Shown: piece after piece, positions 1 through 64,000 of the stretch | How positions within the stretch are numbered: position 1 is the stretch's first letter | Layout: each line of letters begins with the position of its first letter | NCBI RefSeq assembly: GCF_003027925.1 | Contig: NZ_PYPS01000005.1 | Location: 1 to 64,000, forward strand | Origin: Micromonospora sp. RP3T | GTDB lineage: Bacteria > Actinomycetota > Actinomycetes > Mycobacteriales > Micromonosporaceae | Length of the DNA stretch: 64,000 nucleotides | Direction: 5' to 3' | Translations under genes and position numbers: made by a program | The notes under the pieces: model-generated | The model's database searches: none | What the model saw: the letters and a program-made list of their open reading frames with translations, nothing else | Told to the model about the DNA's origin: nothing

Positions 1-114
1 TGGTTCCGCCGCCTACGCATCCGCTGGGAAATCCGCGACGACATCCACGAAGCCTTCCTCAGCCTCGCCTGCTCCCTCATCTGCTGGCGCCAACTCCAAC
101 GCCCCCAGAGTTAG
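1..114 (+). CDS. IS5-like transposase, C-terminal fragment
   Basis: Frame 1 is open from the window edge to TAG at 112-114 and encodes about 37 residues. The sequence contains RRLRIRWEIRDDIHEAFL and then SLACSLICWRQL. I recognise this as the C-terminal tail of DDE transposases of IS5-family elements in actinomycetes, with the last conserved Glu/Arg helix. The rest of the element lies outside the window. The six bases after the stop (GAGTTC) are probably the end of the insertion sequence, because a truncated copy of a local intergenic repeat starts at 121. The family call is by sequence recall; the subgroup is uncertain. Confidence 0.7.
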   Translation, partial: WFRRLRIRWEIRDDIHEAFLSLACSLICWRQLQRPQS

Positions 115-120
115 GAGTTC

Positions 121-156
121 TTAACGCATTCGGTATAGGAAGGGCCCCCGCTTAAC
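121..156 (-). repeat. Truncated copy of the GGGGCCC intergenic element (copy A)
   Basis: Reads TTAACGC, then CGGTATAGGAAGGGCCCC, then GCTTAAC. This matches one half and the centre of the ~53-bp element found intact at 15929, 19317, 37497, 46606 and 53476. The second GGGGCCC half is missing on the side touching the insertion sequence. Transcripts of the upstream transposase would run into it. Confidence 0.75.
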
Positions 157-257
157 CAACGCCCCGGCGGGTGGACTGCCCGCCACCCGCTCGGCCGGGG
201 GTGGCGGCGTCGGCTACCGTGACAGCGCCTGTTCCGCGTACGACCGCCGGAGGACCC

Positions 258-950
258 GTGCCCCTGCTCTACACCATCGGCAAGCTCACCGTGGCGCCCA
301 CGCTCCGGTTGGCCTTCCGTCCGCACGTGGAGGGGTTGGAGCACATCCCGGCGACCGGCGGTGCGATCTTCGCGGGCAACCACCTCTCCGTCGCCGACGA
401 GCTGCTGCTCGGCACCGTGGTGCCCCGTCACCTGGCCTTCTGGGCCAAGTCGGAGTACTTCAACGGCACCGGGGTGAAGGGCGGCTTCTCCAAGTTCGTG
501 CTCACCGGGCTGGGCGCGATCCCGGTCGAGCGGGCCGGCGGTCGGGCGGCGCTGTCCGCGTTCGACGCGGCCATCCCGGTGCTCCAGGCCGGTGACCTGG
601 TCGCGGTGTATCCGGAGGGCACCCGCTCGCCGGACGGGCGCCTCTACCGCGGGCGCACCGGTGCGGCCCGGCTGGCGGTGGCCGCCGGCGTGCCGATCAT
701 CCCGGTCGGCGTCACCGGCACCGACAAGGCCCAGCCGATCGGGACGCGGGTGCCCCGCCCCGGTCGCGCCAAGATCACCATCAAGTTCGGCAAGCCGCTG
801 GACTTCACCGGCCGGCCCGACGACCGGACGTCGCTGCGGACCATGACCGACGAGCTGATGACCGAGATCCAGAAGCTCACCGGCCAGGAGTACGTCCCGC
901 GCTACGCGCCGAAGCGCGCCGAGCAGACGCCGGGCGAGTCGCCCGCCTGA
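258..950 (+). CDS. 1-acyl-sn-glycerol-3-phosphate acyltransferase (PlsC family)
   Basis: Probable membrane-associated acyltransferase that transfers an acyl group to lysophosphatidate or a related lysolipid in phospholipid synthesis. At 230 aa it has the usual family length. The catalytic HX4D motif is NHLSVAD (H42, D47), the phosphate-binding motif is EGTRS (120-124), and VPIIPVG follows, all in family order. GTG at 258 is chosen because GGAGG lies 5 bases upstream and conserved sequence begins at once; a longer reading from 171 adds a low-complexity leader. It ends 13 bp from the convergent gene, with a hairpin spanning both stop codons. Substrate specificity cannot be read from sequence. 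Confidence 0.85.
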   Translation: MPLLYTIGKLTVAPTLRLAFRPHVEGLEHIPATGGAIFAGNHLSVADELLLGTVVPRHLAFWAKSEYFNGTGVKGGFSKFVLTGLGAIPVERAGGRAALSAFDAAIPVLQAGDLVAVYPEGTRSPDGRLYRGRTGAARLAVAAGVPIIPVGVTGTDKAQPIGTRVPRPGRAKITIKFGKPLDFTGRPDDRTSLRTMTDELMTEIQKLTGQEYVPRYAPKRAEQTPGESPA

Positions 951-967
951 CCCGGCCTCCGGGTCAG
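947..967. terminator. Hairpin spanning both convergent stop codons
   Basis: CTGACCCGG and CCGGGTCAG form a perfect 9-bp stem with a 3-base loop. The TGA of plsC (948-950) and the TGA of the opposing gene (964-966, minus) sit symmetrically inside the two arms. There is no T-tract, so terminator function is inferred from position. Confidence 0.5.
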
Positions 968-2793
968 GACTTCTTCGGGAGCACCACCTGCTCCCGAAGC
1001 TCGTTGAGCAGCCGGCCGCTGTCGTCCACCGACAGCCTGGTGAACACGCCAGTGGTCAGGCTGCCGTAGTCGACCGACGTGCACACCACCACCGCGTCGC
1101 CGTCCGTCCGACCGACCGCGCAGCGCTCGTACCGGCCCCGCACACCGGTGTCCACGCTGACCGAGGCCTGCAGGGCGTAGTCGCCGGCCAGGCGCTTCAG
1201 CTCGGCCTCGGCGTCGGACTCCGGGGTCAACCGGAAGCCGGTGCTGCCGAAGAGGGTCACCCGCTTGCCGTCGTCGGTGGCGTAGATGCCGGCGAACGTG
1301 TCCTCGGCGAGCAGGTCCGCCTGGCGTACCTGGCTCTTCAACTCCTCGGCGGCGGCCCGGCTGCGCTCGTCCTGACGCAACTGCATCGAGTCGAGCTGGT
1401 CCGGGAGGCTGGCGCTGGCCGGATACTGGCTGGACAGCGGCTGGACCCACCACAGCGGGACGCCGCAGCAGCAGGCCACGGAGAGCAGCAGCACCCAGGG
1501 CCAGCGGCGCCGCCTGCGTCGCGGCGCGTACCCCTTGGGCGCCTGCCACCCGGGCGGCGGCGCGACCGGCGGCGGAGTCCCGCCCCGGCGCTGCTTCGGC
1601 GGCCGGGCCTGCTTCGGCGCCCGGGGGGCGACCACCGGGGCCGGCGGCGGGGTGTACGCCGGCGGTGACACCGGGCGGGCGGCGGGTGACGCCGGGTACG
1701 GCGGCGTGTGCGCGGGTGGCGAGACCGGCCGGGCTGCCGGCGGCCCCGGGTACGGCGGGGCGGGCGCCGGCGGTGACACCGGCGGCGGCGCGGGGTGCGG
1801 CGCCGGGTGCGCCGGCCAGGGCGCGGTGTACGGCATGGTCGCCGGTGGCGCCGGCAGGGCCGGCAGATCGGCCGAGTGGAGGTCCCAGCCGGTGGTGTCC
1901 ACGCCCGCCCACGGATCGACAGGGGTGGCGTGCTCGGGGGAGGCGACCGGCGGTACCGGGGTGGGCTCCGCCGACTCGCCCCAGCCGCGCCGGCGCGGCG
2001 GCGGGGGCGGAACCGCGGCGGAGCCGCTCCAGCGCGGCGCGGGCGGCTCGACGCGGGTCGGCGGTGGCCCGTTCTCGACCCGGGTGGCGTTCGGGCCGGT
2101 CTCCATGCGGGCGGCGTCCAGCCCGTTCTCGACCCGGGTCGCGTTCGGCCCGGTCTCGATGCGGGTGGCGTTCGGCCCGGTCTCGATGCGGGTGGCGTTC
2201 GGCCCGGTCTCCATGCGGACGGCGTCCGGCGCACTCTCGACCCGGGTGGGATGCCGCCCGTTCTCGACCCGGGTGGGGGGCGGTGGGGTGGCGCGGCCGG
2301 GCACGGCCGCGGAGCCGCGGGCACGGCCGGCCGGTACGGCCGGCACGGCCGGGGTGGCGTCGGCGCTGGTGTCGGTGGTCGGCTGCGCGTCGCGTTCCGC
2401 CTCGGTCCCGACGGCGCTGGTTCCGACGGCGTCGTTGTCGGCCGAGGCGTCCGAGGTTGCCGAGGCGCTCGATGCCTCCGACGGCGTCGAGGCGTCCGAC
2501 GGGTCGAGGACCTGCGGGGTGGCTCCCGCGGTGACCGGCTCCCCGGCCTCGTCGGTGAGGGCCTCGTCGGATGCCGCCACCCGCGGCACCCCGGTCTCCG
2601 GCACCCGGGTCTCCGACGCGTCGGTCTCCGGCACCCGGGTCTCCGACGCGTCGGTCTCCGGCGCGTCGGGTGGGGACGGCGGGTTGGTGGCCTCGGCGCC
2701 GGCCGGCGTCGGTACGGCGGTCGGCGGCTCGGTGACGGCTGGCCCGTCGGCCCCGTCGGCCGGCCGGCCCGCCTCCGGCTGCGGCTGCGACAT
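964..2793 (-). CDS. Proline/threonine-rich single-pass membrane protein
   Basis: Protein of 609 aa with no family I recognise. The first ~430 residues are low-complexity: Thr/Glu/Ser-rich, then a 9-residue tandem repeat of the type ETGPNATRI (with ENG and METG variants), then long Pro/Ala stretches. A basic RRRRRR segment precedes one transmembrane helix (about 431-450, WPWVLLLSVACCCGVPLWWV). A C-terminal domain of ~159 residues, probably extracytoplasmic, has two Cys that could pair. The start MSQPQPEAG is chosen because AGGAG lies 9 bases upstream; a longer reading to 2934 lacks such a site. It could be a wall-associated or sensory protein, but function is unknown. Confidence 0.75.
   Translation of the reverse strand: MSQPQPEAGRPADGADGPAVTEPPTAVPTPAGAEATNPPSPPDAPETDASETRVPETDASETRVPETGVPRVAASDEALTDEAGEPVTAGATPQVLDPSDASTPSEASSASATSDASADNDAVGTSAVGTEAERDAQPTTDTSADATPAVPAVPAGRARGSAAVPGRATPPPPTRVENGRHPTRVESAPDAVRMETGPNATRIETGPNATRIETGPNATRVENGLDAARMETGPNATRVENGPPPTRVEPPAPRWSGSAAVPPPPPRRRGWGESAEPTPVPPVASPEHATPVDPWAGVDTTGWDLHSADLPALPAPPATMPYTAPWPAHPAPHPAPPPVSPPAPAPPYPGPPAARPVSPPAHTPPYPASPAARPVSPPAYTPPPAPVVAPRAPKQARPPKQRRGGTPPPVAPPPGWQAPKGYAPRRRRRRWPWVLLLSVACCCGVPLWWVQPLSSQYPASASLPDQLDSMQLRQDERSRAAAEELKSQVRQADLLAEDTFAGIYATDDGKRVTLFGSTGFRLTPESDAEAELKRLAGDYALQASVSVDTGVRGRYERCAVGRTDGDAVVVCTSVDYGSLTTGVFTRLSVDDSGRLLNELREQVVLPKKS
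2070..2270. repeat. In-frame 27-bp tandem repeat inside the proline-rich membrane protein
   Basis: Units built on GGTCTCGATGCGGGTGGCG recur about every 27 bp, some identical and some diverged. In the minus frame they encode ETGPNATRI-type 9-residue units. The array is coding and preserves frame. Confidence 0.8.
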
Positions 2794-2988
2794 CGCGGCA
2801 ATCTCCTCTCGCGCCCGTTGCGAGGTTAGTACCGCCCCGCCACCCCCGACGAATCCCCGCCTCCGCCCACCAGCCCGATGATCAAGGAGTTCACGTCGGC
2901 CGGGTCCGGATTCGCGCGCCAACTCCTTGATCACGGGGAGGGGCCGGGGGAACGGTGCCGGTGGGGGAGGGCGGGGTGGGGGACCGCG

Positions 2989-2994
2989 TATCCT
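2989..2994 (+). promoter_or_regulatory. -10 box of a leaderless promoter
   Basis: TATCCT ends 8 bases before ATG 3003. Transcription would begin at or within two bases of the start codon, which favours this ATG over the upstream GTG at 2955. Confidence 0.5.
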
Positions 2995-3002
2995 TGGGCA
3001 TC

Positions 3003-4988
3003 ATGAGTGCCCCGTCGACGACGCCGCGCCCGGTCGCGGCCAATTCCGTGTGGCCCCGGCTGGAGCCGCTGCTGCCCCAGGTGACCAAGCCCATCCAGTA
3101 CGTCGGGGGCGAGTTGGGCGCGGTGGTGAAGGACTGGGACGCGGCGACCGTCCGCTGGGCGCTGATGTACCCGGACGCCTACGAGGTGGGGCTGCCCAAC
3201 CAGGGCGTGCAGATCCTCTACGAGGTGCTCAACGAGCTGCCCGACGTGCTCGCCGAGCGCACGTACGCGGTCTGGCCGGACCTGGAGGCGCTGATGCGCG
3301 CCCACGGCGTCCCGCAGTTCACCGTCGACGCGCACCGCGCGGTCCGTGACTTCGACGTGTTCGGCGTCTCGTTCTCCACCGAGCTGGGCTACACCAACCT
3401 GCTCACCGCGATCGACCTCGCCGGCATTCCGCTGCTCGCCGCCGACCGCACCGACGCCGACCCGGTGATCGTGGCCGGTGGGCACGCCGCGTTCAACCCG
3501 GAGCCGATCGCCGACTTCGTCGACGCCGCGGTGCTCGGCGACGGTGAGGAGGCGGTGCTGGAGATCACCGCCATCGTCCGGGAGTGGAAGGCCGAGGGCT
3601 CACCGGGTGGCCGGGACGAGCTGTTGCTGCGGCTGGCCCGCACCGAGAGCGTCTACGTGCCGCGCTTCTACGACGTCGACTACCTGCCCGACGGCCGGAT
3701 CCAGCGGGTCGTGCCGAACCGTCCGGACGTGCCGTTCCGGGTGCACAAGCGCACCACCATGGATCTGGACGCGTGGCCGTACCCGAAGAAGCCGCTGGTC
3801 CCGCTCGCCGAGACGGTCCACGAGCGGTACGCGGTGGAGATCTTCCGGGGCTGCACCCGGGGCTGCCGGTTCTGCCAGGCCGGGATGATCACCCGCCCGG
3901 TGCGGGAGCGTTCGATCACCACTGTCGGCCAGATGGTGCAGCAGGGGCTGGAGTTCTCCGGCTTCCACGAGGTGGGCCTGCTGTCGCTGTCGTCGGCCGA
4001 CCACTCCGAGATCGGTGACATGTGCTCCGGTCTGGCCGAGCAGTACGCCGGCACCAACGTCTCGCTGTCGCTGCCGTCGACCCGGGTGGACGCGTTCAAC
4101 ATCGACCTCGCCCAGGAGCTGTCCCGCAACGGGCGGCGGACCGGCCTGACCTTCGCCCCCGAGGGCGGGTCGGAGCGGATCCGCAAGGTGATCAACAAGA
4201 TGGTGTCGAAGGAAGACCTCATCCGCACCGTGGTCACCGCGTACACCAACGGCTGGCGGCAGGTGAAGCTCTACTTCATGTGCGGCCTGCCCACCGAGAC
4301 GGACGAGGACGTCCTGGAGATCGCCGACATGGCGCACGAGGTGATCCGGGCCGGCCGGGCGGCCACCGGGTCCAAGGACATCCGCTGCACGGTCTCCATC
4401 GGCGGGTTCGTACCGAAGCCGCACACCCCGTTCCAGTGGGCCTCGATGTCCACGCCCGAGGTCATCGACGGCCGGCTCAAGCTGCTCAAGCAGGCGATCA
4501 ACAGTGACCGTTCGCTGGGCCGGGCGATCGGTTTCCGCTACCACGACGGCGAGCCGTCGCTGATCGAGGGCCTGCTGTCCCGGGGCGACCGCCGGGTCGG
4601 CGCGGTGATCCGCAGGGTCTGGGAGAACGGCGGCCGGTTCGACGGCTGGAGCGAGCACTTCTCGTACCAGCGCTGGGTGGACGCGGCGGCCGAGACGCTG
4701 CCGGCGTTCGGGGTGGACCTCGACTGGTACACCACCCGGGAGCGCGAGGAGTTGGAGGTCCTGCCCTGGGACCACCTCGACTCCGGCCTGGACAAGGACT
4801 GGCTCTGGCAGGACTGGCAGGACTCGCTGTCCGAGTACGAGCAGGACGACTGCCGCTGGACGCCCTGCTTCGACTGCGGCGTGTGCCCGTCCATGGACAC
4901 CGAGATCCAGATCGGCCCGACCGGGCGCAAGCTGCTGCCGCTGACGCCGGTCGGCGGGATGCGGTTGCCCACGGCGGCCCAGGGCTGA
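3003..4988 (+). CDS. B12-binding domain radical SAM protein (TIGR03960 type)
   Basis: Predicted iron-sulfur enzyme of 661 aa. An N-terminal cobalamin-binding-like domain is followed by a radical SAM core with the cluster motif CTRGCRFC (C284, C288, C291), which should hold a 4Fe-4S cluster and S-adenosylmethionine. A Cys-rich C-terminus (CFDCGVCP) is typical of the family. In many actinobacteria its partner is the DUF2344 protein, often in the same or an adjacent reading frame. Here that partner is displaced to 8.4 kb by a type VII cassette. The substrate is unknown; the pair's position beside rne, rplU, rpmA and obg suggests an RNA or ribosome-linked role, but that is inference. A strong hairpin follows. 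Confidence 0.85.
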   Translation: MSAPSTTPRPVAANSVWPRLEPLLPQVTKPIQYVGGELGAVVKDWDAATVRWALMYPDAYEVGLPNQGVQILYEVLNELPDVLAERTYAVWPDLEALMRAHGVPQFTVDAHRAVRDFDVFGVSFSTELGYTNLLTAIDLAGIPLLAADRTDADPVIVAGGHAAFNPEPIADFVDAAVLGDGEEAVLEITAIVREWKAEGSPGGRDELLLRLARTESVYVPRFYDVDYLPDGRIQRVVPNRPDVPFRVHKRTTMDLDAWPYPKKPLVPLAETVHERYAVEIFRGCTRGCRFCQAGMITRPVRERSITTVGQMVQQGLEFSGFHEVGLLSLSSADHSEIGDMCSGLAEQYAGTNVSLSLPSTRVDAFNIDLAQELSRNGRRTGLTFAPEGGSERIRKVINKMVSKEDLIRTVVTAYTNGWRQVKLYFMCGLPTETDEDVLEIADMAHEVIRAGRAATGSKDIRCTVSIGGFVPKPHTPFQWASMSTPEVIDGRLKLLKQAINSDRSLGRAIGFRYHDGEPSLIEGLLSRGDRRVGAVIRRVWENGGRFDGWSEHFSYQRWVDAAAETLPAFGVDLDWYTTREREELEVLPWDHLDSGLDKDWLWQDWQDSLSEYEQDDCRWTPCFDCGVCPSMDTEIQIGPTGRKLLPLTPVGGMRLPTAAQG

Positions 4989-5003
4989 GCCGCACCGACG
5001 TGT

Positions 5004-5041
5004 GACGGAGCGCGGGAACCCCTCGGGGCCCGCGCTCCGTC
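5004..5041 (+). terminator. Intrinsic-type terminator after the radical SAM gene
   Basis: GACGGAGCGCGGG pairs perfectly with CCCGCGCTCCGTC (13 bp) around a 12-base loop. It lies 15 bp after the stop codon and has no clear U-tract, as is common in high-GC actinobacteria. Confidence 0.75.
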
Positions 5042-5154
5042 GTGTCACGTGTCGACCGTCGGGTGGTCGGGGCGGGGCTGCCCCGGCTGGTCCTCCTCGA
5101 TACGCTGCGTCCGTAGTGGACCGGCCCGGGCCGGTAGCGGGGGAGGACAGCAGC

Positions 5155-5592
5155 ATGGGCATCACGCCGCCGGACACCGGCGACCTGCACGTCAGCGTCG
5201 AGGACCTGGACGCCGCCGCCGACTACGTCGAGCGCCTCAAGCAGTACGTCGACGACACCATCGGCTACGAGATGGAACGCATCAAGGAGCGGATGAAGGG
5301 CGACAGCAACAACGCCCAGGCGGTGCCCAACGGCACGCCGTTCGGCGCGTACGAGGACGCGCGGATGCAGTGGGCGGCGCTGACCCGGTCGACGGCCAAC
5401 ATGGAGGCCCATCTCAAGGCCATCTCCAGCAAGCTGGCCGGGCTGAAGAAGGGCACCGAGGACATCGCGAAGGCGTTCCGCGACGCCGAGGCCCGCAACG
5501 CCGCCAACGGCAAGCAGATCGAGCGGCTGCTGGAGTCCGCGGCGCCGCCGCCCGAGGCGGGGCAGCAGCCCACGTACCCGTACCCGGCCTGA
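5155..5592 (+). CDS. WXG100-like type VII secretion protein
   Basis: Protein of 145 aa that looks almost entirely helical. The first ~110 residues are charged heptad-like helices (DLDAAADYVERLKQYVDDTIGYEMERIKERM) with an aromatic/glycine turn near GTPFGAYEDARMQW. A Pro/Gln-rich tail ends in TYPYPA. The size, helical hairpin shape and neighbours (a WXG protein and a mycosin) suggest an ESX substrate or partner, though no strict WXG motif is seen. The start has GGGAGG 8 bases upstream, and a TACGCT -10 box at 5101-5106 implies a ~40-nt leader. It is the first gene of a three-gene unit. Confidence 0.6.
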   Translation: MGITPPDTGDLHVSVEDLDAAADYVERLKQYVDDTIGYEMERIKERMKGDSNNAQAVPNGTPFGAYEDARMQWAALTRSTANMEAHLKAISSKLAGLKKGTEDIAKAFRDAEARNAANGKQIERLLESAAPPPEAGQQPTYPYPA

Positions 5593-5605
5593 GGGAGAGG
5601 CGAGC

Positions 5606-7036
5606 ATGGCTGGAGGCACCTGGGAGCGCTGCGTCCGGGAGGTGACGCTCGCCGCGGATCCGGAGACGGTCGGGTCGGTCGGCGTCGGCTGGAACAACCT
5701 CTCCGCCGGGCTCGGCCACCTGCGCGACGCGCTTGTCGGGCGCTCGTTCGTCGGCCCGATCGCGTCCGGTCAGGAACGCCCGCACAGCGGCGGTCTCCCC
5801 GGGCTGCTGGCCGGCTGGACGGGCAGCGGCGGTGACGCGTACCGCGAGCACCTGGGCGGCATCGGCAAGGACATCGAGGAGCTGATCACCCACGCCAGCG
5901 ACGTCAGCGGCGCGCTGTCGCGGATCGAGGGCGACATCCGCACGGCGGTGGCCAGCATCCCGATCCCGCTGATGGACGACTTCGGCTGGAACGAGTGGAG
6001 CCTGCCCGGCGGCACCGAGCTCGACGACGCCCGCGACGGCGAGAGCCAGTCCGGCTTCCTGGCCTCGCTGCGCAGTGACTACCAGCAGAACCAGTCGCTC
6101 TACGCCGACGGCGCGTTCCGCGACAAGGCCGACGACCTCGAGGCGACGATGAGGGTCGACGGCAACGCCGACGACCAGAAGCGTGGCGGCTGGTGGGACA
6201 CCAAGTCGCACCTGGACAACTGGTACCGGGACAACCAGGAGGCGGCCAACCGGGCGATGTCGCCGCTGCCGGCCGCGGTGGAGACCGAACGCCCGAAGCT
6301 GGTCGTGCCCCAGCCCTCGGCCAACGACGCGCGTGACGGCTACACGCCCGACAACCGCGTCCCGCCGTCCGGTGTGCCCGACACCGGGTTGCCCGGCGGT
6401 GGCGGTGGCGGGGGCGGCAAGGCGCCCTCGCTGGGCAGCGCCGGCATCGGCGGTGGCGGCGGTGGCTCGTACGGTGGCGGTTCGTTCTCACCGCCGCCCA
6501 CCACGGGCGGCGTCGATCTCGGCGGCGGCCAGAGCGGCGGCGGGTCGTACGTCCCGTCGGTCACCGGTGGCGGCTACCCGGGCTCGGGTGACCACGACTA
6601 CGGCACCGGCCTGGCCGGCGCGGGCGGGCCGGGGACGATCACGACCGGCGGTCCGGGCAGTGCGTTCGGCGGTGGCGGCGGTGGCCTGGGCACCGCCGGC
6701 GGTGGTGGTGGGTTCGGCGGCGGCGGCGCCGGGCTGGGCGCCGGTGGTGGTCTCGGCGGCGGTGGTCTCGGCGCGGCCGGCGGACCAGGCGTGGGTGCGC
6801 TGCCCGGCCTGGTCGGTGGCGGCAACGGCAGGATCCCGCCGCTGACCAGCGCCGCCAGCGCGCTCCGCAACGCGACCGGCGCGGGTGGCGGTGGGGGCAT
6901 GATGGGCGGCGGGATGATGGGCGGGCCCGGCGGCGCCGGGCACGGCGGGGGCGGTGCCGAGCACTCGTCGTGGTTGACTGAGGACGACGATCCGTGGGGT
7001 GCCGGTGACAGTGCGTCCCCGGGCGTTCTGCGATGA
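5606..7036 (+). CDS. WXG/PPE-like protein with long Gly-rich tail (type VII secretion)
   Basis: Protein of 476 aa. The first ~230 residues are helical with a WTG motif (W71-G73, LLAGWTGSGGDAYREHL), the WXG turn expected in ESX-type helical hairpins. From about residue 255 the sequence becomes Gly/Ser/Pro-rich, with long runs of GGG, reminiscent of secreted PPE/EspI-like proteins. The C-terminus (SSWLTEDDDPWG) is conserved-looking and acidic. GAGAGGCGAGC before the ATG is an adequate ribosome site. The gene starts 13 bp after the upstream gene and ends 10 bp before the mycosin, so the three are probably co-transcribed. A role as ESX substrate is inferred. Confidence 0.65.
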   Translation: MAGGTWERCVREVTLAADPETVGSVGVGWNNLSAGLGHLRDALVGRSFVGPIASGQERPHSGGLPGLLAGWTGSGGDAYREHLGGIGKDIEELITHASDVSGALSRIEGDIRTAVASIPIPLMDDFGWNEWSLPGGTELDDARDGESQSGFLASLRSDYQQNQSLYADGAFRDKADDLEATMRVDGNADDQKRGGWWDTKSHLDNWYRDNQEAANRAMSPLPAAVETERPKLVVPQPSANDARDGYTPDNRVPPSGVPDTGLPGGGGGGGGKAPSLGSAGIGGGGGGSYGGGSFSPPPTTGGVDLGGGQSGGGSYVPSVTGGGYPGSGDHDYGTGLAGAGGPGTITTGGPGSAFGGGGGGLGTAGGGGGFGGGGAGLGAGGGLGGGGLGAAGGPGVGALPGLVGGGNGRIPPLTSAASALRNATGAGGGGGMMGGGMMGGPGGAGHGGGGAEHSSWLTEDDDPWGAGDSASPGVLR

Positions 7037-7046
7037 GGGCGGACGG

Positions 7047-8288
7047 ATGAGGGTGCACGTCGCCGCGCTCCGGCCGGTGGCGGCGGGACTGCTGGCCGGC
7101 CTGATGGTGCTGGGCGCGGCCCAGCCGGTGCCGGCCGCGCCGCGCCGGGCCGAGCAGTGGTATCTGGACGAACTGCGCATCGACCAGGCACGTCGGATCT
7201 CCACCGGACGCGGGGTGGTGGTCGGCGTGGTGGACACCGGCGTCGACGCCACCCATCCTGCGCTGCGCGGGCGCGTGCTGCCCGGCGACCGCAGCTACGG
7301 CGCCCGGGGCGACGGCCGGGAGGACCCGGACGGTCACGGCACGCACATGGCCGGCATCATCTCGGCGGCGAACGTCGGCGACGGCGTGGACGGCATCGCG
7401 CCGGACGCCCGGATCCTGCCCATCAAGCAGGAGCCCGGCCCCGGAACCGTGCCCGACGGCGCGTCCGCCCTGGGCATCCGGATGGCGGTCGACGGTGGCG
7501 CGACGGTGCTCAACCTCTCCTTCGGCCGGGCCGGCGCGCCCGACCCGGACGAGGAGGAGGCGATCCGGTACGCGCTGGCGCGCGACGTCGTCGTGGTCGC
7601 CGCCGGCGGCAACCGCAAGGCGGGCGACGTGGACATCGCCTCGCCGGCCCGGATCCCCGGCGTGATCGCGGTGACCGGCACCACCCGGGGCGGCGGCTTC
7701 TGGTCCGGCTCCGCCCAGGGCCCGGAGGCGGTCGTCGCCGCGCCGGCGGACGGGATCTACAACGCCGGCCGCGACCACGGCTACGGCTGGGGTGACGGCA
7801 CCTCCGACTCCAGCGCCATCGTCTCCGGCGTCGCGGCGTTGATCCGTTCGAAGTACCCGCAGCTCTCCGCGCCCGACGTGATCAACCGGATCATCCGCAC
7901 CGCCCGGGACGCCGGCCCGTCGGGCCGGGACCCGCAGTTCGGCTTCGGCCGGATCGACCCGGTGGCGGCGCTCACCGCGGACGTGCCGTCGGTCTCGGCG
8001 AACCCGCTGCTCGACCCGGCCGCGCCGAGCGCTGCCGCGCCGCGGGCGGCCGAGGACGACGACTTCGACGTGACGAGGTACGGCGACCGCGGTGGCCCCA
8101 CCGACCAGCAGGTGCTGGTGATCGGCATCGGCATCGCGGTGGCCCTGGTGGTGCTGCTGGCGCTCGTGGTGTTCCTGATCTGGAACCGGCGCCGGCACCG
8201 ACGTGAGCTGGCCCGGGTGGCGCACCTCCCGGACGACGCGCTCGACCGGCTGGGCGGCCCCACCGCGGCCGGCGACCGCCGCCCCTGA
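7047..8288 (+). CDS. Type VII secretion-associated serine protease, mycosin-like (S8)
   Basis: Membrane-anchored subtilisin-like protease of 413 aa. A signal peptide covers about residues 1-31 (AAQPVPAAP). The triad appears as Asp63 (VVDTGVD), His97 (DGHGTHMAGI) and Ser253 (GTSDSSAIVSG). The catalytic-serine motif usually reads GTSFAAP, so the D-S-S sequence is atypical. A transmembrane helix (about 355-378) and a short basic cytoplasmic tail complete mycosin architecture. In ESX loci such proteases act outside the membrane and stabilise or process the system. No EccB, EccC, EccD or EccE gene is in the window, so this cassette must use a translocon encoded elsewhere. The start is set by GAGGGCGGA just upstream. 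Confidence 0.85.
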   Translation: MRVHVAALRPVAAGLLAGLMVLGAAQPVPAAPRRAEQWYLDELRIDQARRISTGRGVVVGVVDTGVDATHPALRGRVLPGDRSYGARGDGREDPDGHGTHMAGIISAANVGDGVDGIAPDARILPIKQEPGPGTVPDGASALGIRMAVDGGATVLNLSFGRAGAPDPDEEEAIRYALARDVVVVAAGGNRKAGDVDIASPARIPGVIAVTGTTRGGGFWSGSAQGPEAVVAAPADGIYNAGRDHGYGWGDGTSDSSAIVSGVAALIRSKYPQLSAPDVINRIIRTARDAGPSGRDPQFGFGRIDPVAALTADVPSVSANPLLDPAAPSAAAPRAAEDDDFDVTRYGDRGGPTDQQVLVIGIGIAVALVVLLALVVFLIWNRRRHRRELARVAHLPDDALDRLGGPTAAGDRRP

Positions 8289-8292
8289 CCCA

Positions 8293-8317
8293 CCCCACCG
8301 CGGAGAGAGTGGTGGGG
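8293..8317 (+). terminator. Weak hairpin after the mycosin gene
   Basis: CCCCACC pairs with GGTGGGG around an 11-base loop shortly after the stop codon. The stem is short and there is no T-tract. Confidence 0.4.
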
Positions 8318-8389
8318 GCGGGTGTGGGAGGCGGTGCGGGCTGCGCCAGGATGGGACGGACACGCGCAGGCACAGCCGAGGAGTTCACG

Positions 8390-9166
8390 ATCGCCAGAAA
8401 GCCTCAACCCGAGGGCGGCCAGGCGCCCGTCGTCCAGCGGGTCCGCATCCGGTACGCCAAGCGTGGACCGCTGCGGTTCACCTCGCACCGGGACTTCGCC
8501 CGGGCCTTCGAGCGCGCGTTGCGCCGCGCCGGCGTGCCGATCGCGTTCTCCCAGGGCTTTACCCCGCACCCCAAGATCTCGTACGCCTCCGCGGCGCCGA
8601 CCGGCGTGGCCAGCGAGGCCGAGTACCTGGAGATCGGCCTGCGTGAGCCGGTCGACCCGGAGCGCCTCCGGGCCGCTCTGGACGCCGCGCTCTCGCCCGG
8701 GCTCGACGTGCTCGACGCGGTCGAGGCGTCCGGCGGCAGCCTGGCCGACCGGATCGAGGCGTCGTACTGGCGGATCGAGCTGCCCGAGGTCGATCCGGAC
8801 GTGCTCCGGGCCGCCGTGGCGGCCTTCACCGCCGCCGAGGAGATCCAGGTCGAGCGGATGACCAAGCAGGGCCGGCGGACGTTCGACGCCCGCGCCGCCG
8901 TGATCGCCATCGATGCGCCGGTGCCGGCTGAGACGCCTTCCGGAGCGGCGACCGTACCGTGTGCGATACTCGAACTGGTCGTGCGGCAGGTCACCCCGTC
9001 CGTGCGACCCGATGACGTCCTTTCCGGCCTCCGCGTGGTGGCGGACCTGGAGCCGCCGGTCACCCCGAAGGTGATCCGGCTGGCGCAGGGCACGCTGACC
9101 GCGCAGGGCGAGATCGTCGATCCGTTGGACGCGGATCGCGACGGGGCAGCCATCGGAGGGCACTGA
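8390..9166 (+). CDS. Radical SAM-linked protein (DUF2344, TIGR03936 type)
   Basis: Protein of ~258 aa, usual partner of the B12-binding radical SAM enzyme; conserved features include RIRYAKRGPLRFTSHRD and FSQGFTPHPKISYASAAP. It may help bind substrate for the radical enzyme, but function is unproven. The start is unusual. GAGGAG at 8378-8383 is followed, after 6 bases, by ATC-GCC-AGA-AAG at 8390, not ATG or GTG. The only in-frame ATG upstream (8351) overlaps a CAGGAT -10-like box and lacks a ribosome site. I therefore place the start at the ATC, with 8351 as the alternative. rne follows after 130 bp. Confidence 0.8.
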   Translation: MARKPQPEGGQAPVVQRVRIRYAKRGPLRFTSHRDFARAFERALRRAGVPIAFSQGFTPHPKISYASAAPTGVASEAEYLEIGLREPVDPERLRAALDAALSPGLDVLDAVEASGGSLADRIEASYWRIELPEVDPDVLRAAVAAFTAAEEIQVERMTKQGRRTFDARAAVIAIDAPVPAETPSGAATVPCAILELVVRQVTPSVRPDDVLSGLRVVADLEPPVTPKVIRLAQGTLTAQGEIVDPLDADRDGAAIGGH

Positions 9167-9296
9167 CCGACGGTCAGCGCTCTGGCAGGCAGACTTCGGC
9201 GGTCGCGCACCTGCGCGCCCGGCGGAAACACCTTTGCGGCAACCCTGCGTGGCAGCGCTCAACCGCGCCCGGGGCAGCCAGAACTGGAGAACGTCC

Positions 9297-12200
9297 ATGC
9301 TCGAGAACGAGCCCGAGGGCGGCGAACGGACCGGCGCCGAGCCGGCCGACGCGACCGCCACCAGCACCGACGGCGTCGCCGAGGTGAAGCCGCCGCCCCG
9401 CAAGCGGGCCAGCCGCCGCAAGGTCGCGCCGCTCAACCAGCCGGAGCAGACCGACGCGCCGGTCGAGGCGTCCGCCGCGGCCACCGGCAGCGGCGAGTCG
9501 CCGCAGGCCGAGGTGTTCGCGCCGGTGGCCGGTGAGTTGGAGGCCGCGCCGAAGACCACCCGCCGGCGCCGGAAGGCGACCCCGGCGAAGGCGGTCGAGG
9601 AGCCGGTGGCCGCCGCCGAGGTGCAGGCCACCTCGGACGAGGTGGTGCCGCCGGTCAAGGTCACCCGGACCCGCCGCCGCAAGGCCACCCCGCCCGCCGC
9701 CGAGCCGATGCCGGCCGCCGAGTCGCCGACCGAGGCGCCCGCCGAGGCCGCCGACCGGACGGTCGCGTCGACCGAGGCGCCCGGCGGCCCGTCTGCCGAG
9801 GTCGCCGGTCTGTCGGGTGGTGCCGTGGTCGACGGACCGGTCTCGGTTCCGGGCGGTACGGGCGAGATCGCCGAGGGTCGGGCCCCGCTCGACCCCGACG
9901 AGGACGCGGTCGACGAGGAGCCCGTGGACGAGCCCACCTCGGGCGAGGGCGACGCGCGGTCCGGTAGCGGAAGCGAGGCCGCGGCCGAGGGTGGCGCACG
10001 GTCGCGTACCGGTGAGGCCGCTGCCGAGGGCGGTGCGCGGTCGCGTGCCGGCGGGCGGCGCGCGTCCCGGCGTACCGACGAGGTCGACCTGGCCCGGGCC
10101 GGCGGGCCGGCGGACGCCACCGGCGTGGTGTCGACCGGTGCCGCGGTGCCGGGTGTGGCGGACGAGCCGGCGGCCGAGGAGCGGCCGGTCACCGGCCGCC
10201 GGCGTCGCGCGGCGCTCTCCGCGCCCACCGTCCTGTTCATGCCCCCGCAGCCCGAGGAGGCCCCGGAGGTCCGGGTCACCTACCCGGCCGTCGAGGAGGC
10301 GGCGGAGGAGCCGGTCGAGACCGGCCGCCGTCGCCGTCGCGGCCGGCGGGAGGCCGAGCCGGTGGCGGCCGAGGTCGAGGCCGAGGTTTTCGAGGAGGAG
10401 GAGCCGGCCGCCGAGGCGGACGAGTCCGCCGACGCCGAGGACGACGACGACACCGCCGAGGGTCGTCGTCGCCGCCGCCGTGGTCGCCGGGGCCGTGGCC
10501 GGGGCAAGGGTGGCGCCGACGAGGCCGACGAGGACGAGACCGGTACGGCGGAGCCGGCCGAGGCGGAGGCCGAGGAGAGCGACGAGGAGGCCGAGGGCGA
10601 CGGGATGACCCGTCGTCGCCGTCGGCGTCGTCGCCGGGGCGCGGGTGAGGCGGAGACCACCACCGAGGACGGCGTGCCCACCGTCGTCAAGATCCGTGAG
10701 CCGCGCAAGGCGGTCGACGAGGTGCAGGGCGTCTCCGGGTCGACCCGGCTGGAGGCCAAGCGGCAGCGCCGCCGGGACGGCCGCGAGCAGCGGCGTACCC
10801 GGCCGCCGATCCTGAGCGAGTCGGAGTTCCTGGCCCGCCGCGAGGCGGTCGACCGGACGATGGTGGTGCGCCAGCGTGGCGACCGTACCCAGATCGCGGT
10901 GCTCGAGGACGGCGTGCTGGTCGAGCACTACGTGACCCGCAACTCGTCCGGCACCATGGCCGGCAACGTCTACCTCGGCAAGGTGCAGAACGTCCTGCCG
11001 AGCATGGAGGCGGCCTTCGTCGACATCGGGCGCGGGCGCAACGCCGTCCTGTACGCCGGCGAGGTCAACTGGGACGCCACCGGCCTGGAGGGCCGGGCCC
11101 GCTCGATCGAGCAGGCGCTGCGCTCCGGCGACCCGGTGCTGGTGCAGGTCACCAAGGACCCGATCGGGCACAAGGGCGCGCGGCTCACCAGCCACGTCGC
11201 GCTCTCCGGCCGGCACCTGGTCTACGTGCCCAACGGCAACGCCTCCGGAATCAGCCGCAAGCTGCCGGACACCGAGCGCAAGCGGCTGCGGGACATCCTC
11301 AAGAAGTTGGTGCCGGACGGCGCCGGGGTGATCGTCCGGACCGCGGCGGAGGGCGCCAGCGAGGACGAGCTGGCCCGGGACGTCAAGCGGCTCCAGGCGC
11401 AGTGGGACGACATCCAGGCCAAGGCCACCTCCGGCGGTGCCCCGGTGCTGCTCTACGAGGAGCCGGACCTGGTCATCCGGGTGGTCCGGGACCTCTTCAA
11501 CGAGGACTTCCGCGAGCTGGTCATCGAGGGTGAGTCGGCGTACGACGTGGTCGAGTCGTACCTGTCGCACGTCTCGCCGGACCTGGTGGCGCGGCTGCGC
11601 CGGCACGCCGGCGTCACCGACGTGTTCGCCGAGTACCGGATCGACGAGCAGATCCTCAAGGGGCTGGACCGGAAGGTCTTCCTGCCCTCCGGCGGGTCGC
11701 TGGTGATCGACCGGACCGAGGCGATGACCGTCGTCGACGTCAACACCGGCAAGTACACCGGCTCCGGCGGAAACCTGGAGGAGACGGTCACCCGTAACAA
11801 CCTGGAGGCGGCCGAGGAGATCGTGCGCCAGTTGCGGCTGCGCGACCTCGGCGGCATCGTGGTGATCGACTTCATCGACATGGTGCTGGAGTCGAACCGG
11901 GAGCTGGTGCTGCGCCGGCTCACCGAGTGTCTGGGCCGGGACCGCACCAAGCACCAGGTCACCGAGATCACCTCGCTGGGCCTGGTGCAGATGACCCGCA
12001 AGCGGATCGGCGCGGGCCTGCTGGAGGCGTTCAGCGAGACCTGCGAGTGCTGCAAGGGCCGGGGCGTGGTGATCCACACCGAGCCGGTGCCGGAAAAGCC
12101 GCGTGCCGGTGGCGCGGGGGAGAAGGTCAAGGCGGTCGCCTCGGCGGTCGCGCCGGTCGAGGAGAAGAGCCGTCGCCGGGGTCGCAAGGCCGCTGCGGAG

Positions 12201-12506
12201 AAGCCCGCCGGGGAGGCCGCGGCGGAGCCGCCGGCCGCCGTCGCGCCGGAGCGCACCGTCGTCGAGGTGGCCGAGTCCGCCGACGACTACTACGACACCC
12301 AGGGCTACGACCTGTCCCGGTTCGAGACCGAGACGCCGGCCGCCCCGGCGGTCGCGGACAGCCAGGAGGGCGACTCGGCCCGACTCGCCGCCGCTGACGA
12401 CCCGGACGCGATCGGCGACGGCGACAGCGACGACGAGGGCGCCGACGGCGGCTCGTCGCGGCGGCGGTCCCGCCGTGGCGGCGCCCGGCGGCGTACCCGG
12501 CCGTGA
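9297..12506 (+). CDS. rne: Ribonuclease E/G
   Basis: Endoribonuclease of 1069 aa for rRNA/tRNA maturation and mRNA decay in the cytoplasm. About 500 N-terminal residues are disordered, Ala/Glu/Arg-rich with blocks such as [16 protein letters not shown], typical of actinobacterial RNase E. The catalytic half follows: S1 RNA-binding domain (from NVYLGKVQNVLPSMEAAFVDIG, about 556), DNase I-like core with Mg-binding Asp814 (DVNTGKYTG) and Asp858 (DFIDM), and a Zn-link with C916/C919 (CECCKGRG). A second basic, acidic-ended tail closes the protein. The start has GGAGA upstream. The neighbours (DUF2344 gene before, ribosomal genes after) match actinobacterial order. Confidence 0.93.
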   Translation: MLENEPEGGERTGAEPADATATSTDGVAEVKPPPRKRASRRKVAPLNQPEQTDAPVEASAAATGSGESPQAEVFAPVAGELEAAPKTTRRRRKATPAKAVEEPVAAAEVQATSDEVVPPVKVTRTRRRKATPPAAEPMPAAESPTEAPAEAADRTVASTEAPGGPSAEVAGLSGGAVVDGPVSVPGGTGEIAEGRAPLDPDEDAVDEEPVDEPTSGEGDARSGSGSEAAAEGGARSRTGEAAAEGGARSRAGGRRASRRTDEVDLARAGGPADATGVVSTGAAVPGVADEPAAEERPVTGRRRRAALSAPTVLFMPPQPEEAPEVRVTYPAVEEAAEEPVETGRRRRRGRREAEPVAAEVEAEVFEEEEPAAEADESADAEDDDDTAEGRRRRRRGRRGRGRGKGGADEADEDETGTAEPAEAEAEESDEEAEGDGMTRRRRRRRRRGAGEAETTTEDGVPTVVKIREPRKAVDEVQGVSGSTRLEAKRQRRRDGREQRRTRPPILSESEFLARREAVDRTMVVRQRGDRTQIAVLEDGVLVEHYVTRNSSGTMAGNVYLGKVQNVLPSMEAAFVDIGRGRNAVLYAGEVNWDATGLEGRARSIEQALRSGDPVLVQVTKDPIGHKGARLTSHVALSGRHLVYVPNGNASGISRKLPDTERKRLRDILKKLVPDGAGVIVRTAAEGASEDELARDVKRLQAQWDDIQAKATSGGAPVLLYEEPDLVIRVVRDLFNEDFRELVIEGESAYDVVESYLSHVSPDLVARLRRHAGVTDVFAEYRIDEQILKGLDRKVFLPSGGSLVIDRTEAMTVVDVNTGKYTGSGGNLEETVTRNNLEAAEEIVRQLRLRDLGGIVVIDFIDMVLESNRELVLRRLTECLGRDRTKHQVTEITSLGLVQMTRKRIGAGLLEAFSETCECCKGRGVVIHTEPVPEKPRAGGAGEKVKAVASAVAPVEEKSRRRGRKAAAEKPAGEAAAEPPAAVAPERTVVEVAESADDYYDTQGYDLSRFETETPAAPAVADSQEGDSARLAAADDPDAIGDGDSDDEGADGGSSRRRSRRGGARRRTRP

Positions 12507-12530
12507 GCCGCTGACCTGCGTGGCGTTTGA

Positions 12531-12575
12531 CAGGGCCCCTGGTCCGGCAACAGAGTGCCGGGAGCAGGGGCCCTG
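12531..12575 (+). terminator. Terminator after rne
   Basis: CAGGGCCCCTG and CAGGGGCCCTG form an 11-bp stem. A smaller CCGG/CCGG pairing lies in the loop. It sits 25 bp after the rne stop. Confidence 0.7.
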
Positions 12576-12627
12576 CCGTTGCCCGTCGACCCCCGGTCGG
12601 GCCGGCCGTGCTCCGGAGGGAGGAGAC

Positions 12628-13098
12628 ATGCGCCGGGTGTTCGCGGTCACCGCGTTGACCGGACTGCTGCTGGCCGGGTCGGGCTGCGCCGAACGGACCG
12701 ACCCGTTCTCGGTGGGCTTCGCCTCACCGGCCCCGGCGGCCACGTCGCCCACTCCGGCCCCGACCGTCACCGGCGACGCGGGCGTCTGCGCCCGCGCGAA
12801 GCAGGCCGGGTCCGTGGCCGTCCAGACGTACGTGCAGAAGCTGGCGGAGATGCTGCGGGCGGGCGGCACCGGGGACCGAAGCACGGAGCAGGCCGCCCGG
12901 CGGGACGCGGAGGCCGCGCTCGCGGGCTGGCGGGACGTGCTGCGGGAGCAGTCCGGGCTGGCCACCGACCCGGGCCTGCGGACGCTGCTGGCGGACCTGG
13001 CCACCGAGGTGGGCGGGCTCGGCACCGACGTGCGGAAGATCGACGAGACGGCGTTCGACCGGCTCCAGCAGCGGCTCGACCAGCTCTGCCCGGCGTGA
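12628..13098 (+). CDS. Small putative lipoprotein
   Basis: Protein of 156 aa. An N-terminal signal ([20 protein letters not shown]) ends at a Cys that resembles a lipobox, although Gly rather than Leu stands at -3. A Pro/Ala/Thr linker is followed by a helical domain of ~115 residues bounded by two Cys (VCARAKQ and DQLCPA), which could form a disulfide. GGAGGGAGGAG directly before the ATG is a very strong ribosome site. It lies between rne and rplU, separated from rne by a terminator, so it has its own promoter. The function is unknown; no family is recognised. Confidence 0.75.
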
Positions 13099-13135
13099 CC
13101 GGCAGCCCGGTTTGGGCGGCGGACCGGGTATGGCG

Positions 13136-13285
13136 TACTCTTGCCTGCGGCGCACTTTGGTGTGCCTAGTTCCCGCGCGCCCGCGCCGCCGGTGTCACGG
13201 CTCCCGGCGAGACGCCGTGGGAACGACCCGCCGGCAACGGTGGGAAAAGACGCCAGCAGCCTCAACGACAGGGAGTGCGCCTCCG
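13136..13285 (+). promoter_or_regulatory. Promoter and ~140-nt leader of rplU-rpmA
   Basis: TTGGGC (13112) and TACTCT (13136-13141), 18 bp apart, make a plausible promoter with a start near 13148. The following ~138 nt before rplU contain several GC-rich short inverted repeats. An autoregulatory ribosomal-protein leader is possible but not shown. Confidence 0.35.
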
Positions 13286-13603
13286 ATGTACGCGATCGTC
13301 AAGACCGGCGGCAAGCAGTACAAGGTCGCCGAGGGCGACGTGATCGAGGTCGAGAAGCTCACCGGTGCCCCCGGTGACGCGGTGAAGCTCACCGCGGTGC
13401 TCCTCGTCGACGGTGACGACCTGGTGACCGACGCGGCGAAGCTCGCCAAGGTCGCGGTGTCCGGCGAGATCGCCGCGCACACCAAGGGCCCGAAGATCCG
13501 GATCCACAAGTTCAAGAACAAGACCGGCTACCACAAGCGTCAGGGTCACCGGCAGCCGCTGACCCAGATCAAGGTGACCGGCATCTCCAACAGCGGGAAG
13601 TAG
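13286..13603 (+). CDS. rplU: 50S ribosomal protein L21
   Basis: Large-subunit protein that binds 23S rRNA. At 105 aa it is full length. It opens with [14 protein letters not shown] and has the C-terminal RNA-contact segment [23 protein letters not shown], both diagnostic. GGGAG lies 10 bases upstream of the ATG. The gene is followed after 10 bp by rpmA, with which it is co-transcribed, then a strong terminator. Confidence 0.97.
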
Positions 13604-13613
13604 GTCGTCGGAA

Positions 13614-13868
13614 ATGGCTCACAAAAAGGGTGCGTCCAGCTCGCGTAACGGTCGCGACTCCGCGGCCCAGCGGCTCGGCGTGAAGCGCTTCGGTGGTCAG
13701 GTCGTCAGCGCGGGTGAGATCCTCATCCGTCAGCGTGGCACCAAGTTCCACCCCGGTGACCTGGTCGGCCGTGGCGGCGACGACACGCTGTTCGCGCTGT
13801 CCGCCGGTTCGGTGCAGTTCGGCACCAAGCGCGGTCGCAAGACCGTCAGCATCGTGCCTCAGCAGTAG
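13614..13868 (+). CDS. rpmA: 50S ribosomal protein L27
   Basis: Ribosomal protein near the peptidyl-transferase centre, 84 aa. It begins [29 protein letters not shown], the typical flexible N-terminus, and ends with the conserved [10 protein letters not shown]. It has no N-terminal extension of the kind cleaved in Firmicutes. It is the second gene of the rplU-rpmA operon. Confidence 0.97.
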
Positions 13869-13872
13869 TTCG

Positions 13873-13918
13873 AAGCCGAAGCGGGCCGCGGACCTCGGGT
13901 CCCGGCCCGCTTCGGCTT
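13873..13918 (+). terminator. Terminator after rpmA
   Basis: AAGCCGAAGCGGGCC pairs perfectly with GGCCCGCTTCGGCTT (15 bp), ending in TTT. It lies 5 bp after the stop codon and separates the ribosomal operon from obg. Confidence 0.85.
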
Positions 13919-13957
13919 TCCACGTGCGGGGCGGACCCCGCTGGAAGGATTGGCGTC

Positions 13958-15412
13958 GTGACGACGTTCGTTGACCGGGTCGTCCTGCACATGCAGGCCG
14001 GCGACGGCGGGCACGGCTGTGTCTCGATCCACCGGGAGAAGTTCAAGCCCTTCGGTGGCCCGGACGGCGGTAACGGCGGCCATGGCGGCAGCGTGTCGCT
14101 GGTGGTCGACCCGCAGGTCACCACGCTGCTCGACTTCCACTTCCGGCCGCACCTGAAAGCCGACAACGGCAAGGGTGGGGCCGGCTCGAACCGGGACGGC
14201 GCCAACGGCCGCGATCTGGTGATCAAGGTGCCGAACGGCACCGTGGTGCAGACCCTGGACGGTGAGGTGCTGGCCGACCTGGTCGGGGTGGGCACCACCT
14301 TCGAGGCGGCCCGCGGTGGCCGGGGCGGCCGGGGCAACGCCTCGCTGGCCAACGCCCGCCGTAAGGCACCCGGTTTCGCCGAGCTGGGTGAGCCCGGCGA
14401 CAAGCTCGACGTGGTGCTGGAGCTGAAGAGCGTCGCCGACGTCGGCCTGGTCGGGTTCCCGTCCGCTGGGAAGTCCTCGCTGATCTCGGTGATCTCGGCC
14501 GCCAAGCCGAAGATCGCGGACTACCCGTTCACCACGCTGGTGCCCAACCTGGGCGTGGTGCGGGTGGACAACCACACCTTCACCGTCGCGGACGTGCCCG
14601 GCCTGATCCCGGGCGCCGCCACCGGCAAGGGGCTGGGCCTGGAGTTCCTCCGCCACGTCGAGCGGTGTGCCGTGCTGGTGCACGTGGTCGACACCGCGAC
14701 GCTGGAGCCGGGCCGCGACCCGCTCGCCGACATCGACGCCATCGAGTCGGAGTTGGCCCAGTACGGCGGGCTGGCCGACCGGCCCCGGCTGGTCGCGCTG
14801 AACAAGGTCGACGTGCCGGACGGGAAGGACCTCGCCGACATCGTCCGCCCCGACCTGGAGGCCCGTGGCTTCCGCGTCTTCGACGTCTCCAGCGCCACCC
14901 GCGAGGGCCTGCGCGAGCTGACGTACGCGATGGCCCAGGTGGTCGACGAGGGCCGCCGCGCCGTGCCGGAGGCGGAGCCGACCCGGATCGTGCTCCGCCC
15001 GAAGGCGGTCGACGACGCCGGGTTCACCATCGAGGCCGAGCCGGACGGCTCCTACACCGTCCGGGGCAGCCGGCCGGAACGCTGGGTGAAGCAGACGAAC
15101 TTCGACAACGACGAGGCGGTGGGCTTCCTGGCCGACCGGCTGGCCCGCCTCGGCGTCGAGGAGAAGCTGGCCAAGGCCGGCGCGCAGGCCGGCGACCTGG
15201 TGCGGATCGGCGAACGCGAGTTCGACTGGCAGCCGACGCTCTACGCGGGCGTCGACTTCACGCCCGGCAACCGGGGCACCGACGTGCGGCTGGAGGACAA
15301 GTCGACACGTCCCTCCGCCGCGGACCGGCTGGAGGCCCGCAAGGCCCGCCGGCAGCGCCCGGAGGACGAGATCGAGGCCGGTCCGACGGCGGAGGACACG
15401 GACGACGACTAG
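13958..15412 (+). CDS. obgE: GTPase Obg
   Basis: Ribosome-assembly GTPase of 484 aa. The glycine-rich Obg fold ([25 protein letters not shown]) is followed by the G domain, with G1 GFPSAGKSS, the switch region around [10 protein letters not shown]3 DVPGL and G4 NKVD. A C-terminal OCT domain (from about 340, [36 protein letters not shown]) and an acidic tail (EDTDDD) complete the actinobacterial form. The GTG start has GGAAGGA upstream. obg directly after rplU-rpmA is a near-universal order. Confidence 0.96.
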
Positions 15413-15470
15413 TTCGGTCGTGTCCGTGTCGGGGACCTCGGCCGGAAACCTTCGCGAAATCCGGTCGACC

Positions 15471-15476
15471 TACCGT
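15471..15476 (+). promoter_or_regulatory. -10 box of a leaderless promoter
   Basis: TACCGT ends 6 bases before ATG 15483. There is no ribosome site, so leaderless expression of the acetyltransferase is likely, and this supports that start. Confidence 0.5.
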
Positions 15477-15482
15477 GACGGA

Positions 15483-15932
15483 ATGCTGATCGAATGCCGG
15501 CCCGCCACCGATCCGGAGGTCGCCGCGCTCGTCGTGGCCCAGCAGCGTGAGCTGCGGGACGCCGACGGCGGGCTGGACGGGCAGGTCACCGTCACCCACT
15601 CCGACATTCGTTACCTGGCGGCCGTGGTCGGCGGCCGGGCGGTCGGCTGCGGCGGTCTCCAGGCGCTCGCCGCCGATACCGGCGAGCTGAAGCGGATGTA
15701 CGTCCGGCCGGCGTACCGGGGGCGCGGCATCGCCCGGCAGTTGCTGCTCGCGCTGGAGGAACTGGCCTTCCGGCAGGGGCACCGGACGGTGTGTCTGGAG
15801 ACCGGCACCTACCTGCCGGCCGCCATCGGGCTCTACCGCTCCAGCGGCTACCAGCCGATCCCGGTCTACGGCGAGTACGTCGACAACCCGTACAGCGTCT
15901 GCTTCGCCAAACACCTCCCCGTGGCGGCGTAA
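15483..15932 (+). CDS. GNAT family N-acetyltransferase
   Basis: Acetyl-CoA dependent N-acetyltransferase of 149 aa. The fold is visible as ELKRMYVRPAYRGRGIARQLL (motif A, acetyl-CoA pyrophosphate loop R-G-R-G-I-A) and the C-terminal LYRSSGYQPIPVYGEY segment. The substrate is unknown. ATG 15483 directly follows a -10 box. The TAA stop lies inside the end of an intergenic GGGGCCC element (15929-15980), so the element sets the 3' end of the gene. Confidence 0.85.
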   Translation: MLIECRPATDPEVAALVVAQQRELRDADGGLDGQVTVTHSDIRYLAAVVGGRAVGCGGLQALAADTGELKRMYVRPAYRGRGIARQLLLALEELAFRQGHRTVCLETGTYLPAAIGLYRSSGYQPIPVYGEYVDNPYSVCFAKHLPVAA

Positions 15933-15980
15933 GGAGGGGCCCCGCTTAACGCCTGGCGTCGAGAAGGGGCCCCTTCTCAC
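15929..15980 (-). repeat. GGGGCCC intergenic element (copy B)
   Basis: Complete copy in reverse orientation: starts GTAAGGAGGGGCCCCGCTTA, has a short central spacer, then GAGAAGGGGCCCCTTCTCAC. Each half holds a GGGGCCCC palindrome. Its GTAAGG end contains the stop codon of the GNAT gene. It lies 7 bp before the end of the convergent membrane gene. Confidence 0.85.
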
Positions 15981-15987
15981 ACACCGC

Positions 15988-16637
15988 TCAGGCGCTCGTC
16001 TGCGCGTGCGGGGCGGTCACCGGCTTGGACTCGGGACTGGCGTGCTGCCGCAGCACGATGCTGAGCAGGATCAGCACGCCCACCGCGAGGAACTCGCTCT
16101 GCCAGTTCTGCATGGACTGGAACCAGAAGTCGCTGGTGCCGAGGAACTGCCCGGCGCTGATCGGGGCGGCGCCGCTCTCCAGCGCCTGCTCCTGGTTGTA
16201 GGCGGCGACGCCGCCGAAGAGGTGCCCCAGGAACGAACCGGCGAAGATCATCAGCAGCGCGATGGCGAGGCTGTTGCGGTAGACCACGAGCGGCAGCCCG
16301 CCGGCCCGTACCGGCCAGGGCGCGTCCGGGCCGGCGTGGTCGCGGTTGTCGTCGGGACGGTCCGTCTCGCCCTCCGGCTTCGACTCGGCCGAACCCTGGT
16401 ACGCGGTGAGCAGCACATAGCCGCCCATCTGGAGGAACTCGGACTTCCAGTTCTCGAACACCGCCTCGGCGAAGTGCCCGGTCCCCAGGTAGGCCCACCA
16501 GCTCAGCGGCGCGGCGCCGTACTGGCTCAGCTCCTCGTTGTGCACCTGCCAGCCGAACACGCTCTGCAGCAGCAGGAAGACCAGGAACGCGCCGAGCATG
16601 GCGACCGGGACGCGTTGCCCCGCGGAAACCGTGACAT
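15988..16637 (-). CDS. DUF6766-like membrane protein with apparent N-terminal frameshift
   Basis: Small integral membrane protein with two similar halves, each holding a TM helix followed by an ENWKSEFLQ or QNWQSEFLA motif and more hydrophobic sequence. I recall this pattern as DUF6766; function unknown. The ribosome site GAGGAGG and its ATG (16637) open MSRFPRGN, the kind of start seen in the family. That frame is one base out of register with the body, which is in frame from ATG 16599 (MLGAFLVFLLLQS). A one-base deletion near 16610-16616, a sequencing error or a -1 frameshift would explain it. If none applies, translation may start at 16599 without a ribosome site. Confidence 0.65.
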
Positions 16638-16729
16638 AGCCGGACCTCCTCGTCCCGCCCCGTGTCCGTACCGGGGCTCCTGCCCCCGGCAACCCCGGGG
16701 CAAACGCCGGCCCGGCGTGTCGTGGCTGG

Positions 16730-17206
16730 TCAGGGCCGGTCGATCGGGATGTCCGGCCGGCCGCCGGCACCCACCTCGTTGTTCAGCAGCAGGCCCGCGG
16801 CGAGCATGCCGAAGCCGAGGAACAGGTGCAGCCAGTTGTCGGCGTCGTTGACCGGCACGAAGTTCGCCGTGCTCTCCCGGTCGATGGCGAAGCCGTACAG
16901 CCAGAGGACCAGGTAGAGCGCGCCGCCGCCGGCCAGGAACGCCCGCGCGCCGGCCAGCCGCCGCGCGGCCAGCAGCCCGACCAGCCCGAAGAGCAGGTGT
17001 ACCAGGTTGTGCAGCACCGACACCTGGAACACCCCGAGCAGCTTCGCCCCCGAGTGGTGCCCGGCGAACGTCAGCTCGCCGTAGTGGGTGGTGACGCCGG
17101 GGACGAAGCCGAGCACGCCGATCAGCACGAAGACGGCCGCGACCGCGAGCGCGACCTTCTGCACAGTCGGTCGGGCGGACGGGTGCCCGCGCACCTCACG
17201 TCCCAT
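16730..17206 (-). CDS. DUF4383-like four-helix membrane protein
   Basis: Integral membrane protein of 158 aa with about four hydrophobic segments (VALAVAAVFVLIGVLGFV, LHNLVHLLFGLVGLLAA, AGGGALYLVLWLYGFAI, WLHLFLGFGMLAAGLLL). The motifs FQVSVLHNLVHLLFG and NDADNWLHLFLG are typical of DUF4383 proteins of actinomycetes. Function unknown. MGREVRGHP is taken as the start; a reading from 17254 is longer but has no better signal. It lies upstream of, and on the same strand as, the DUF6766-like gene, with a 92-bp gap. Confidence 0.75.
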   Translation of the reverse strand: MGREVRGHPSARPTVQKVALAVAAVFVLIGVLGFVPGVTTHYGELTFAGHHSGAKLLGVFQVSVLHNLVHLLFGLVGLLAARRLAGARAFLAGGGALYLVLWLYGFAIDRESTANFVPVNDADNWLHLFLGFGMLAAGLLLNNEVGAGGRPDIPIDRP

Positions 17207-17331
17207 CGCAGTCACCCCCCGTGACGCCCACCCGGGGCGGGCCGGCCTACCCATTCTGTGATCGGGACGGGCCGCTTCCGCAGAGAAATGACGAATCAGG
17301 CATGGACCCGACGGCCGAGGGTAGGGCAGTT

Positions 17332-17356
17332 GTCACGCGGAAAGCATTCGCGTGAC
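17332..17356. promoter_or_regulatory. Inverted repeat upstream of the envelope/stress operon
   Basis: GTCACGCG and CGCGTGAC form a perfect 8-bp inverted repeat with a 9-base spacer, 48 bp before the first start codon. It could be an operator; no cognate regulator is recognisable nearby. A run of eight C follows. Confidence 0.35.
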
Positions 17357-17403
17357 CCCCCCCTCGAAGACAACCGCTGGAATGCACGAGCGGAAGGGAC
17401 ACC

Positions 17404-18186
17404 ATGACTCAGGACTTTTCCTCCACGTCCGCCACGTACGAGTCGACGAACGGCGGCGGCGTACGCGATCAGGCCCGCCAGGTCGGCTCCGACGCCGCAA
17501 GCGCGGGCGGCGCGGTCGCGCAGACCGCCAAGGAGCAGGGTCGGGAGGTGGTGGGCGAGGCCAAGCGGCAGGCCCGCGACCTCTACGGCGAGACCCGCAA
17601 CCAGGTCACCGCGCAGGCCGGCCAGCAGCAGCAGCGGGCCGCCAGCGGCCTGCGGTCGCTGGCCGACGAGATGCGGTCGATGGCGCAGCAGGGTGGCGGC
17701 TCCGGGCCGGTCACCGAGCTGGCCCACCAGGCGGCCGAGCGGGTGCACGGCGTGGCCGGCTGGCTGGAGCAGCGCGAGCCCGGCGACCTGCTCAACGAGG
17801 TGAAGAGCTACGCCCGCCGCAACCCGGGCACGTTCCTGGTCGGCGCCGCCCTGCTGGGCGTGGTCGCCGGCCGGCTGACCCGGAACATCGCCGCGGTCGG
17901 CAACGACGACAACGGCGTCCGGCCGGCCTACGACCCGGAGCGGACCGCGGTCCTCCCGACCACGCCGGCCGTGCCGACCCAGCCGGCCGGTGGCTACCTC
18001 GACCCGACGCCGGGCACCTACGCCGAGCCGGACCCGGGCTACTCCGCGCCGGGCGCGACCTACCCGGGCGGCGGCGCCCCGAACACCTGGGCCGACCCGG
18101 CCGGCGGCACCGGCCAGCCGCTGCCGCCGCCGAGCCGGACCGACCCGCTGCCGGGCGTGCCGTCGACCGGCGCTCCGCGCCCGTGA
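17404..18186 (+). CDS. Envelope/stress protein with amphipathic helices and one TM segment
   Basis: Protein of 260 aa. Residues 1-130 are charged, Ala/Gln-rich amphipathic helices (RDQARQVGSDAASAGGAVAQ and similar), of the kind seen in stress-induced coating proteins. A short hydrophobic segment follows (PGTFLVGAALLGVVAGRLTR). The C-terminal 80 residues are Pro/Gly/Thr-rich. It is first in a three-gene operon with a holin-like protein and a DUF3618 protein, a combination common in actinomycetes and thought to act at the membrane. GAAGGGA precedes the ATG. No enzymatic motif is seen. Confidence 0.7.
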   Translation: MTQDFSSTSATYESTNGGGVRDQARQVGSDAASAGGAVAQTAKEQGREVVGEAKRQARDLYGETRNQVTAQAGQQQQRAASGLRSLADEMRSMAQQGGGSGPVTELAHQAAERVHGVAGWLEQREPGDLLNEVKSYARRNPGTFLVGAALLGVVAGRLTRNIAAVGNDDNGVRPAYDPERTAVLPTTPAVPTQPAGGYLDPTPGTYAEPDPGYSAPGATYPGGGAPNTWADPAGGTGQPLPPPSRTDPLPGVPSTGAPRP

Positions 18187-18217
18187 GCGGCCGGACCGGC
18201 AGAAGGGAGACCACGGT

Positions 18218-18670
18218 ATGACCGTGCCGACGCAGGACCCCGGCTACCAGGCCGCGGGCGCGCCGCACCACGCCGACGAGGTGCGCGGCAGCTCGATCGG
18301 GCAGTTGATGAGCCAGGTCACCGGCGACCTCTCCACGCTGATGCGCCAGGAGGTCGAGCTGGCCAAGGCCGAGATCCGCCAGGAGGGCAAGAAGGCGGGC
18401 AAGGCCGCCGGCCTCTACGGCGGTGCCGGCTTCGGCGGCTACATGGTGGCGCTCTTCGTCTCCGTCGCGGTGTGGCAGTTCCTCGACAACGTCATGGACT
18501 CCGGCCTGGCCGCGCTCATCGTGGCGGTGGTGTGGGCCGCGATCGCGGCGGTCCTCTACTCCAAGGCGAAGAAGAACGCCGAGCAGATCCGTGGCCTGAA
18601 GCAGACCAACGACAGCGTCCAGCGCATCCCGGACGCACTCAAGCCGCACCCGGAGGGAGTCACCCGATGA
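18218..18670 (+). CDS. Phage holin family protein (Holin-X/DUF1469 type)
   Basis: Membrane protein of 150 aa. An amphipathic helix (SIGQLMSQVTGDLSTLMRQEVELAKAEIRQEGKKAG) precedes two TM helices (YGGAGFGGYMVALFVSVAVWQFL and SGLAALIVAVVWAAIAAVLYS) and a short basic tail. This is the actinobacterial holin-like family; these are chromosomal, not prophage, and their role is unclear. AGAAGGGAGA supplies the ribosome site. Its TGA overlaps the next ATG (ATGA), so translation is coupled. Confidence 0.85.
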   Translation: MTVPTQDPGYQAAGAPHHADEVRGSSIGQLMSQVTGDLSTLMRQEVELAKAEIRQEGKKAGKAAGLYGGAGFGGYMVALFVSVAVWQFLDNVMDSGLAALIVAVVWAAIAAVLYSKAKKNAEQIRGLKQTNDSVQRIPDALKPHPEGVTR

Positions 18671-19305
18671 GCACCGACCCCGACCAGATCCGCCGGGAGA
18701 TCGAAGCCACCCGCAACAACCTCAGCTCGGACGTGGACGCCCTGGCGTACAAGGTCAGCCCGAGCCGCATCGTCGACGACCGCAAGCAGCGCGTCCGCAG
18801 CGCGCTGACGAACGTGAAGGACAAGGTGATGGGAACCGCTTCCGACCTCGGCCACAGCACCGGCCACACCGCCCACTCGGTGGGCGACCACGCCTCCTCG
18901 GCCGCTTCCACGGTGAGTGACAAGGCGCATTCCGCCGCCGCCACGGTGGGCGACGCCGCGCACCGGGCGCCGCAGGTCGTGCGGCAGAAGTCCCAGGGCA
19001 ACCCGATCGCCGCCGGCGTGATCGCCTTCGGCGTCGGCATGCTGGTCTCCTCGCTGATCCCGGCCACCCGCCGCGAGCAGGAGCTCGCCGCGCAGGTCAA
19101 GGAGAAGGCGACCGAGCACAGCGGCGTGGTCAAGGAGAAGCTGGGCGAGGTCGCGAACGAGCTGAAGGACGAGCTGCGCGAGCCGGCCCAGCACGCCGCC
19201 GAGTCGGTGCGCTCCACCGCCCAGGACGCCGTGCACGCGGTCAAGGACGACGGCCGCAGCGCCGCCCAGGACGTGCGGGAGAGCGCCCACCAGGCGCGCT
19301 CCTGA
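18667..19305 (+). CDS. DUF3618 domain protein
   Basis: Protein of 212 aa. The N-terminus DPDQIRREIEATRNNLSSDVDALAYKVSP is the DUF3618 signature (I-R-x-E-I-E-x-T-R-x-x-L). A Ser/His/Ala-rich stretch, one TM helix (NPIAAGVIAFGVGMLVSSLIP) and a long Lys/Glu amphipathic tail with late-embryogenesis-like 11-residue periodicity (KEKLGEVANELKDELREPAQ) follow. It is the last gene of the operon; a GGGGCCC element lies just downstream between it and the convergent glycosyltransferase. Its role is unknown, probably membrane-stress related. Confidence 0.8.
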   Translation: MSTDPDQIRREIEATRNNLSSDVDALAYKVSPSRIVDDRKQRVRSALTNVKDKVMGTASDLGHSTGHTAHSVGDHASSAASTVSDKAHSAAATVGDAAHRAPQVVRQKSQGNPIAAGVIAFGVGMLVSSLIPATRREQELAAQVKEKATEHSGVVKEKLGEVANELKDELREPAQHAAESVRSTAQDAVHAVKDDGRSAAQDVRESAHQARS

Positions 19306-19316
19306 GACCGCGATCT

Positions 19317-19369
19317 GTTGGGCGGGGGCCCCTGCTATCGCTCAGGCGTTAACAAGGGCCCCCGCCTTC
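19317..19369 (+). repeat. GGGGCCC intergenic element (copy C)
   Basis: Complete copy: GTTGGGCGGGGGCCCCTGCT, central ATCGCTCAGGC, then GTTAACAAGGGCCCCCGCCT. Its central GTTAAC supplies the TAA stop of the minus-strand glycosyltransferase, whose last residues (EGGGPC) are encoded by the element. Confidence 0.85.
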
Positions 19370-20431
19370 GCATGTCTCGACCCAGCCGGCCAACTCGTCG
19401 GTGTGGCGGTGTGCTTGCCGACGCCGCAACGCCCTGGTCGGGTGGGCCGCCACGCGTAGGCGGCTGCCCGCGTACGGCACCCCGCCGCGCAGCCGCCGGC
19501 CCGCTGCCAGCCAGGCGCACACGCCGCGCTCCAGCACCCAGACGGGCGCCGCGAGCGTGGTGTGCGCCGGGAAGACGCGGGCCCCGCCGGCCCGTCGCCG
19601 GCCCAGCTCCGCCACCGCGACCGTGATCAGCCCGGCCCGCACCAGCAGCCCCGGACGGCGGGCGGCGAGCGCGACCGCCGTGGCCGGCAGCACCGCCAGC
19701 GCGGCCAGCAGCCACGCCGGCCGGGCCGTCTCGTCGTACGCCTGGCGCACCCGCTGCCCGAGGAAGTGCCCGGCGGTGGGCGGCAGTCGCCGGACGTACA
19801 GCCAGGCCGGGGTGGCCGTGCTGCCGCCGTACGCGCGGACGGTCCGGACCAGCTCCAGGTTCTCGAAGAGCACGTCCGGGTCGTAGCCGCCCATCGCCAG
19901 GAAGGTGCTCCGGCGCAGCGCCAGCGTGCCCGGCCAGTCCCCGCCGAACACCCGGGCGAGCAGCGTCCGTCCGGTGTCCCACCAGGCGTGCCAGGGCAGC
20001 GGAGCGAAGTGGTTCTGCGGCCGGACCAGGTCCACCCGGTCGAGCAGGTCGTGCACCGCGCGCAACGCCGTCAGGTCGTACCGGACGTCGTCGTCGGCGA
20101 TCACCACGTGCTCGTGCCGCGCCAGCGCGACGCCGGTGAGCACCCCGAGCGCCTTGCCGTTGCGCCCGCGCAGCGCGGGATCCGGCGGGACGTGCCGGAT
20201 CAGCCCCCGCCAGGCGGCCGCGTGCCGGGCGAACACCTCCGGCGGTGAGCCGTCGACCACCACCACGTCCACCCAGCGGCGCAGCTCGCGCAGGTAGCCG
20301 GTCAGCTCGTCGAGACCGGTGTCGTCGGCGGCGCGCAGCGGCAGGACGTACGCCATCGGGAGCCGGTCCGGCGCGGACGCCGCGACGGACCGGCCGGGGT
20401 GCGGCAGCGGTGGAACGGTCGCTCGGGTCAC
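19349..20431 (-). CDS. Family 2 glycosyltransferase
   Basis: Predicted GT-A glycosyltransferase of 360 aa. The N-terminal nucleotide-sugar domain has VVVVDGSPPEVF and the DXD-like metal site VIADDDVRYD, followed by DWPGTLALRRSTFLAMGGYD and an acceptor-site region FENLELVRTVRAYGG. C-terminal hydrophobic segments (WLLAALAVLPATAVALAA and following) suggest membrane attachment. GTG 20431, preceded by GGAGA, is the likely start. It lies 101 bp downstream of the CYP152 gene on the same strand, so the two may form an operon that modifies a lipid. The last six codons come from an intergenic repeat element. Confidence 0.8.
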   Translation of the reverse strand: MTRATVPPLPHPGRSVAASAPDRLPMAYVLPLRAADDTGLDELTGYLRELRRWVDVVVVDGSPPEVFARHAAAWRGLIRHVPPDPALRGRNGKALGVLTGVALARHEHVVIADDDVRYDLTALRAVHDLLDRVDLVRPQNHFAPLPWHAWWDTGRTLLARVFGGDWPGTLALRRSTFLAMGGYDPDVLFENLELVRTVRAYGGSTATPAWLYVRRLPPTAGHFLGQRVRQAYDETARPAWLLAALAVLPATAVALAARRPGLLVRAGLITVAVAELGRRRAGGARVFPAHTTLAAPVWVLERGVCAWLAAGRRLRGGVPYAGSRLRVAAHPTRALRRRQAHRHTDELAGWVETCEGGGPC

Positions 20432-20532
20432 GTCGTCTCCGGTCGGGTCGGGTCCCGCGAGTGCCCGCAGCGCGGCCCCTGAAACCGCTTCGGTGCTCCG
20501 GCGCCTGACCGCGTCGGGGCGCGGCGACCCGC

Positions 20533-21780
20533 TCAGCCGGCCGGCCGTACGCCGTCGACGACCAGCCCGCTGGGCGGCAGCGTCGGCATCCGGGTGAGGT
20601 CGAGCGCCAGGTCCTGCGGCGGGACGCGGTAGCTCATCGCGCCGGTCAGGTTGGCCACCGCCCGCTTCATCAACTCGATCGTGATCCACTCGCCGGCGCA
20701 GCGGTGACCCGTGTCGTGGTCGCCGCCGCCCTGCGGGACCAGACCGAACGGGTCGTCCCGCCAACCGGCGAAGCGCTCCGGGCGGAACCGCTCCGGCTCC
20801 GGCCACAGCTCCGGGTGGTGGTTGGTGCCGTACAGGTCGAGCAGCACCCGGCGGCCCTGCGGGAACGCGTACCCCCGCCACTCGAACGAGCGGCGCACCC
20901 GCGCGGCGGCCAGCGGGAAGAACGGGTAGTAGCGGCGGACCTCCTGCACGAACCGCTCGGTCGCGTCGTCGTCGCCGCGTACCCGGTCGCGCCAGTGCGG
21001 GTGGTCGTGCAGCGCCAGCGCGGCGAAGACCACGTACCGGTCCACCGCGACCGTGGGACGCAGCACGTTGAGCAGCTCCACCGCGGCGATCCGGCGGGGC
21101 AGCGGCTGGCCGCGTTCGTCCCGGTGCTCGGCGACGATCCGCAGCGCGCTGCCCTCGGGCGCCGGTAGCGCGCCCGCGCGGACCCGCTCGACCAGCGCGC
21201 CGGCCCAGCGTTCGGCCCGGCGGCGGCCGAGCAGGCCGCGCCAGTGCTTCGGGCCCAGCACCGCCGGTCCCTCGATCATGGCGTGCATCTCGGCGGTGCG
21301 GCGGCGCACGTCCGCCTCGGCCAGCGGCACCCCGGCCCAGGCCCAGACCGCGCGGGTCAGCAGCCGGCCCATCTCGTCGTAGAGCACCACCGGCCCGTGT
21401 TCCGCCCAGGCCGGGATCCGGGCCCGCCACTCGTCGTCGAAGAGCTGCCCGAGCCGCCGGACCGCGGCCGGCGTCATCATCGACATGAACATCGCCTTGC
21501 GGGCGCGGTGCGCCGCCCCGTCGAGGCCCTGGACGCCACCCACCCCGGTCAGCGTGCGCTGGCCGCGCATCGGCGTGGCGCCACGCCGGACGAACCGCTC
21601 TTCGTCGTAGAACAGCTCGGCGGCCTCCCGGCCGCGCAGGCAGATGGTCGGCTCCAGCAGCAGCCGGGTCTGCACGACGTCGGAGCCCAGCCGGTCGCAG
21701 CGGGCGCCGACGAAGCGGTAGCCCTCCCGGAAGTAGGCAAGCGTGCTGTCCGGGCTCCGGTCGCTCGGCATGGTGCTCAT
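20533..21780 (-). CDS. CYP152-type cytochrome P450 (fatty-acid peroxygenase)
   Basis: Haem-thiolate enzyme of 415 aa that probably hydroxylates (or decarboxylates) fatty acids using hydrogen peroxide, so no redox partner is needed and none is encoded nearby. The family pattern is clear: LLNVLRPTVAVDRYVVFAALAL with the Arg-Pro pair that binds the fatty-acid carboxylate; EVRRYYPFFP; and the haem loop QGGGDHDTGHRCAGE with ligand C361. The usual P450 acid-alcohol pair in helix I is absent, as expected. The ATG has only a modest ribosome site (GGAGCAACCGAG). It is likely co-transcribed with the downstream glycosyltransferase. Confidence 0.9.
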   Translation of the reverse strand: MSTMPSDRSPDSTLAYFREGYRFVGARCDRLGSDVVQTRLLLEPTICLRGREAAELFYDEERFVRRGATPMRGQRTLTGVGGVQGLDGAAHRARKAMFMSMMTPAAVRRLGQLFDDEWRARIPAWAEHGPVVLYDEMGRLLTRAVWAWAGVPLAEADVRRRTAEMHAMIEGPAVLGPKHWRGLLGRRRAERWAGALVERVRAGALPAPEGSALRIVAEHRDERGQPLPRRIAAVELLNVLRPTVAVDRYVVFAALALHDHPHWRDRVRGDDDATERFVQEVRRYYPFFPLAAARVRRSFEWRGYAFPQGRRVLLDLYGTNHHPELWPEPERFRPERFAGWRDDPFGLVPQGGGDHDTGHRCAGEWITIELMKRAVANLTGAMSYRVPPQDLALDLTRMPTLPPSGLVVDGVRPAG

Positions 21781-22048
21781 CTCGGTTGCTCCTGACCCGG
21801 CTCGGCGACCTGCGCGATCTGCGCTGCCTGGACCCTGCGCGGTCCGCGCTACCTACCCGCGCCGACGCGGCCGAATCCTCCGTTTCCGCAGGTCCGCCCG
21901 CCCAGGGGAGGGCGGACCACACACCCGGGCGCTGGCCCCTCCCCGGGCGCGGAAAAGCTGGTTGGCTCGTACCCGGACCGGCGGCGGCCGGTCCGGCCCC
22001 GCCGGTCCGGCGTCCGGCGGGCGGTCACCGGCGACGGGGGAGGCACGG

Positions 22049-22438
22049 ATGCGCGACAACCGGGCGGCGCGGCGGTATCACCGCGACGGGACGGCCGGGC
22101 TGCGGGGCGGCGGCCGGGCGGAGCCACTGACCAGCGGGCCCCGGCTCGCCGGGGCCCGCCCGCCGGGGTTCTTCACCGTGCACCTCGGCTTCGTGGCCGC
22201 CGATCCCGCCGTCGCGCGGGAGCTGGCCGTCGCGTACGCGGAAGCGCTCGACCTGCTCCGCCCGGAGCTGGCGCTCGGCGCGGCGGCGCTGTCCCCGGCC
22301 GACGCCTGGCACCGGGCCGAGCGGCTGTTCTGCGGGGCGGCCGGGCCCGACGGCGAGCGGTGCGCCGACGTGGCCGGCCATCCCGGCTTCCACCATGCGC
22401 CCGGGCCGGGCGGCCTCGGCTGGGGCGACGGTGACTGA
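22049..22438 (+). CDS. Hypothetical protein, 129 aa
   Basis: No family recognised. GGGGGAGG lies 6 bases before the ATG. After a basic N-terminus (MRDNRAARRYHRDG), the body is helical (FTVHLGFVAADPAVARELAVAYAEALDLLRPEL). Two Cys and three His occur in the last third (RLFCGAAGPDGERCADVAGHPGFHH), which could bind a metal. The gene ends 10 bp before the convergent DUF397 gene. Its upstream ~250 bp, shared with the divergent P450 gene, shows no other ORF I would support. Confidence 0.55.
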   Translation: MRDNRAARRYHRDGTAGLRGGGRAEPLTSGPRLAGARPPGFFTVHLGFVAADPAVARELAVAYAEALDLLRPELALGAAALSPADAWHRAERLFCGAAGPDGERCADVAGHPGFHHAPGPGGLGWGDGD

Positions 22439-22448
22439 TCCGGCCGGC

Positions 22449-22667
22449 TCAGTCGAGGTCGAACTCGCCGTCCTGAGCGCCCGCCACGAACGCGTCCCAC
22501 TCGGCCTGGGTGAAGACCAGGACCGGGCCGTCCGGTTCGGCCGAGTTGCGCATCCCGATCAGGTCGTCGACGAAGGCCACCTCGACCGCGCCCTCGGACG
22601 TGTCGCCCTCCGCTCGCTGCCAAACCGCCCGAGAAATGTCGAAATCACCCTTGGGGTGCTGACCCAT
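22449..22667 (-). CDS. DUF397 domain protein
   Basis: Protein of 72 aa with the DUF397 pattern: FVDDLIGMRNSAEPDGPVLVFTQAEWDAFVAGAQDGEFDL. Such proteins usually pair with an XRE-family regulator in actinomycetes and act as antitoxin-like or anti-regulator partners. No XRE gene adjoins this one, so it is an orphan. GGAGGAAC before the ATG is a good ribosome site. It is divergent from pepN with only 66 bp between starts. Confidence 0.8.
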   Translation of the reverse strand: MGQHPKGDFDISRAVWQRAEGDTSEGAVEVAFVDDLIGMRNSAEPDGPVLVFTQAEWDAFVAGAQDGEFDLD

Positions 22668-22721
22668 CGTTGTTCCTCCATCGCCACGCGTCACAGGACG
22701 GCCCGTGCGGACCTCATCGGG

Positions 22722-22727
22722 CAGGAT
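22722..22727 (+). promoter_or_regulatory. -10 box of a leaderless promoter (pepN)
   Basis: CAGGAT ends 6 bases before ATG 22734, which lacks a ribosome site. This fixes the pepN start at the ATG rather than further upstream. Confidence 0.5.
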
Positions 22728-22733
22728 AAGCGG

Positions 22734-25250
22734 ATGCCGAGCCTGACCCGTGCAGAGGCGACCGCGCGTGGCGCGTCGATCACCGTCGAGTCCTATCAGG
22801 TGGACCTCGACGTGACCGGCGACGTCGAGCGGTTCCGCTCCACCACCACCATCCGGTTCCGGGCCACCCCCGGCGCCGAGACGTTCGTCGACGTCAAGCC
22901 CCGCCGACTCCTCCGGGTCCGCCTCAACGACCGCGACCTCGATCCGGCCCTGCTGGCCGACGGGCGACTACCGCTCACCGGGCTGGCCGGGGCCAACGAG
23001 ATCACCGTCGAGGCCGAGATGGCCTACTCCAACACCGGCGAGGGGCTGCACCGCTTCGTCGACCCGGCCGACGGCGAGACGTACCTCTACGCGATGTCCT
23101 TCCTGGACGACGGGCCGCGCATCTTCGCCGCCTTCGACCAACCCGACCTGAAGGCCCCGGTGACGCTGGCGGTCACCGCGCCGCCGGAGTGGACGGTGGC
23201 CGCGAACGGGCAGCTCGCCGACCGGCCGGCGCCGGGGCGGTGGGAGTTCGCCCCGACCGCGCCGCTGGCCACCTATCTCGTCTCGCTGGTCGCCGGGCCC
23301 TGGCACGTGCTGCGCGCCGAGCACGACGGCATCCCGCTCGGCTTCTACTGCCGGCGTTCGCTCGCGGCGCACCTCGACGCCGACGCGGACGAGATCCTCA
23401 CCGTCACCCGGCAGTGCCTCGACCGCTTCCACCAGCTCTTCGCCGAGCGCTACCCGTTCGGCAAGTACGACCAGGCGTTCGTGCCCGAGTTCAACGCCGG
23501 CGCGATGGAGAACCCGGGCCTGGTGACGCTGCGCGACGACTACGTCTTCCGCTCCGCGGTCACCGACAGCCAGCGTGAGTACCGGGCCACCGTGATCGCC
23601 CACGAGATGGCGCACATGTGGTTCGGCGACCTGGTCACCATGCGCTGGTGGGACGACCTGTGGCTGAACGAGTCGTTCGCGGAGTACCTCGGCACCCGGG
23701 TCACCGCCGAGGCCACCCGCTTCGACCAGGCGTGGACCACCTTCGCGCTGCGTCGCAAGGCGTGGGGATACGCCGCCGACCAGCGCCCCTCCACCCACCC
23801 GGTGGCGCCCGAGGAGGTCGCCGACGCGGCGGCGGGCCTGCTGAACTTCGACGGCATCTCGTACGCCAAGGGCGCCGGGGTGCTGCGTCAGCTCGTCGCC
23901 TGGCTCGGTGACGACGTGTTCCTCGCCGGTCTGAACGCGCACTTCGCCGCGCACCGGTTCGGCAACGCCACCCTCGCCGACCTGCTCGACAGCCTCGGCT
24001 CGGCCGCCGGCCGGGACCTCAGCGGCTGGGCCGAGCGGTGGCTGCGCCGGGCGCAGGTCAACACGCTGCGGATGGAGACCGCGGTGGACGCCGACGGCCG
24101 GTGGACCGAGGTGGCGGTGACGCAGACCGCGCCGACGACCCATCCGGTGCGGCGACCGCACCGCATCGGTGTGGCCCACCACACCGCCGAGGGCCTGACG
24201 CGCCGGGTCGAGGTCGACCTCGACCCGGACGCCGACGGCGGCCGGACGCCGCTGCCCGAGCTGACCGGTCAGCCCGCCACCGGCCTGCTGCTGCCCAATG
24301 CGGGCGACCTCACGTTCGCCAAGATCCGGCTCGACGCGGCCTCCGCCGACGCGGTGCCGATGCTGCTCCCCGGGCTCGACGACCCGCTGGCCCGGGCGCT
24401 GCTCTGGGGTGAGGCGCTGGACGCCGCCACCGACGGCGAGCGGCCGGTCGCCGAGCTGGTCACCCTGATCACCGCCGCGCTGCCGGCCGAGACCGAGGTG
24501 ATCATCGCGGAGGACGTGCTCGCGCTCAGCCGCAACCTCGTCGACCGCTACCTGGAGCCGCTGGCCCGGGACGCGGCGCTGCTGCGGATCGCCGAGGCGT
24601 GCCGGGCGCTGCTGGTCGGCGCTCCCGCCGGCGGTTCGCTCCAGCTCGCCGCCGTGCGGGGCCTGATCGGCGCCACCACCGATGCCGACCTGCTCCACGG
24701 TTGGCTGGCCGGCGCGGGCGTGCCGGAGGGGCTGGCGGTCGACGCCGACCTGCGCTGGGCGCTCCTGCACCGGCTGGTGGTGCTGGGTGGGGCCGGCGAG
24801 GCGGAGATCGCCGCCGAGTCGGCCGCCGACCGCAGCGCCACCGGCGCCGAGCGGGCGGCCGGCTGCCGGGCGGCCCTGCCGGACGCCGACGCCAAGCGGG
24901 CGGCCTGGGAGATCATCGTCAGCAACACTGAGCTGTCGAACCGGTTGGTGGAGGCCACCGCCGAGGGGTTCTGGCAGCCGGAGCAGGCGGAGCTGACCGC
25001 CGGCTACGTCGAGCGTTACTTCGCCGAGATGCCGGCGGCCGCGCGTCTGCGTACCGCGTGGGTGGCCGACCGGGTGGCGACCGTGGCGTTCCCGCGCTAC
25101 GCCGTGGCGCAGTCCACCCGGGAACTGGCCGCGGCGTTGCTGGCCCGCGACGACCTGACGCCGGGGTTGCGCCGGCGGGTCGTCGACCTGGACGACGACC
25201 TGCGCCGCGCGCTGGTGGCCCGGACGGCGGTGGCCGCGGTGGGCGCCTGA
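22734..25250 (+). CDS. pepN: Aminopeptidase N (M1 family)
   Basis: Zinc aminopeptidase of 838 aa that trims N-terminal residues from peptides in the cytoplasm. The substrate-recognition motif is GAMENPG (about 256). The zinc site is HEMAHMWFGDL (H290, E291, H294), with E313 in LNESFAEYLG as third ligand. A C-terminal ERAP1-like helical domain follows. The length matches actinobacterial PepN. Transcription appears leaderless. A strong 19-bp hairpin follows and separates it from nadD. Confidence 0.95.
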   Translation: MPSLTRAEATARGASITVESYQVDLDVTGDVERFRSTTTIRFRATPGAETFVDVKPRRLLRVRLNDRDLDPALLADGRLPLTGLAGANEITVEAEMAYSNTGEGLHRFVDPADGETYLYAMSFLDDGPRIFAAFDQPDLKAPVTLAVTAPPEWTVAANGQLADRPAPGRWEFAPTAPLATYLVSLVAGPWHVLRAEHDGIPLGFYCRRSLAAHLDADADEILTVTRQCLDRFHQLFAERYPFGKYDQAFVPEFNAGAMENPGLVTLRDDYVFRSAVTDSQREYRATVIAHEMAHMWFGDLVTMRWWDDLWLNESFAEYLGTRVTAEATRFDQAWTTFALRRKAWGYAADQRPSTHPVAPEEVADAAAGLLNFDGISYAKGAGVLRQLVAWLGDDVFLAGLNAHFAAHRFGNATLADLLDSLGSAAGRDLSGWAERWLRRAQVNTLRMETAVDADGRWTEVAVTQTAPTTHPVRRPHRIGVAHHTAEGLTRRVEVDLDPDADGGRTPLPELTGQPATGLLLPNAGDLTFAKIRLDAASADAVPMLLPGLDDPLARALLWGEALDAATDGERPVAELVTLITAALPAETEVIIAEDVLALSRNLVDRYLEPLARDAALLRIAEACRALLVGAPAGGSLQLAAVRGLIGATTDADLLHGWLAGAGVPEGLAVDADLRWALLHRLVVLGGAGEAEIAAESAADRSATGAERAAGCRAALPDADAKRAAWEIIVSNTELSNRLVEATAEGFWQPEQAELTAGYVERYFAEMPAAARLRTAWVADRVATVAFPRYAVAQSTRELAAALLARDDLTPGLRRRVVDLDDDLRRALVARTAVAAVGA

Positions 25251-25252
25251 CC

Positions 25253-25298
25253 GCCGGCTCGCGCCGGGCGGCCGACCGCCCGCCCGGCGCGAGCCGGC
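25253..25298 (+). terminator. Terminator after pepN
   Basis: A perfect 19-bp stem (GCCGGCTCGCGCCGGGCGG and its complement) with an 8-base loop begins 3 bp after the stop codon. Confidence 0.75.
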
Positions 25299-25330
25299 GC
25301 ACCCCGGCCGACCGACACCGGGGCACGGCC

Positions 25331-25336
25331 TAGGAT
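25331..25336 (+). promoter_or_regulatory. -10 box of a leaderless promoter (nadD)
   Basis: TAGGAT ends 6 bases before GTG 25343; no ribosome site is present. Confidence 0.55.
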
Positions 25337-25342
25337 CGCGGG

Positions 25343-25939
25343 GTGGAGGAAGACATCCGGCGGATCGGCATCATGGGTGGCACGTTCGACCCGATCCACC
25401 ACGGTCACCTGGTGGCGGCGAGCGAGGTGGCCGACCGGTTCGGGCTGGACGAGGTGGTCTTCGTGCCGACCGGGCAACCGTGGCAGAAGGCGGACGAACC
25501 GGTCAGCCCGGCCGAGGACCGCTACCTGATGACCGTGATCGCGACCGCCTCCAACCCCCGCTTCCAGGTGAGCCGGGTCGACATCGACCGCGGCGGGCCC
25601 ACCTACACCGTCGACACGCTGCGCGACCTGCACGCCGAGTACGGCCCGAAGGCGCAGCTCTTCTTCATCACCGGCGCGGACGCGCTGGAGCGCATCCTCT
25701 CCTGGAAGGACCTGGACGACGTCCTGGAGTTGGCCCACTTCATCGGGGTGACCCGCCCCGGCTTCGAGTTGACCGACAAGCACCTACCGGCCGACTCGGT
25801 CAGCCTGGTGCAGGTGCCCGCGATGGCCATCTCCTCGACCGACTGTCGGGCCCGGGTCGGCCGGGGCGAGCCGGTCTGGTACCTGGTACCGGACGGTGTG
25901 GTGCAGTACATCGCCAAACGGCGCCTCTACCAGCGATGA
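25343..25939 (+). CDS. nadD: Nicotinate-nucleotide adenylyltransferase
   Basis: Joins nicotinate mononucleotide and ATP to give deamido-NAD in NAD synthesis. At 198 aa it is full length. The nucleotidyltransferase signature is [11 protein letters not shown] near the N-terminus, and the second ATP motif is SSTDCRARV (the ISSTxxR motif). GTG 25343 is chosen from the leaderless promoter. nadD before rsfS is a widely conserved order. Confidence 0.95.
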
Positions 25940-26049
25940 TCTCGCCCGGTACCGCCCCGTTCATGCCGATAACCGGCCAGAACTGACAGGTCGTCACGCC
26001 GCCCGGTGTGAGAGGCTTGGAGGGTCGCACGGTTGATCGAAGGAGAACG

Positions 26050-26457
26050 GTGACCACCATTCCGGAACGCGCCCACGAGCTGGCGATGGCCGCTGCCCAG
26101 GCCGCGGCCGACAAGAAGGCACAGGACATCGTCATCATCGACGTGGGCGACCAGCTCGCGATCACCGACGCGTTCCTGGTGGCCTCCGCTCCGAACGAGC
26201 GTCAGGTCCTCGCCATCGTCGACGCCATCGAGGAGCGCCTGCTGGAGCTGCCGGAGAAGGCCAAGCCGGTTCGCCGCGAGGGTGAGCGGGGCGGTCGCTG
26301 GGTGCTGCTCGACTACGTCGACATCGTGGTGCACGTCCAGCACACCGAGGAGCGCGAGTTCTACGCGCTCGACCGGCTCTGGAAGGACTGCCCGCAGATC
26401 CCGTTCGTGGACCGCGACCTCGCCGACTCGGCCGCCGGCACCGCCACCGCCGAATGA
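26050..26457 (+). CDS. rsfS: Ribosomal silencing factor RsfS
   Basis: Protein of 135 aa that binds L14 on the large subunit and blocks subunit joining under starvation. The core matches: DIVIIDVGDQLAITDAFLVASAPNERQVLAIVDAIEE and RWVLLDYVDIVVHVQHTEEREFYALDRLWKD. GTG 26050 has AAGGAGA upstream. Its TGA overlaps the next ATG (ATGA), so the two genes are coupled. Confidence 0.95.
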   Translation: MTTIPERAHELAMAAAQAAADKKAQDIVIIDVGDQLAITDAFLVASAPNERQVLAIVDAIEERLLELPEKAKPVRREGERGGRWVLLDYVDIVVHVQHTEEREFYALDRLWKDCPQIPFVDRDLADSAAGTATAE

Positions 26458-27083
26458 CCCGCCTGATCATCTGGCGGCACGGCAACACCGACTGGAACGC
26501 GCAGAGCCGCGTCCAGGGCCAGACCGACGTGCCGCTCAACGACCTCGGCCGGGAACAGGCCCGCGCCGCCGCGTCGGTGCTGGCCGCGCTGCGCCCGGAC
26601 GCCATCGTCGCCAGCGACCTGCGCCGCGCCGCCGACACCGCCGCCGCGCTGGCCGCGGTGACCGGGCTGCCGGTCCGTTCCGACCCGCGGCTGCGGGAGC
26701 GGCACTTCGGCGAGTGGCAGGGCCTGGCCCTGACCGAGGCCGCCGAGCGGTTCCCCGACGAGTTCGCCCGCTGGCGGGCCGGCGACCCCGACCCCGGTGC
26801 CGGCATCGAGAGCCTGCACGATCTGGGCACGCGGCTCGGCGCCGCGTTCCGCGACGCGGCCGACCTGGCCGCCGGCGGAACCGTGGTGGTCACCACCCAC
26901 GGCGGCGGGGCCCGACAGGGCGTGGGCCACCTGCTCGGCTGGGACCATGCGGTGCTGCGCAGCGTCGGCTCGTTGGGCAACTGTCACTGGACCGAGCTGC
27001 GCCACGACGACGTCCGCGGCTGGCACCTGCGTGCGCACAATGTCGGGCTGATCACCCAGCCGGCGCTCACCGACGCGGTCTGA
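26454..27083 (+). CDS. Histidine phosphatase family protein, GpgP-like
   Basis: Phosphatase of the phosphoglycerate mutase fold, 209 aa. The phospho-acceptor motif is LIIWRHGNTDWN (RHG), the second catalytic Arg is in SDLRRAADTA, the general acid region is RERHFGEWQG, and the second His is in TTHGGGARQ. In mycobacteria the gene next to rsfS is glucosyl-3-phosphoglycerate phosphatase (GpgP). The same position here suggests that activity, but the fold alone does not prove it. Confidence 0.85.
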   Translation: MTRLIIWRHGNTDWNAQSRVQGQTDVPLNDLGREQARAAASVLAALRPDAIVASDLRRAADTAAALAAVTGLPVRSDPRLRERHFGEWQGLALTEAAERFPDEFARWRAGDPDPGAGIESLHDLGTRLGAAFRDAADLAAGGTVVVTTHGGGARQGVGHLLGWDHAVLRSVGSLGNCHWTELRHDDVRGWHLRAHNVGLITQPALTDAV

Positions 27084-27118
27084 GCCGGTCGGCCCCGGCG
27101 CGGCACCGCGACATCGGC

Positions 27119-27124
27119 TAGCGT
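27119..27124 (+). promoter_or_regulatory. -10 box of a leaderless promoter (degV)
   Basis: TAGCGT ends 7 bases before ATG 27132 and overlaps the in-frame GTG at 27123, which therefore cannot be the start. Confidence 0.5.
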
Positions 27125-27131
27125 GCCGGTC

Positions 27132-27983
27132 ATGCCCGTAGCGGTCGTCACCGACTCCACCGCCTACCTGCCCCCCGAGCTGGTCCGCGCGCACCGGCTC
27201 ACCGTCGTCCCGCTGACCGTCGTGCTCAACGGCGCCGAAGGGCTGGAGGGCATCGAGACCTTCCCGGCGGACGCCACCCGCGCGCTGGGTGCCCGGCGCG
27301 TCTCGGTGAGCACATCCCGGCCCGCGCCGGAACAGTTCGCGCAGTTCTACCGCGCGTTGCTCGCCGACGGCGCGGACGGCGTGGTCTCCGTGCACCTCTC
27401 CGCCGAGCTGTCCGGCACCGTCGACGCCGCCCGGCTCGCCGCCGCCGAGGTCGGCGACGACCGGGTCGCGGTGGTGGACAGCCGCTCCACCGGCATGGGC
27501 CTCGGCTTCCCGGCGCTCGCCGCCGCCTCGGCCGCCGCCGGGGGCGCCGACCTGACCGGGGTACGCGCGGCGGCGCTGGACGCGATCGACCGGACCACCA
27601 TCTTCTTCTACGTCGACACGCTGGAGTTCATGCGTCGGGGCGGCCGGATCAACGCGGCCGAGGCGCTGCTCGGCACCGCGCTCTCGGTCAAGCCGATCAT
27701 GCACATGCCGGACGGCGCGATCGTGGTGCGGGACAAGGTCCGCACCGCCAGCCGGGGCGTGGCGCGCCTGGTCGACCTGGCCGTCGAGGCGGCCGGCGAC
27801 AACGACGTCGACCTCGGGGTGCACCACCTCGCCGCCCCGCAGCGCGCCGAGGCGTTGCTGGCGGCGCTGACCGAGCGGCTGGGGGACCGGCTGCACGACA
27901 GGTACGTGACCGAGGCCGGCGCGGTGGTCGCCGCGCACGCCGGCCCGGGGCTGGCCTGCGTGGTCGTCCATCGCCGCCGGTGA
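27132..27983 (+). CDS. DegV family fatty-acid binding protein
   Basis: Protein of 283 aa related to FakB, which binds fatty acids for phosphorylation by FakA. Motifs: VAVVTDSTAYLPPELV at the N-terminus, SVSTSRPAPEQF (lipid carboxylate site), HLSAELSGTVDAAR, and FYVDTLEFMRRGGRINAAEALLGTALSVKPI. No FakA gene is in the window. The conserved neighbours rsfS and GpgP-like gene upstream, and comEA beyond the accessory insert, match actinobacterial order. The start is set by the -10 box. Confidence 0.9.
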   Translation: MPVAVVTDSTAYLPPELVRAHRLTVVPLTVVLNGAEGLEGIETFPADATRALGARRVSVSTSRPAPEQFAQFYRALLADGADGVVSVHLSAELSGTVDAARLAAAEVGDDRVAVVDSRSTGMGLGFPALAAASAAAGGADLTGVRAAALDAIDRTTIFFYVDTLEFMRRGGRINAAEALLGTALSVKPIMHMPDGAIVVRDKVRTASRGVARLVDLAVEAAGDNDVDLGVHHLAAPQRAEALLAALTERLGDRLHDRYVTEAGAVVAAHAGPGLACVVVHRRR

Positions 27984-28031
27984 CGGTCCCCGGTGGCGGG
28001 CGGTCACCGGGCACGCCACGGTCGCCCGCGC

Positions 28032-28037
28032 TAGGTT
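28032..28037 (+). promoter_or_regulatory. -10 box of a leaderless promoter
   Basis: TAGGTT ends 6 bases before ATG 28044 of the SDR gene; no ribosome site is present. Confidence 0.5.
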
Positions 28038-28043
28038 GATCGG

Positions 28044-28820
28044 ATGAACGCGCGATCGTACGTCGTCACCGGAGGCGGGCGGGGGGTCGGCCGGGCCGTC
28101 GTCGAACGGTTGGCCGCCGACGGCGGGGCGGTGGTCGTGGTCGAACGCGACGACAGCGCGCTCGACTGGCTGACCGGGCATCCGGCCGCCGACCGGCTGC
28201 ACGCGGTCACCGGTGACGCCGCCGACGAGGCGGTCACCGGCCGGGCCGCGGACCGCGCCGAGGCGTCCGCGCCGCTGGCCGGCTGGGTGAACAACGCCGC
28301 GGTCTTCCGCGACGGCGACCTGCACCGGGTGCCCGCGACCGAGGTGTTCGACCTGATCGCGGCCAATCTGCGCCCCGCGGTGGTGGGCGCCGGCACGGCC
28401 GTGCGCCGGTTCCTGGCCGCCGGGAGCGGCGGCGCGATCGTCAACGTCTCCTCCCACCAGGCCCGCCGGGCGGTGCCGGGCGCCCTGCCGTACGCCACCG
28501 CGAAGGCCGCCGTGGAGGGGCTGACCCGGGCGCTCGCGGTCGACTACGGTCCGCACGGCATCCGCACCAACGCGGTCGCGCTCGGCTCGATCCACACCGA
28601 ACGGCACACCGCCTACCTGGCCGGGCTGGACCGGGCCGGGGTGGAGCACGTCGAGTCGGAACTGGCCCGGCTGCACCCGGTGGGCCGGATGGGGCGTACC
28701 GGGGAGGTGGCCGACGTGGTCGCGTTCCTGCTCTCGGAGGCGGCCTCGTTCGTCAACGGTGTGACGCTGCCGGTCGACGGCGGGCGGGCCGCGCTCGGGC
28801 TGGACCCGGAGGCACGCTGA
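28044..28820 (+). CDS. SDR family oxidoreductase
   Basis: Short-chain dehydrogenase/reductase of 258 aa. The nucleotide-binding loop is VTGGGRGVGRAV, followed by the NNA motif (GWVNNAAVF), the catalytic Ser in VNVSSHQ, and YATAK (Tyr and Lys). DXXE-type acidic residues after the second strand (VVERDD) suggest NAD preference. The substrate is unknown. The gene overlaps the tail of the convergent hypothetical gene by 68 bp and begins the accessory insert between degV and comEA. Confidence 0.88.
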   Translation: MNARSYVVTGGGRGVGRAVVERLAADGGAVVVVERDDSALDWLTGHPAADRLHAVTGDAADEAVTGRAADRAEASAPLAGWVNNAAVFRDGDLHRVPATEVFDLIAANLRPAVVGAGTAVRRFLAAGSGGAIVNVSSHQARRAVPGALPYATAKAAVEGLTRALAVDYGPHGIRTNAVALGSIHTERHTAYLAGLDRAGVEHVESELARLHPVGRMGRTGEVADVVAFLLSEAASFVNGVTLPVDGGRAALGLDPEAR

Positions 28821-29070
28821 CCGGCGCGCGCGACAACCAGCGCACCCCGGCCGGCATCACGAACAGCCCGCGTTTCGCCACGGCCGTTCCGCGCGGGCTC
28901 AACTCGTAGCCCTCGATCCACGCCCAGCCGTGGTAGACGTGCCGGTCGGTCAGCTCCCGGATGACGCGGACAACGATCGCCCGGACAAACTGGACGCTCG
29001 CGGCCCGGGTCAGGTGCACCACGTCTCCGGCGCGGAAGGTCGGCTCGGTGGGACGTTCGACGCAGTTCAT
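28753..29070 (-). CDS. Small conserved-looking hypothetical protein, 105 aa
   Basis: No named family. The core (FRAGDVVHLTRAASVQFVRAIVVRVIRE, YHGWAWIEGYELSPRGTAVAKRGLFVM) looks like a compact beta-rich domain. The last ~25 residues are a Pro/Arg/Ala tail encoded opposite the end of the SDR gene. The start ATG overlaps the stop of the upstream small gene (ATGA), so both are translated together. The function is unknown. Confidence 0.6.
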   Translation of the reverse strand: MNCVERPTEPTFRAGDVVHLTRAASVQFVRAIVVRVIRELTDRHVYHGWAWIEGYELSPRGTAVAKRGLFVMPAGVRWLSRAPVSVPPGPARARPARRRPAASHR

Positions 29071-29345
29071 CGCAGGCGGTGGTCTCGGCGGGTCCAGCCG
29101 ACGAAGCGGGTGAACAGCGCCTCGGGTCGGGGCATGCCGCAGGGGTCGAGCCGGTACAGGTCGCCGGTCGCGTCGAACAGACAGCCGGCCATGTGTATGG
29201 ACAGGCCCACCGGATCGCTCTCGTAGGTCTCCCGTAGGGCGAGCATCGCCATCGGGCACGGCCAGGTGCCGCAGCCTCGCCGACAGTGCCAGAGCGGGCG
29301 GACTGCTCGATGGTCAAGCAGGGGCGATGCGTTAGGGCCGGGCAT
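29067..29345 (-). CDS. Small hypothetical protein, 92 aa
   Basis: No named family. It begins MPGPNASPLLDHRAVRPLWHC and has a Cys pair region (HCRRGCGTWPC) that could bind a metal, then helical sequence (MAMLALRETY, GLSIHMAGCLFDATGDLYRL) and FVGWTRR. I recall similar small proteins next to regulators in Micromonosporaceae, without a known function. The ATG at 29345 is preferred over a TTG at 29381; GGAGG lies 24 bases upstream of the ATG, so the start is uncertain. It is co-translated with the next gene. Confidence 0.55.
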   Translation of the reverse strand: MPGPNASPLLDHRAVRPLWHCRRGCGTWPCPMAMLALRETYESDPVGLSIHMAGCLFDATGDLYRLDPCGMPRPEALFTRFVGWTRRDHRLR

Positions 29346-29435
29346 GTGCCTATGGTGTCGTCTGTTGGTTACCTCCGTCAATAGCGAGCAGCAGCAACGT
29401 GCATCGTTGCCGTGCGATTACCACACGTTGTTGTC

Positions 29436-29441
29436 TACTGT
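29436..29441 (+). promoter_or_regulatory. -10 box of a leaderless promoter
   Basis: TACTGT ends 6 bases before GTG 29448 of the HTH gene. Confidence 0.5.
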
Positions 29442-29447
29442 CAAGGC

Positions 29448-29633
29448 GTGGACTTGGTTGGTGTGTCGGAGATCCGGGACATGCTCGGCGGCATCTCCCG
29501 CCAGCGCGTCAGCATCATCGCCAACACCAAGGGCTTCCCCGATCCGATCGCCGTACTGGCGATGGGCAAGGTCTGGCGACGGCGGGATGTGGAGCGCTGG
29601 ATCCGGGCTAACCGGCCGGACCTCGCTGACTGA
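29448..29633 (+). CDS. Small helix-turn-helix DNA-binding protein (AlpA/excisionase-like)
   Basis: Protein of 61 aa, almost entirely one winged-helix unit: LVGVSEIRDMLGGISRQRVSIIANTKGFPDPIAVLAMGKVWRRRDVERWIRAN. This is the AlpA/MerR-like pattern: recognition helix after SEIRDML, wing around FPDPI, then WRRRDVERW. Such proteins serve as excisionases or regulators in mobile elements, and this one lies at the edge of an accessory insert, but no integrase is present. It could also be an ordinary small regulator. The start is set by the -10 box. Confidence 0.7.
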   Translation: MDLVGVSEIRDMLGGISRQRVSIIANTKGFPDPIAVLAMGKVWRRRDVERWIRANRPDLAD

Positions 29634-30023
29634 TCGATGGTGTCGGGGGTCCATTAGCCCTCGGAGATCGGCCAGCGCTTGTGGTGTAGCGCCTGCGACG
29701 GTGCATGCTTTCCTGCCGCTTCTCAGCCCAGGGCGGTTACGTCCCCGGGGAGTTGGACGACCTGCCGGCGGGTGGACGTTTTGTCTAGGTGTCGACGAAC
29801 TGTGTCTCCCCGAATGGGCATGCGCAGGGTTGATGTTGGCGTCGCCCGCGCACCATGGACCCGGCGCGAGCGGCAACTTCGCCAAGCGGTTGCTAGGCCG
29901 AGTTGTGTAATGGGCGGTGCCGTCCACGCGCGGCGGGTCCTCATCCCTGCCGCTAACATGACCCTCGTCGATCATGCTGCGCTTAACGAGGTGTGTCCGG
30001 TGAAACAGGGGAGGATGTGTATC
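29634..30023. other. Intergenic region without a supported gene
   Basis: No reading frame here has a ribosome site together with recognisable protein sequence, and no tRNA-like fold was found. A TAACAT box at 29953-29958 could be the promoter of the next gene, giving a ~60-nt leader. The base composition falls towards the lower-GC gene downstream. It may be decayed mobile DNA. Confidence 0.4.
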
Positions 30024-30671
30024 GTGGCACTGGATCTGCTTGAGGGTAGAGGCTTCAATGGTGTGGCTCTTGCGGTGGCGTTGGTGGGTCTCATCATCTC
30101 AGGTGTAGCGGCCTACTTCGCCCGCGAGGCCCTTTTTCCACCGAAGAGACGCCTGGCCATCCGCATTCTTGCCCCTGCCCAGTTGCTCAGAAAGGGGTCG
30201 GATGAGGTCTATGGGCTCGAAATCGAGCGCCATGGTCGAGTGTTAGAAAACCCTCACATCGTAACGGTTGTCATCAGAAATACCGGTCGGCATGCGGTTG
30301 CCAGCAATGATTTCGACCAAGGGCGTCCAATAAGGATAGATCTAGGCGCAAGGGTGGAGACGCTGCTCGGGCCGCCGCCGAAGCAAATTTTCTCTGTGGA
30401 TGGAAGTAGCCTCTTGATTGGTCCAGATGTTTTCAAGAGGAAGGTTGAGCTTGTGATCCAGGTCTTGACCTCTAGTCGACCAAATTTCGATAGGAGTAGT
30501 GTAAGCGAGCACTTGGTGGATGCGACTGTAAAGGTCGAAGTGAACCGTTTCTCCGAGTCGGTTGATATTGGCTCCCGACAGCTGAGAGTGAGCGCGATCA
30601 CGGCATCAGCGGGCATGATCATCGCGATCCTAGCGATTCTCAGGGATTATTTTCAATGGAAGGCGGGGTGA
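30024..30671 (+). CDS. Two-TM hypothetical protein of low GC content
   Basis: Protein of 215 aa. N-terminal TM helix (GVALAVALVGLIISGVAAYFA), a central soluble domain, and a C-terminal hydrophobic helix (AITASAGMIIAILAILRDYF). The central motif NPHIVTVVIRNTGRHAVASNDF, then DQGRPIRIDLGA and DGSSLLIGP, recurs in actinomycete proteins of unknown function as far as I recall. The gene is clearly less GC-rich and uses more A/T-ending codons than all its neighbours, so recent transfer is likely. GGGGAGGA lies 9 bases before GTG 30024. The IS481 element sits 119 bp downstream. Confidence 0.65.
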   Translation: MALDLLEGRGFNGVALAVALVGLIISGVAAYFAREALFPPKRRLAIRILAPAQLLRKGSDEVYGLEIERHGRVLENPHIVTVVIRNTGRHAVASNDFDQGRPIRIDLGARVETLLGPPPKQIFSVDGSSLLIGPDVFKRKVELVIQVLTSSRPNFDRSSVSEHLVDATVKVEVNRFSESVDIGSRQLRVSAITASAGMIIAILAILRDYFQWKAG

Positions 30672-30785
30672 GGTCTTGGCACCACGCATATGAATGTTGA
30701 TTTCAAGCTTCAGTAATCTTGGCCGTCTTGCGGCGGAGTCGGAGGCGATGCTGTCCTTTCACGTGTTTGACCTTGCTCAGGTGAG

Positions 30786-31784
30786 CTAGCTGTACTGCCC
30801 AGGGAGGTTGGTCAACCTGGTGACGGGCGGTTTGCCGCCGGTTGCGGTGTGGGGGCGGTGGTGATTGTAGTGATGGAGCCAGGCGGGTAGGGCCTTGCGG
30901 CGGGCGGCTTCGGATGTGTAGCACCGGCCGAAGGCCCAGCCGTCGGTCAGGGTTCGGTGGAAGCGCTCGACCTTGCCGTTGGTCTGGGGTCGGTAAGGAC
31001 GGGTCTTCTTCGGGGTGATGCCGAGTTCCGCGCAGGCGTTGCGCCAGGCGTGGGACCTGTAGGCGGAGCCGTTGTCGGTCAACACTCGCTCGACGGTGAC
31101 GCCCCTGGTGGTGAACCAGGCGACCGCGCGGTGGAGCACGGCGGTGGCGGTGGCGGCTTTCTCGTCCTGGTGGATCTCGGCGTAGGCGACCCGTGAGTGG
31201 TCATCGACGACGGTGTGCACGAACGCGGTCCCGATCCGCGGATCCCGATGGTGGTTGCGGGCGCCGGTGCGGCGGGCGGTGGCCTGCCTGTTGTGTTTGC
31301 CCTGGGCGCGGCCGACATAGCGCCACCCGCCGCCGTCGGGGACCTGGCCGAGCTTCTTGACGTCGATGTGCAGCATGGCGCCGGGGTGGTCGTGTTCGTA
31401 GCGGCGCACGGGCTCCCCGGTGCGCCGGTCGAGGTGCGACAGCCGGTTGATCCGGCAACGGGTCAGGACGGCGTGCACGGTCGAGGCGGGCATGCCGAGA
31501 CGGCCGGCAATCTGCACCGGCCCCAGCCGCTGCTTACACCGCAGGTGCACCACTTTGCGCACCAGCGGCTGGCAGGTGCGGTTCGGGCTGTGACGCGGCC
31601 GGGATGACCGGTCGGCCATGCCGTCGGCGCCGAGTTCGGCGTAGCGTGCCGCCCACCGTTTCGCCGTCGGCCAGGAGACGTCATAGCGTTGCGCAGCCCG
31701 GGCGACCGGCCACCCCTGGTCCACGATCAGACGCGCCAGACGAAGACGTGCACGCGGGGTCAAAGCGGCGTTAGCGTGGGACAC
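30786..31784 (-). CDS. IS481 family transposase
   Basis: DDE transposase of 332 aa. The N-terminal helix-turn-helix region (ARLRLARLIVDQGWPVARAA, SWPTAKRWAARY) is followed by the integrase core, with Asp in MLHIDVKKLG, Asp in LTDNGSAYRS and Glu in NGKVERFHRTL, then HHYNHHRPHTATGG. GTG 31784 is chosen because AGGAGG lies 5 bases upstream. The stop codon TAG (30786-30788) lies outside the element, in the duplicated target GCTAGC: the last codons CAG-TAC-AGC run across the terminal repeat into flanking DNA. The gene looks intact. Confidence 0.93.
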   Translation of the reverse strand: MSHANAALTPRARLRLARLIVDQGWPVARAAQRYDVSWPTAKRWAARYAELGADGMADRSSRPRHSPNRTCQPLVRKVVHLRCKQRLGPVQIAGRLGMPASTVHAVLTRCRINRLSHLDRRTGEPVRRYEHDHPGAMLHIDVKKLGQVPDGGGWRYVGRAQGKHNRQATARRTGARNHHRDPRIGTAFVHTVVDDHSRVAYAEIHQDEKAATATAVLHRAVAWFTTRGVTVERVLTDNGSAYRSHAWRNACAELGITPKKTRPYRPQTNGKVERFHRTLTDGWAFGRCYTSEAARRKALPAWLHHYNHHRPHTATGGKPPVTRLTNLPGQYS

Positions 31785-31907
31785 GAAGGCCTCCTGGTTG
31801 GCGGAGCGGTTCCTAGACAGCTCCACTCCACAACCGGAGGCCTTCGTCATCACGTCTATCTACGTCGTGTCGTCACACAACCTCAACCAACGTCCCTGGG
31901 CAGTACA
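30791..31907 (-). mobile_element. Complete IS481-family insertion sequence with 6-bp target duplication
   Basis: 1117 bp. The terminal inverted repeats extend at least 22 bp with one mismatch; the outer 15 bases at both ends read TGTACTGCCCAGGGA inward (left end 30791-30812, right end 31886-31907). It is flanked by the direct repeat GCTAGC at 30785-30790 and 31908-31913. The single gene is the transposase, on the minus strand. The matched ends and target duplication mean the element moved as a unit and fairly recently. Confidence 0.92.
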
Positions 31908-31936
31908 GCTAGCACATCGGCGGCATGATCGGGGAG

Positions 31937-31963
31937 TTGTCCACAAGCGCCCCGCTGTCCACA
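31937..31963 (+). promoter_or_regulatory. Two DnaA-box-like sites upstream of comEA
   Basis: TTGTCCACA (31937-31945) equals the actinobacterial DnaA-box consensus; CTGTCCACA (31955-31963) differs by one base. They are in the same orientation, 18 bp apart, about 60-80 bp before the comEA start. Possible DnaA binding or regulation; chance cannot be excluded. Confidence 0.35.
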
Positions 31964-32003
31964 GGCCACGGTCTTCGGACCAGCTCCACGCCGGCCGTCG
32001 TCG

Positions 32004-32009
32004 TAGCGT
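32004..32009 (+). promoter_or_regulatory. -10 box of a leaderless promoter (comEA)
   Basis: TAGCGT ends 8 bases before GTG 32018; no ribosome site is present. Confidence 0.45.
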
Positions 32010-32017
32010 CCTGAGTC

Positions 32018-32998
32018 GTGTCAGACGACGAGGAGACGGCCGTACGGCGACGGCTCGCCCGGTTGTTCACGCCAGCGGGTAGGACGGCCGCCGTCCCGCC
32101 TCCTGCCGACAGCGCGCCGGACCTCGTCGGCGCAGGGCCCCCCGAGCCGTCAGTCGCTTATCCCTCTGCCCAGGAGCCGTGGAGTTTCCCGGGCCTCGAA
32201 CCCCGGCAGAGCGAGCCGGACCGTTCCGGACTACGAGGCGGCCGTTCAGAGCCTGCCGCCGGGCCGACCCATCCGTTCGACCCTCACCCGACGTCCACGG
32301 TGGGCGATGCCGCCGGGCGCGAGGAGCCCCAGGAACCCGCGCGAGGTCTGGCCGCCCGGCTGCCCGGTCCGGGGGTGTTCGATCCGGGCCGGCGGGGTGT
32401 CCGTGCCCTCGCCGTCGTGGCCGCGGTCGTCGTCCTGGTGGCCGCCGTCTGGGCGTGGCGATCCCGCCCGAGCGCCGAACCCGTCCGGTCGGTCGCACCG
32501 GTCACCGAGGCGTCGGCGGGCGCAGTGACCGAGAGGGCCGCGCCGGCCGGGTCGTCCGGCCAGGTGGTCGTCACCGTCGCCGGCAAGGTCCGCCGTCCCG
32601 GGCTGGTCCGGCTCCCGGCCGGCGCCCGGCTGGCCGACGCCCTGACGGCGGCCGGGGGAGCATTGCCCGGGATCGACGTGGCGCTGCTCAACCCCGCGCG
32701 GAAGGTCACCGACGGTGAGCTGATCCTGGTCGGCGTCACCGCCCCACCCGGACAGCCCGCACCCGGTCCGGCGGCCGGCGGCGGTGCGCCCGGTGGTCCG
32801 GCGGCCGGGCCGGTCAACCTGAACACCGCCACGCTGGCCCAGCTCGACGCGCTGCCCGGCGTCGGTCCGGTGCTCGCCCAGCGGATCCTCGATCACCGGG
32901 ACCAGCACGGCGGGTTCCGGTCCGTGGCCGACCTGCGTCAGGTCGACGGCATCGGGGACGCCCGCTACGAGCAGCTCAAGGAATTGGTGACGGTGTGA
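32018..32998 (+). CDS. comEA: Competence-type DNA-binding protein ComEA
   Basis: Membrane-anchored DNA receptor of 326 aa. A cytoplasmic Pro/Arg-rich N-terminus precedes one TM helix (about 125-147, VRALAVVAAVVVLVAAVWAW). An SLBB domain follows (VVVTVAGKVRRPGLVRLPAGARL), and a C-terminal helix-hairpin-helix pair begins VNLNTATLAQLDALPGVGPVLAQRI, which binds DNA without sequence preference. It overlaps comEC by four bases (GTGA). Natural competence in this group is uncertain, but the pair is conserved in actinobacteria. Confidence 0.92.
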   Translation: MSDDEETAVRRRLARLFTPAGRTAAVPPPADSAPDLVGAGPPEPSVAYPSAQEPWSFPGLEPRQSEPDRSGLRGGRSEPAAGPTHPFDPHPTSTVGDAAGREEPQEPARGLAARLPGPGVFDPGRRGVRALAVVAAVVVLVAAVWAWRSRPSAEPVRSVAPVTEASAGAVTERAAPAGSSGQVVVTVAGKVRRPGLVRLPAGARLADALTAAGGALPGIDVALLNPARKVTDGELILVGVTAPPGQPAPGPAAGGGAPGGPAAGPVNLNTATLAQLDALPGVGPVLAQRILDHRDQHGGFRSVADLRQVDGIGDARYEQLKELVTV

Positions 32999-35370
32999 GC
33001 GCCGACGGTGGGGAGGCCGGCCCGGACCTGCGACTGGCCGGCTTCGCGGTGGCGGCCTGGCTCGCCGCGCTGGCCGGGCTGCACCTCTCCGTCCGGTGGA
33101 CCGCCAGCCTGGCCGCCGTCGCCGCCACGCTCGCGCTCGGCACGGGCCTGCACCTCGGTGGCGTGCGGGGTCACCCCGTCCGCTCGGCCCGCCGGTACGG
33201 CTGGATCGCCGTCACCGTCCTGCTCGGCGCGCTCTGCGGGGCGGCGGCCACCGGGGCGCGGGTCGCGGTCCGCGACGCCGCCCCGGTCCGCGCACTCGTC
33301 GCCGAACGCGCCCTGGTCACCGCCGACCTGGTGGTCCGGGACGACCCCCGCCCGGTGCGCGGTGCGCCCGGCCGCGCGGCCACCCTGCTGGTCCGGGTCG
33401 ATCTGGTACGCCTCACCGGCGCCGACGGCGGTCAGGTCACCGGCCCGGTGCGCGGTCTGGTGCTCGCCACCGACAGCGGCTGGCGAGGGCTCCTGCCGGG
33501 GCAGCGGGTCACCACCCGGGGACGGCTCGCCGCGCCGCGCGGCGGCGACCTGACCGCGGCGGTGCTCTCGGCCACCGGGCCGCCCAGCCGGCACGGCGCC
33601 GCGTCGTGGCCGCAGCGGGCGGCCGGCGCGCTGCGGGCCGGTTTGCAGCGGGCCTGCGAGCCGTTGCCGGACGCCCCGGGTGGGCTGCTGCCCGGCCTGG
33701 TGGTGGGCGACACCAGCCGGCTGCTGCCCGAGGTGGAGGAGGACTTCCGGGCCACCGGGATGACGCACCTCAACGCGGTGTCCGGGTCCAACGTGGCCAT
33801 CGTGGTGGGAGCGGTGCTGCTGCTGGCCCGCTGGGCGCGCGCGGGTCCGCGTACCGCCGTGGCGCTCTGCGGGCTGGCGCTTGTCGGCTTCGTCATCCTG
33901 GTGCGACCCTCGCCGAGCGTGGTGCGGGCCGCGGCGATGGGTGCGATCGGGCTCGCCGCGCTGGCCGCCGGTCGGCCCCGGGCCGCGCTGCCCGCCCTGG
34001 CCGCGGCGGTCGCCGGGCTGGTGCTGCTGGACCCGGATCTGGCCGGCGACCCGGGGTTCGCGCTGTCGGTCTGCGCCACCGGCGGGCTGCTGCTGCTCGC
34101 GCCGGGCTGGCGGGACGCGCTGCGTCGTCGGGGCGTACCGCCGGGGCTGGCGGAGGCGCTGGCGGTGCCGGCCGCCGCGCAGCTCGCCTGCGGCCCGGTG
34201 ATCGCCGCGCTGTCCGCGACCGTCAGCCTGGTGGCGGTGCCGGCGAACCTGCTGGTGGTGCCCGCCGTCGCGCCGGCCACGGTGCTGGGCGTGCTCGCCG
34301 CGGTGCTGTCGCCGGTGTGGCCGGCCGGCGCGGAGTTCCTCGCCTGGCTGGCGAGTTGGCCGGCGCGTTGGCTGGTGGCGGTGGCGACCCACGGGGCCGG
34401 GCTGCCGGCCGGGAACCTGCCCTGGCCGGGCGGGGTGACCGGCGGCCTGCTGCTGACCGGGGTGAGCGTGGCGCTGCTGCTCGCCGTTCGGCGACGTCGG
34501 GCCCGACGGCTGGTCGCGGTCGTGGCGCTCGCCGTGGTGCTGGGCGCGCTGCCGATCCGGTTGCTCGCCTCCGGGTGGCCGCCGCGCGACTGGGTGGTGG
34601 TGGCGTGCGCGGTGGGTCAGGGCGACGCCGTGGTGCTGCCGGTCACCCCGGGCCGGGTCGTGGTGGTCGACGCCGGCCCGGAGCCGTCCGGCGTGGACGC
34701 CTGCCTGCGCCGCCTCCGCGTACGCGAGGTGTCGTTGCTGGTGGTCAGCCACTTCCACGCCGACCACGTGGGCGGGGTGGCCGGGGTGTTCCGGGGCCGC
34801 CGGGTCGGTGCGGTGGTGGGCCCGCCCTGGTCCGAGCCGCCCTACGGGGTGGCCCAGGTGCGCGAGGCGGCCCGTCGGGGTGGTGCGTCGCTCGCCCCGG
34901 CGGCGGCGGGTTGGCGCTGGCGGGCCGGCGCGGTGGAGCTGGTCGCGGTCGGGCCGCCGTACCCGCTGCGCGGCAGCCGCTCCGACCCGAACAACAATTC
35001 CCTGGTGCTGACCGCCACGGTGGCCGGTGTGCGGATCCTGCTGGCCGGGGACGCCGAGACCGAGGAGCAGCGGGCACTGCTGGAGACGGTGCCGGCCGGC
35101 GCGTTCCGGGCGGAGGTGCTGAAGGTGGCGCATCACGGGTCCGCCTACCAGGATCCGGGCTTCCTCGCCGCGGTGCGCCCGGCTGTCGCGCTGGTCTGCG
35201 TCGGTGTCGACAACGACTACGGGCATCCCAACGCCGGTCTCCTGGGGCGGTTGAGCAGGGGCGGGGCGCGGGTGATGCGTACCGACACCGACGGGGACGT
35301 GGCCGTCGTGCGGGCCGGAGCCGGTCTGGCGGTGGTGGCGCGTGGCACCGGGCCGGGGCGGTCGCGGTGA
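32995..35370 (+). CDS. comEC: ComEC/Rec2 DNA-uptake channel protein
   Basis: Polytopic membrane protein of 791 aa that would move single-stranded DNA across the membrane. Early TM helices and an extracytoplasmic domain are followed by the competence core (FRATGMTHLNAVSGSNVAIVVGAVLLL; LVRPSPSVVRAAAMG). The C-terminal ~240 residues are a metallo-beta-lactamase domain with VVSHFHADHVGG and VLKVAHHGSAY, likely a nuclease for the non-transported strand. The GTG start overlaps the comEA stop, so translation is coupled. Confidence 0.93.
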   Translation: MSADGGEAGPDLRLAGFAVAAWLAALAGLHLSVRWTASLAAVAATLALGTGLHLGGVRGHPVRSARRYGWIAVTVLLGALCGAAATGARVAVRDAAPVRALVAERALVTADLVVRDDPRPVRGAPGRAATLLVRVDLVRLTGADGGQVTGPVRGLVLATDSGWRGLLPGQRVTTRGRLAAPRGGDLTAAVLSATGPPSRHGAASWPQRAAGALRAGLQRACEPLPDAPGGLLPGLVVGDTSRLLPEVEEDFRATGMTHLNAVSGSNVAIVVGAVLLLARWARAGPRTAVALCGLALVGFVILVRPSPSVVRAAAMGAIGLAALAAGRPRAALPALAAAVAGLVLLDPDLAGDPGFALSVCATGGLLLLAPGWRDALRRRGVPPGLAEALAVPAAAQLACGPVIAALSATVSLVAVPANLLVVPAVAPATVLGVLAAVLSPVWPAGAEFLAWLASWPARWLVAVATHGAGLPAGNLPWPGGVTGGLLLTGVSVALLLAVRRRRARRLVAVVALAVVLGALPIRLLASGWPPRDWVVVACAVGQGDAVVLPVTPGRVVVVDAGPEPSGVDACLRRLRVREVSLLVVSHFHADHVGGVAGVFRGRRVGAVVGPPWSEPPYGVAQVREAARRGGASLAPAAAGWRWRAGAVELVAVGPPYPLRGSRSDPNNNSLVLTATVAGVRILLAGDAETEEQRALLETVPAGAFRAEVLKVAHHGSAYQDPGFLAAVRPAVALVCVGVDNDYGHPNAGLLGRLSRGGARVMRTDTDGDVAVVRAGAGLAVVARGTGPGRSR

Positions 35371-35502
35371 GCGCGCTGGGGTTCTGTTGGTATAGGTGCG
35401 GGATCAAGGTAAATGTCTGGATTTGCGTTGAGTGCGGGCTGAGCCGTCACAGTCCGCGATGAGCAGGCACGATCCGCCCGAGGGCGTGCGAGTATGTGCG
35501 AC
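35371..35502. other. Lower-GC spacer between comEC and holA
   Basis: 132 bp with an AT-richer stretch (about 35382-35440, including GGATCAAGGTAAATGTCTGG) unlike its surroundings. No hairpin, tRNA or reading frame is supported. The holA promoter must lie here. Confidence 0.4.
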
Positions 35503-36474
35503 GTGACCCCCGCCAGCCTGCCTCCCATTCTGCTCGTCCTCGGGGACGAGGAGCTGCTCGCCACGCGCGCGGTCTCCGACGCGGTCGCCCGGGCCCGCGC
35601 GGTGGACCCCGACGTGGACGTGCGGGAATACCAGGCCGGCTCGCTGGCGGTCGGTGAGATCGACGAGATGCTGAGCCCGTCCCTGTTCGGCGGTCGCCGG
35701 GTGCTGGTGCTCCGCTCCGGCCAGGACACCCGCAAGGACCTGTCCGCCGCGCTGCTGGCGTACGCGAAGAATCCCGACCCGGACGTGCAGCTCGTGGTGA
35801 TGCACGTGGGCGGCGCCAAGGGTAAGGCGTTCGCCGACGGCCTGCGGTCGGCGGGCGCCACGGTGGTGCCGGCGGGCAAGCTCAAGGGGCACCGTGAGCG
35901 GGTCGCCTTCGTCCGGGACGAGATCCGCCGCCATGGCGGGAAGTGTGCCGAGGACGCGGCCGAGGCGCTGATCGCGGCCGTCGGCAACGACCTGCGTGAG
36001 CTGGCCGCCGCCTGCTCACAGCTCGTCGCCGACACCGACGGTCGGATCGACGCCGAGACGGTCGCCCGCTACTACCGGGGCCGGGTCGAGGTGACCGGCT
36101 TCACAGTGGCCGACGCGACGATGGTCGGTGACGTTCCCGGCGCCCTGGAGGCGCTGCGCTGGGCGCTGCACGTCGGGGTCGATCCGGTGCCCATCGCGGA
36201 CGCGCTCGCTGACGGCGTGCGGACCGTGGCCCGGGTCGCCTCGGCCGGGCGGGGCAGCGCCTATCAGCTCGCCAGCAGCCTGGGCATGCCGGCGTGGAAG
36301 ATCGAGCGGGCCCAACGCCAGGGCCGGGGCTGGACGCCGGAGGGCCTGGTCACGGCGATGCGGGCCGCCGCCGAGTGCAACGCGGCCGTCAAGGGCGGCG
36401 CCGACGACCGGGCGTACGCGTTGGAGCGGGCCGTCTTCTCGGTTGCCGCGGCCCGGCAGGGCGGCGCCCGGTGA
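35503..36474 (+). CDS. holA: DNA polymerase III subunit delta
   Basis: Clamp-loader subunit that opens the beta clamp; 323 aa. The N-terminal domain reads PPILLVLGDEELLATRAVSDAVARARA, followed by LSPSLFGGRRVLVLRSGQDT and the delta-family segment FVRDEIRRHGGKCAEDAAEALIAAVGNDLRELAAACSQL. The collar domain is C-terminal (LRWALHVGVDPVPIADALADGVRT). GTG 35503 is preferred to ATG 35494, because family members begin just before PPILLVLG. It sits between comEC and rpsT as in other actinobacteria, and overlaps the next gene by four bases. Confidence 0.92.
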   Translation: MTPASLPPILLVLGDEELLATRAVSDAVARARAVDPDVDVREYQAGSLAVGEIDEMLSPSLFGGRRVLVLRSGQDTRKDLSAALLAYAKNPDPDVQLVVMHVGGAKGKAFADGLRSAGATVVPAGKLKGHRERVAFVRDEIRRHGGKCAEDAAEALIAAVGNDLRELAAACSQLVADTDGRIDAETVARYYRGRVEVTGFTVADATMVGDVPGALEALRWALHVGVDPVPIADALADGVRTVARVASAGRGSAYQLASSLGMPAWKIERAQRQGRGWTPEGLVTAMRAAAECNAAVKGGADDRAYALERAVFSVAAARQGGAR

Positions 36475-36971
36475 CCCGAGCGTGGTCGACCGTGCCGACG
36501 GACGAGGACCGTTACCGGCCCCTCTACGCCCGGGTGCTCGGCCTGCGCTTCGTCAACCCGGGCGGGGTGCTCTGCTTCCTCTTCTTCGAGGGCGCGGTGG
36601 CGCTGGCCGTGCTGCTCTCGCTCGCCGAGTTGGTGAGCTGGTGGGCGGTGCTGGTGCTGCCGACCGCCGTGGCGGTCATGGTCAAGCTCAACGACGTGGT
36701 GGCCGAGATCGTGATCCGCACCGCGGCCCAGGTGCCCGACCAGGAGCGGGACCGCTTCCGCCGGCAGATGGAGCCGGTCGTCGGGCGGGCCCGGGTGCCG
36801 GCCACGGTCCGGGCGGTGCCCGGTGGCCTGAGCCTGACCGGCGACCGGAGTGCGACCCGCTCGGCGGCGCCCTACCACCGGGCGGGGCGTTCGGCGCCGC
36901 CGCTCGACCGGCCCGAGGAGCGGGGCCGGCGGACCGTCTCCGAGATCACCTGGCCTGATCCGTTCCGCTGA
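36471..36971 (+). CDS. Small membrane protein downstream of holA
   Basis: Protein of 166 aa, no named family. Two TM helices (GGVLCFLFFEGAVALAVLLSLAEL and WWAVLVLPTAVAVMVKLNDVVAEIVI) are followed by a basic cytoplasmic tail (ERDRFRRQMEPVVGRAR) and Pro/Arg-rich sequence ending SEITWPDPFR. It starts at GTG overlapping the holA stop (GTGA), so it is translationally coupled. A bidirectional terminator follows before rpsT. Confidence 0.75.
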   Translation: MTRAWSTVPTDEDRYRPLYARVLGLRFVNPGGVLCFLFFEGAVALAVLLSLAELVSWWAVLVLPTAVAVMVKLNDVVAEIVIRTAAQVPDQERDRFRRQMEPVVGRARVPATVRAVPGGLSLTGDRSATRSAAPYHRAGRSAPPLDRPEERGRRTVSEITWPDPFR

Positions 36972-37037
36972 CCGCCGCCGCCCAGCCGGACCTCGTGCGT
37001 GCGCCTGACCTCGCTCCCGGCGGAGAGACGCGGACAG

Positions 37038-37073
37038 CCGGAAACCCCGGGGCGGTGGCCCCGGGGTTTCCGG
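37038..37073. terminator. Bidirectional terminator between the holA operon and rpsT
   Basis: A perfect 16-bp stem (CCGGAAACCCCGGGGC and its complement) with a 4-base loop GGTG. It lies between convergent genes, 18 bp from the rpsT stop. Confidence 0.85.
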
Positions 37074-37091
37074 TCAGGGTCTACGGTCTCG

Positions 37092-37358
37092 TCAGGCCGA
37101 GAACGAGGCGACGCGCTTGGCGATCGCCGACTTCCGGTTCGCCGCCTGGTTGGCGTGAATGACACCCTTGCTGGCGGCCTTGTCCAGCTTCCGGGTGGCC
37201 TCCTGCATGAGCACGGCGGCCTTCTCGGTGTCGCCCGCCTCGGCAGCCTCGTGGAACTTGCGGATGGCGGTCTTCAGCGACGACTTGACCGACTTGTTGC
37301 GCAGCCGGCGCTTCTCGTTCTGCCGGTTGCGCTTGATCTGGGACTTGATGTTCGCCAC
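37092..37358 (-). CDS. rpsT: 30S ribosomal protein S20
   Basis: Small-subunit protein of 88 aa that binds 16S rRNA. It begins [30 protein letters not shown] and contains [26 protein letters not shown], both typical of the family. The GTG start has GAGG upstream. It is transcribed alone and convergent with the holA operon, as in other actinobacteria. Confidence 0.97.
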
Positions 37359-37496
37359 GCGACAGCCTCGTCTTGATAGCTCGGGTTGGTCAGCTTGCGT
37401 ACGCGACGAGCATGCGTCATCGCCGCGCGAATGGTCAGGCTACCAGGTCATTCCCGGACGAGCCAAAACGCCTCCCGAACGCACCGGTCAGCAGCG

Positions 37497-37549
37497 GTGA
37501 GAAGGGGCCCCTTCTCTACCGGAAGCGTTAAGCGGGGGCCCCTCCTTAC
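37497..37549 (+). repeat. GGGGCCC intergenic element (copy D)
   Basis: Complete copy: GTGAGAAGGGGCCCCTTCTC, then TACCGGAAGCGTTAAGC, then GGGGGCCCCTCCTTAC. Its CCTTAC end holds the TAA stop of the minus-strand phosphotransferase gene. Confidence 0.85.
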
Positions 37550-38532
37550 CCCCGGGCCCAGCCGCGGCGGGCGGTGAGCCAGGCGAGGGCCTGCTCACCG
37601 CTCCACCGCTGGTGGGAGCGTAGGTGCGGGGAGGCGGTGGACGGGCCGGCGGCGGCGCCGGTGAGGAAGTAGCCGGCGAGTGCGGCGAGGCTCACGTCCA
37701 GCGCGTCCGCGGGCGCCCCGGCGGTCGCCGGGTGGCGGGCGAAGGCGGTGTCCGCGTCGAGGCCGCTGGCGTACCCGGTGAGCAGCAGGCCGGCCAGGTC
37801 GAACCAGGCGGGTCCGTGACAGAGCCAGGTCCAGTCGCAGAGCCAGGCGCGACCGTCGGCGTCGATCAGGAGGTTGTCCACCCGCAGGTCACCGTGGGCC
37901 AGCCCGGGGGCGGCGTCGGCATACCCGGGGAGGCGGGACTCCAGCGCGACCAGCTCCGCCAGCGCGACGCCCGCCGCCGCCGCGGGCAGCGGTTCACGGC
38001 CGGCGGCCACCTCGCCCCACCACAGGATGTCGTCCCGGGCCAGGTCGGCCAGGCGTGGCAGCCCGAGCGCGACGAGGTCCCCGGGCGGTTCGGCGAGCGC
38101 GGCGGCCACCTCGGCGTACGTGGTGAGGGCCGCCGCCAGCTCGGTCGGGTCCCAGGGCAGCCGGGGGGTGTGCCCGTCGATCGCGTCGAGCGCGAGCGCG
38201 TACCAGCCGGACCCGGTCAACGCCCAGCGCGGCCGGGGCACCGGCAGGCCGGCGGGGAGCCGGGCCAGGATCGCGGCCTCGTGGGCGTACCAGTCGACCA
38301 GGTGTCGCTGCCCGGCCAGCGCCGCCGCCTTGACGAACACCCGATCGCCGGTCGGGCCGGTCAGTACGGCGGCGAAGCCGCGCGTGAAGCCGCCGCCGGC
38401 CACCCGGACCTCGGCCGGTGGGCCGCCGAGTCGGGCCGTCAGCGCGTCGCGCAGCCCGTCCGGCAGGTCGGCCCAGCCGGGTCGGTCGGCCGTCTCCCCG
38501 TACGGAACGGGCGGTAGCGAGATCGCACGCAC
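37546..38532 (-). CDS. Aminoglycoside phosphotransferase (APH) family protein
   Basis: Kinase-like phosphotransferase of ~328 aa. The catalytic loop is LAHGDLRVDNLLID (H-G-D-x-x-x-x-N) and the metal site is CDWTW. The N-terminal lobe has FVKAAALAGQ with the likely ATP-binding Lys. The family includes antibiotic and small-metabolite kinases, and nothing here indicates resistance specifically. Several in-frame GTGs exist (38559, 38556, 38550, 38532); the last gives a start just before conserved sequence, but the choice is weak. The TAA stop lies in a repeat element. It is divergent from the DUF4240 gene. Confidence 0.8.
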   Translation of the reverse strand: MRAISLPPVPYGETADRPGWADLPDGLRDALTARLGGPPAEVRVAGGGFTRGFAAVLTGPTGDRVFVKAAALAGQRHLVDWYAHEAAILARLPAGLPVPRPRWALTGSGWYALALDAIDGHTPRLPWDPTELAAALTTYAEVAAALAEPPGDLVALGLPRLADLARDDILWWGEVAAGREPLPAAAAGVALAELVALESRLPGYADAAPGLAHGDLRVDNLLIDADGRAWLCDWTWLCHGPAWFDLAGLLLTGYASGLDADTAFARHPATAGAPADALDVSLAALAGYFLTGAAAGPSTASPHLRSHQRWSGEQALAWLTARRGWARG

Positions 38533-38593
38533 CGCTCCATGCTGCCGCACCGCCACCACCGCCGGGTGTGGGCGGCGCGTCGGTGGGCTCTGC

Positions 38594-38599
38594 CAGACT
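38594..38599 (+). promoter_or_regulatory. -10 box of a leaderless promoter
   Basis: CAGACT ends 7 bases before ATG 38607; no ribosome site is present. Confidence 0.4.
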
Positions 38600-38606
38600 G
38601 CCGACC

Positions 38607-39143
38607 ATGAGGACCGAGGACTTCTGGCAGTTGATCGACCAGGCCCGGGCCGGGGCCGGGGGAGAGGCCGACGCGGTCGCCGTGCGGGCGGTCGCGCTGC
38701 TCGCCGAGCGCGATCCGGAGGAGATCGTCGGGTACGCCCACCACCAGCGGCGGGTGCTCGCCGCCTCCTACCGGGTCGACCTGTGGGGCGCGGCGTACCT
38801 GATCAACGGCGGCGCCTCGGACGACGGCTTCGAATACTTCCGGGGCTGGCTGATGACGCAGGGCCGGATCGTCTTCGCGCGGGCGGTGACCGAGCCGGAT
38901 TCGCTTGCCGAACTGCCCCGGGTCCGCTCCGCCGCGCTCAGCGGCGAGGAGTTCGAGTGCGAGCGGATGCTGTCGGTGCCCTGGGAGGCGTACCGGCAGG
39001 CCACCGCGTCGGAGTTGCCGGCCGACCGGGATCCGGTGAAGGTGCCGGACCTGAACGACTTCTGGGACTTCGACGACGAGGAGGAGGCCCGCCGCCGGCT
39101 GCCCCGGCTCGCCGCGCTCTTCGTCGAGCCGCCGGCGGAGTGA
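38607..39143 (+). CDS. DUF4240 domain protein
   Basis: Protein of 178 aa with the DUF4240 pattern: MRTEDFWQLIDQAR at the start, LWGAAYLINGGASDDGFEYFRGWLMTQGR, and a late acidic segment DFWDFDDEEEARRRLPRL. These proteins are common in actinomycetes and sometimes act as immunity-like partners, but their function is not established. It is expressed from a leaderless promoter divergent to the APH gene. Confidence 0.85.
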   Translation: MRTEDFWQLIDQARAGAGGEADAVAVRAVALLAERDPEEIVGYAHHQRRVLAASYRVDLWGAAYLINGGASDDGFEYFRGWLMTQGRIVFARAVTEPDSLAELPRVRSAALSGEEFECERMLSVPWEAYRQATASELPADRDPVKVPDLNDFWDFDDEEEARRRLPRLAALFVEPPAE

Positions 39144-39271
39144 CGCCCCGCGCGGCGGCGGGTGGCCGGGCAGTGCCGGGGGAGCCCGGGCGCGCGCCGG
39201 ACGACGTGGGAGCATAGAGGGGGCCGGCGGCGCGCCGGCCCGCTCACGTCAGCCGACCAGAACGGACCGCT

Positions 39272-41149
<1,878 letters not shown>

Positions 41150-41166
41150 CCTCAGGCGCTCCCGAA

Positions 41167-41200
41167 CCGGCCGGCACCCTCCGTCGAGGGTGCCGGCCGG
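41167..41200 (+). terminator. Terminator after lepA
   Basis: CCGGCCGGCACCCT pairs perfectly with AGGGTGCCGGCCGG around a 6-base loop, 17 bp after the stop. Confidence 0.8.
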
Positions 41201-41382
41201 CTCGCGTACTCAGGAAATTTTCAGCTTCCGGAACCGCTCCCACCTGCGGTTTTGGCTAGGCGGTCGGGCGACCTCCGGCGTGTCGCGGATTCGGTCGGTT
41301 TCGGTTTTTGGTCGGTCGGGAACTTACCGGTCACGACAGTAACCGCACAGAACGTGCGAAACCGCTTATAGGAGGACCGACC

Positions 41383-41667
41383 GTGGAGTTCACCGTCTGG
41401 GGCATCATCACCGCGCTGGTCGTCGGCCTGATCGTCGGCGCGCTGGGCCGGCTGGTCGTGCCGGGCCGGCAGAACATGCCGATGTGGCTGCACATGCTGA
41501 TCGGTGTGGGCGCCGCGCTGCTGGGCACGATCGTCGCCCGGGCGTCCGGCTTCGCCGAGACCGCTGGCATCGACTGGCGCGAGCTGCTGCTGCAGGTGCT
41601 CTTCGCCGCCATCGCCGTGGCCCTGGTGGCCGGGGTCGGTCGTCGGCGGGGCGTCACCCACCACTGA
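41383..41667 (+). CDS. YeaQ/GlsB-like small membrane protein, copy 1
   Basis: Protein of 94 aa with three TM helices: VWGIITALVVGLIVGALGRLVV, MLIGVGAALLGTIVARASG and LLLQVLFAAIAVALVAGVG. It matches transglycosylase-associated (GlsB/YeaQ/YmgE) proteins, usually stress-induced. It differs from copy 2 at only a few residues. GTG start with TAGGAGGA upstream. A block of ~40 bp upstream, ending before the ribosome site, and the terminator are also shared with copy 2. Confidence 0.88.
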   Translation: MEFTVWGIITALVVGLIVGALGRLVVPGRQNMPMWLHMLIGVGAALLGTIVARASGFAETAGIDWRELLLQVLFAAIAVALVAGVGRRRGVTHH

Positions 41668-41684
41668 CCGCGTACCAACGCGCC

Positions 41685-41722
41685 GCGACGGGCGCCCGGC
41701 CTACCGGCCGGGCGCCCGTCGC
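41685..41722 (+). terminator. Terminator of YeaQ-like copy 1
   Basis: A perfect 17-bp stem (GCGACGGGCGCCCGGCC and its complement) with a 4-base loop. Its core is repeated at copy 2. Confidence 0.85.
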
Positions 41723-41839
41723 CGTTTCGCATTGAAGCCGGTCGGTTCATCGACGGTAGGTACGAGGGCGGCCCGGGCTGAACTTTGGGCGGGAAACCAC
41801 AGCTCAGAGCAGGGATGAACAATTCATCACCGGAGTCGG

Positions 41840-41890
41840 TTTGGATTTTTCGTCGGTCGGGAACTTAGCGGTCACGACAGAAACCACACG
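41840..41890 (+). promoter_or_regulatory. Duplicated upstream block of the YeaQ-like genes
   Basis: GTCGGTCGGGAACTTA, one variable base, then CGGTCACGACAG occurs before both copies (near 41311-41340 and 41851-41880) with few changes, while sequence nearer the start codons has diverged. Conservation suggests a shared promoter, and GGGAAC could be an ECF-type -35 element; the sigma factor is not known. Confidence 0.45.
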
Positions 41891-41926
41891 ACATCGTGTG
41901 ACTCGATCTGAAGGAGGAGGGCGACC

Positions 41927-42211
41927 ATGGAGCTCACCGTTTGGGGCATCATCACGGCGCTGGTCGTTGGTCTGATCGTCGGCGCGCTGGGCCGCCTGGT
42001 CGTGCCGGGCCGGCAGAACATGCCGATGTGGCTGCACATGCTGATCGGCGTCGGCGCCGCGCTGCTGGGCACGATCGTCGCCCGGGCCTCCGGCTTCGCC
42101 GAGACCGCCGGCATCGACTGGCGCGAGCTGCTGCTGCAGGTGCTCTTCGCCGCCATCGGCGTCGCCCTGGTGGCCGGTGTCGGCCGTCGGCGTGGCGTCT
42201 CGCGCTACTGA
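41927..42211 (+). CDS. YeaQ/GlsB-like small membrane protein, copy 2
   Basis: Protein of 94 aa, nearly identical to copy 1 (changes such as MELT for MEFT, IGVALV for IAVALV, and SRY for THH at the end). AAGGAGGAGGG lies before the ATG. The tandem duplication covers upstream block, gene and terminator, so the two may be co-regulated or dosage-related. Confidence 0.88.
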   Translation: MELTVWGIITALVVGLIVGALGRLVVPGRQNMPMWLHMLIGVGAALLGTIVARASGFAETAGIDWRELLLQVLFAAIGVALVAGVGRRRGVSRY

Positions 42212-42228
42212 CCCCCACCACGACGCTC

Positions 42229-42261
42229 GACGGGCGCCCGGCCGCTGGCCGGGCGCCCGTC
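42229..42261 (+). terminator. Terminator of YeaQ-like copy 2
   Basis: A perfect 15-bp stem (GACGGGCGCCCGGCC and its complement) with a 3-base loop, homologous to the copy 1 terminator. Confidence 0.85.
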
Positions 42262-42359
42262 CGCGTACTCCCGCTCTGACCTGCCCGGACGGCACCCCTG
42301 CCGGCCGGGCGTTCGGCTGCGATACGGTCGCCTCGGCCGCCCGCCGGGCCCACCCCCTG

Positions 42360-42386
42360 TTGTAAAGGAAATTTTCCTACTAAGGT
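42360..42386 (+). promoter_or_regulatory. Promoter with palindromic operator for the sugar ABC operon
   Basis: TTGTAA (42360-42365) and TAAGGT (42381-42386), 15 bp apart, form a promoter with a start near 42393. The spacer holds the 13-bp palindrome AGGAAATTTTCCT (42366-42378). A repressor bound there would block RNA polymerase directly; a ROK, LacI or GntR-type sugar regulator is expected but none is encoded nearby. Confidence 0.5.
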
Positions 42387-42431
42387 GCGGCGGAGAAGGT
42401 TAGTGCCAAACGGCCCTGAGGGAGATATGGC

Positions 42432-43724
42432 GTGAACAGGTGGAAGCGGCTGGCTCCGGTCACCGCCATCGTGGCGTCGGCCGCGCTGGTGCTGACCGGT
42501 TGCGGTGGCTCCGGCGACGATGACAAGGCCGCCGACAACAGCAAGCTGACGGTCTGGATGATGGGCGAGGGCGGCGACGCCCAGACCGCGTTCCTCGACA
42601 CGGTCGAGGCGGAGTTCAAGAAGAAGCACCCCGAGACCGACGTCGTGGTGCAGTACATTCCCTGGCTCGAGGCGCCGAAGAAGTTCCAGGCCGCGCTCGC
42701 CGGCGGCGAGGGCCCGGACGTCACCGAGCTGGGCAACACCGAGACCCAGGGCTGGGCCGCGCAGGAGGCCCTGGCCGACGTCACGGACAAGTTCAACAAC
42801 TGGTCCGAGGGCAAGGACATCCTGCCCGACCTGGTGAAGAACGCCCAGCTCGACGGCAAGCAGTACGGCGTGCCGTGGTACGCCGGCGTGCGTGCCGTCT
42901 ACTACCGCACCGACTGGTTCGCCGAGGCGGGTGTGAAGCCGCCGACGAACTGGGACGAGATGGTCGCCGCCGCCAAGGCCGTCCAGGCCAAGAAGCCCGG
43001 CACCTACGGCATCGCCCTGCCCGGCAACTCCGAACTGCCGTTCTACTCCTTCCTCTGGGGTGCCGGCGGCGAGATCGCCACCAAGGACGGCGACAGCTGG
43101 AAGTCCGGCTACAACACGCCCGAGGCGCAGAAGGCGGTCAAGTTCTGGACCGACCTGGTGACCGTGCACAAGGTCGCCCCGCCGGCCGCCGCCGGCTGGA
43201 ACGAGGTCGACGCGCGGACCCAGTTCGCCACCGGCAAGGCCGCCATGGCGTTCGCCGGTAGCTGGCAGGGCGGCGCGATGAAGAAGGACAACCCCGACAT
43301 CGAGAAGGTCTGGGGCACGTTCCCGATCCCCGGCCCGGACGGCAAGGCCGCCCCGGCGTTCGCCGGTGGTTCCGACATCGCGGTCTGGAAGGACAGCGAG
43401 CGTCAGGCGCTGGCCTGGGACTACATGACCGTGCTGCTGAGCAAGCAGAAGGACCAGGAGTTCGCCAGCAGCCTCGGCTTCTTCCCGGTCTACCAGGACC
43501 TGGTCAGCGGCGGGAACTACGCCAACGACAAGGTGATGGCCGCGTTCGCCACCGCCATCCAGAACACCAAGCTGACCCCGCTCACCCCGAAGTGGGTCGA
43601 GGTCAGCCGCACCAAGACGGTGACCCAGGCGATGAACAGCTCGGTCATCAAGGGTCAGAAGACGGTCGAGAAGGCAACCGCCGACGCGGCCACCGAGATG
43701 GAAAGCATTCTCAACGCCAAGTGA
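42432..43724 (+). CDS. ABC transporter sugar-binding lipoprotein
   Basis: Extracellular solute-binding protein (family 1) of 430 aa. A signal peptide ends at the lipobox LVLTGC, with lipidated Cys followed by GGSGDDD. The mature fold is typical: LTVWMMGEGGDAQTAFLDTVEAEFKKKHPE, GPDVTELGNTETQGWA and FPIPGPDGK. It resembles oligosaccharide binders of the chitobiose/maltose class; the sugar cannot be fixed from sequence. GTG start with GAGGGAGA upstream. It is first in a three-gene operon with two permeases and no ATPase. Confidence 0.92.
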   Translation: MNRWKRLAPVTAIVASAALVLTGCGGSGDDDKAADNSKLTVWMMGEGGDAQTAFLDTVEAEFKKKHPETDVVVQYIPWLEAPKKFQAALAGGEGPDVTELGNTETQGWAAQEALADVTDKFNNWSEGKDILPDLVKNAQLDGKQYGVPWYAGVRAVYYRTDWFAEAGVKPPTNWDEMVAAAKAVQAKKPGTYGIALPGNSELPFYSFLWGAGGEIATKDGDSWKSGYNTPEAQKAVKFWTDLVTVHKVAPPAAAGWNEVDARTQFATGKAAMAFAGSWQGGAMKKDNPDIEKVWGTFPIPGPDGKAAPAFAGGSDIAVWKDSERQALAWDYMTVLLSKQKDQEFASSLGFFPVYQDLVSGGNYANDKVMAAFATAIQNTKLTPLTPKWVEVSRTKTVTQAMNSSVIKGQKTVEKATADAATEMESILNAK

Positions 43725-44710
43725 CAACGCTGACCAAGGTCACCGGCGAGGCCGCCGCGCGGGAGCACCCCGCGCGGCGGCGCCGCCGAAAGGTGGACCG
43801 CCTCCCGTACCTGTTGCTCCTGCCCTGCCTGGCGATCATCGCCGTGCTGTTGCTCTGGCCGCTCGGCCAGGTCGTGATGATGTCCTTCTACAAGCTGGAC
43901 AGCGTCCGGCAGCTCCGGGGGGACCGCGAGTGGCCCTGGGTCGGCCTGGCCAACTACGCGCAGATCCTCGGCGACCCGTTCTTCCGGACCGTGCTGCGCA
44001 ACACCGTGCTCTTCGCGTTCGCCAACGTGGCGCTCACCATGGTGCTCGGCACGCTGGTCGGGCTGCTGCTCAACCGGCTCGGCAAGAAGATGGCCACGTT
44101 CGTGGCGAGCTGCGTGATGCTCGCCTGGGCCACCCCGGCGCTGACCGGCACCATCGTCTGGAAGTGGATCTTCGACGACACGAGCGGCCTGGTCACCTGG
44201 CTGTTCAACAAGCTGCCCGACGGCCTCTCCACGACGCTGTTCGGGCGTAGCGACTGGACCGGTTACGGCTGGTTCAACGACCCGCTGCTGTTCTTCGCCA
44301 TCCTGACGCTGGTGGTGGTCTGGCACTCGTTCCCGTTCATCGCGGTGAGCGTGCTGGCCGGGCTCAAGAGCGTGCCCACCGAGTTGCAGGAGGCGGCCCG
44401 CGTCGACGGCGCCGGGCCGTGGCGCGTCTTCTGGGCGGTCACGTTCCCGATGCTCCGGCCGGTCTTCGGCATCCTGGTGGTGCTCTCCACGATCTGGGAC
44501 TTCAAGGTCTTCACCCAGCAGTTCGTGCTGGCCGGCGGTACCCAGGACCGGTCGACGTTCATGCTGTCGATCTACTCGTACGCGGAGGCGTTCTCGCCGC
44601 CACCCAAGTACGGGCTCGGCTCGGCGATCGCCGTCATCCTCACCGTGATCCTGCTCGCGGTGACCGCCCTGTACGTCCGCATGGTGCTCAAGCAGGAGGA
44701 CGAGTCGTGA
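43721..44710 (+). CDS. Sugar ABC transporter permease (MalF type)
   Basis: Inner-membrane permease of 329 aa with six TM helices. The EAA loop that docks the ATPase reads LQEAARVDGAGPWRVFWAVTFPMLRP. A basic N-terminus (RRRRRKVDRLPY) precedes the first helix. The GTG start overlaps the binding-protein stop (GTGA), and its own stop overlaps the next gene the same way. The ATPase is probably a shared MsiK-type protein encoded elsewhere. Confidence 0.93.
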   Translation: MTTLTKVTGEAAAREHPARRRRRKVDRLPYLLLLPCLAIIAVLLLWPLGQVVMMSFYKLDSVRQLRGDREWPWVGLANYAQILGDPFFRTVLRNTVLFAFANVALTMVLGTLVGLLLNRLGKKMATFVASCVMLAWATPALTGTIVWKWIFDDTSGLVTWLFNKLPDGLSTTLFGRSDWTGYGWFNDPLLFFAILTLVVVWHSFPFIAVSVLAGLKSVPTELQEAARVDGAGPWRVFWAVTFPMLRPVFGILVVLSTIWDFKVFTQQFVLAGGTQDRSTFMLSIYSYAEAFSPPPKYGLGSAIAVILTVILLAVTALYVRMVLKQEDES

Positions 44711-45537
44711 AGAAGATCGCGCTCAACGGCGCCGGCCTGCTGGTCGCGCTCTTCGCCGCGTTCCCCGTCTACTGGATGATCGCGACGTCGCTGAAGCCCA
44801 ACCGGGAGATCTTCTCGGCCACGCCGCGCCCGGTGCCGGCGGAGCCCACCCTGGAGCACTACCGGGAGATCCTCACCGGCAACCTGATCCCCGGCGTGAC
44901 GTTCCTCGACTTCTTCCTCAACAGCGTGCTGGTCGCGGTGGCCACCGTGCTGCTGAGCGGGCTGGTCGCGCTGCTCGCCGCGACCGCGGTGGCCCGGTTC
45001 CGGTTCACACTGCGCACCAGCTTCCTGATCCTGCTCCTGGTGGTGCAGATGATCCCGCTGGAGGCGCTGGTCATCCCGCTGTTCCTGATGATCCAGCGGC
45101 TCGGCCTCTACAACACGCTGCCCAGCCTGATCCTCACCTACCTCGGCTTCTCGCTGCCGTTCGCGGTCTGGATGCTGCGCGGCTTCGTCGCGGCGGTGCC
45201 GAAGGAGTTGGAGGAGGCCGCCGCGATCGACGGGGCCAGCCGGGCGCAGACGTTCCGCAAGGTGCTGTTCCCGCTGGTCGCGCCCGGCCTGGTGGCGACC
45301 AGCATCTTCTCCTTCATCACCGCCTGGAACGAGCTGATATTCGCGTTGACGTTCATCAACGACCAGCAGCGGTACACGCTGCCGGTGGCGATGACGTTCT
45401 TCTTCGGCCGGGACGACACCGCGTGGGGCTCGGTGATGGCCGCGTCCACGCTGTTCACGCTGCCGGTGATCATCTTCTTCCTGCTGGTCCAGCGCCGGAT
45501 GGTCTCCGGGCTGGTCGCCGGCGCGGTGAAGGGCTGA
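44707..45537 (+). CDS. Sugar ABC transporter permease (MalG type)
   Basis: Second permease, 276 aa, six TM helices. The EAA loop is LEEAAAIDGASRAQTFRKVLFPLVAPG. The periplasmic loop after helix 1 (SLKPNREIFSATPRPVPAEPTLEHYREIL) is typical of MalG-like proteins. It starts at GTG overlapping the upstream TGA. A hairpin terminates the operon shortly after the stop. Confidence 0.93.
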   Translation: MKKIALNGAGLLVALFAAFPVYWMIATSLKPNREIFSATPRPVPAEPTLEHYREILTGNLIPGVTFLDFFLNSVLVAVATVLLSGLVALLAATAVARFRFTLRTSFLILLLVVQMIPLEALVIPLFLMIQRLGLYNTLPSLILTYLGFSLPFAVWMLRGFVAAVPKELEEAAAIDGASRAQTFRKVLFPLVAPGLVATSIFSFITAWNELIFALTFINDQQRYTLPVAMTFFFGRDDTAWGSVMAASTLFTLPVIIFFLLVQRRMVSGLVAGAVKG

Positions 45538-45555
45538 TCCCCGGCCGACCTCGAT

Positions 45556-45588
45556 GACGGGCCGTCGGCGGGACGCCGGCGGCCCGTC
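45556..45588 (+). terminator. Terminator of the sugar ABC operon
   Basis: GACGGGCCG pairs with CGGCCCGTC, and an inner CGGCG/CGCCG pairing extends the stem after one mismatch. It lies 18 bp after the permease stop. Confidence 0.6.
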
Positions 45589-45590
45589 GC

Positions 45591-45650
45591 CGGTTCAGGT
45601 GTCGGTTCAGGCACCGGTTCAGGGACCGGCTCAGGCACCGGCTCAGGTGT
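45591..45650 (+). repeat. Five 12-bp tandem repeats at the end of the muralytic-like gene
   Basis: Five consecutive units of CGGTTCAGGCAC type (variants TGT or GAC at the end, CTC for TTC). The last unit contains the minus-strand stop codon of the adjacent gene, so the array marks its 3' end. Another 12-bp unit would change no other gene. Confidence 0.8.
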
Positions 45651-46503
45651 CGGCGAAGACCTCGGCCAGCACCTGCGTCGCCGGGTCGCCCTTCACCCGG
45701 CCCCAGGTGCCCTGCTCGGCGGTCCACTCCAGGCTGCCGAAGCGGACCCGCTTCACGCCGTTGTCGTCGGCGTGCGAGACCAGCCAGTGCGCGTAACGCC
45801 AGCCGTCCCGGTCGTCACCGGCCGGCACGGTCAGCCCGGTCAGCGTCGTCGCCGCGGTCAGGCGGGGCAGGCCCCAGTCCAGCGTCAGACCCTCCAGCAC
45901 CGCGCTGGCGGCGGCCGGGCCCCGCAGCGTCGGAGTCGAACCGACCGTGCAGGCCACCGCGCCGGTCGCCTGGCCGAGCAGCGCGCGGGTGAGGACCTCC
46001 GACTCGTCCGCCCACTTCTGGTACGCCTCGGGGTAGGCCGACCGCTGCACCCGCTGGGCGGCCTCGGTGACCCGCATCCGTTCCCAGCCCTTGACCTTCT
46101 TCAGCGCGGCGTAGAACTTCCGGGCCGCGTAGCGCGGGTCCTGGATCTCCTCCGGCGTACCCCAACCCTGGCTCGGGCGCTGCTGGAACAGGCCGAGCGA
46201 ATCCCGGTCGCCGTGCGCGATGTTGCGCAGGTGCGACTCCTGGTAGGCGGTCGCCAGCGCCACCACCACCGCGCGCTCGGGCATCCGGCGCTGGACGCCG
46301 ATGGCGGCGATGGTGGCCGCGTTGGCCATCTGGTCGGCGCCCAGCACCACCTCGCCGTCGGCCTGTACGGTGCAGGTCCGGCTGGCCAGCGGCAGCCGCA
46401 GGTGGTGACCGAACTGCTTGGTCACGAACCAGATCGCGAGCAGGGCCAGCACGCACACCACCACACCAGATGCCACGATCGCCGGTCGCGTCCGCACCCG
46501 CAC
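45643..46503 (-). CDS. Membrane-anchored lysozyme-like (muralytic) protein
   Basis: Protein of 286 aa. One N-terminal TM helix (AIVASGVVVCVLALLAIWFV) is followed by a soluble domain with lytic-transglycosylase character: MANAATIAAIGVQRRMPERAVVVALATAYQESHLRNI, with the likely catalytic Glu in the QESHLRN motif, then DSLGLFQQRPSQGWGTPEEI. This segment is usual in actinobacterial muralytic proteins, some of which databases misname as transporters. Two Cys may pair. A C-terminal ~60-residue domain is unrecognised. It would act outside the membrane on peptidoglycan. Confidence 0.7.
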   Translation of the reverse strand: MRVRTRPAIVASGVVVCVLALLAIWFVTKQFGHHLRLPLASRTCTVQADGEVVLGADQMANAATIAAIGVQRRMPERAVVVALATAYQESHLRNIAHGDRDSLGLFQQRPSQGWGTPEEIQDPRYAARKFYAALKKVKGWERMRVTEAAQRVQRSAYPEAYQKWADESEVLTRALLGQATGAVACTVGSTPTLRGPAAASAVLEGLTLDWGLPRLTAATTLTGLTVPAGDDRDGWRYAHWLVSHADDNGVKRVRFGSLEWTAEQGTWGRVKGDPATQVLAEVFADT

Positions 46504-46605
46504 CCCCTGTCCTGACAGTCCGCCCAGCGTACGTCGCCCGTCCCACTTCCCGGCTCGGCCGACCGGCCTGCTCGCCGCCGCGTCACCGCCCCGTGACGGG
46601 TTGCC

Positions 46606-46660
46606 GTTAAGCGGGGGCCCCGCCTATACCGGAGGCGTTAACCGGGGGCCCCGCCTTCTA
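46606..46660 (+). repeat. GGGGCCC intergenic element (copy E)
   Basis: Complete copy: GTTAAGCGGGGGCCCCGCCT, then ATACCGGAGGCGTTAACC, then GGGGGCCCCGCCTTCTA. The terminal CTA forms the TAG stop of the minus-strand enoyl-CoA hydratase gene. Confidence 0.88.
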
Positions 46661-47443
46661 GTCTCCGGCGGGCACCCACGCCGCCGGACGCTTCTCGCGG
46701 AACGCGAGCACCCCCTCCCGTCCCTCGTCGGAGAGGAAGTACCCGGTGGAGAGCGTCGCCAACGCGGCGATCTCCGCCCGCAGGTCGGCGGCGGCCGGCC
46801 GGCGCAGCAGCTCCTTCGCCCCGGCGAGGGCCTTCGGCGCGCCCTTCACCAGCGCCGCGCGGTAGCGCTCCACGGCGGCGTCCAGCCCGTCCGCCGGCAC
46901 CGCGGCGGTGACCAGGCCGATCTCGGCGGCCCGCCGGCCGTCGAACGTCTCTCCGGTCAGGTACATCTCGGCGGCGGCCCGCGGGCTCAGCCGGGGCAGC
47001 ACGGTCGCCGAGATCACCGCCGGGATCACGCCGATCCGCACCTCGGTGAACGCGAACGTCGCCTCCTCGGCGCAGACCACCAGGTCAGCGGCGGCGATCA
47101 GGCCCAGCCCGCCGGCCCGCGCCGGCCCGGCCACCTTCGCCAGCACCGGCTTCGGGCACTCCCGCACGGCGACCAGCACGTCGCCGAGCATGCCGGCCGG
47201 CACGGTCCCGCTGGCGTACGCGGCGGCGGTCTCCTTCAGGTCGGCGCCGGAGCAGAAGACCGGGCCGGTGTGGTCCAGCACGATCGCCCGGACCGTGTCG
47301 TCGGCGACCGCCGCGGCCAGCCCGGCCAGCAGCTCGGTCATCAGCGGCGTGGAGAGCGCGTTGCGGTTGTGCGGGCTGTCCAGGGTGAGGGTGGTCACCC
47401 CACGGGCCGTGGCGACCCGCACGAGAGCGTCCGGAGAGGTCAT
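46658..47443 (-). CDS. Enoyl-CoA hydratase/isomerase family protein
   Basis: Crotonase-fold enzyme of 261 aa, probably in fatty-acid or CoA-ester breakdown. The oxyanion-hole segments are visible: HNRNALS, CSGADLKETAAAY, and AGPARAGGLGLIAAADLVVCAEEATFAFTEVRIGVIP with the catalytic acidic residue region. ATG 47443 follows a TAGTGT -10 box after 7 bases, so it is leaderless. Its start lies only 19 bp from the divergent hemW start. Substrate unknown. Confidence 0.88.
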   Translation of the reverse strand: MTSPDALVRVATARGVTTLTLDSPHNRNALSTPLMTELLAGLAAAVADDTVRAIVLDHTGPVFCSGADLKETAAAYASGTVPAGMLGDVLVAVRECPKPVLAKVAGPARAGGLGLIAAADLVVCAEEATFAFTEVRIGVIPAVISATVLPRLSPRAAAEMYLTGETFDGRRAAEIGLVTAAVPADGLDAAVERYRAALVKGAPKALAGAKELLRRPAAADLRAEIAALATLSTGYFLSDEGREGVLAFREKRPAAWVPAGD

Positions 47444-47450
47444 GCCGGGC

Positions 47451-47456
47451 ACACTA
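47451..47456 (-). promoter_or_regulatory. -10 box of a leaderless promoter in a 19-bp divergent spacer
   Basis: On the minus strand TAGTGT ends 7 bases before ATG 47443. The spacer centres on the palindrome ACTAGT, and the hemW start lies 6 bases away on the other side, so both promoters must overlap. Confidence 0.45.
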
Positions 47457-47462
47457 GTGGCC

Positions 47463-48686
47463 ATGCCCGGCGTCCTTCCAGAAGGCGAACCCGTCCCGCG
47501 CGACGGGTCGCTGCCCGCCACCGCCCGCCGCGCCGTCGGCGCCCGGGGCTTCGGCGTGTACGTACACGTTCCGTTCTGCGCCAGCCGGTGCGGTTACTGC
47601 GACTTCAACACGTACACCGCCGCGGAGCTGGGCGGCGGGGTGAGCCGGGAGACGTACGCCGACAGCGTGCTGGCCGAGCTGGCGCTCGCCGGCCGGGTGC
47701 TCGGCGACACCCCGCCGCCCCGGGTGGACACCGTCTTCGTCGGCGGCGGCACACCCACCCTGCTGCCCGCCGACGACCTGGCCCGGATCCTGGACGCCAT
47801 CGACCGCACCTGGGGGCTGGCCGCCGACGCCGAGGTGACCACCGAGGCCAACCCCGAGTCGGTCACCCCGGAGTCGCTGAAGACGCTGCGGGCGGCCGGC
47901 TACACCCGGATCTCGCTGGGCATGCAGTCCGCCGCGCCGGGCGTGCTCGCCGTGCTCGACCGGCGGCACAGCGCGGGCCGGGCCACCGCCGCCGCCGCCG
48001 AGGCCCGCGACGCCGGGTTCGACCACGTCAACCTGGACCTGATCTACGGCACGCCGGGGGAGACCGCGGACGACTTCGCCGCCTCGCTGGCCCAGGTGGT
48101 CGACGCCGGCGTCGACCACGTCAGCGCGTACGCCCTGATCGTGGAGGACGGCACCCGGCTGGCCGCGCGGATGCGCCGGGGTGAGCTGCCGTACCCCTCC
48201 GACGACGTGGCGGCGGACCGCTACCTGGCCGCGGAGGCGGCCCTGCACGCGGCCGGTTTCTCCTGGTACGAGGTGTCCAACTGGGCCCGCTCCGAGGCGG
48301 CCCGGTGCCGGCACAACCTGCTCTACTGGACCGGCGCAGACTGGTGGGGCCTGGGCCCGGGGGCGCACAGCCACGTCGGTGGCGTGCGCTGGTGGAACGT
48401 CAAGCACCCGGCCGGGTACGCGGAGCGGTTGGCCGACGGCGCCTCGCCGGCGCTGGCCCGGGAACGGCTCACCGCCGACGAGCAGCACATGGAGGACGTG
48501 ATGCTGCGGCTGCGGCTGGCGTCCGGGCTGCCGCTGGACGTGCTGGACGAAGCCGGCCGGGCCGGCGCCGAGCGGGCCCGGGCCGGCGGGCTGCTGGACG
48601 CCGACGCGTACGCGGACGGTCGTGCCGTGCTCACGCTGCGCGGTCGCCTGCTGGCCGACGGCGTGGTCCGCGACCTGCTGCCCTGA
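47463..48686 (+). CDS. hemW: HemW-like radical SAM protein
   Basis: Protein of 407 aa related to HemW, a haem chaperone long annotated as coproporphyrinogen oxidase. The radical SAM cluster motif is CASRCGYC (C39, C43, C46), with DTVFVGGGTPTLL and TEANPES following and an HemN C-terminal domain (SWYEVSNWARSEAARCRHNLLYW, GLGPGAHSHV). In many actinobacteria hemW directly precedes hrcA-dnaJ; here a DUF4870 gene lies between. The start is tightly divergent to the hydratase gene. Confidence 0.92.
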   Translation: MPGVLPEGEPVPRDGSLPATARRAVGARGFGVYVHVPFCASRCGYCDFNTYTAAELGGGVSRETYADSVLAELALAGRVLGDTPPPRVDTVFVGGGTPTLLPADDLARILDAIDRTWGLAADAEVTTEANPESVTPESLKTLRAAGYTRISLGMQSAAPGVLAVLDRRHSAGRATAAAAEARDAGFDHVNLDLIYGTPGETADDFAASLAQVVDAGVDHVSAYALIVEDGTRLAARMRRGELPYPSDDVAADRYLAAEAALHAAGFSWYEVSNWARSEAARCRHNLLYWTGADWWGLGPGAHSHVGGVRWWNVKHPAGYAERLADGASPALARERLTADEQHMEDVMLRLRLASGLPLDVLDEAGRAGAERARAGGLLDADAYADGRAVLTLRGRLLADGVVRDLLP

Positions 48687-48728
48687 CCGGTCCGGCCGGC
48701 CCCGCCGCGCGGGACCGGCCGGCGGCCG

Positions 48729-49388
48729 TCACTTGATCAGGCTGGCCGACATCGGGTAGCGGTAGAGCTGCCCCTCGTTGGCCTTCACGCCGCCCAGGAT
48801 GCCGAAGATGATGCCGACGATCATGGCGCCGAAGCCGACCACCAGGCCGATCAGGATGCAGGTGAGGATCCAGCCGACCAGCGCGATGATCGACCAGATG
48901 AGCTGGAAGTTCAGCGCGGCGACCGCGTGCGCCCGTACGGTCGGGGACTGGTTGCCCCGGGCCAGCAGCGCCACCAGCGGCGCGACCCAGCCCAGCACGC
49001 CGCCGCCGATCAGCATTCCGGCCGCGCCGCCGAAGTGCGCCACCAGGGCCCAGGTCTTGTCGTCGTTGTTGGCGTAGCCGGCCGGCGGGCCGTAGGAGCC
49101 GCCGGCCGGGTAGCCGCCGCCGGGCGCGCCGTAGCCGGGGGCGCCACCGCCGGGCGCGCCGTAGCCCGGCGTGTCACCGCCGGGCGGGGGATAGCCGCCC
49201 GGCGGAGGCTGACCGCCCGGGGGCGGATAACCGCCGGGCGGGGGATAGCCGCCCCCGCCCGGCGCCCCGGACAGTGGTGCGGTGGGGGGCTCGTCGGCCG
49301 GCGAGGAGCCGTACGGCGCCGACGGCGGGAACGGGTCGGGCTGGGGGCCCGGGTCCCCAGCTCCGGGAGGGCGAGGAGGTTCAGTCAT
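48729..49388 (-). CDS. DUF4870 membrane protein with Pro/Gly-rich N-terminus
   Basis: Protein of 219 aa. The first ~110 residues are Pro/Gly/Tyr repeats of the type GGYPPPGG and GAPGYGAPGG. The DUF4870 domain follows (WALVAHFGGAAGMLIGGGVLGWVAPLVALLARGNQSPTVRAHAVAALNFQL), with three or four TM helices in all. A TACCGT -10 box (49396-49401, minus) lies 7 bases before the ATG, so expression is leaderless. It is convergent with hemW. Function unknown. Confidence 0.85.
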   Translation of the reverse strand: MTEPPRPPGAGDPGPQPDPFPPSAPYGSSPADEPPTAPLSGAPGGGGYPPPGGYPPPGGQPPPGGYPPPGGDTPGYGAPGGGAPGYGAPGGGYPAGGSYGPPAGYANNDDKTWALVAHFGGAAGMLIGGGVLGWVAPLVALLARGNQSPTVRAHAVAALNFQLIWSIIALVGWILTCILIGLVVGFGAMIVGIIFGILGGVKANEGQLYRYPMSASLIK

Positions 49389-49511
49389 GGACGTCACGGT
49401 AGGTCCCCGGGGCAAGCGGCACCAGGGCTGTTCGGCCTCGACGCGCCGTACTGTGCGCCGGACCGCACCCGGGGTGCGGCGCTGATCATCGCGCCGACGG
49501 GGGTGCCGACG

Positions 49512-49543
49512 TAGACTGGCACTCGCTACAGTCGAGTGCCAGT
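49512..49543 (+). promoter_or_regulatory. CIRCE operator and -10 box of the hrcA-dnaJ2 operon
   Basis: CTGGCACTC (49516-49524), a 9-base spacer, then GAGTGCCAG (49534-49542) is a perfect CIRCE inverted repeat, the HrcA heat-shock operator. A TAGACT -10 box (49512-49517) overlaps its left arm, so HrcA bound here blocks its own transcription. Heat induction follows from the known mechanism. Confidence 0.93.
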
Positions 49544-49596
49544 CGCCCGGCGGATGCCGCGCGTCGCCCGGCCGAGGTGCGTCAGGAGGTGGGGAG

Positions 49597-50622
49597 ATGG
49601 GTCTCGACGACCGCAAGCTCGCCGTGCTGCGCGCCATCGTCGAGGACTACGTGGCCACGCAGGAGCCGGTGGGCAGCAAGGCCCTGGTCGAGCGGCACCA
49701 GCTCGGCGTCTCACCGGCGACCGTGCGCAACGACATGGCGGTGCTGGAGGAGGAGGGCTACATCCGGCAGCCGCACACCAGCGCCGGCCGGGTGCCCACC
49801 GACCGCGGGTACCGCCTCTTCGTCGACCGGCTCTCCCGGGTCAAGCCGCTCAGCCCGGCCGAGCGCCGGGCGATCGAGCGCTTCCTGGTCGGCGCCGTCG
49901 ACCTCGACGACGTGGTGCACCGCACGGTCCGGCTGCTGGCCCAGCTCACCCGGCAGGTGGCCGTGGTGCAGTACCCGAGCCTGGCCCGTTCCAAGGTGCG
50001 CCACCTGGAGCTGGTGCCGATCTCCACCACCCGGCTGATGGTCGTCATGATCGCCGACACCGGGCGGGTCGAGCAGCGGCTGGTCGAGCTGCCCGCCCCG
50101 GTCCCCGCCGAGCACGTGACCGACCTGCGCCGGCTGGTCAACGAGAAGTTGGTCGGCAGCCAGCTCGCCGAGACGCCCCCGCTGGTGCAGGCGCTGGTCG
50201 AGGAGTCCGCGCCGCACCTGCGCCCGGCCATGACCACGCTCTCCACCGTGCTGCTGGAGACGCTCGTCGAGCGGCACGAGGAACGGATCGCGCTGGCCGG
50301 CACCGCCAACCTCACCCGGGGTGGCCTGCTCGACTTCCAGGGCTCGCTGCGCCCCATCCTCGAGGCGCTCGAAGAGGAGGTCGTGCTGCTCAAGCTGATC
50401 GGCGAGACCGAGCCGAGCAACACCACCCGGGTGCTCATCGGCGACGAGAACGAGATCGACAATCTGCGGGCCGCCTCGGTGGTCAGCACCGGTTACGGCC
50501 CGGGTGCCACGATCGTCGGTGGGCTCGGCGTGCTCGGGCCCACCCGGATGGACTACCCCGGCAATATCGCCATGGTGAGGGCCGTGGCACGCTACGTGGG
50601 CGAACTGCTGGCCCAGAACTGA
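49597..50622 (+). CDS. hrcA: Heat-inducible transcriptional repressor HrcA
   Basis: Repressor of chaperone genes that binds CIRCE, 341 aa. The winged helix is at the N-terminus ([67 protein letters not shown]), the strongest signature of the family. A GAF-like domain and a C-terminal dimerisation region ([11 protein letters not shown]-like, [13 protein letters not shown]) follow. A strong ribosome site (GGAGGTGGGGAG) precedes the ATG. It is first in an operon with dnaJ2 and rsmE. Confidence 0.96.
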
Positions 50623-50693
50623 CCAGTCAGGGCCGACGGCCGGGAACGGCCGGCGACCGGCGACGCGAGACGAACATGAGGACACCAGACGCA

Positions 50694-51836
50694 GTGGCCA
50701 GGGACTACTACGGAATTCTCGGCGTGAGCCGGGACGCCTCCGACGACGACATCAAGCGTGCCTACCGGAAGTTGGCGCGGCAGTACCACCCGGACGTCAA
50801 TCCGGACCCGGAGGCACAGGAGAAGTTCAAGGACATCAACGCCGCGTACGAGGTCCTCTCGGACGATCGGAAACGGCAGATCGTCGACCTGGGTGGCGAC
50901 CCGCTCGCCCCGGGCGGCGGGGGCGCGGGCGCGGGTGGCCCGGGCGGCGCCGGCCCGTTCGTCGGCTTCCAGGACATCATGGACGCGTTCTTCGGCGGCG
51001 CGGCGGGCGGCAGCCGGGGTCCCCGGCCGCGTACCCGGCCGGGCGCGGACGCGATCCTGCGGCTGGAGCTGGACCTCAACGAGACCGCGTTCGGCGTCGA
51101 GGCGCCGATCACTGTCGACACCGCGGTGCTCTGCACCACCTGCTCCGGCGCCGGCACCGCCGCCGGCACCCACCTGGCCACCTGCGAGGCGTGCGGTGGC
51201 CGCGGCGAGGTGCAGTCGGTGCAGCGGACGTTCCTCGGCCAGGTGGTCTCCGCCCGGCCGTGCACCGTCTGCCAGGGCTACGGCACCACGATCCCGCACC
51301 CCTGCCCGACCTGCGCCGGGGACGGGCGGGTGCGGACCCGCCGCTCGCTGACCGTCAAGATCCCGGCCGGCGTCGAGGACGGCATGCGGATCCGGCTGGC
51401 CCAGCAGGGCGAGGTCGGCCCGGGTGGCGGCACCGCCGGCGACCTCTACGTCGAGATCCACGAGCGGACCCACGACGTCTACTCCCGCAAGGGCGACGAC
51501 CTGCACTGCCGGGTCACGGTGCCGATGACCGCCGCCGCGCTCGGCACCCGGCTGACCATCAAGACGCTGGACAGCGAGGAGATCGTCGACGTCAAGGCCG
51601 GCACCCAGCCCGGCAGCACGATGCGGTTGCGCGCCCGCGGGGTGCCGCACCTGCGCGGCACCGGCCGGGGTGACCTCTACGTCCACCTGGACGTGCGGAC
51701 CCCGACCAAGCTCGACGCCGACCAGGAGCGGATGCTGCGCGACTTCGCCAAGACCCGCGGCGAGGAGGTCGCCGAGCTGACCAAGCAGGGCGGCTTCTTC
51801 TCCCGGATGCGCGACGCCTTCAACGGGCACGCCTGA
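50694..51836 (+). CDS. dnaJ: Chaperone DnaJ (DnaJ2 type)
   Basis: Hsp40 co-chaperone of 380 aa that stimulates DnaK. The J domain holds the HPD motif ([10 protein letters not shown]). A Gly-rich linker ([14 protein letters not shown]) is followed by four zinc repeats, [24 protein letters not shown] and CPTCAGDG, then the substrate-binding C-terminal domains. GTG 50694 ([10 protein letters not shown]) matches the family start and has GAGGA upstream; ATG 50676 is the alternative. The coupling to hrcA shows the actinobacterial second-copy dnaJ type. Confidence 0.94.
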
Positions 51837-51837
51837 G

Positions 51838-52572
51838 GTGTCGGCGCCGCTGTTCCTGGTCGAGGCGCTGCCCACCGGTGACACGGTGACGCTGGACGGC
51901 CCGGAGGGCCACCACGCGGCCACCGTGCAGCGGCTGCGCGTCGGCGAGGAACTGCTGCTCGCCGACGGTCGGGGCGGCACCGCCGCCGCCGTCGTCACCG
52001 CCGTCGGCCGGGGCACGCTCGACCTGCGCGTCACCTCCCGGGCGTACGCCGACGCGTGCGTCCCCCGGCTGGTGGTGGTGCAGGGGATCGCCAAGGGCGA
52101 GCGGGGTGAGCTGGCCGTGCAGGCGATGACCGAGGTCGGGGTGGACGAGATCGTGCCCTGGGCGGCGTCCCGCTCGGTCGCCCAGTGGCGCGGCGACCGG
52201 GGCGTCCGGGCCCGGGAGAAGTGGGTGGCCACCGCCCGGGAGGCCGCCAAGCAGGCCCGCCGCCCGTGGCTGCCGGTGGTGGCCGGCGCCCCGGACGAGT
52301 CCACCGCCACGGTGGCCCGCCGGATCGCCGGCGCCGGCGCCGCCTTCGTGCTGCACGAGGAGGCCGACGAGCGGCTGACCACCGTCGCGCTGCCGTCGAC
52401 CGGCGAGATCGTCCTGGTGGTCGGCCCCGAGGGCGGCATCGCCGAGCCGGAGCTGACCGCGTTCCGCGAGGCCGGTGCCCGCCCCGTCCGCCTGGGCCCC
52501 TCCGTCCTGCGGACCTCCACCGCCGGCGTGGCCGCCCTGGCCGTCCTCTCCACCCGCCTCCCCCGCTGGTAA
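51838..52572 (+). CDS. rsmE: 16S rRNA m3U1498 methyltransferase
   Basis: SPOUT-fold methyltransferase of 244 aa that modifies U1498 of 16S rRNA. The N-terminal RNA-binding domain starts PLFLVEALPTGDTVTLDGPEGHHA. The cofactor knot carries IVLVVGPEGGIAEPELTAF and RLGPSVLRTSTAGVAALAVL, typical of RsmE. It begins one base after the dnaJ stop, the usual order in actinobacteria and firmicutes. Confidence 0.94.
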   Translation: MSAPLFLVEALPTGDTVTLDGPEGHHAATVQRLRVGEELLLADGRGGTAAAVVTAVGRGTLDLRVTSRAYADACVPRLVVVQGIAKGERGELAVQAMTEVGVDEIVPWAASRSVAQWRGDRGVRAREKWVATAREAAKQARRPWLPVVAGAPDESTATVARRIAGAGAAFVLHEEADERLTTVALPSTGEIVLVVGPEGGIAEPELTAFREAGARPVRLGPSVLRTSTAGVAALAVLSTRLPRW

Positions 52573-52599
52573 CCCCCACCCCCACCCCACCTCGCTTGC

Positions 52600-52661
52600 C
52601 GCAGTTTCACGGAAAGAGGGGCTGTTCGCGGCTGGACAGGCACTCTTTCCGTGAAACTGCG
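52600..52661. repeat. Long inverted repeat between convergent genes
   Basis: CGCAGTTTCACGGAAAGAG (52600-52618) and its exact complement (52643-52661) form a 19-bp stem with a 24-base loop. The arms are much less GC-rich than the surroundings and lack a T-tract. It may act as a bidirectional terminator, but its composition suggests an inserted palindromic element. Confidence 0.8.
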
Positions 52662-52683
52662 CCCCGGTGAGGGGTGGGGGGCG

Positions 52684-53445
52684 TCAGGTGCGGAGGTAGG
52701 AGGCGCCGTTCAGGTCGACGATGGTGCCGGACGCCCATTCCGCGTCGGGGCTGGCCAGCCAGTGGACGGCGGCGGCGATCTCCTCGGGGCGGGCCACCCG
52801 GTGGAACGGCGACTGCGCCCGGACCGCCTCGCCGCGCTCGCTCTTGAGGTGCTCGTTGGTCATGTCGGTCTCGACGAAGCCCGGGGCCACGCAGGCCACC
52901 CCGATGCCGTACGGCGCCAGCGCCACCGCGAGCGACTGGGCCATCGCGTTCATCCCCGCCTTGCTGGCCCCGTACGCCGGATTGGCAGGTTCGCCCCGGA
53001 ACGCGCCCCGGGAGGAGACGTTCACGATCCGACCGCCCCGCTCCCGCATGTGCTGGGCAGCGCACCAGGCGGCGTTGGCGGCACCGAGCAGGTTGGTGTC
53101 CAGCACCTCGCGCCAGCGCGCGCGCCACTGTTCGTAGCTGCTCTCGAAGACCGGGTGCGGCGGGTCGGCCGGCCCGAACACGCCGGCGTTGTTGACCAGC
53201 ACGTCGAGACCGCCGAGCAGCCGGGCCGCCTCGTCGACCATGGCCCGTACGGCATCCGGGTCCGCCAGGTCGGCGCGGACCACCACGTGGCCGTCGCCGG
53301 GCAGTTCGGCGCGCAACGCCTCGGCGAGCCCGGCCGAGTCCCGGTGGTGGACCGCCACCCGGTCGCCGCCGGCCGCGAACGCCCGCGCCACCGCCCGCCC
53401 GATGCCCCGCGAGGCCCCCGTCACCAGTACCGCCCGTCCCGCCAT
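52684..53445 (-). CDS. SDR family oxidoreductase
   Basis: Short-chain dehydrogenase/reductase of 253 aa. Nucleotide loop VTGASRGIGRAV, NNAGVF, catalytic Ser in VNVSSRGAF and YGASK, C-terminal SGTIVDLNGASYLRT. A loop after the second strand with HHRDS suggests NADP preference, weakly. A CAGGAT -10 box (53453-53458, minus) lies 7 bases before ATG 53445, so this start is preferred to ATG 53454, which the -10 box overlaps. Substrate unknown. Confidence 0.88.
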   Translation of the reverse strand: MAGRAVLVTGASRGIGRAVARAFAAGGDRVAVHHRDSAGLAEALRAELPGDGHVVVRADLADPDAVRAMVDEAARLLGGLDVLVNNAGVFGPADPPHPVFESSYEQWRARWREVLDTNLLGAANAAWCAAQHMRERGGRIVNVSSRGAFRGEPANPAYGASKAGMNAMAQSLAVALAPYGIGVACVAPGFVETDMTNEHLKSERGEAVRAQSPFHRVARPEEIAAAVHWLASPDAEWASGTIVDLNGASYLRT

Positions 53446-53475
53446 GTCGGCCATCCTGCCGCACCGTTCCGAGGT

Positions 53476-53529
53476 GTTAAGCGGGGCCCCTTCCTATGCC
53501 GGAGGCGTTAAGCAGGGGCCCTTCCTTAC
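53476..53529 (+). repeat. GGGGCCC intergenic element (copy F)
   Basis: Complete copy: GTTAAGCGGGGCCCCTTCCT, then ATGCCGGAGGCGTTAAGC, then AGGGGCCCTTCCTTAC. Its terminal TAC begins the TACACT -10 box of the HIT gene, so the element contributes part of a promoter. Confidence 0.88.
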
Positions 53530-53532
53530 ACT
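53527..53532 (+). promoter_or_regulatory. -10 box of a leaderless promoter (HIT gene), half from a repeat element
   Basis: TACACT ends 6 bases before ATG 53539. Its first three bases are the end of the GGGGCCC element. Confidence 0.5.
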
Positions 53533-53538
53533 GCTGCG

Positions 53539-53883
53539 ATGGACTGTCTGTTCTGCCGGATCGTCGCCGGGGAGATCCCCGCCACCATCGTCCGCGAGAC
53601 CGCCACCACCCTCGCCTTCCGGGACATCGACCCGAAGGCCCCCACCCACGTGCTGGTGATCCCCAAGGAGCACTACGCGGACGTGGCCACGCTCGCCCAG
53701 GGCGACCCCACGTTGGCCGGTGAGGTGCTCCACACCGCCGCCCTGGTGGCCGAGGAGGAGGGCCTGACCGTGGACGGGTTCCGCCTCATGTTCAACACCG
53801 GCCCGTACGGCGGCCAGGAGGTCTTCCACGTGCACGCCCACCTGCTGGGTGGCGCGCCGCTCGGCCCGATGCTCTGCCGCTGA
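53539..53883 (+). CDS. HIT family protein
   Basis: Nucleoside phosphoramidase/hydrolase of the histidine-triad (Hint) group, 114 aa. The triad is HVHAHLL (H97, H99, H101) with GGQEVF before it. The N-terminal DCLFCRIVAGEIPA is typical of Hint proteins. It precedes the serine hydrolase by three bases, so the two are likely co-transcribed. In actinobacteria a HIT gene commonly precedes phoH. Confidence 0.94.
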   Translation: MDCLFCRIVAGEIPATIVRETATTLAFRDIDPKAPTHVLVIPKEHYADVATLAQGDPTLAGEVLHTAALVAEEEGLTVDGFRLMFNTGPYGGQEVFHVHAHLLGGAPLGPMLCR

Positions 53884-53886
53884 GGC

Positions 53887-55263
53887 ATGACCTCGATCTC
53901 CGACCGGCTCGACCGGATGGCCCGGCGGGCCCAGGCGGACGGGCGGGTCCCGGCGCTGTCGGCGGCGCTGCACCGGGCCGACCGGCCGCTCTGGGCCCGC
54001 GCGGTGGGCGGCACCGGCAACGACACCGCGCTTGATCCGGAAAGCGTCTTCCGGATCGGCTCGGTCACCAAGACGTTCACCGCGGTGCTGGTCATGCAGT
54101 GCCGCGACGACGGGCTGCTCGACCTGGACGACCCGATCGGGCGGCACCTGGATCTGCCCGCGTACGGCGAGCTGACCGTCCGTCGGCTGCTGTCGCACAC
54201 CGCCGGCCTGCAACGCGAGCCGTACGGCGACGTGTGGGACACGCTGCGCGCCCCGGCCGTCGACGAGCTGCTGGCCGACCTGGCCCGGGTGGAGCGGGTG
54301 CTGCCCACCGGCCGTCGCTTCCACTACTCCAACCTCGGCCTGGCGCTGCTCGGCGAGGCGGTCGCCCGGCGGCGCGGCGGCACCTGGGCCGAGGTGCTCG
54401 CCGAGCGGGTGCTCGCCCCGCTGGGGCTGACCGCCACCGGCGTCACGCCGGGGGAGCGGGCCGTCACCGGTTTCCTGGTGGACGCGTACTCCGACGAGGC
54501 ACACCCGGAACCGCCCGTCGACTTCGGCGCGGTGGCGCCGGCCGCCCAGCTCTGGAGCACCGCGCCGGACATGGCCCGCTGGGCGGCGTTCCTGGCCGAC
54601 CCGGCCGCGCTGGATCCGGCCGGCGCGGTGCTCGCCCCGACCACCGTCGAGGAGATGCGCTGGCCGCTCACCACCACCGACGAGTCGCTCTGGACGGCCG
54701 GCTTCGGGCTCGGGCTGATCCTGGTGCCCCGACCGGGCCGGGTGACCCACGTCGGGCACGACGGGGCGATGCCGGGCTTCCTGGCCGCCGTCTACGGTCG
54801 CCGTGGTGGTGAGGGCACGGCCGGGGCGATGGGCTGCGCGGTGCTCGGCTCGTCCGGCACCGGCGTCGAGGTGCTCGACCTGACGCACGAGCTGCTCGCC
54901 GCCGCCGCCGAGCACGACCCGGCGGAGATCGAGCCGTGGCGTCCCGGCCCACCCGCCCCGGAACACCTGCGCGGCATGCTGGGCCGCTGGTGGGGCGAGG
55001 GGTTCGAGTCCGTCTTCTCCTGGCACGACGGCGCGCTGCGGGCCCGGGGCGCGGACGACCCGGCCGGCAAGCCGCCGTCGGTGTTCGCGCCGCTGCCGGA
55101 CCGGCCGGACGTGTTCCGCACGGTCTCCGGCCGGGAGGCGGGTGAGCTGCTCCGGCTCACCCGGGACGAGCGGGGCGCGGTGGTCCGGATGCACTGGGCG
55201 ACCTACCGCTTCACCCGGCGGCAGGAGGCGTTCGGCGGGTACGACTTCCGCGCCGGCGGCTGA
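53887..55263 (+). CDS. Beta-lactamase-fold serine hydrolase
   Basis: Serine hydrolase of 458 aa of the class C beta-lactamase/esterase group. The catalytic motif is SVTK (S59, K62), the second YSN (about 142, FHYSNLGLALLG), and HVGHDGAMPGF may take the place of the KTG strand. No signal peptide is seen, so it is probably cytoplasmic and more likely an esterase or peptidase than a resistance enzyme. It lies between HIT and phoH, interrupting that usual pair. Confidence 0.85.
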   Translation: MTSISDRLDRMARRAQADGRVPALSAALHRADRPLWARAVGGTGNDTALDPESVFRIGSVTKTFTAVLVMQCRDDGLLDLDDPIGRHLDLPAYGELTVRRLLSHTAGLQREPYGDVWDTLRAPAVDELLADLARVERVLPTGRRFHYSNLGLALLGEAVARRRGGTWAEVLAERVLAPLGLTATGVTPGERAVTGFLVDAYSDEAHPEPPVDFGAVAPAAQLWSTAPDMARWAAFLADPAALDPAGAVLAPTTVEEMRWPLTTTDESLWTAGFGLGLILVPRPGRVTHVGHDGAMPGFLAAVYGRRGGEGTAGAMGCAVLGSSGTGVEVLDLTHELLAAAAEHDPAEIEPWRPGPPAPEHLRGMLGRWWGEGFESVFSWHDGALRARGADDPAGKPPSVFAPLPDRPDVFRTVSGREAGELLRLTRDERGAVVRMHWATYRFTRRQEAFGGYDFRAGG

Positions 55264-55309
55264 CCGCAGGGCACCGGAAATGGGCGCGGTGCGTACGGTG
55301 CCGACCCGA

Positions 55310-55315
55310 TACGAT
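55310..55315 (+). promoter_or_regulatory. -10 box upstream of phoH
   Basis: TACGAT, with transcription expected near 55322. The leader would be ~45 nt to GTG 55369 or ~75 nt to ATG 55397. Confidence 0.4.
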
Positions 55316-55396
55316 GGAAGCCACCGTACGCCGCGCCAGCAGGGCCCGGCGCCGAGATCGGAGAGCAGGTGGCGCAGGGCCCGACGGGCCCGACCT

Positions 55397-57526
<2,130 letters not shown>

Positions 57527-57543
57527 CCACCAGAGGAAGACAG

Positions 57544-58017
57544 TTGTCCATCGAGATCGCCAACGAGTCCGGTGTCGCCGTCGACACCGACGCCGTGCTC
57601 GCCGTCGCCCGGCACGCCCTCGACGAGATGGGGGTCAACCCGCTCGCCGAGCTCTCCGTGCTGCTGGTCGACATCGAATACATGTCGGAGCTGAACCACC
57701 GCTGGATGGGCGGTGACGGCCCGACCGACGTGCTCGCGTTCCCGATGGACGAGGGGAGCGTCGACCACGGCCCGGGCGAGAGCAGCCCGGCCGGCGGCGA
57801 GCCGGCCCTGCTCGGCGACATCGTGCTCTGCCCGGAGGTGGCCGCCAAGCAGGCGGCCACCGCCGGGCACTCCGCCGCCGACGAGCTGCACCTGCTCACC
57901 GTGCACGGCGTGCTGCACCTGCTCGGCTACGACCACGCCGAGCCCGAGGAGGAGCGGGAGATGTTCGGTCTCCAGGCCCGGCTGCTGGCCAGCTGGCGGT
58001 CGACCCGGTCCCGGTGA
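57544..58017 (+). CDS. ybeY: Endoribonuclease YbeY
   Basis: Zinc-dependent RNase for 16S rRNA 3'-end processing and ribosome quality control, 157 aa. The zinc motif is [11 protein letters not shown] (H121, H125, H131). The start is TTG, rare in this window, with GAGGAAGA upstream; no ATG or GTG fits. It lies 17 bp after phoH, and its stop overlaps the next start. Confidence 0.93.
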
Positions 58018-59399
58018 TGGTCACTCTCGCGGCGGCGGCCCCGGCCGGCCTGCCCGATCTTCAGCTCCTGTTCTTCGGGGCCGGGCTGGTGGTGCTCGCC
58101 GGCCTGATCGCGATGACCGAGGCGGCGCTGGCGGCGGTCTCCCCGGCGCGCGCGGCCGAGCTGGCCCGCGACGGGGCACGCGGCGCGCGTGCCCTCCAGG
58201 CGGTCGCCGGCGACGTGGTCCGCCACCTCAACCTGCTGCTCCTGCTCCGACTGCTGGCCGAGTTGACCGCCACCACGCTCGTCGCGCTGGTGGCGGTGGA
58301 CACGTTCGGCGCCGGCTGGCGGGCGGCCCTGGTCACCGCCGGGGCGATGACTGTGGTCAGCTTCGTGGTGGTCGGTGTCGCGCCGCGCACGCTGGGCCGG
58401 CAGCACGCCTACGCGGTCGGCCGGGCGGTCGCGCCGCTGGTGCGCTGGTTGGGGCGCGCGCTCAACCCGCTGGCGTCGCTGCTGATCCTGATCGGCAACG
58501 CGGTGACCCCGGGCAAGGGCTTCCGCGAGGGGCCGTTCGCCACCCAGGTGGAACTGCGTGAGCTGGTCGACCTGGCCGAGCAGCGCGGCGTGGTGGAGCA
58601 CGGCGAGCGTCAGATGATCCACTCGGTCTTCGCGCTCGGCGACACGATCGCCCGTGAGGTGATGGTGCCGCGTACCGAGATGGTGTGGATAGAGGAGCGT
58701 AAGACGCTCGCGCAGGCGTTGGCGCTCTTCCTGCGGTCCGGCTTCTCCCGTATCCCGGTGATCGGCGAGAACGTCGACGACGTGCTCGGCGTGCTCTACC
58801 TCAAGGATCTGATCCGGCGGACCCAGGGTGACCGGGGGGCGCGGCAGATGCCGGTGGCCGAGCTGATGCGCCCGGCGACGTTCGTACCGGAGTCCAAGCC
58901 GGTGGACGACCTGCTCTCCGAGATGCAGGCGGCCCGGAACCACCTGGTCATCGTGGTCGACGAGTACGGCGGCACCGGCGGGCTGGTCACCATCGAGGAC
59001 ATCCTGGAGGAGATCGTCGGTGAGATCACCGACGAGTACGATGTCGAGCGCCCACCGGTGGAGCATCTGCCGGACGGGGCTGTGCGGGTGACCGCCCGGC
59101 TGCCGGTGGAGAATCTGGGCGAGCTGTTCGACACCGACCTGCCCACCGACGAGGTGGAGACGGTCGGTGGCCTGCTCGCCCAGGCGCTCGGCCGGGTGCC
59201 CATCCCGGGCGCCGAGGCCGAGGTGGCCGGTCTGCGGCTGATCGCCGAGGGCACCACCGGCCGACGCAACCGGATCGACACCGTGCTGGTGAGCCGGTCC
59301 GAGCCGGGTTCCGCGCCGGACGGCGCGGGGCGGCCCGATCCGACCGAGTCCCGTGGCAACCACAACCGTTCCGAGGAGAGGCAACCCGCCGATGCCTGA
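58017..59399 (+). CDS. CNNM/CBS domain hemolysin-family protein
   Basis: Membrane protein of ~460 aa. The first ~150 residues hold about four TM helices of the CNNM transporter domain (LLFFGAGLVVLAGLIAMTEAALAAVSPARA). A CBS pair follows (HSVFALGDTIAREVMVPRTEMVWI; FSRIPVIGENVDDVLGVLYLKDL), then a CorC/HlyC domain (TGGLVTIEDILEEIVGEI). Related proteins affect magnesium or cobalt movement; true haemolysin activity is not implied. GTG 58014 is an alternative start. It overlaps the CDA-like gene by 8 bp. Confidence 0.92.
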   Translation: MVTLAAAAPAGLPDLQLLFFGAGLVVLAGLIAMTEAALAAVSPARAAELARDGARGARALQAVAGDVVRHLNLLLLLRLLAELTATTLVALVAVDTFGAGWRAALVTAGAMTVVSFVVVGVAPRTLGRQHAYAVGRAVAPLVRWLGRALNPLASLLILIGNAVTPGKGFREGPFATQVELRELVDLAEQRGVVEHGERQMIHSVFALGDTIAREVMVPRTEMVWIEERKTLAQALALFLRSGFSRIPVIGENVDDVLGVLYLKDLIRRTQGDRGARQMPVAELMRPATFVPESKPVDDLLSEMQAARNHLVIVVDEYGGTGGLVTIEDILEEIVGEITDEYDVERPPVEHLPDGAVRVTARLPVENLGELFDTDLPTDEVETVGGLLAQALGRVPIPGAEAEVAGLRLIAEGTTGRRNRIDTVLVSRSEPGSAPDGAGRPDPTESRGNHNRSEERQPADA

Positions 59400-59778
59400 T
59401 TCACCCGCCGTGCCGGCCGCCCGGCCCACCCCCGCCGATCCGGCCGAGCTGAGCGCCGAGGACGGCAAGCTGGTCGTGCTGGCCCGGGGCGCCCGGGGTC
59501 GGGTGGGGGCCGTGGAGGGCGCGGCGGTCCGCGACCAGGACGGCCGGACGTACGCGGCGGCCAGCGTGGCGCTGCCGTCGCTGACCCTGACCGCGCTCCA
59601 GTTGGCGGTCGCCTCGGCGGTGGCCGCGGGCGCGAGCCGGCTGGAGGCCGCGGTGGTGGTGACCGAGGCGTCGACGCTGGACGGCGCCGGGCACGCCGCG
59701 GTGCGTGACCTCTCCGCCGACGCGCCGATCCACGTGGCCGCGCCGGACGGTTCGGTGCTCGGCACGGTGGTCGAGTGA
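59392..59778 (+). CDS. Cytidine-deaminase-like protein without zinc ligands
   Basis: Protein of 128 aa. The middle (DQDGRTYAAASVALPSLTLTALQLAVASAVAAGASRLEAAVVVTEA) follows the secondary structure of cytidine deaminases. The HAE/CAE ligand position reads T-A-L-Q, and no PCxxC pair is present, so it cannot bind catalytic zinc and is unlikely to deaminate. Its place between the CNNM gene and era is conserved in actinobacteria. GAGGAGAGG upstream supports the ATG. A structural or regulatory role is inferred. Confidence 0.7.
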   Translation: MPDSPAVPAARPTPADPAELSAEDGKLVVLARGARGRVGAVEGAAVRDQDGRTYAAASVALPSLTLTALQLAVASAVAAGASRLEAAVVVTEASTLDGAGHAAVRDLSADAPIHVAAPDGSVLGTVVE

Positions 59779-60671
59779 CCGCCCCCGTGGATCGCCCGTA
59801 CCGGGCCGGTTTCGCCTGTTTCGTCGGCCGGCCGAACGCCGGTAAGTCGACGCTGACCAACGCAATCGTCGGCACCAAGATCGCCATCACGTCGAGCAAG
59901 CCGCAGACCACGCGGCACGTCATCCGGGCGGTGCTGCACCGGCCGGAGTCGCAGCTCGTGCTGGTCGACACGCCCGGCCTGCACCGTCCTCGCACGCTGC
60001 TCGGCGAGCGCCTCAACGACCTGGTCCGGGAGACCTGGAGCGAGGTCGACGTGATCGGCCTCTGCGTGCCCGCGAACGAGCCGGTGGGCCGGGGCGACCG
60101 GTTCATCACCGGCGAGCTGGCCAGCCTCAAGGCGACAGTGCTGGCCGTGGTCACCAAGACCGACCTGGTGGACAAGAAGCGCCTGGCCGAGCAACTGCTC
60201 GCGGTGAGCGAGCTGGGCGAGTTCGCGGCCGTGGTACCGGTGAGCGCGGTCTCCGGCCACCAGGTCGACACGCTCGTCGACGTGATGACCGGCTACCTGC
60301 CGGAGTCGCCCCAGCTCTACCCGGACGACATGCTCACCGAGGACCCGGAGCAGGTGCTCGTCGCCGAGCTGGTCCGGGAGGCGGCGCTGGAGGGGGTCCG
60401 GGACGAGCTGCCGCACTCCATCGCCGTGGTGGTGGAGGAGATGATCCCGGAGGGCAACCTCACGAAGATCTACGCGGATCTCTACGTGGAGCGGTCCAGC
60501 CAGAAGGCGATCGTCATCGGTCACCGGGGCAGCCGGCTCAAGCACGTCGGCACCACCGCGCGCCGGCAGATCGAGGAGCTGTTGGGCACCCGGGTCTACC
60601 TGGACCTGCACGTGCGGGTGGCGAAGGACTGGCAGCGCGACCCGAAGCAGTTGCGCAAGCTCGGCTTCTGA
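59775..60671 (+). CDS. era: GTPase Era
   Basis: Ribosome-assembly GTPase binding the 3' end of 16S rRNA, 298 aa. G1 is GRPNAGKST, switch I region ITSSKPQTTRHVIR, G3 DTPGLH, G4 TKTD. The C-terminal KH domain reads VERSSQKAIVIGHRGSRLKHVGTTARRQIEELLG. The GTG start overlaps the upstream TGA. The era-recO order is interrupted here by an acyltransferase and a DUF4097 gene. Confidence 0.96.
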   Translation: MTAPVDRPYRAGFACFVGRPNAGKSTLTNAIVGTKIAITSSKPQTTRHVIRAVLHRPESQLVLVDTPGLHRPRTLLGERLNDLVRETWSEVDVIGLCVPANEPVGRGDRFITGELASLKATVLAVVTKTDLVDKKRLAEQLLAVSELGEFAAVVPVSAVSGHQVDTLVDVMTGYLPESPQLYPDDMLTEDPEQVLVAELVREAALEGVRDELPHSIAVVVEEMIPEGNLTKIYADLYVERSSQKAIVIGHRGSRLKHVGTTARRQIEELLGTRVYLDLHVRVAKDWQRDPKQLRKLGF

Positions 60672-60791
60672 GGGCCGGATCAGTCAGTCTTATGGGGCAT
60701 CTCACGTTCCGTGGGCGTTCTTACACGTTTCACAGGCGGCGGGAGCAGGGTAGGGACTTCTGTCTCTGCCCCCGGACCCCGCTGCGAGCTG

Positions 60792-62024
60792 ATGCGAAAC
60801 CGCTACCTCGACCTGCTCCGCTTCCTGGCCATCCTGCGTGTCGTCACCTACCACGTCACCGGCTACGCCACGCTCACGCTGGTGTTCCCGGCGATGGCGG
60901 TGATGTTCGCCCTGGCCGGGTCGCTGATGGCTGCCTCCCTGGACCGCAGCGGTGTGTCCGCCGTGGGGCGCCGGCTGCGTCGGCTGCTGCCCTCGCTCTG
61001 GGTGCTCGCCGCGGTCTTCGTGCCGGCGATGCTGCTCACCGGGCTGACGTTCGAGCCGAAGGTGCTGCTCTGGCTCTTCCCGATCAGTGACCCGCCGGCC
61101 AACTACTGGGGCGGGCTGGCGCTCAGCCCGATCTGGTACCTGCGGGACTACCTCTGGTTCGTGCTCGCCTCGCCGGTGGCGCTGTGGCTGTTCCGCCGCG
61201 CGCCGCTGCCCACGCTGGTCGCCCCGTACGCGCTGCTCGCCGCCGTCGAGTTCGGCATCCTGCTGAACCCGCCGACGGTGCTGCGCGAGTTCGGCCTCTA
61301 CTTCGGCGCGTGGCTGCTCGGCTTCGCCCACCACGACGGCCTGCTGCGCCGGATGCGCAACCGGGTGCTGCTGCCGGTCGCCGGCGCGCTCGGCGTGGCC
61401 GGTCTGGCCTGGATCGTCACCCATCCCGGGCCGCGCGGCTACGACATCAACGACATCCCGCTGGGCAACGCGCTCTGGGCGACCGCGTTCATCCTGGTGG
61501 CGATCGGCCGGGCGCCCACGGGCGCGGCGTGGATCGACCGGTTCCCGGTGCTCGGCCGGGCGGTGACCGTGGTGAACCGGCGGGCGCTGACCGTCTACCT
61601 CTGGCACATGCCCTTCGTGGTGGCGCTCACCCCGCTGGTCGGCCTGATCGGTTGGTCGACGCGGGACCCGGTCGGCCTGTGGCTGCGGGTGGGACTGGTG
61701 TTCGTCCTCGTCGGCGTGGTGACGTTGCTGGTCGGCTGGGTCGAGGACGTAGCTGCCCGGCGTACCCCGGAACTGGTGCCCGGTCGGCCACGACGGACCG
61801 TGCCGGCGCGGGCGGCGGACGCGCCGGCCAGCCCGGCCCCGGCCGGCGCGGCGAGCCGGCTGGTCGGCGCCGGAGCCCGGGTGCCGGCGCCCCGTCGAGC
61901 TTCCGGGCCGACGACCGACCGACCCGACGGGCCGCCCGCCGACACCGACGCGCCCCGGGACCGGGCCGCCGGGTCGTCCACGGGCCGCGCCGCCGGGTCG
62001 TCCGGCACCCGCGCCGGCGACTGA
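60792..62024 (+). CDS. Membrane acyltransferase (acyltransferase 3 type)
   Basis: Polytopic protein of 410 aa with ten or so TM helices. The N-terminus RNRYLDLLRFLAILRVVTYHVTGY holds the family His near helix 1. Other features are MAVMFALAGSLMAASL and the helix RRALTVYLWHMPFVVALTPL typical of the family. The last ~90 residues are a Pro/Ala/Arg-rich cytoplasmic tail. These enzymes O-acylate surface polysaccharides, peptidoglycan or antibiotics; the acceptor is unknown. The start ATG is favoured over 60711 because the conserved helix begins there; no ribosome site is clear. Confidence 0.8.
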   Translation: MRNRYLDLLRFLAILRVVTYHVTGYATLTLVFPAMAVMFALAGSLMAASLDRSGVSAVGRRLRRLLPSLWVLAAVFVPAMLLTGLTFEPKVLLWLFPISDPPANYWGGLALSPIWYLRDYLWFVLASPVALWLFRRAPLPTLVAPYALLAAVEFGILLNPPTVLREFGLYFGAWLLGFAHHDGLLRRMRNRVLLPVAGALGVAGLAWIVTHPGPRGYDINDIPLGNALWATAFILVAIGRAPTGAAWIDRFPVLGRAVTVVNRRALTVYLWHMPFVVALTPLVGLIGWSTRDPVGLWLRVGLVFVLVGVVTLLVGWVEDVAARRTPELVPGRPRRTVPARAADAPASPAPAGAASRLVGAGARVPAPRRASGPTTDRPDGPPADTDAPRDRAAGSSTGRAAGSSGTRAGD

Positions 62025-62036
62025 GCGGCGGCCGGC

Positions 62037-62876
62037 TCAGCGGCTGCTGACGGTGACGTTGCCGCTGGTGGCGGTCACGTCGAGCAGCAGGGACGCGCCG
62101 GGGTCGTTCGACACCCGCACGTCGGTGTCGCCGGATTTCGCGTCGGCCCGCACCCGGTACCGGCCGGCCGGCACGGCGAGGTCGACGTTCCCGCTGCTGG
62201 CGTGCAGCCGGACCGGGGCCGGCTGGTCCAGCTCGACGGTCAGGTTGCCCGAGGTCGCCTCCGCGTCGACCGCGGAGGCGAGCCGACGGGCCTCGATGTC
62301 GCCGGAGCTGGCCCGCAGCCGGACCGGGCCGGCCGCCTCGGTCAGCCGGATGTTGCCCGACGTGCTGGAGGCGCGGACCTCGCCGCCGGCTCCGTTGACG
62401 GTCAGGTCACCGGAGCCGAGCGTGAACTCCACCGCCCCGACCTCGTTGAGGTCGACGTTGCCCGAGCCGGTGCCGCCCCGGACCGCCACGCCGGGCGGGG
62501 CGGTCACCTCCCAGGCGATGCTGCACCGCTGCCCGCAGTCGGTGGGCAGCACCAACTCGTCGCCCTTGATCTCGTACCGGCTGTCCGGCTCGCCGCCCTG
62601 GTAGCGGACCACGCGCTTGATCTGCACCTGGTCGACCGGGCCGGTGGCGCGCACCATGACGTCCCCGGAGCCGTCGCCGTCCACGGTGATCCGGGTGATC
62701 TTCACGCGTTCGGTCTGGTCGTAGTCGAGCCGGCGGAACGAGAGGGTGTCACACCCGGCGAGCACGATGAGCGCGGCGGCCGCGGTCGCCGCCACCACCG
62801 TGCGCGGGCGGGAAGTGGTGCCGCGCGGGCGGGAAGCGGTGCCGCGCGGCCGGAGCGCCGTTCGGAGCGAAGCCAT
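62037..62876 (-). CDS. DUF4097-type beta-helix lipoprotein
   Basis: Lipoprotein of 279 aa. A long basic N-terminus with repeated RPRGT units precedes the signal helix (VVAATAAAALIVLAGC, lipobox LAGC). The body is a right-handed beta repeat of SGNVDL, SGDLTV and SGNIRL units typical of DUF4097 proteins. Two Cys (DCGQRC) may pair. A TAGTGT -10 box (62884-62889, minus) lies 7 bases before ATG 62876, so expression is leaderless. It is convergent with the acyltransferase, 12 bp apart. The function is unknown. Confidence 0.85.
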   Translation of the reverse strand: MASLRTALRPRGTASRPRGTTSRPRTVVAATAAAALIVLAGCDTLSFRRLDYDQTERVKITRITVDGDGSGDVMVRATGPVDQVQIKRVVRYQGGEPDSRYEIKGDELVLPTDCGQRCSIAWEVTAPPGVAVRGGTGSGNVDLNEVGAVEFTLGSGDLTVNGAGGEVRASSTSGNIRLTEAAGPVRLRASSGDIEARRLASAVDAEATSGNLTVELDQPAPVRLHASSGNVDLAVPAGRYRVRADAKSGDTDVRVSNDPGASLLLDVTATSGNVTVSSR

Positions 62877-62883
62877 GGCCAGC

Positions 62884-62889
62884 ACACTA
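62884..62889 (-). promoter_or_regulatory. -10 box of a leaderless promoter
   Basis: TAGTGT on the minus strand ends 7 bases before ATG 62876. This excludes the longer reading to 62927. Confidence 0.5.
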
Positions 62890-62977
62890 GGGCCGGCCGG
62901 GTGACCGCCACATCCGGGATCGCCCACCGGTCCACCCCGAGCCGACCCTGAGATCGCACCCCGAGGAGAATGGACCG

Positions 62978-63853
62978 ATGGCCGGGTACCGCCGACAGCT
63001 CTACCGCGACGACGCGGTGGTGCTGCGCGTGCAGAAGCTGGGCGAGTCCGACCGGATCATCACACTGTTCACCCGCCGGCACGGCCGGTTGCGCGCGGTG
63101 GCCCGGGGCGTCCGACGCACCACCAGCAGGTTCGGCGCCCGGCTGGAGCCGTTCGGCCACGTCGACCTCCAACTCGCCGGCGACCCCAAGGGCAACCAGG
63201 GCAGCTCGCTGCACACCGTGAGCCAGGTCGAGGCGATCGAGCTGTACGGCAAGCGGTTCCTCGGCGACTACCCCCGCTACACGGCGGCCAGCGCGATCGC
63301 CGAGACCGCCGAACGGCTGACCCCGGTCGAGCGGGAGCCGTCGCTGCGGCTGTTCCAGCTCACCCTCGGCGCGATGAAGTCCCTGGCCCGCGGCGATCAC
63401 GCCACCACGCTGGTGCTCGACGCGTACCTGCTGCGCGGCATGGCGTTCGCCGGCTGGGCGCCGGCGCTGGCCGCCTGCGCGGTCTGCGGTGAACCGGGTC
63501 CGCACCGCGCGTTCTCGGTGCCGGCCGGCGGCGCCGTCTGCCCGGACTGCCGGCCGCCCGGCGCCGCCCACCCCGCGCCGGCCACGTTCGTGCTGATGTC
63601 CGCGCTGACCACCGGCGACTGGGCGTACGCCGACGCCGCCGAGAACGGCGTACGCCGGGAGTGCAGTGGGCTGGTCGCGGCGCACCTCCAGTGGCATCTG
63701 GAGCGCGCGCTACGCTCGCTGCCGCTGGTCGACCGGGGTGCCCCGGCGCCCGGCGCGGTCCCGCCGCCCGGCGGCGCGGGGCCGGGTGTGGTCCCGCCGC
63801 GCACCGGCGCCGGACCCGCCGTCGCTGGTGTGAACAGGGAGATGACCGAGTGA
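62978..63853 (+). CDS. recO: DNA repair protein RecO
   Basis: Recombination mediator that loads RecA on single-stranded DNA, 291 aa. The N-terminal OB fold starts YRRQLYRDDAVVLRVQKLGESDRIITLFTRRHGRLRAVARGVR. A zinc finger has C167, C170, C188 and C191. A Pro/Gly-rich tail (PPPGGAGPGVVPPRTG) is added after the usual end. GAGGAGA precedes the ATG. Its stop overlaps the uppS start (GTGA), as in other actinobacteria. Confidence 0.94.
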   Translation: MAGYRRQLYRDDAVVLRVQKLGESDRIITLFTRRHGRLRAVARGVRRTTSRFGARLEPFGHVDLQLAGDPKGNQGSSLHTVSQVEAIELYGKRFLGDYPRYTAASAIAETAERLTPVEREPSLRLFQLTLGAMKSLARGDHATTLVLDAYLLRGMAFAGWAPALAACAVCGEPGPHRAFSVPAGGAVCPDCRPPGAAHPAPATFVLMSALTTGDWAYADAAENGVRRECSGLVAAHLQWHLERALRSLPLVDRGAPAPGAVPPPGGAGPGVVPPRTGAGPAVAGVNREMTE

Positions 63854-64000
63854 TCCGATCGACGAGTGCGCGCCGCCGCGAGCCGGTGCCGCCGACCCCG
63901 CACCCGTCCGGTGCCCGGCCGCCGGCGTTGCCGCCCGCCGCCGTGCCGAAGCACGTCGCCATCGTGATGGACGGCAACGGCCGCTGGGCCAAGGAGCGGG
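63850..64000 (+). CDS. uppS: Isoprenyl transferase, N-terminal part
   Basis: Start of an undecaprenyl (or decaprenyl) diphosphate synthase, cut by the window edge after about 50 residues. HVAIVMDGNGRW contains the Asp of the pyrophosphate site and is the diagnostic opening of the family. A 35-residue Arg/Pro-rich extension precedes it. GTG overlaps the recO stop. Confidence 0.92.
   Translation, partial: MIRSTSARRREPVPPTPHPSGARPPALPPAAVPKHVAIVMDGNGRWAKER

Follow-up and report, generated by a model that had tools for sequence, protein, structure and literature searches.

The window analysed here is a stretch of 64,000 nucleotides from Micromonospora sp. RP3T (contig NZ_PYPS01000005.1, positions 1 to 64,000). 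It contains an insertion sequence of the IS481 family at 30791-31907 on the minus strand. The element is 1,117 bp long with the termini TGT...ACA, starts with TGTACTGCCC and finishes with GGGCAGTACA (window orientation), and a single gene, encoding the transposase, fills its approximately 1.1 kb. Terminal inverted repeats are located at 30791-30812, at the 3' end of the transposase gene, where the repeat also codes for the last residues NLPGQY, and at 31886-31907, on the 5' side of the gene. The two ends are identical at 21 of their first 24 bases; with the flanking duplication counted in, the inverted repeat extends over 31 nt at 94%. GCTAGC adjoins the element on the left (30785-30790), and a second copy of this 6-bp target duplication follows on the right (31908-31913). 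The original prediction had placed an IS481 element with terminal repeats between two GCTAGC hexamers at 30785-31913, and this span was exact.

The transposase gene (30786-31853, minus strand) encodes 355 amino acids from a GTG start codon assigned by the ORF tool. Its product scored 340.8 bits against the NCBIfam profile NF033577 (transpos_IS481; curated cut-off 224) and contained the Pfam domains rve, rve_3 and LZ_Tnp_IS481. The residues D164, D260 and E296 were invariant across 15 aligned transposases, with 35 residues separating the last two, and judging from this alignment they would form the DDE catalytic triad. The element thus showed all tested features of the IS481 family, namely the profile match, the DDE residues, the TGT...ACA ends and the lone gene, as well as those of IS481 elements with a borrowed stop codon: an NCTAGN duplication on both sides and no internal stop.

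The reading frame of the transposase leaves the element as CAG-TAC-A/GC-TAG, where the slash marks the border. Thus, the element contributes a single base to the last codon, whose other two bases, like the entire stop codon, are host DNA. The TAG (30786-30788, minus strand) lies completely within the left target duplication, 2 nt beyond the element end. That the frame crosses the left terminal repeat and ends at the TAG of GCTAGC had been predicted correctly to the base, and the element indeed lacks a stop codon of its own.

The genome of this strain contains one full copy of the element and some fragments. Relatives with similar ends and NCTAGN flanks are present in many genomes, the nearest named ones including Micromonospora, Streptomyces and Nonomuraea contigs. 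Insertion sequences can move between genera. The gene adjoining the insertion sequence on one side (32018-32998) encodes SLBB and helix-hairpin-helix domains; from the domain order, its product is presumably ComEA-like. The open reading frame on the other side (29679-30671) had no Pfam match. The tetramer CTAG occurs 17 times in the window, compared to approximately 155 occurrences expected from base composition. With this roughly nine-fold depletion, the element uses a scarce site.

Targets and stop codons of related copies

Related copies were collected by DNA, protein or profile match with the flanks disregarded. They were obtained from named genome contigs, from viral contigs, from whole-genome searches totalling 1,464 genomes, some of them counted repeatedly, and from 160 further stretches chosen from search listings. 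The element ends were set by the match of the repeats, the TG..CA termini and the equality of the flanks; CTAG was not used. Removal of 65 duplicates, 11 loci without the C-terminal part and 4 without any match reduced 441 loci to 361 distinct ones. Another 89 were dropped because no convincing pair of ends could be assigned: they lay at contig ends, were truncated, were longer cargo elements or belonged to distant subgroups. Among the remaining 272 loci, 48 had duplications differing at 1 or 2 of the 6 bases, and 224 distinct copies had identical 6-bp flanks. The latter comprised 196 copies without a stop codon of their own (stop-less copies) and 28 with an internal stop codon (own-stop copies). 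Suspected own-stop elements were fetched deliberately, so their share is no estimate for the population. The sample consists of standing copies, mostly actinobacterial, and these are related by descent; consequently, the counts are not independent. Protein clustering resulted in 95-130 clusters among 194 stop-less copies and 22-27 among the 28 own-stop copies. Proteobacteria were sampled poorly, and searches of viral contigs yielded 27 and 2 loci. The Streptomyces lycii contigs (L035-L041) break at or close to copies of this insertion sequence, and thus the copies there cannot be judged fully. Two distant IS481 relatives (L140, L141) exhibited apparent 14-nt duplications and stop codons 63 and 44 nt inside the element, and apparently form a subgroup that selects its targets differently.

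In a first set of loci matching through the transposase end, 89 of 99 displayed the pattern CA-N-C-TAG and an in-frame stop. The other ten were five loci running off the contig (L037, L038, L041, L056, L057), one with an internal TAG (L064) and four without the pattern (L005, L024, L026, L073). Across the 196 stop-less copies with intact duplications the target core was CTAG in 188, CTAA in three, TTAG in three, TTAA in one and CTAC in one, which bears out the predicted preference for CTAG. Mechanically, insertion there completes the gene: the listing of other duplications proposed along with the prediction revealed an in-frame stop exactly 2 nt beyond the element in 194 of the 196 copies, TAG in 190 and TAA in four. 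Even outside CTAG, seven of the eight copies still obtained TAG or TAA. One of the two exceptions, a copy whose profile match ends early (L080), reads on to a TGA at +97. The other (L375), inserted at CCTACG as judged from both sides, continues for at least 485 nt without a stop. Its transposase frame (L375/L459) runs into a downstream host frame to give 731 amino acids in total, and the fusion partner is, by motif, presumably of the patatin type. Five copies of this element were fetched from the same genome; the other four have CTAG on both sides. Hence both findings that had been named as speaking against the original prediction, namely copies outside CTAG (8/196) and a copy without a stop soon after its end, do occur.

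The own-stop copies carry their stop codon starting 12-33 nt before the element end, or as TAG at -7 in two copies. Their target core was CTAG in 26 and GTAG in two of the 28 copies. The two GTAG insertions differ in their flanks and thus represent separate events. The use of CTAG did not differ between stop-less and own-stop copies (188/196 vs 26/28; Fisher p=0.36). Central TA was found in all 224 targets, and only few targets (10/224) deviated from CTAG. Concerning orientation, the intact duplications included one CTAC in a stop-less and two GTAG in own-stop copies, which are few cases.

When up to two mismatches between the flanks were allowed, 235 stop-less copies with the stop at +2 were obtained. 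Their right-hand cores were CTAG in 224, CTAA in six, TTAG in three, GTAG in one and TTAA in one. One such CCTAAC right flank, with TAA at +2 (L221), adjoins an element whose ends we take to be IS481-like. This is a near-match to an insertion at CCTAAC described for IS481 of Bordetella pertussis, which has the NCTAGN consensus in common with the relatives of the window element, although its transposase is distant (PMC3053399).

The near constancy of CTAG beside the element ends could be taken to mean that the ends were set wrongly and that CTAG is part of the element, which would make the stop codon internal. We rejected this explanation as highly improbable, since the core varies within one element on both sides at once: single elements were found with differing duplications that match on both sides (G330, G446, G999), among them TCTAAC in G446 and CCTACG in G999 next to CTAG copies. 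The empty-site comparison proposed earlier could be carried out in part. The left flank (30300-30785) had no counterpart in 159 other genomes of the genus apart from one 26-bp match, so the right side alone could be matched to relatives free of the insertion sequence. In seven such relatives the right flank directly follows another hexamer, namely GATAGC (twice), GTTAGC, GTTATC, GCTACC, GCCAGC or GGTAAC, with a central TA in six of the seven, which likewise speaks against wrongly set ends.

Exit frame and target choice

The frame of stop-less copies leaves the element in a single useful phase, A/NC/TAG. This phase was found in 195 of the 196 copies, comprising L375 besides the 194 copies that stop at +2; the exception was L080. 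A count of 213/213 for the same phase is no evidence, because the stop-less copies concerned had been chosen by their stop at +2. In the phase A/NC/TAG every YTAR target (CTAG, CTAA, TTAG, TTAA) yields TAG or TAA, and in the remaining two phases CTAG yields no stop. The orientation of the insertion is irrelevant, as CTAG and TTAA are palindromic and CTAA and TTAG are partners. The border codon, A-N-C or A-N-T, is always a sense codon for Ser, Thr, Asn or Ile. Among the 235 copies the base opening the target was G in 90, C in 88, A in 30 and T in 27, and consequently the last residue of the transposase is a matter of chance. Tail lengths of stop-less copies were mostly 58-73 nt in steps of three. 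For 34 internal-stop copies the exit phase was 0 in 30, 1 in two and 2 in two. By the stop offsets recorded in the survey, the target TAG was out of frame in 26 of the 28 own-stop copies with intact duplications.

The evolution of both states was followed on a quickly built tree of 48 stop-less and 32 own-stop transposases (80 in total), which has long branches at the outgroup and for which thinning had retained proportionally more own-stop rows. The tree required at least five changes of the stop state; well-supported branches made four of these unavoidable. Own-stop rows were nested within stop-less groups at several places. Two single own-stop rows (L064, L129) have TAG at -7 where the window element has CAG. 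This pattern fits a target specificity that is independent of the stop state.

The original prediction had been right about a stop-less element that inserts at CTAG and thereby completes its gene; its further conclusion, that target choice is coupled to transposase integrity, was not supported. According to this idea, CTAG targeting persists since the transposase gene is completed at such targets alone. The immediate stop in nearly all stop-less copies, its presence in seven of the eight targets outside CTAG and the single useful exit phase would be expected if this were the case. In addition, five stop-less copies with CTAG on the left had a changed right core, and four of these still stop, with TAA in L211, L221 and L421 and TAG in L291; only L208 has no stop. 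We rejected the idea nevertheless and regard it as unlikely, since own-stop relatives, which have several origins on the tree, keep CTAG just as faithfully with its TAG out of frame in almost all of them. Furthermore, a symmetric recognition site would account for the YTAR variants, and L375 as well as, by its published length, ISRme5b (PMC4803752) inserted without a prompt stop following. Supply offers no explanation for YTAR: the window contains CTAA plus TTAG 12 times and CTAC plus GTAG 246 times.

A correlation of the same kind would be expected in stop-less elements if insertion were wide and only copies gaining a stop persisted. Such survivor bias was likewise rejected and can hardly be the cause, because the same targets are found in own-stop copies and in copies with an incomplete transposase. 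Since CTAG flanks both ends of all six copies with a profile-incomplete transposase segment, not all of which are certainly broken, the pattern does not require a subsequent filter for function. Moreover, one-sided losses do not spare the side of the stop codon: the right side was lost or spoiled in three copies (L005, L276, L208) and the left side was lost in three others (L044, L307, L386) and in a cargo element (L093).

Building on the observed anatomy of the element, its frame and the target statistics across its relatives, we propose that the transposase recognizes a palindromic YTAR target, strongly CTAG, which would give rise to the 6-bp NCTAGN duplication. The transposase gene, which lacks its own stop, exits in the sole phase, A/NC/TAG, in which YTAR provides one. 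Target choice would be intrinsic to the transposase and independent of the stop codon. With a stop provided by the target in nearly every case, the element could dispense with its own, which could have been lost or gained several times. We consider this explanation as a whole, intrinsic targeting with the borrowed stop as its consequence, very probable. As the own-stop copies use CTAG to the same extent, the choice of CTAG looks like a property of the transposase from which the borrowed stop follows, and the site preference is probably not there to supply the stop. If selection acts at all, it seems to maintain the exit frame and not the target choice, and the common exit frame could also stem from shared ancestry. 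There are signs of weak selection via the stop, for which the deviating targets (7/8) and the changed right cores (4/5) leave room; the latter, by keeping the stop, make adaptive coupling slightly likelier and intrinsic targeting slightly less so.

Larger IS481 transposons with cargo genes

The survey also revealed cargo-bearing IS481 elements of approximately 2.2-3.6 kb (with two length estimates for L100), whose transposases are about 65-81% identical to that of the window. Here the stop codon of the transposase likewise lies within the CTAG adjoining the element end. In three copies of two transposons a cargo regulator additionally extends outward across the opposite end repeat to a stop codon within the other duplication copy. 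Two of these copies (L104, L108) represent one 3,491-bp element, 93% identical, with unlike flanks. The regulator gene of L104 (490-1518) runs outward and encodes 343 amino acids of AraC/DJ-1 type according to Pfam with the tail NVSGQY. In L108 the same outward 343-amino-acid gene (490-1518) terminates at the TAG of the hexamer on its own side, the two hexamers there being different (CCTAGA and GCTAGG). Plasmid relatives of this AraC-type regulator align up to residues 325-339 of 343 (15 records listed); thus, its last residues lie outside the usual extent of the family. The third copy (L109) carries an outward gene for a WYL-domain regulator of 361 amino acids (1497-2579) that stops in the other flanking CTAG. 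A counterpart of this regulator on the Corynebacterium jeikeium plasmid pA505 has its own TGA and is located in a 2.5-kb IS481 transposon flanked by TCTAGC on both sides. A search for the WYL-cargo transposon in 198 genomes resulted in six matches in five genomes, which are candidates by their cargo.

A shorter case (L107, 1688-2152) comprises the DNA-binding part only and is probably a truncated cargo gene. Other cargo elements have a short outward frame in this phase, and therefore cargo read-through is not the rule. In a search of open-licence papers, no cargo gene was found to be described as terminating in the target duplication. An IS481 transposon of actinobacterial type whose cargo is ArsR-like and ArsP-like was present in a record titled Vibrio cholerae 35D (L112), which may be mislabelled or stem from a contaminated assembly. 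Open reading frames of a Microcella MAG (L106) share their tails with this transposon.

Borrowed stop codons in the IS481 family

Borrowed stop codons have been reported for other IS481 members in PMC2516522 (2008), PMC4803752 (2016) and PMC6794481 (2019), and therefore the window element is another member of a known phenomenon. ISLxc2 and ISLxx4 of Leifsonia xyli share with it the NCTAGN duplication and a stop codon in the host insertion site; ISLxc2 is also an IS481 element of 1,105 bp with the ends TGTG..CAGGGACGTTGGT but differs by an in-frame stop close to its start (PMC2516522). As the same source suggests, structural constraints may be set by the translational end. For ISRe46 in TnRErm46 of Rhodococcus equi an NCTAGN duplication whose TAG is the transposase stop has been described (PMC6794481). 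Unlike the window element, TnRErm46 is a 6.9-kb cargo transposon carrying erm(46). Its left end repeat supplies a TGA to a hypothetical gene, which comes near to our cargo regulators without being the same, and its left duplication terminates some host genes (both PMC6794481). ISRme5 of Cupriavidus metallidurans also belongs to the IS481 family and has a frame without a stop inside the element. Its four copies would encode 333, 463, 321 and 321 amino acids; these differing lengths indicate that a prompt stop is not guaranteed. For other such elements the same paper cites Redenbach 1996 and Tauch 1998 (PMC4803752).

Taken together, the end repeat and the duplicated CTAG could act as a portable stop cassette at both ends, serving the transposase at one and in some cargo elements an outward regulator at the other. 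Own stops, being dispensable, would then be repeatedly lost and regained in the manner of a neutral ratchet. We put this joint reading forward tentatively, as an attractive possibility that may well prove incorrect.

In the earlier papers considered here the bearing of the borrowed stop on target choice was only suggested. The present comparison offers an initial answer: the target is kept by elements that have become independent of its stop, so specificity seems to have come first and dependence second. Annotators should be aware that host DNA provides the stop and some bases of the last codon in these transposases, as it does in some cargo regulators, and that these bases vary from copy to copy. 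The IS481 family thereby offers a well-counted example of a gene made dependent on its surroundings.
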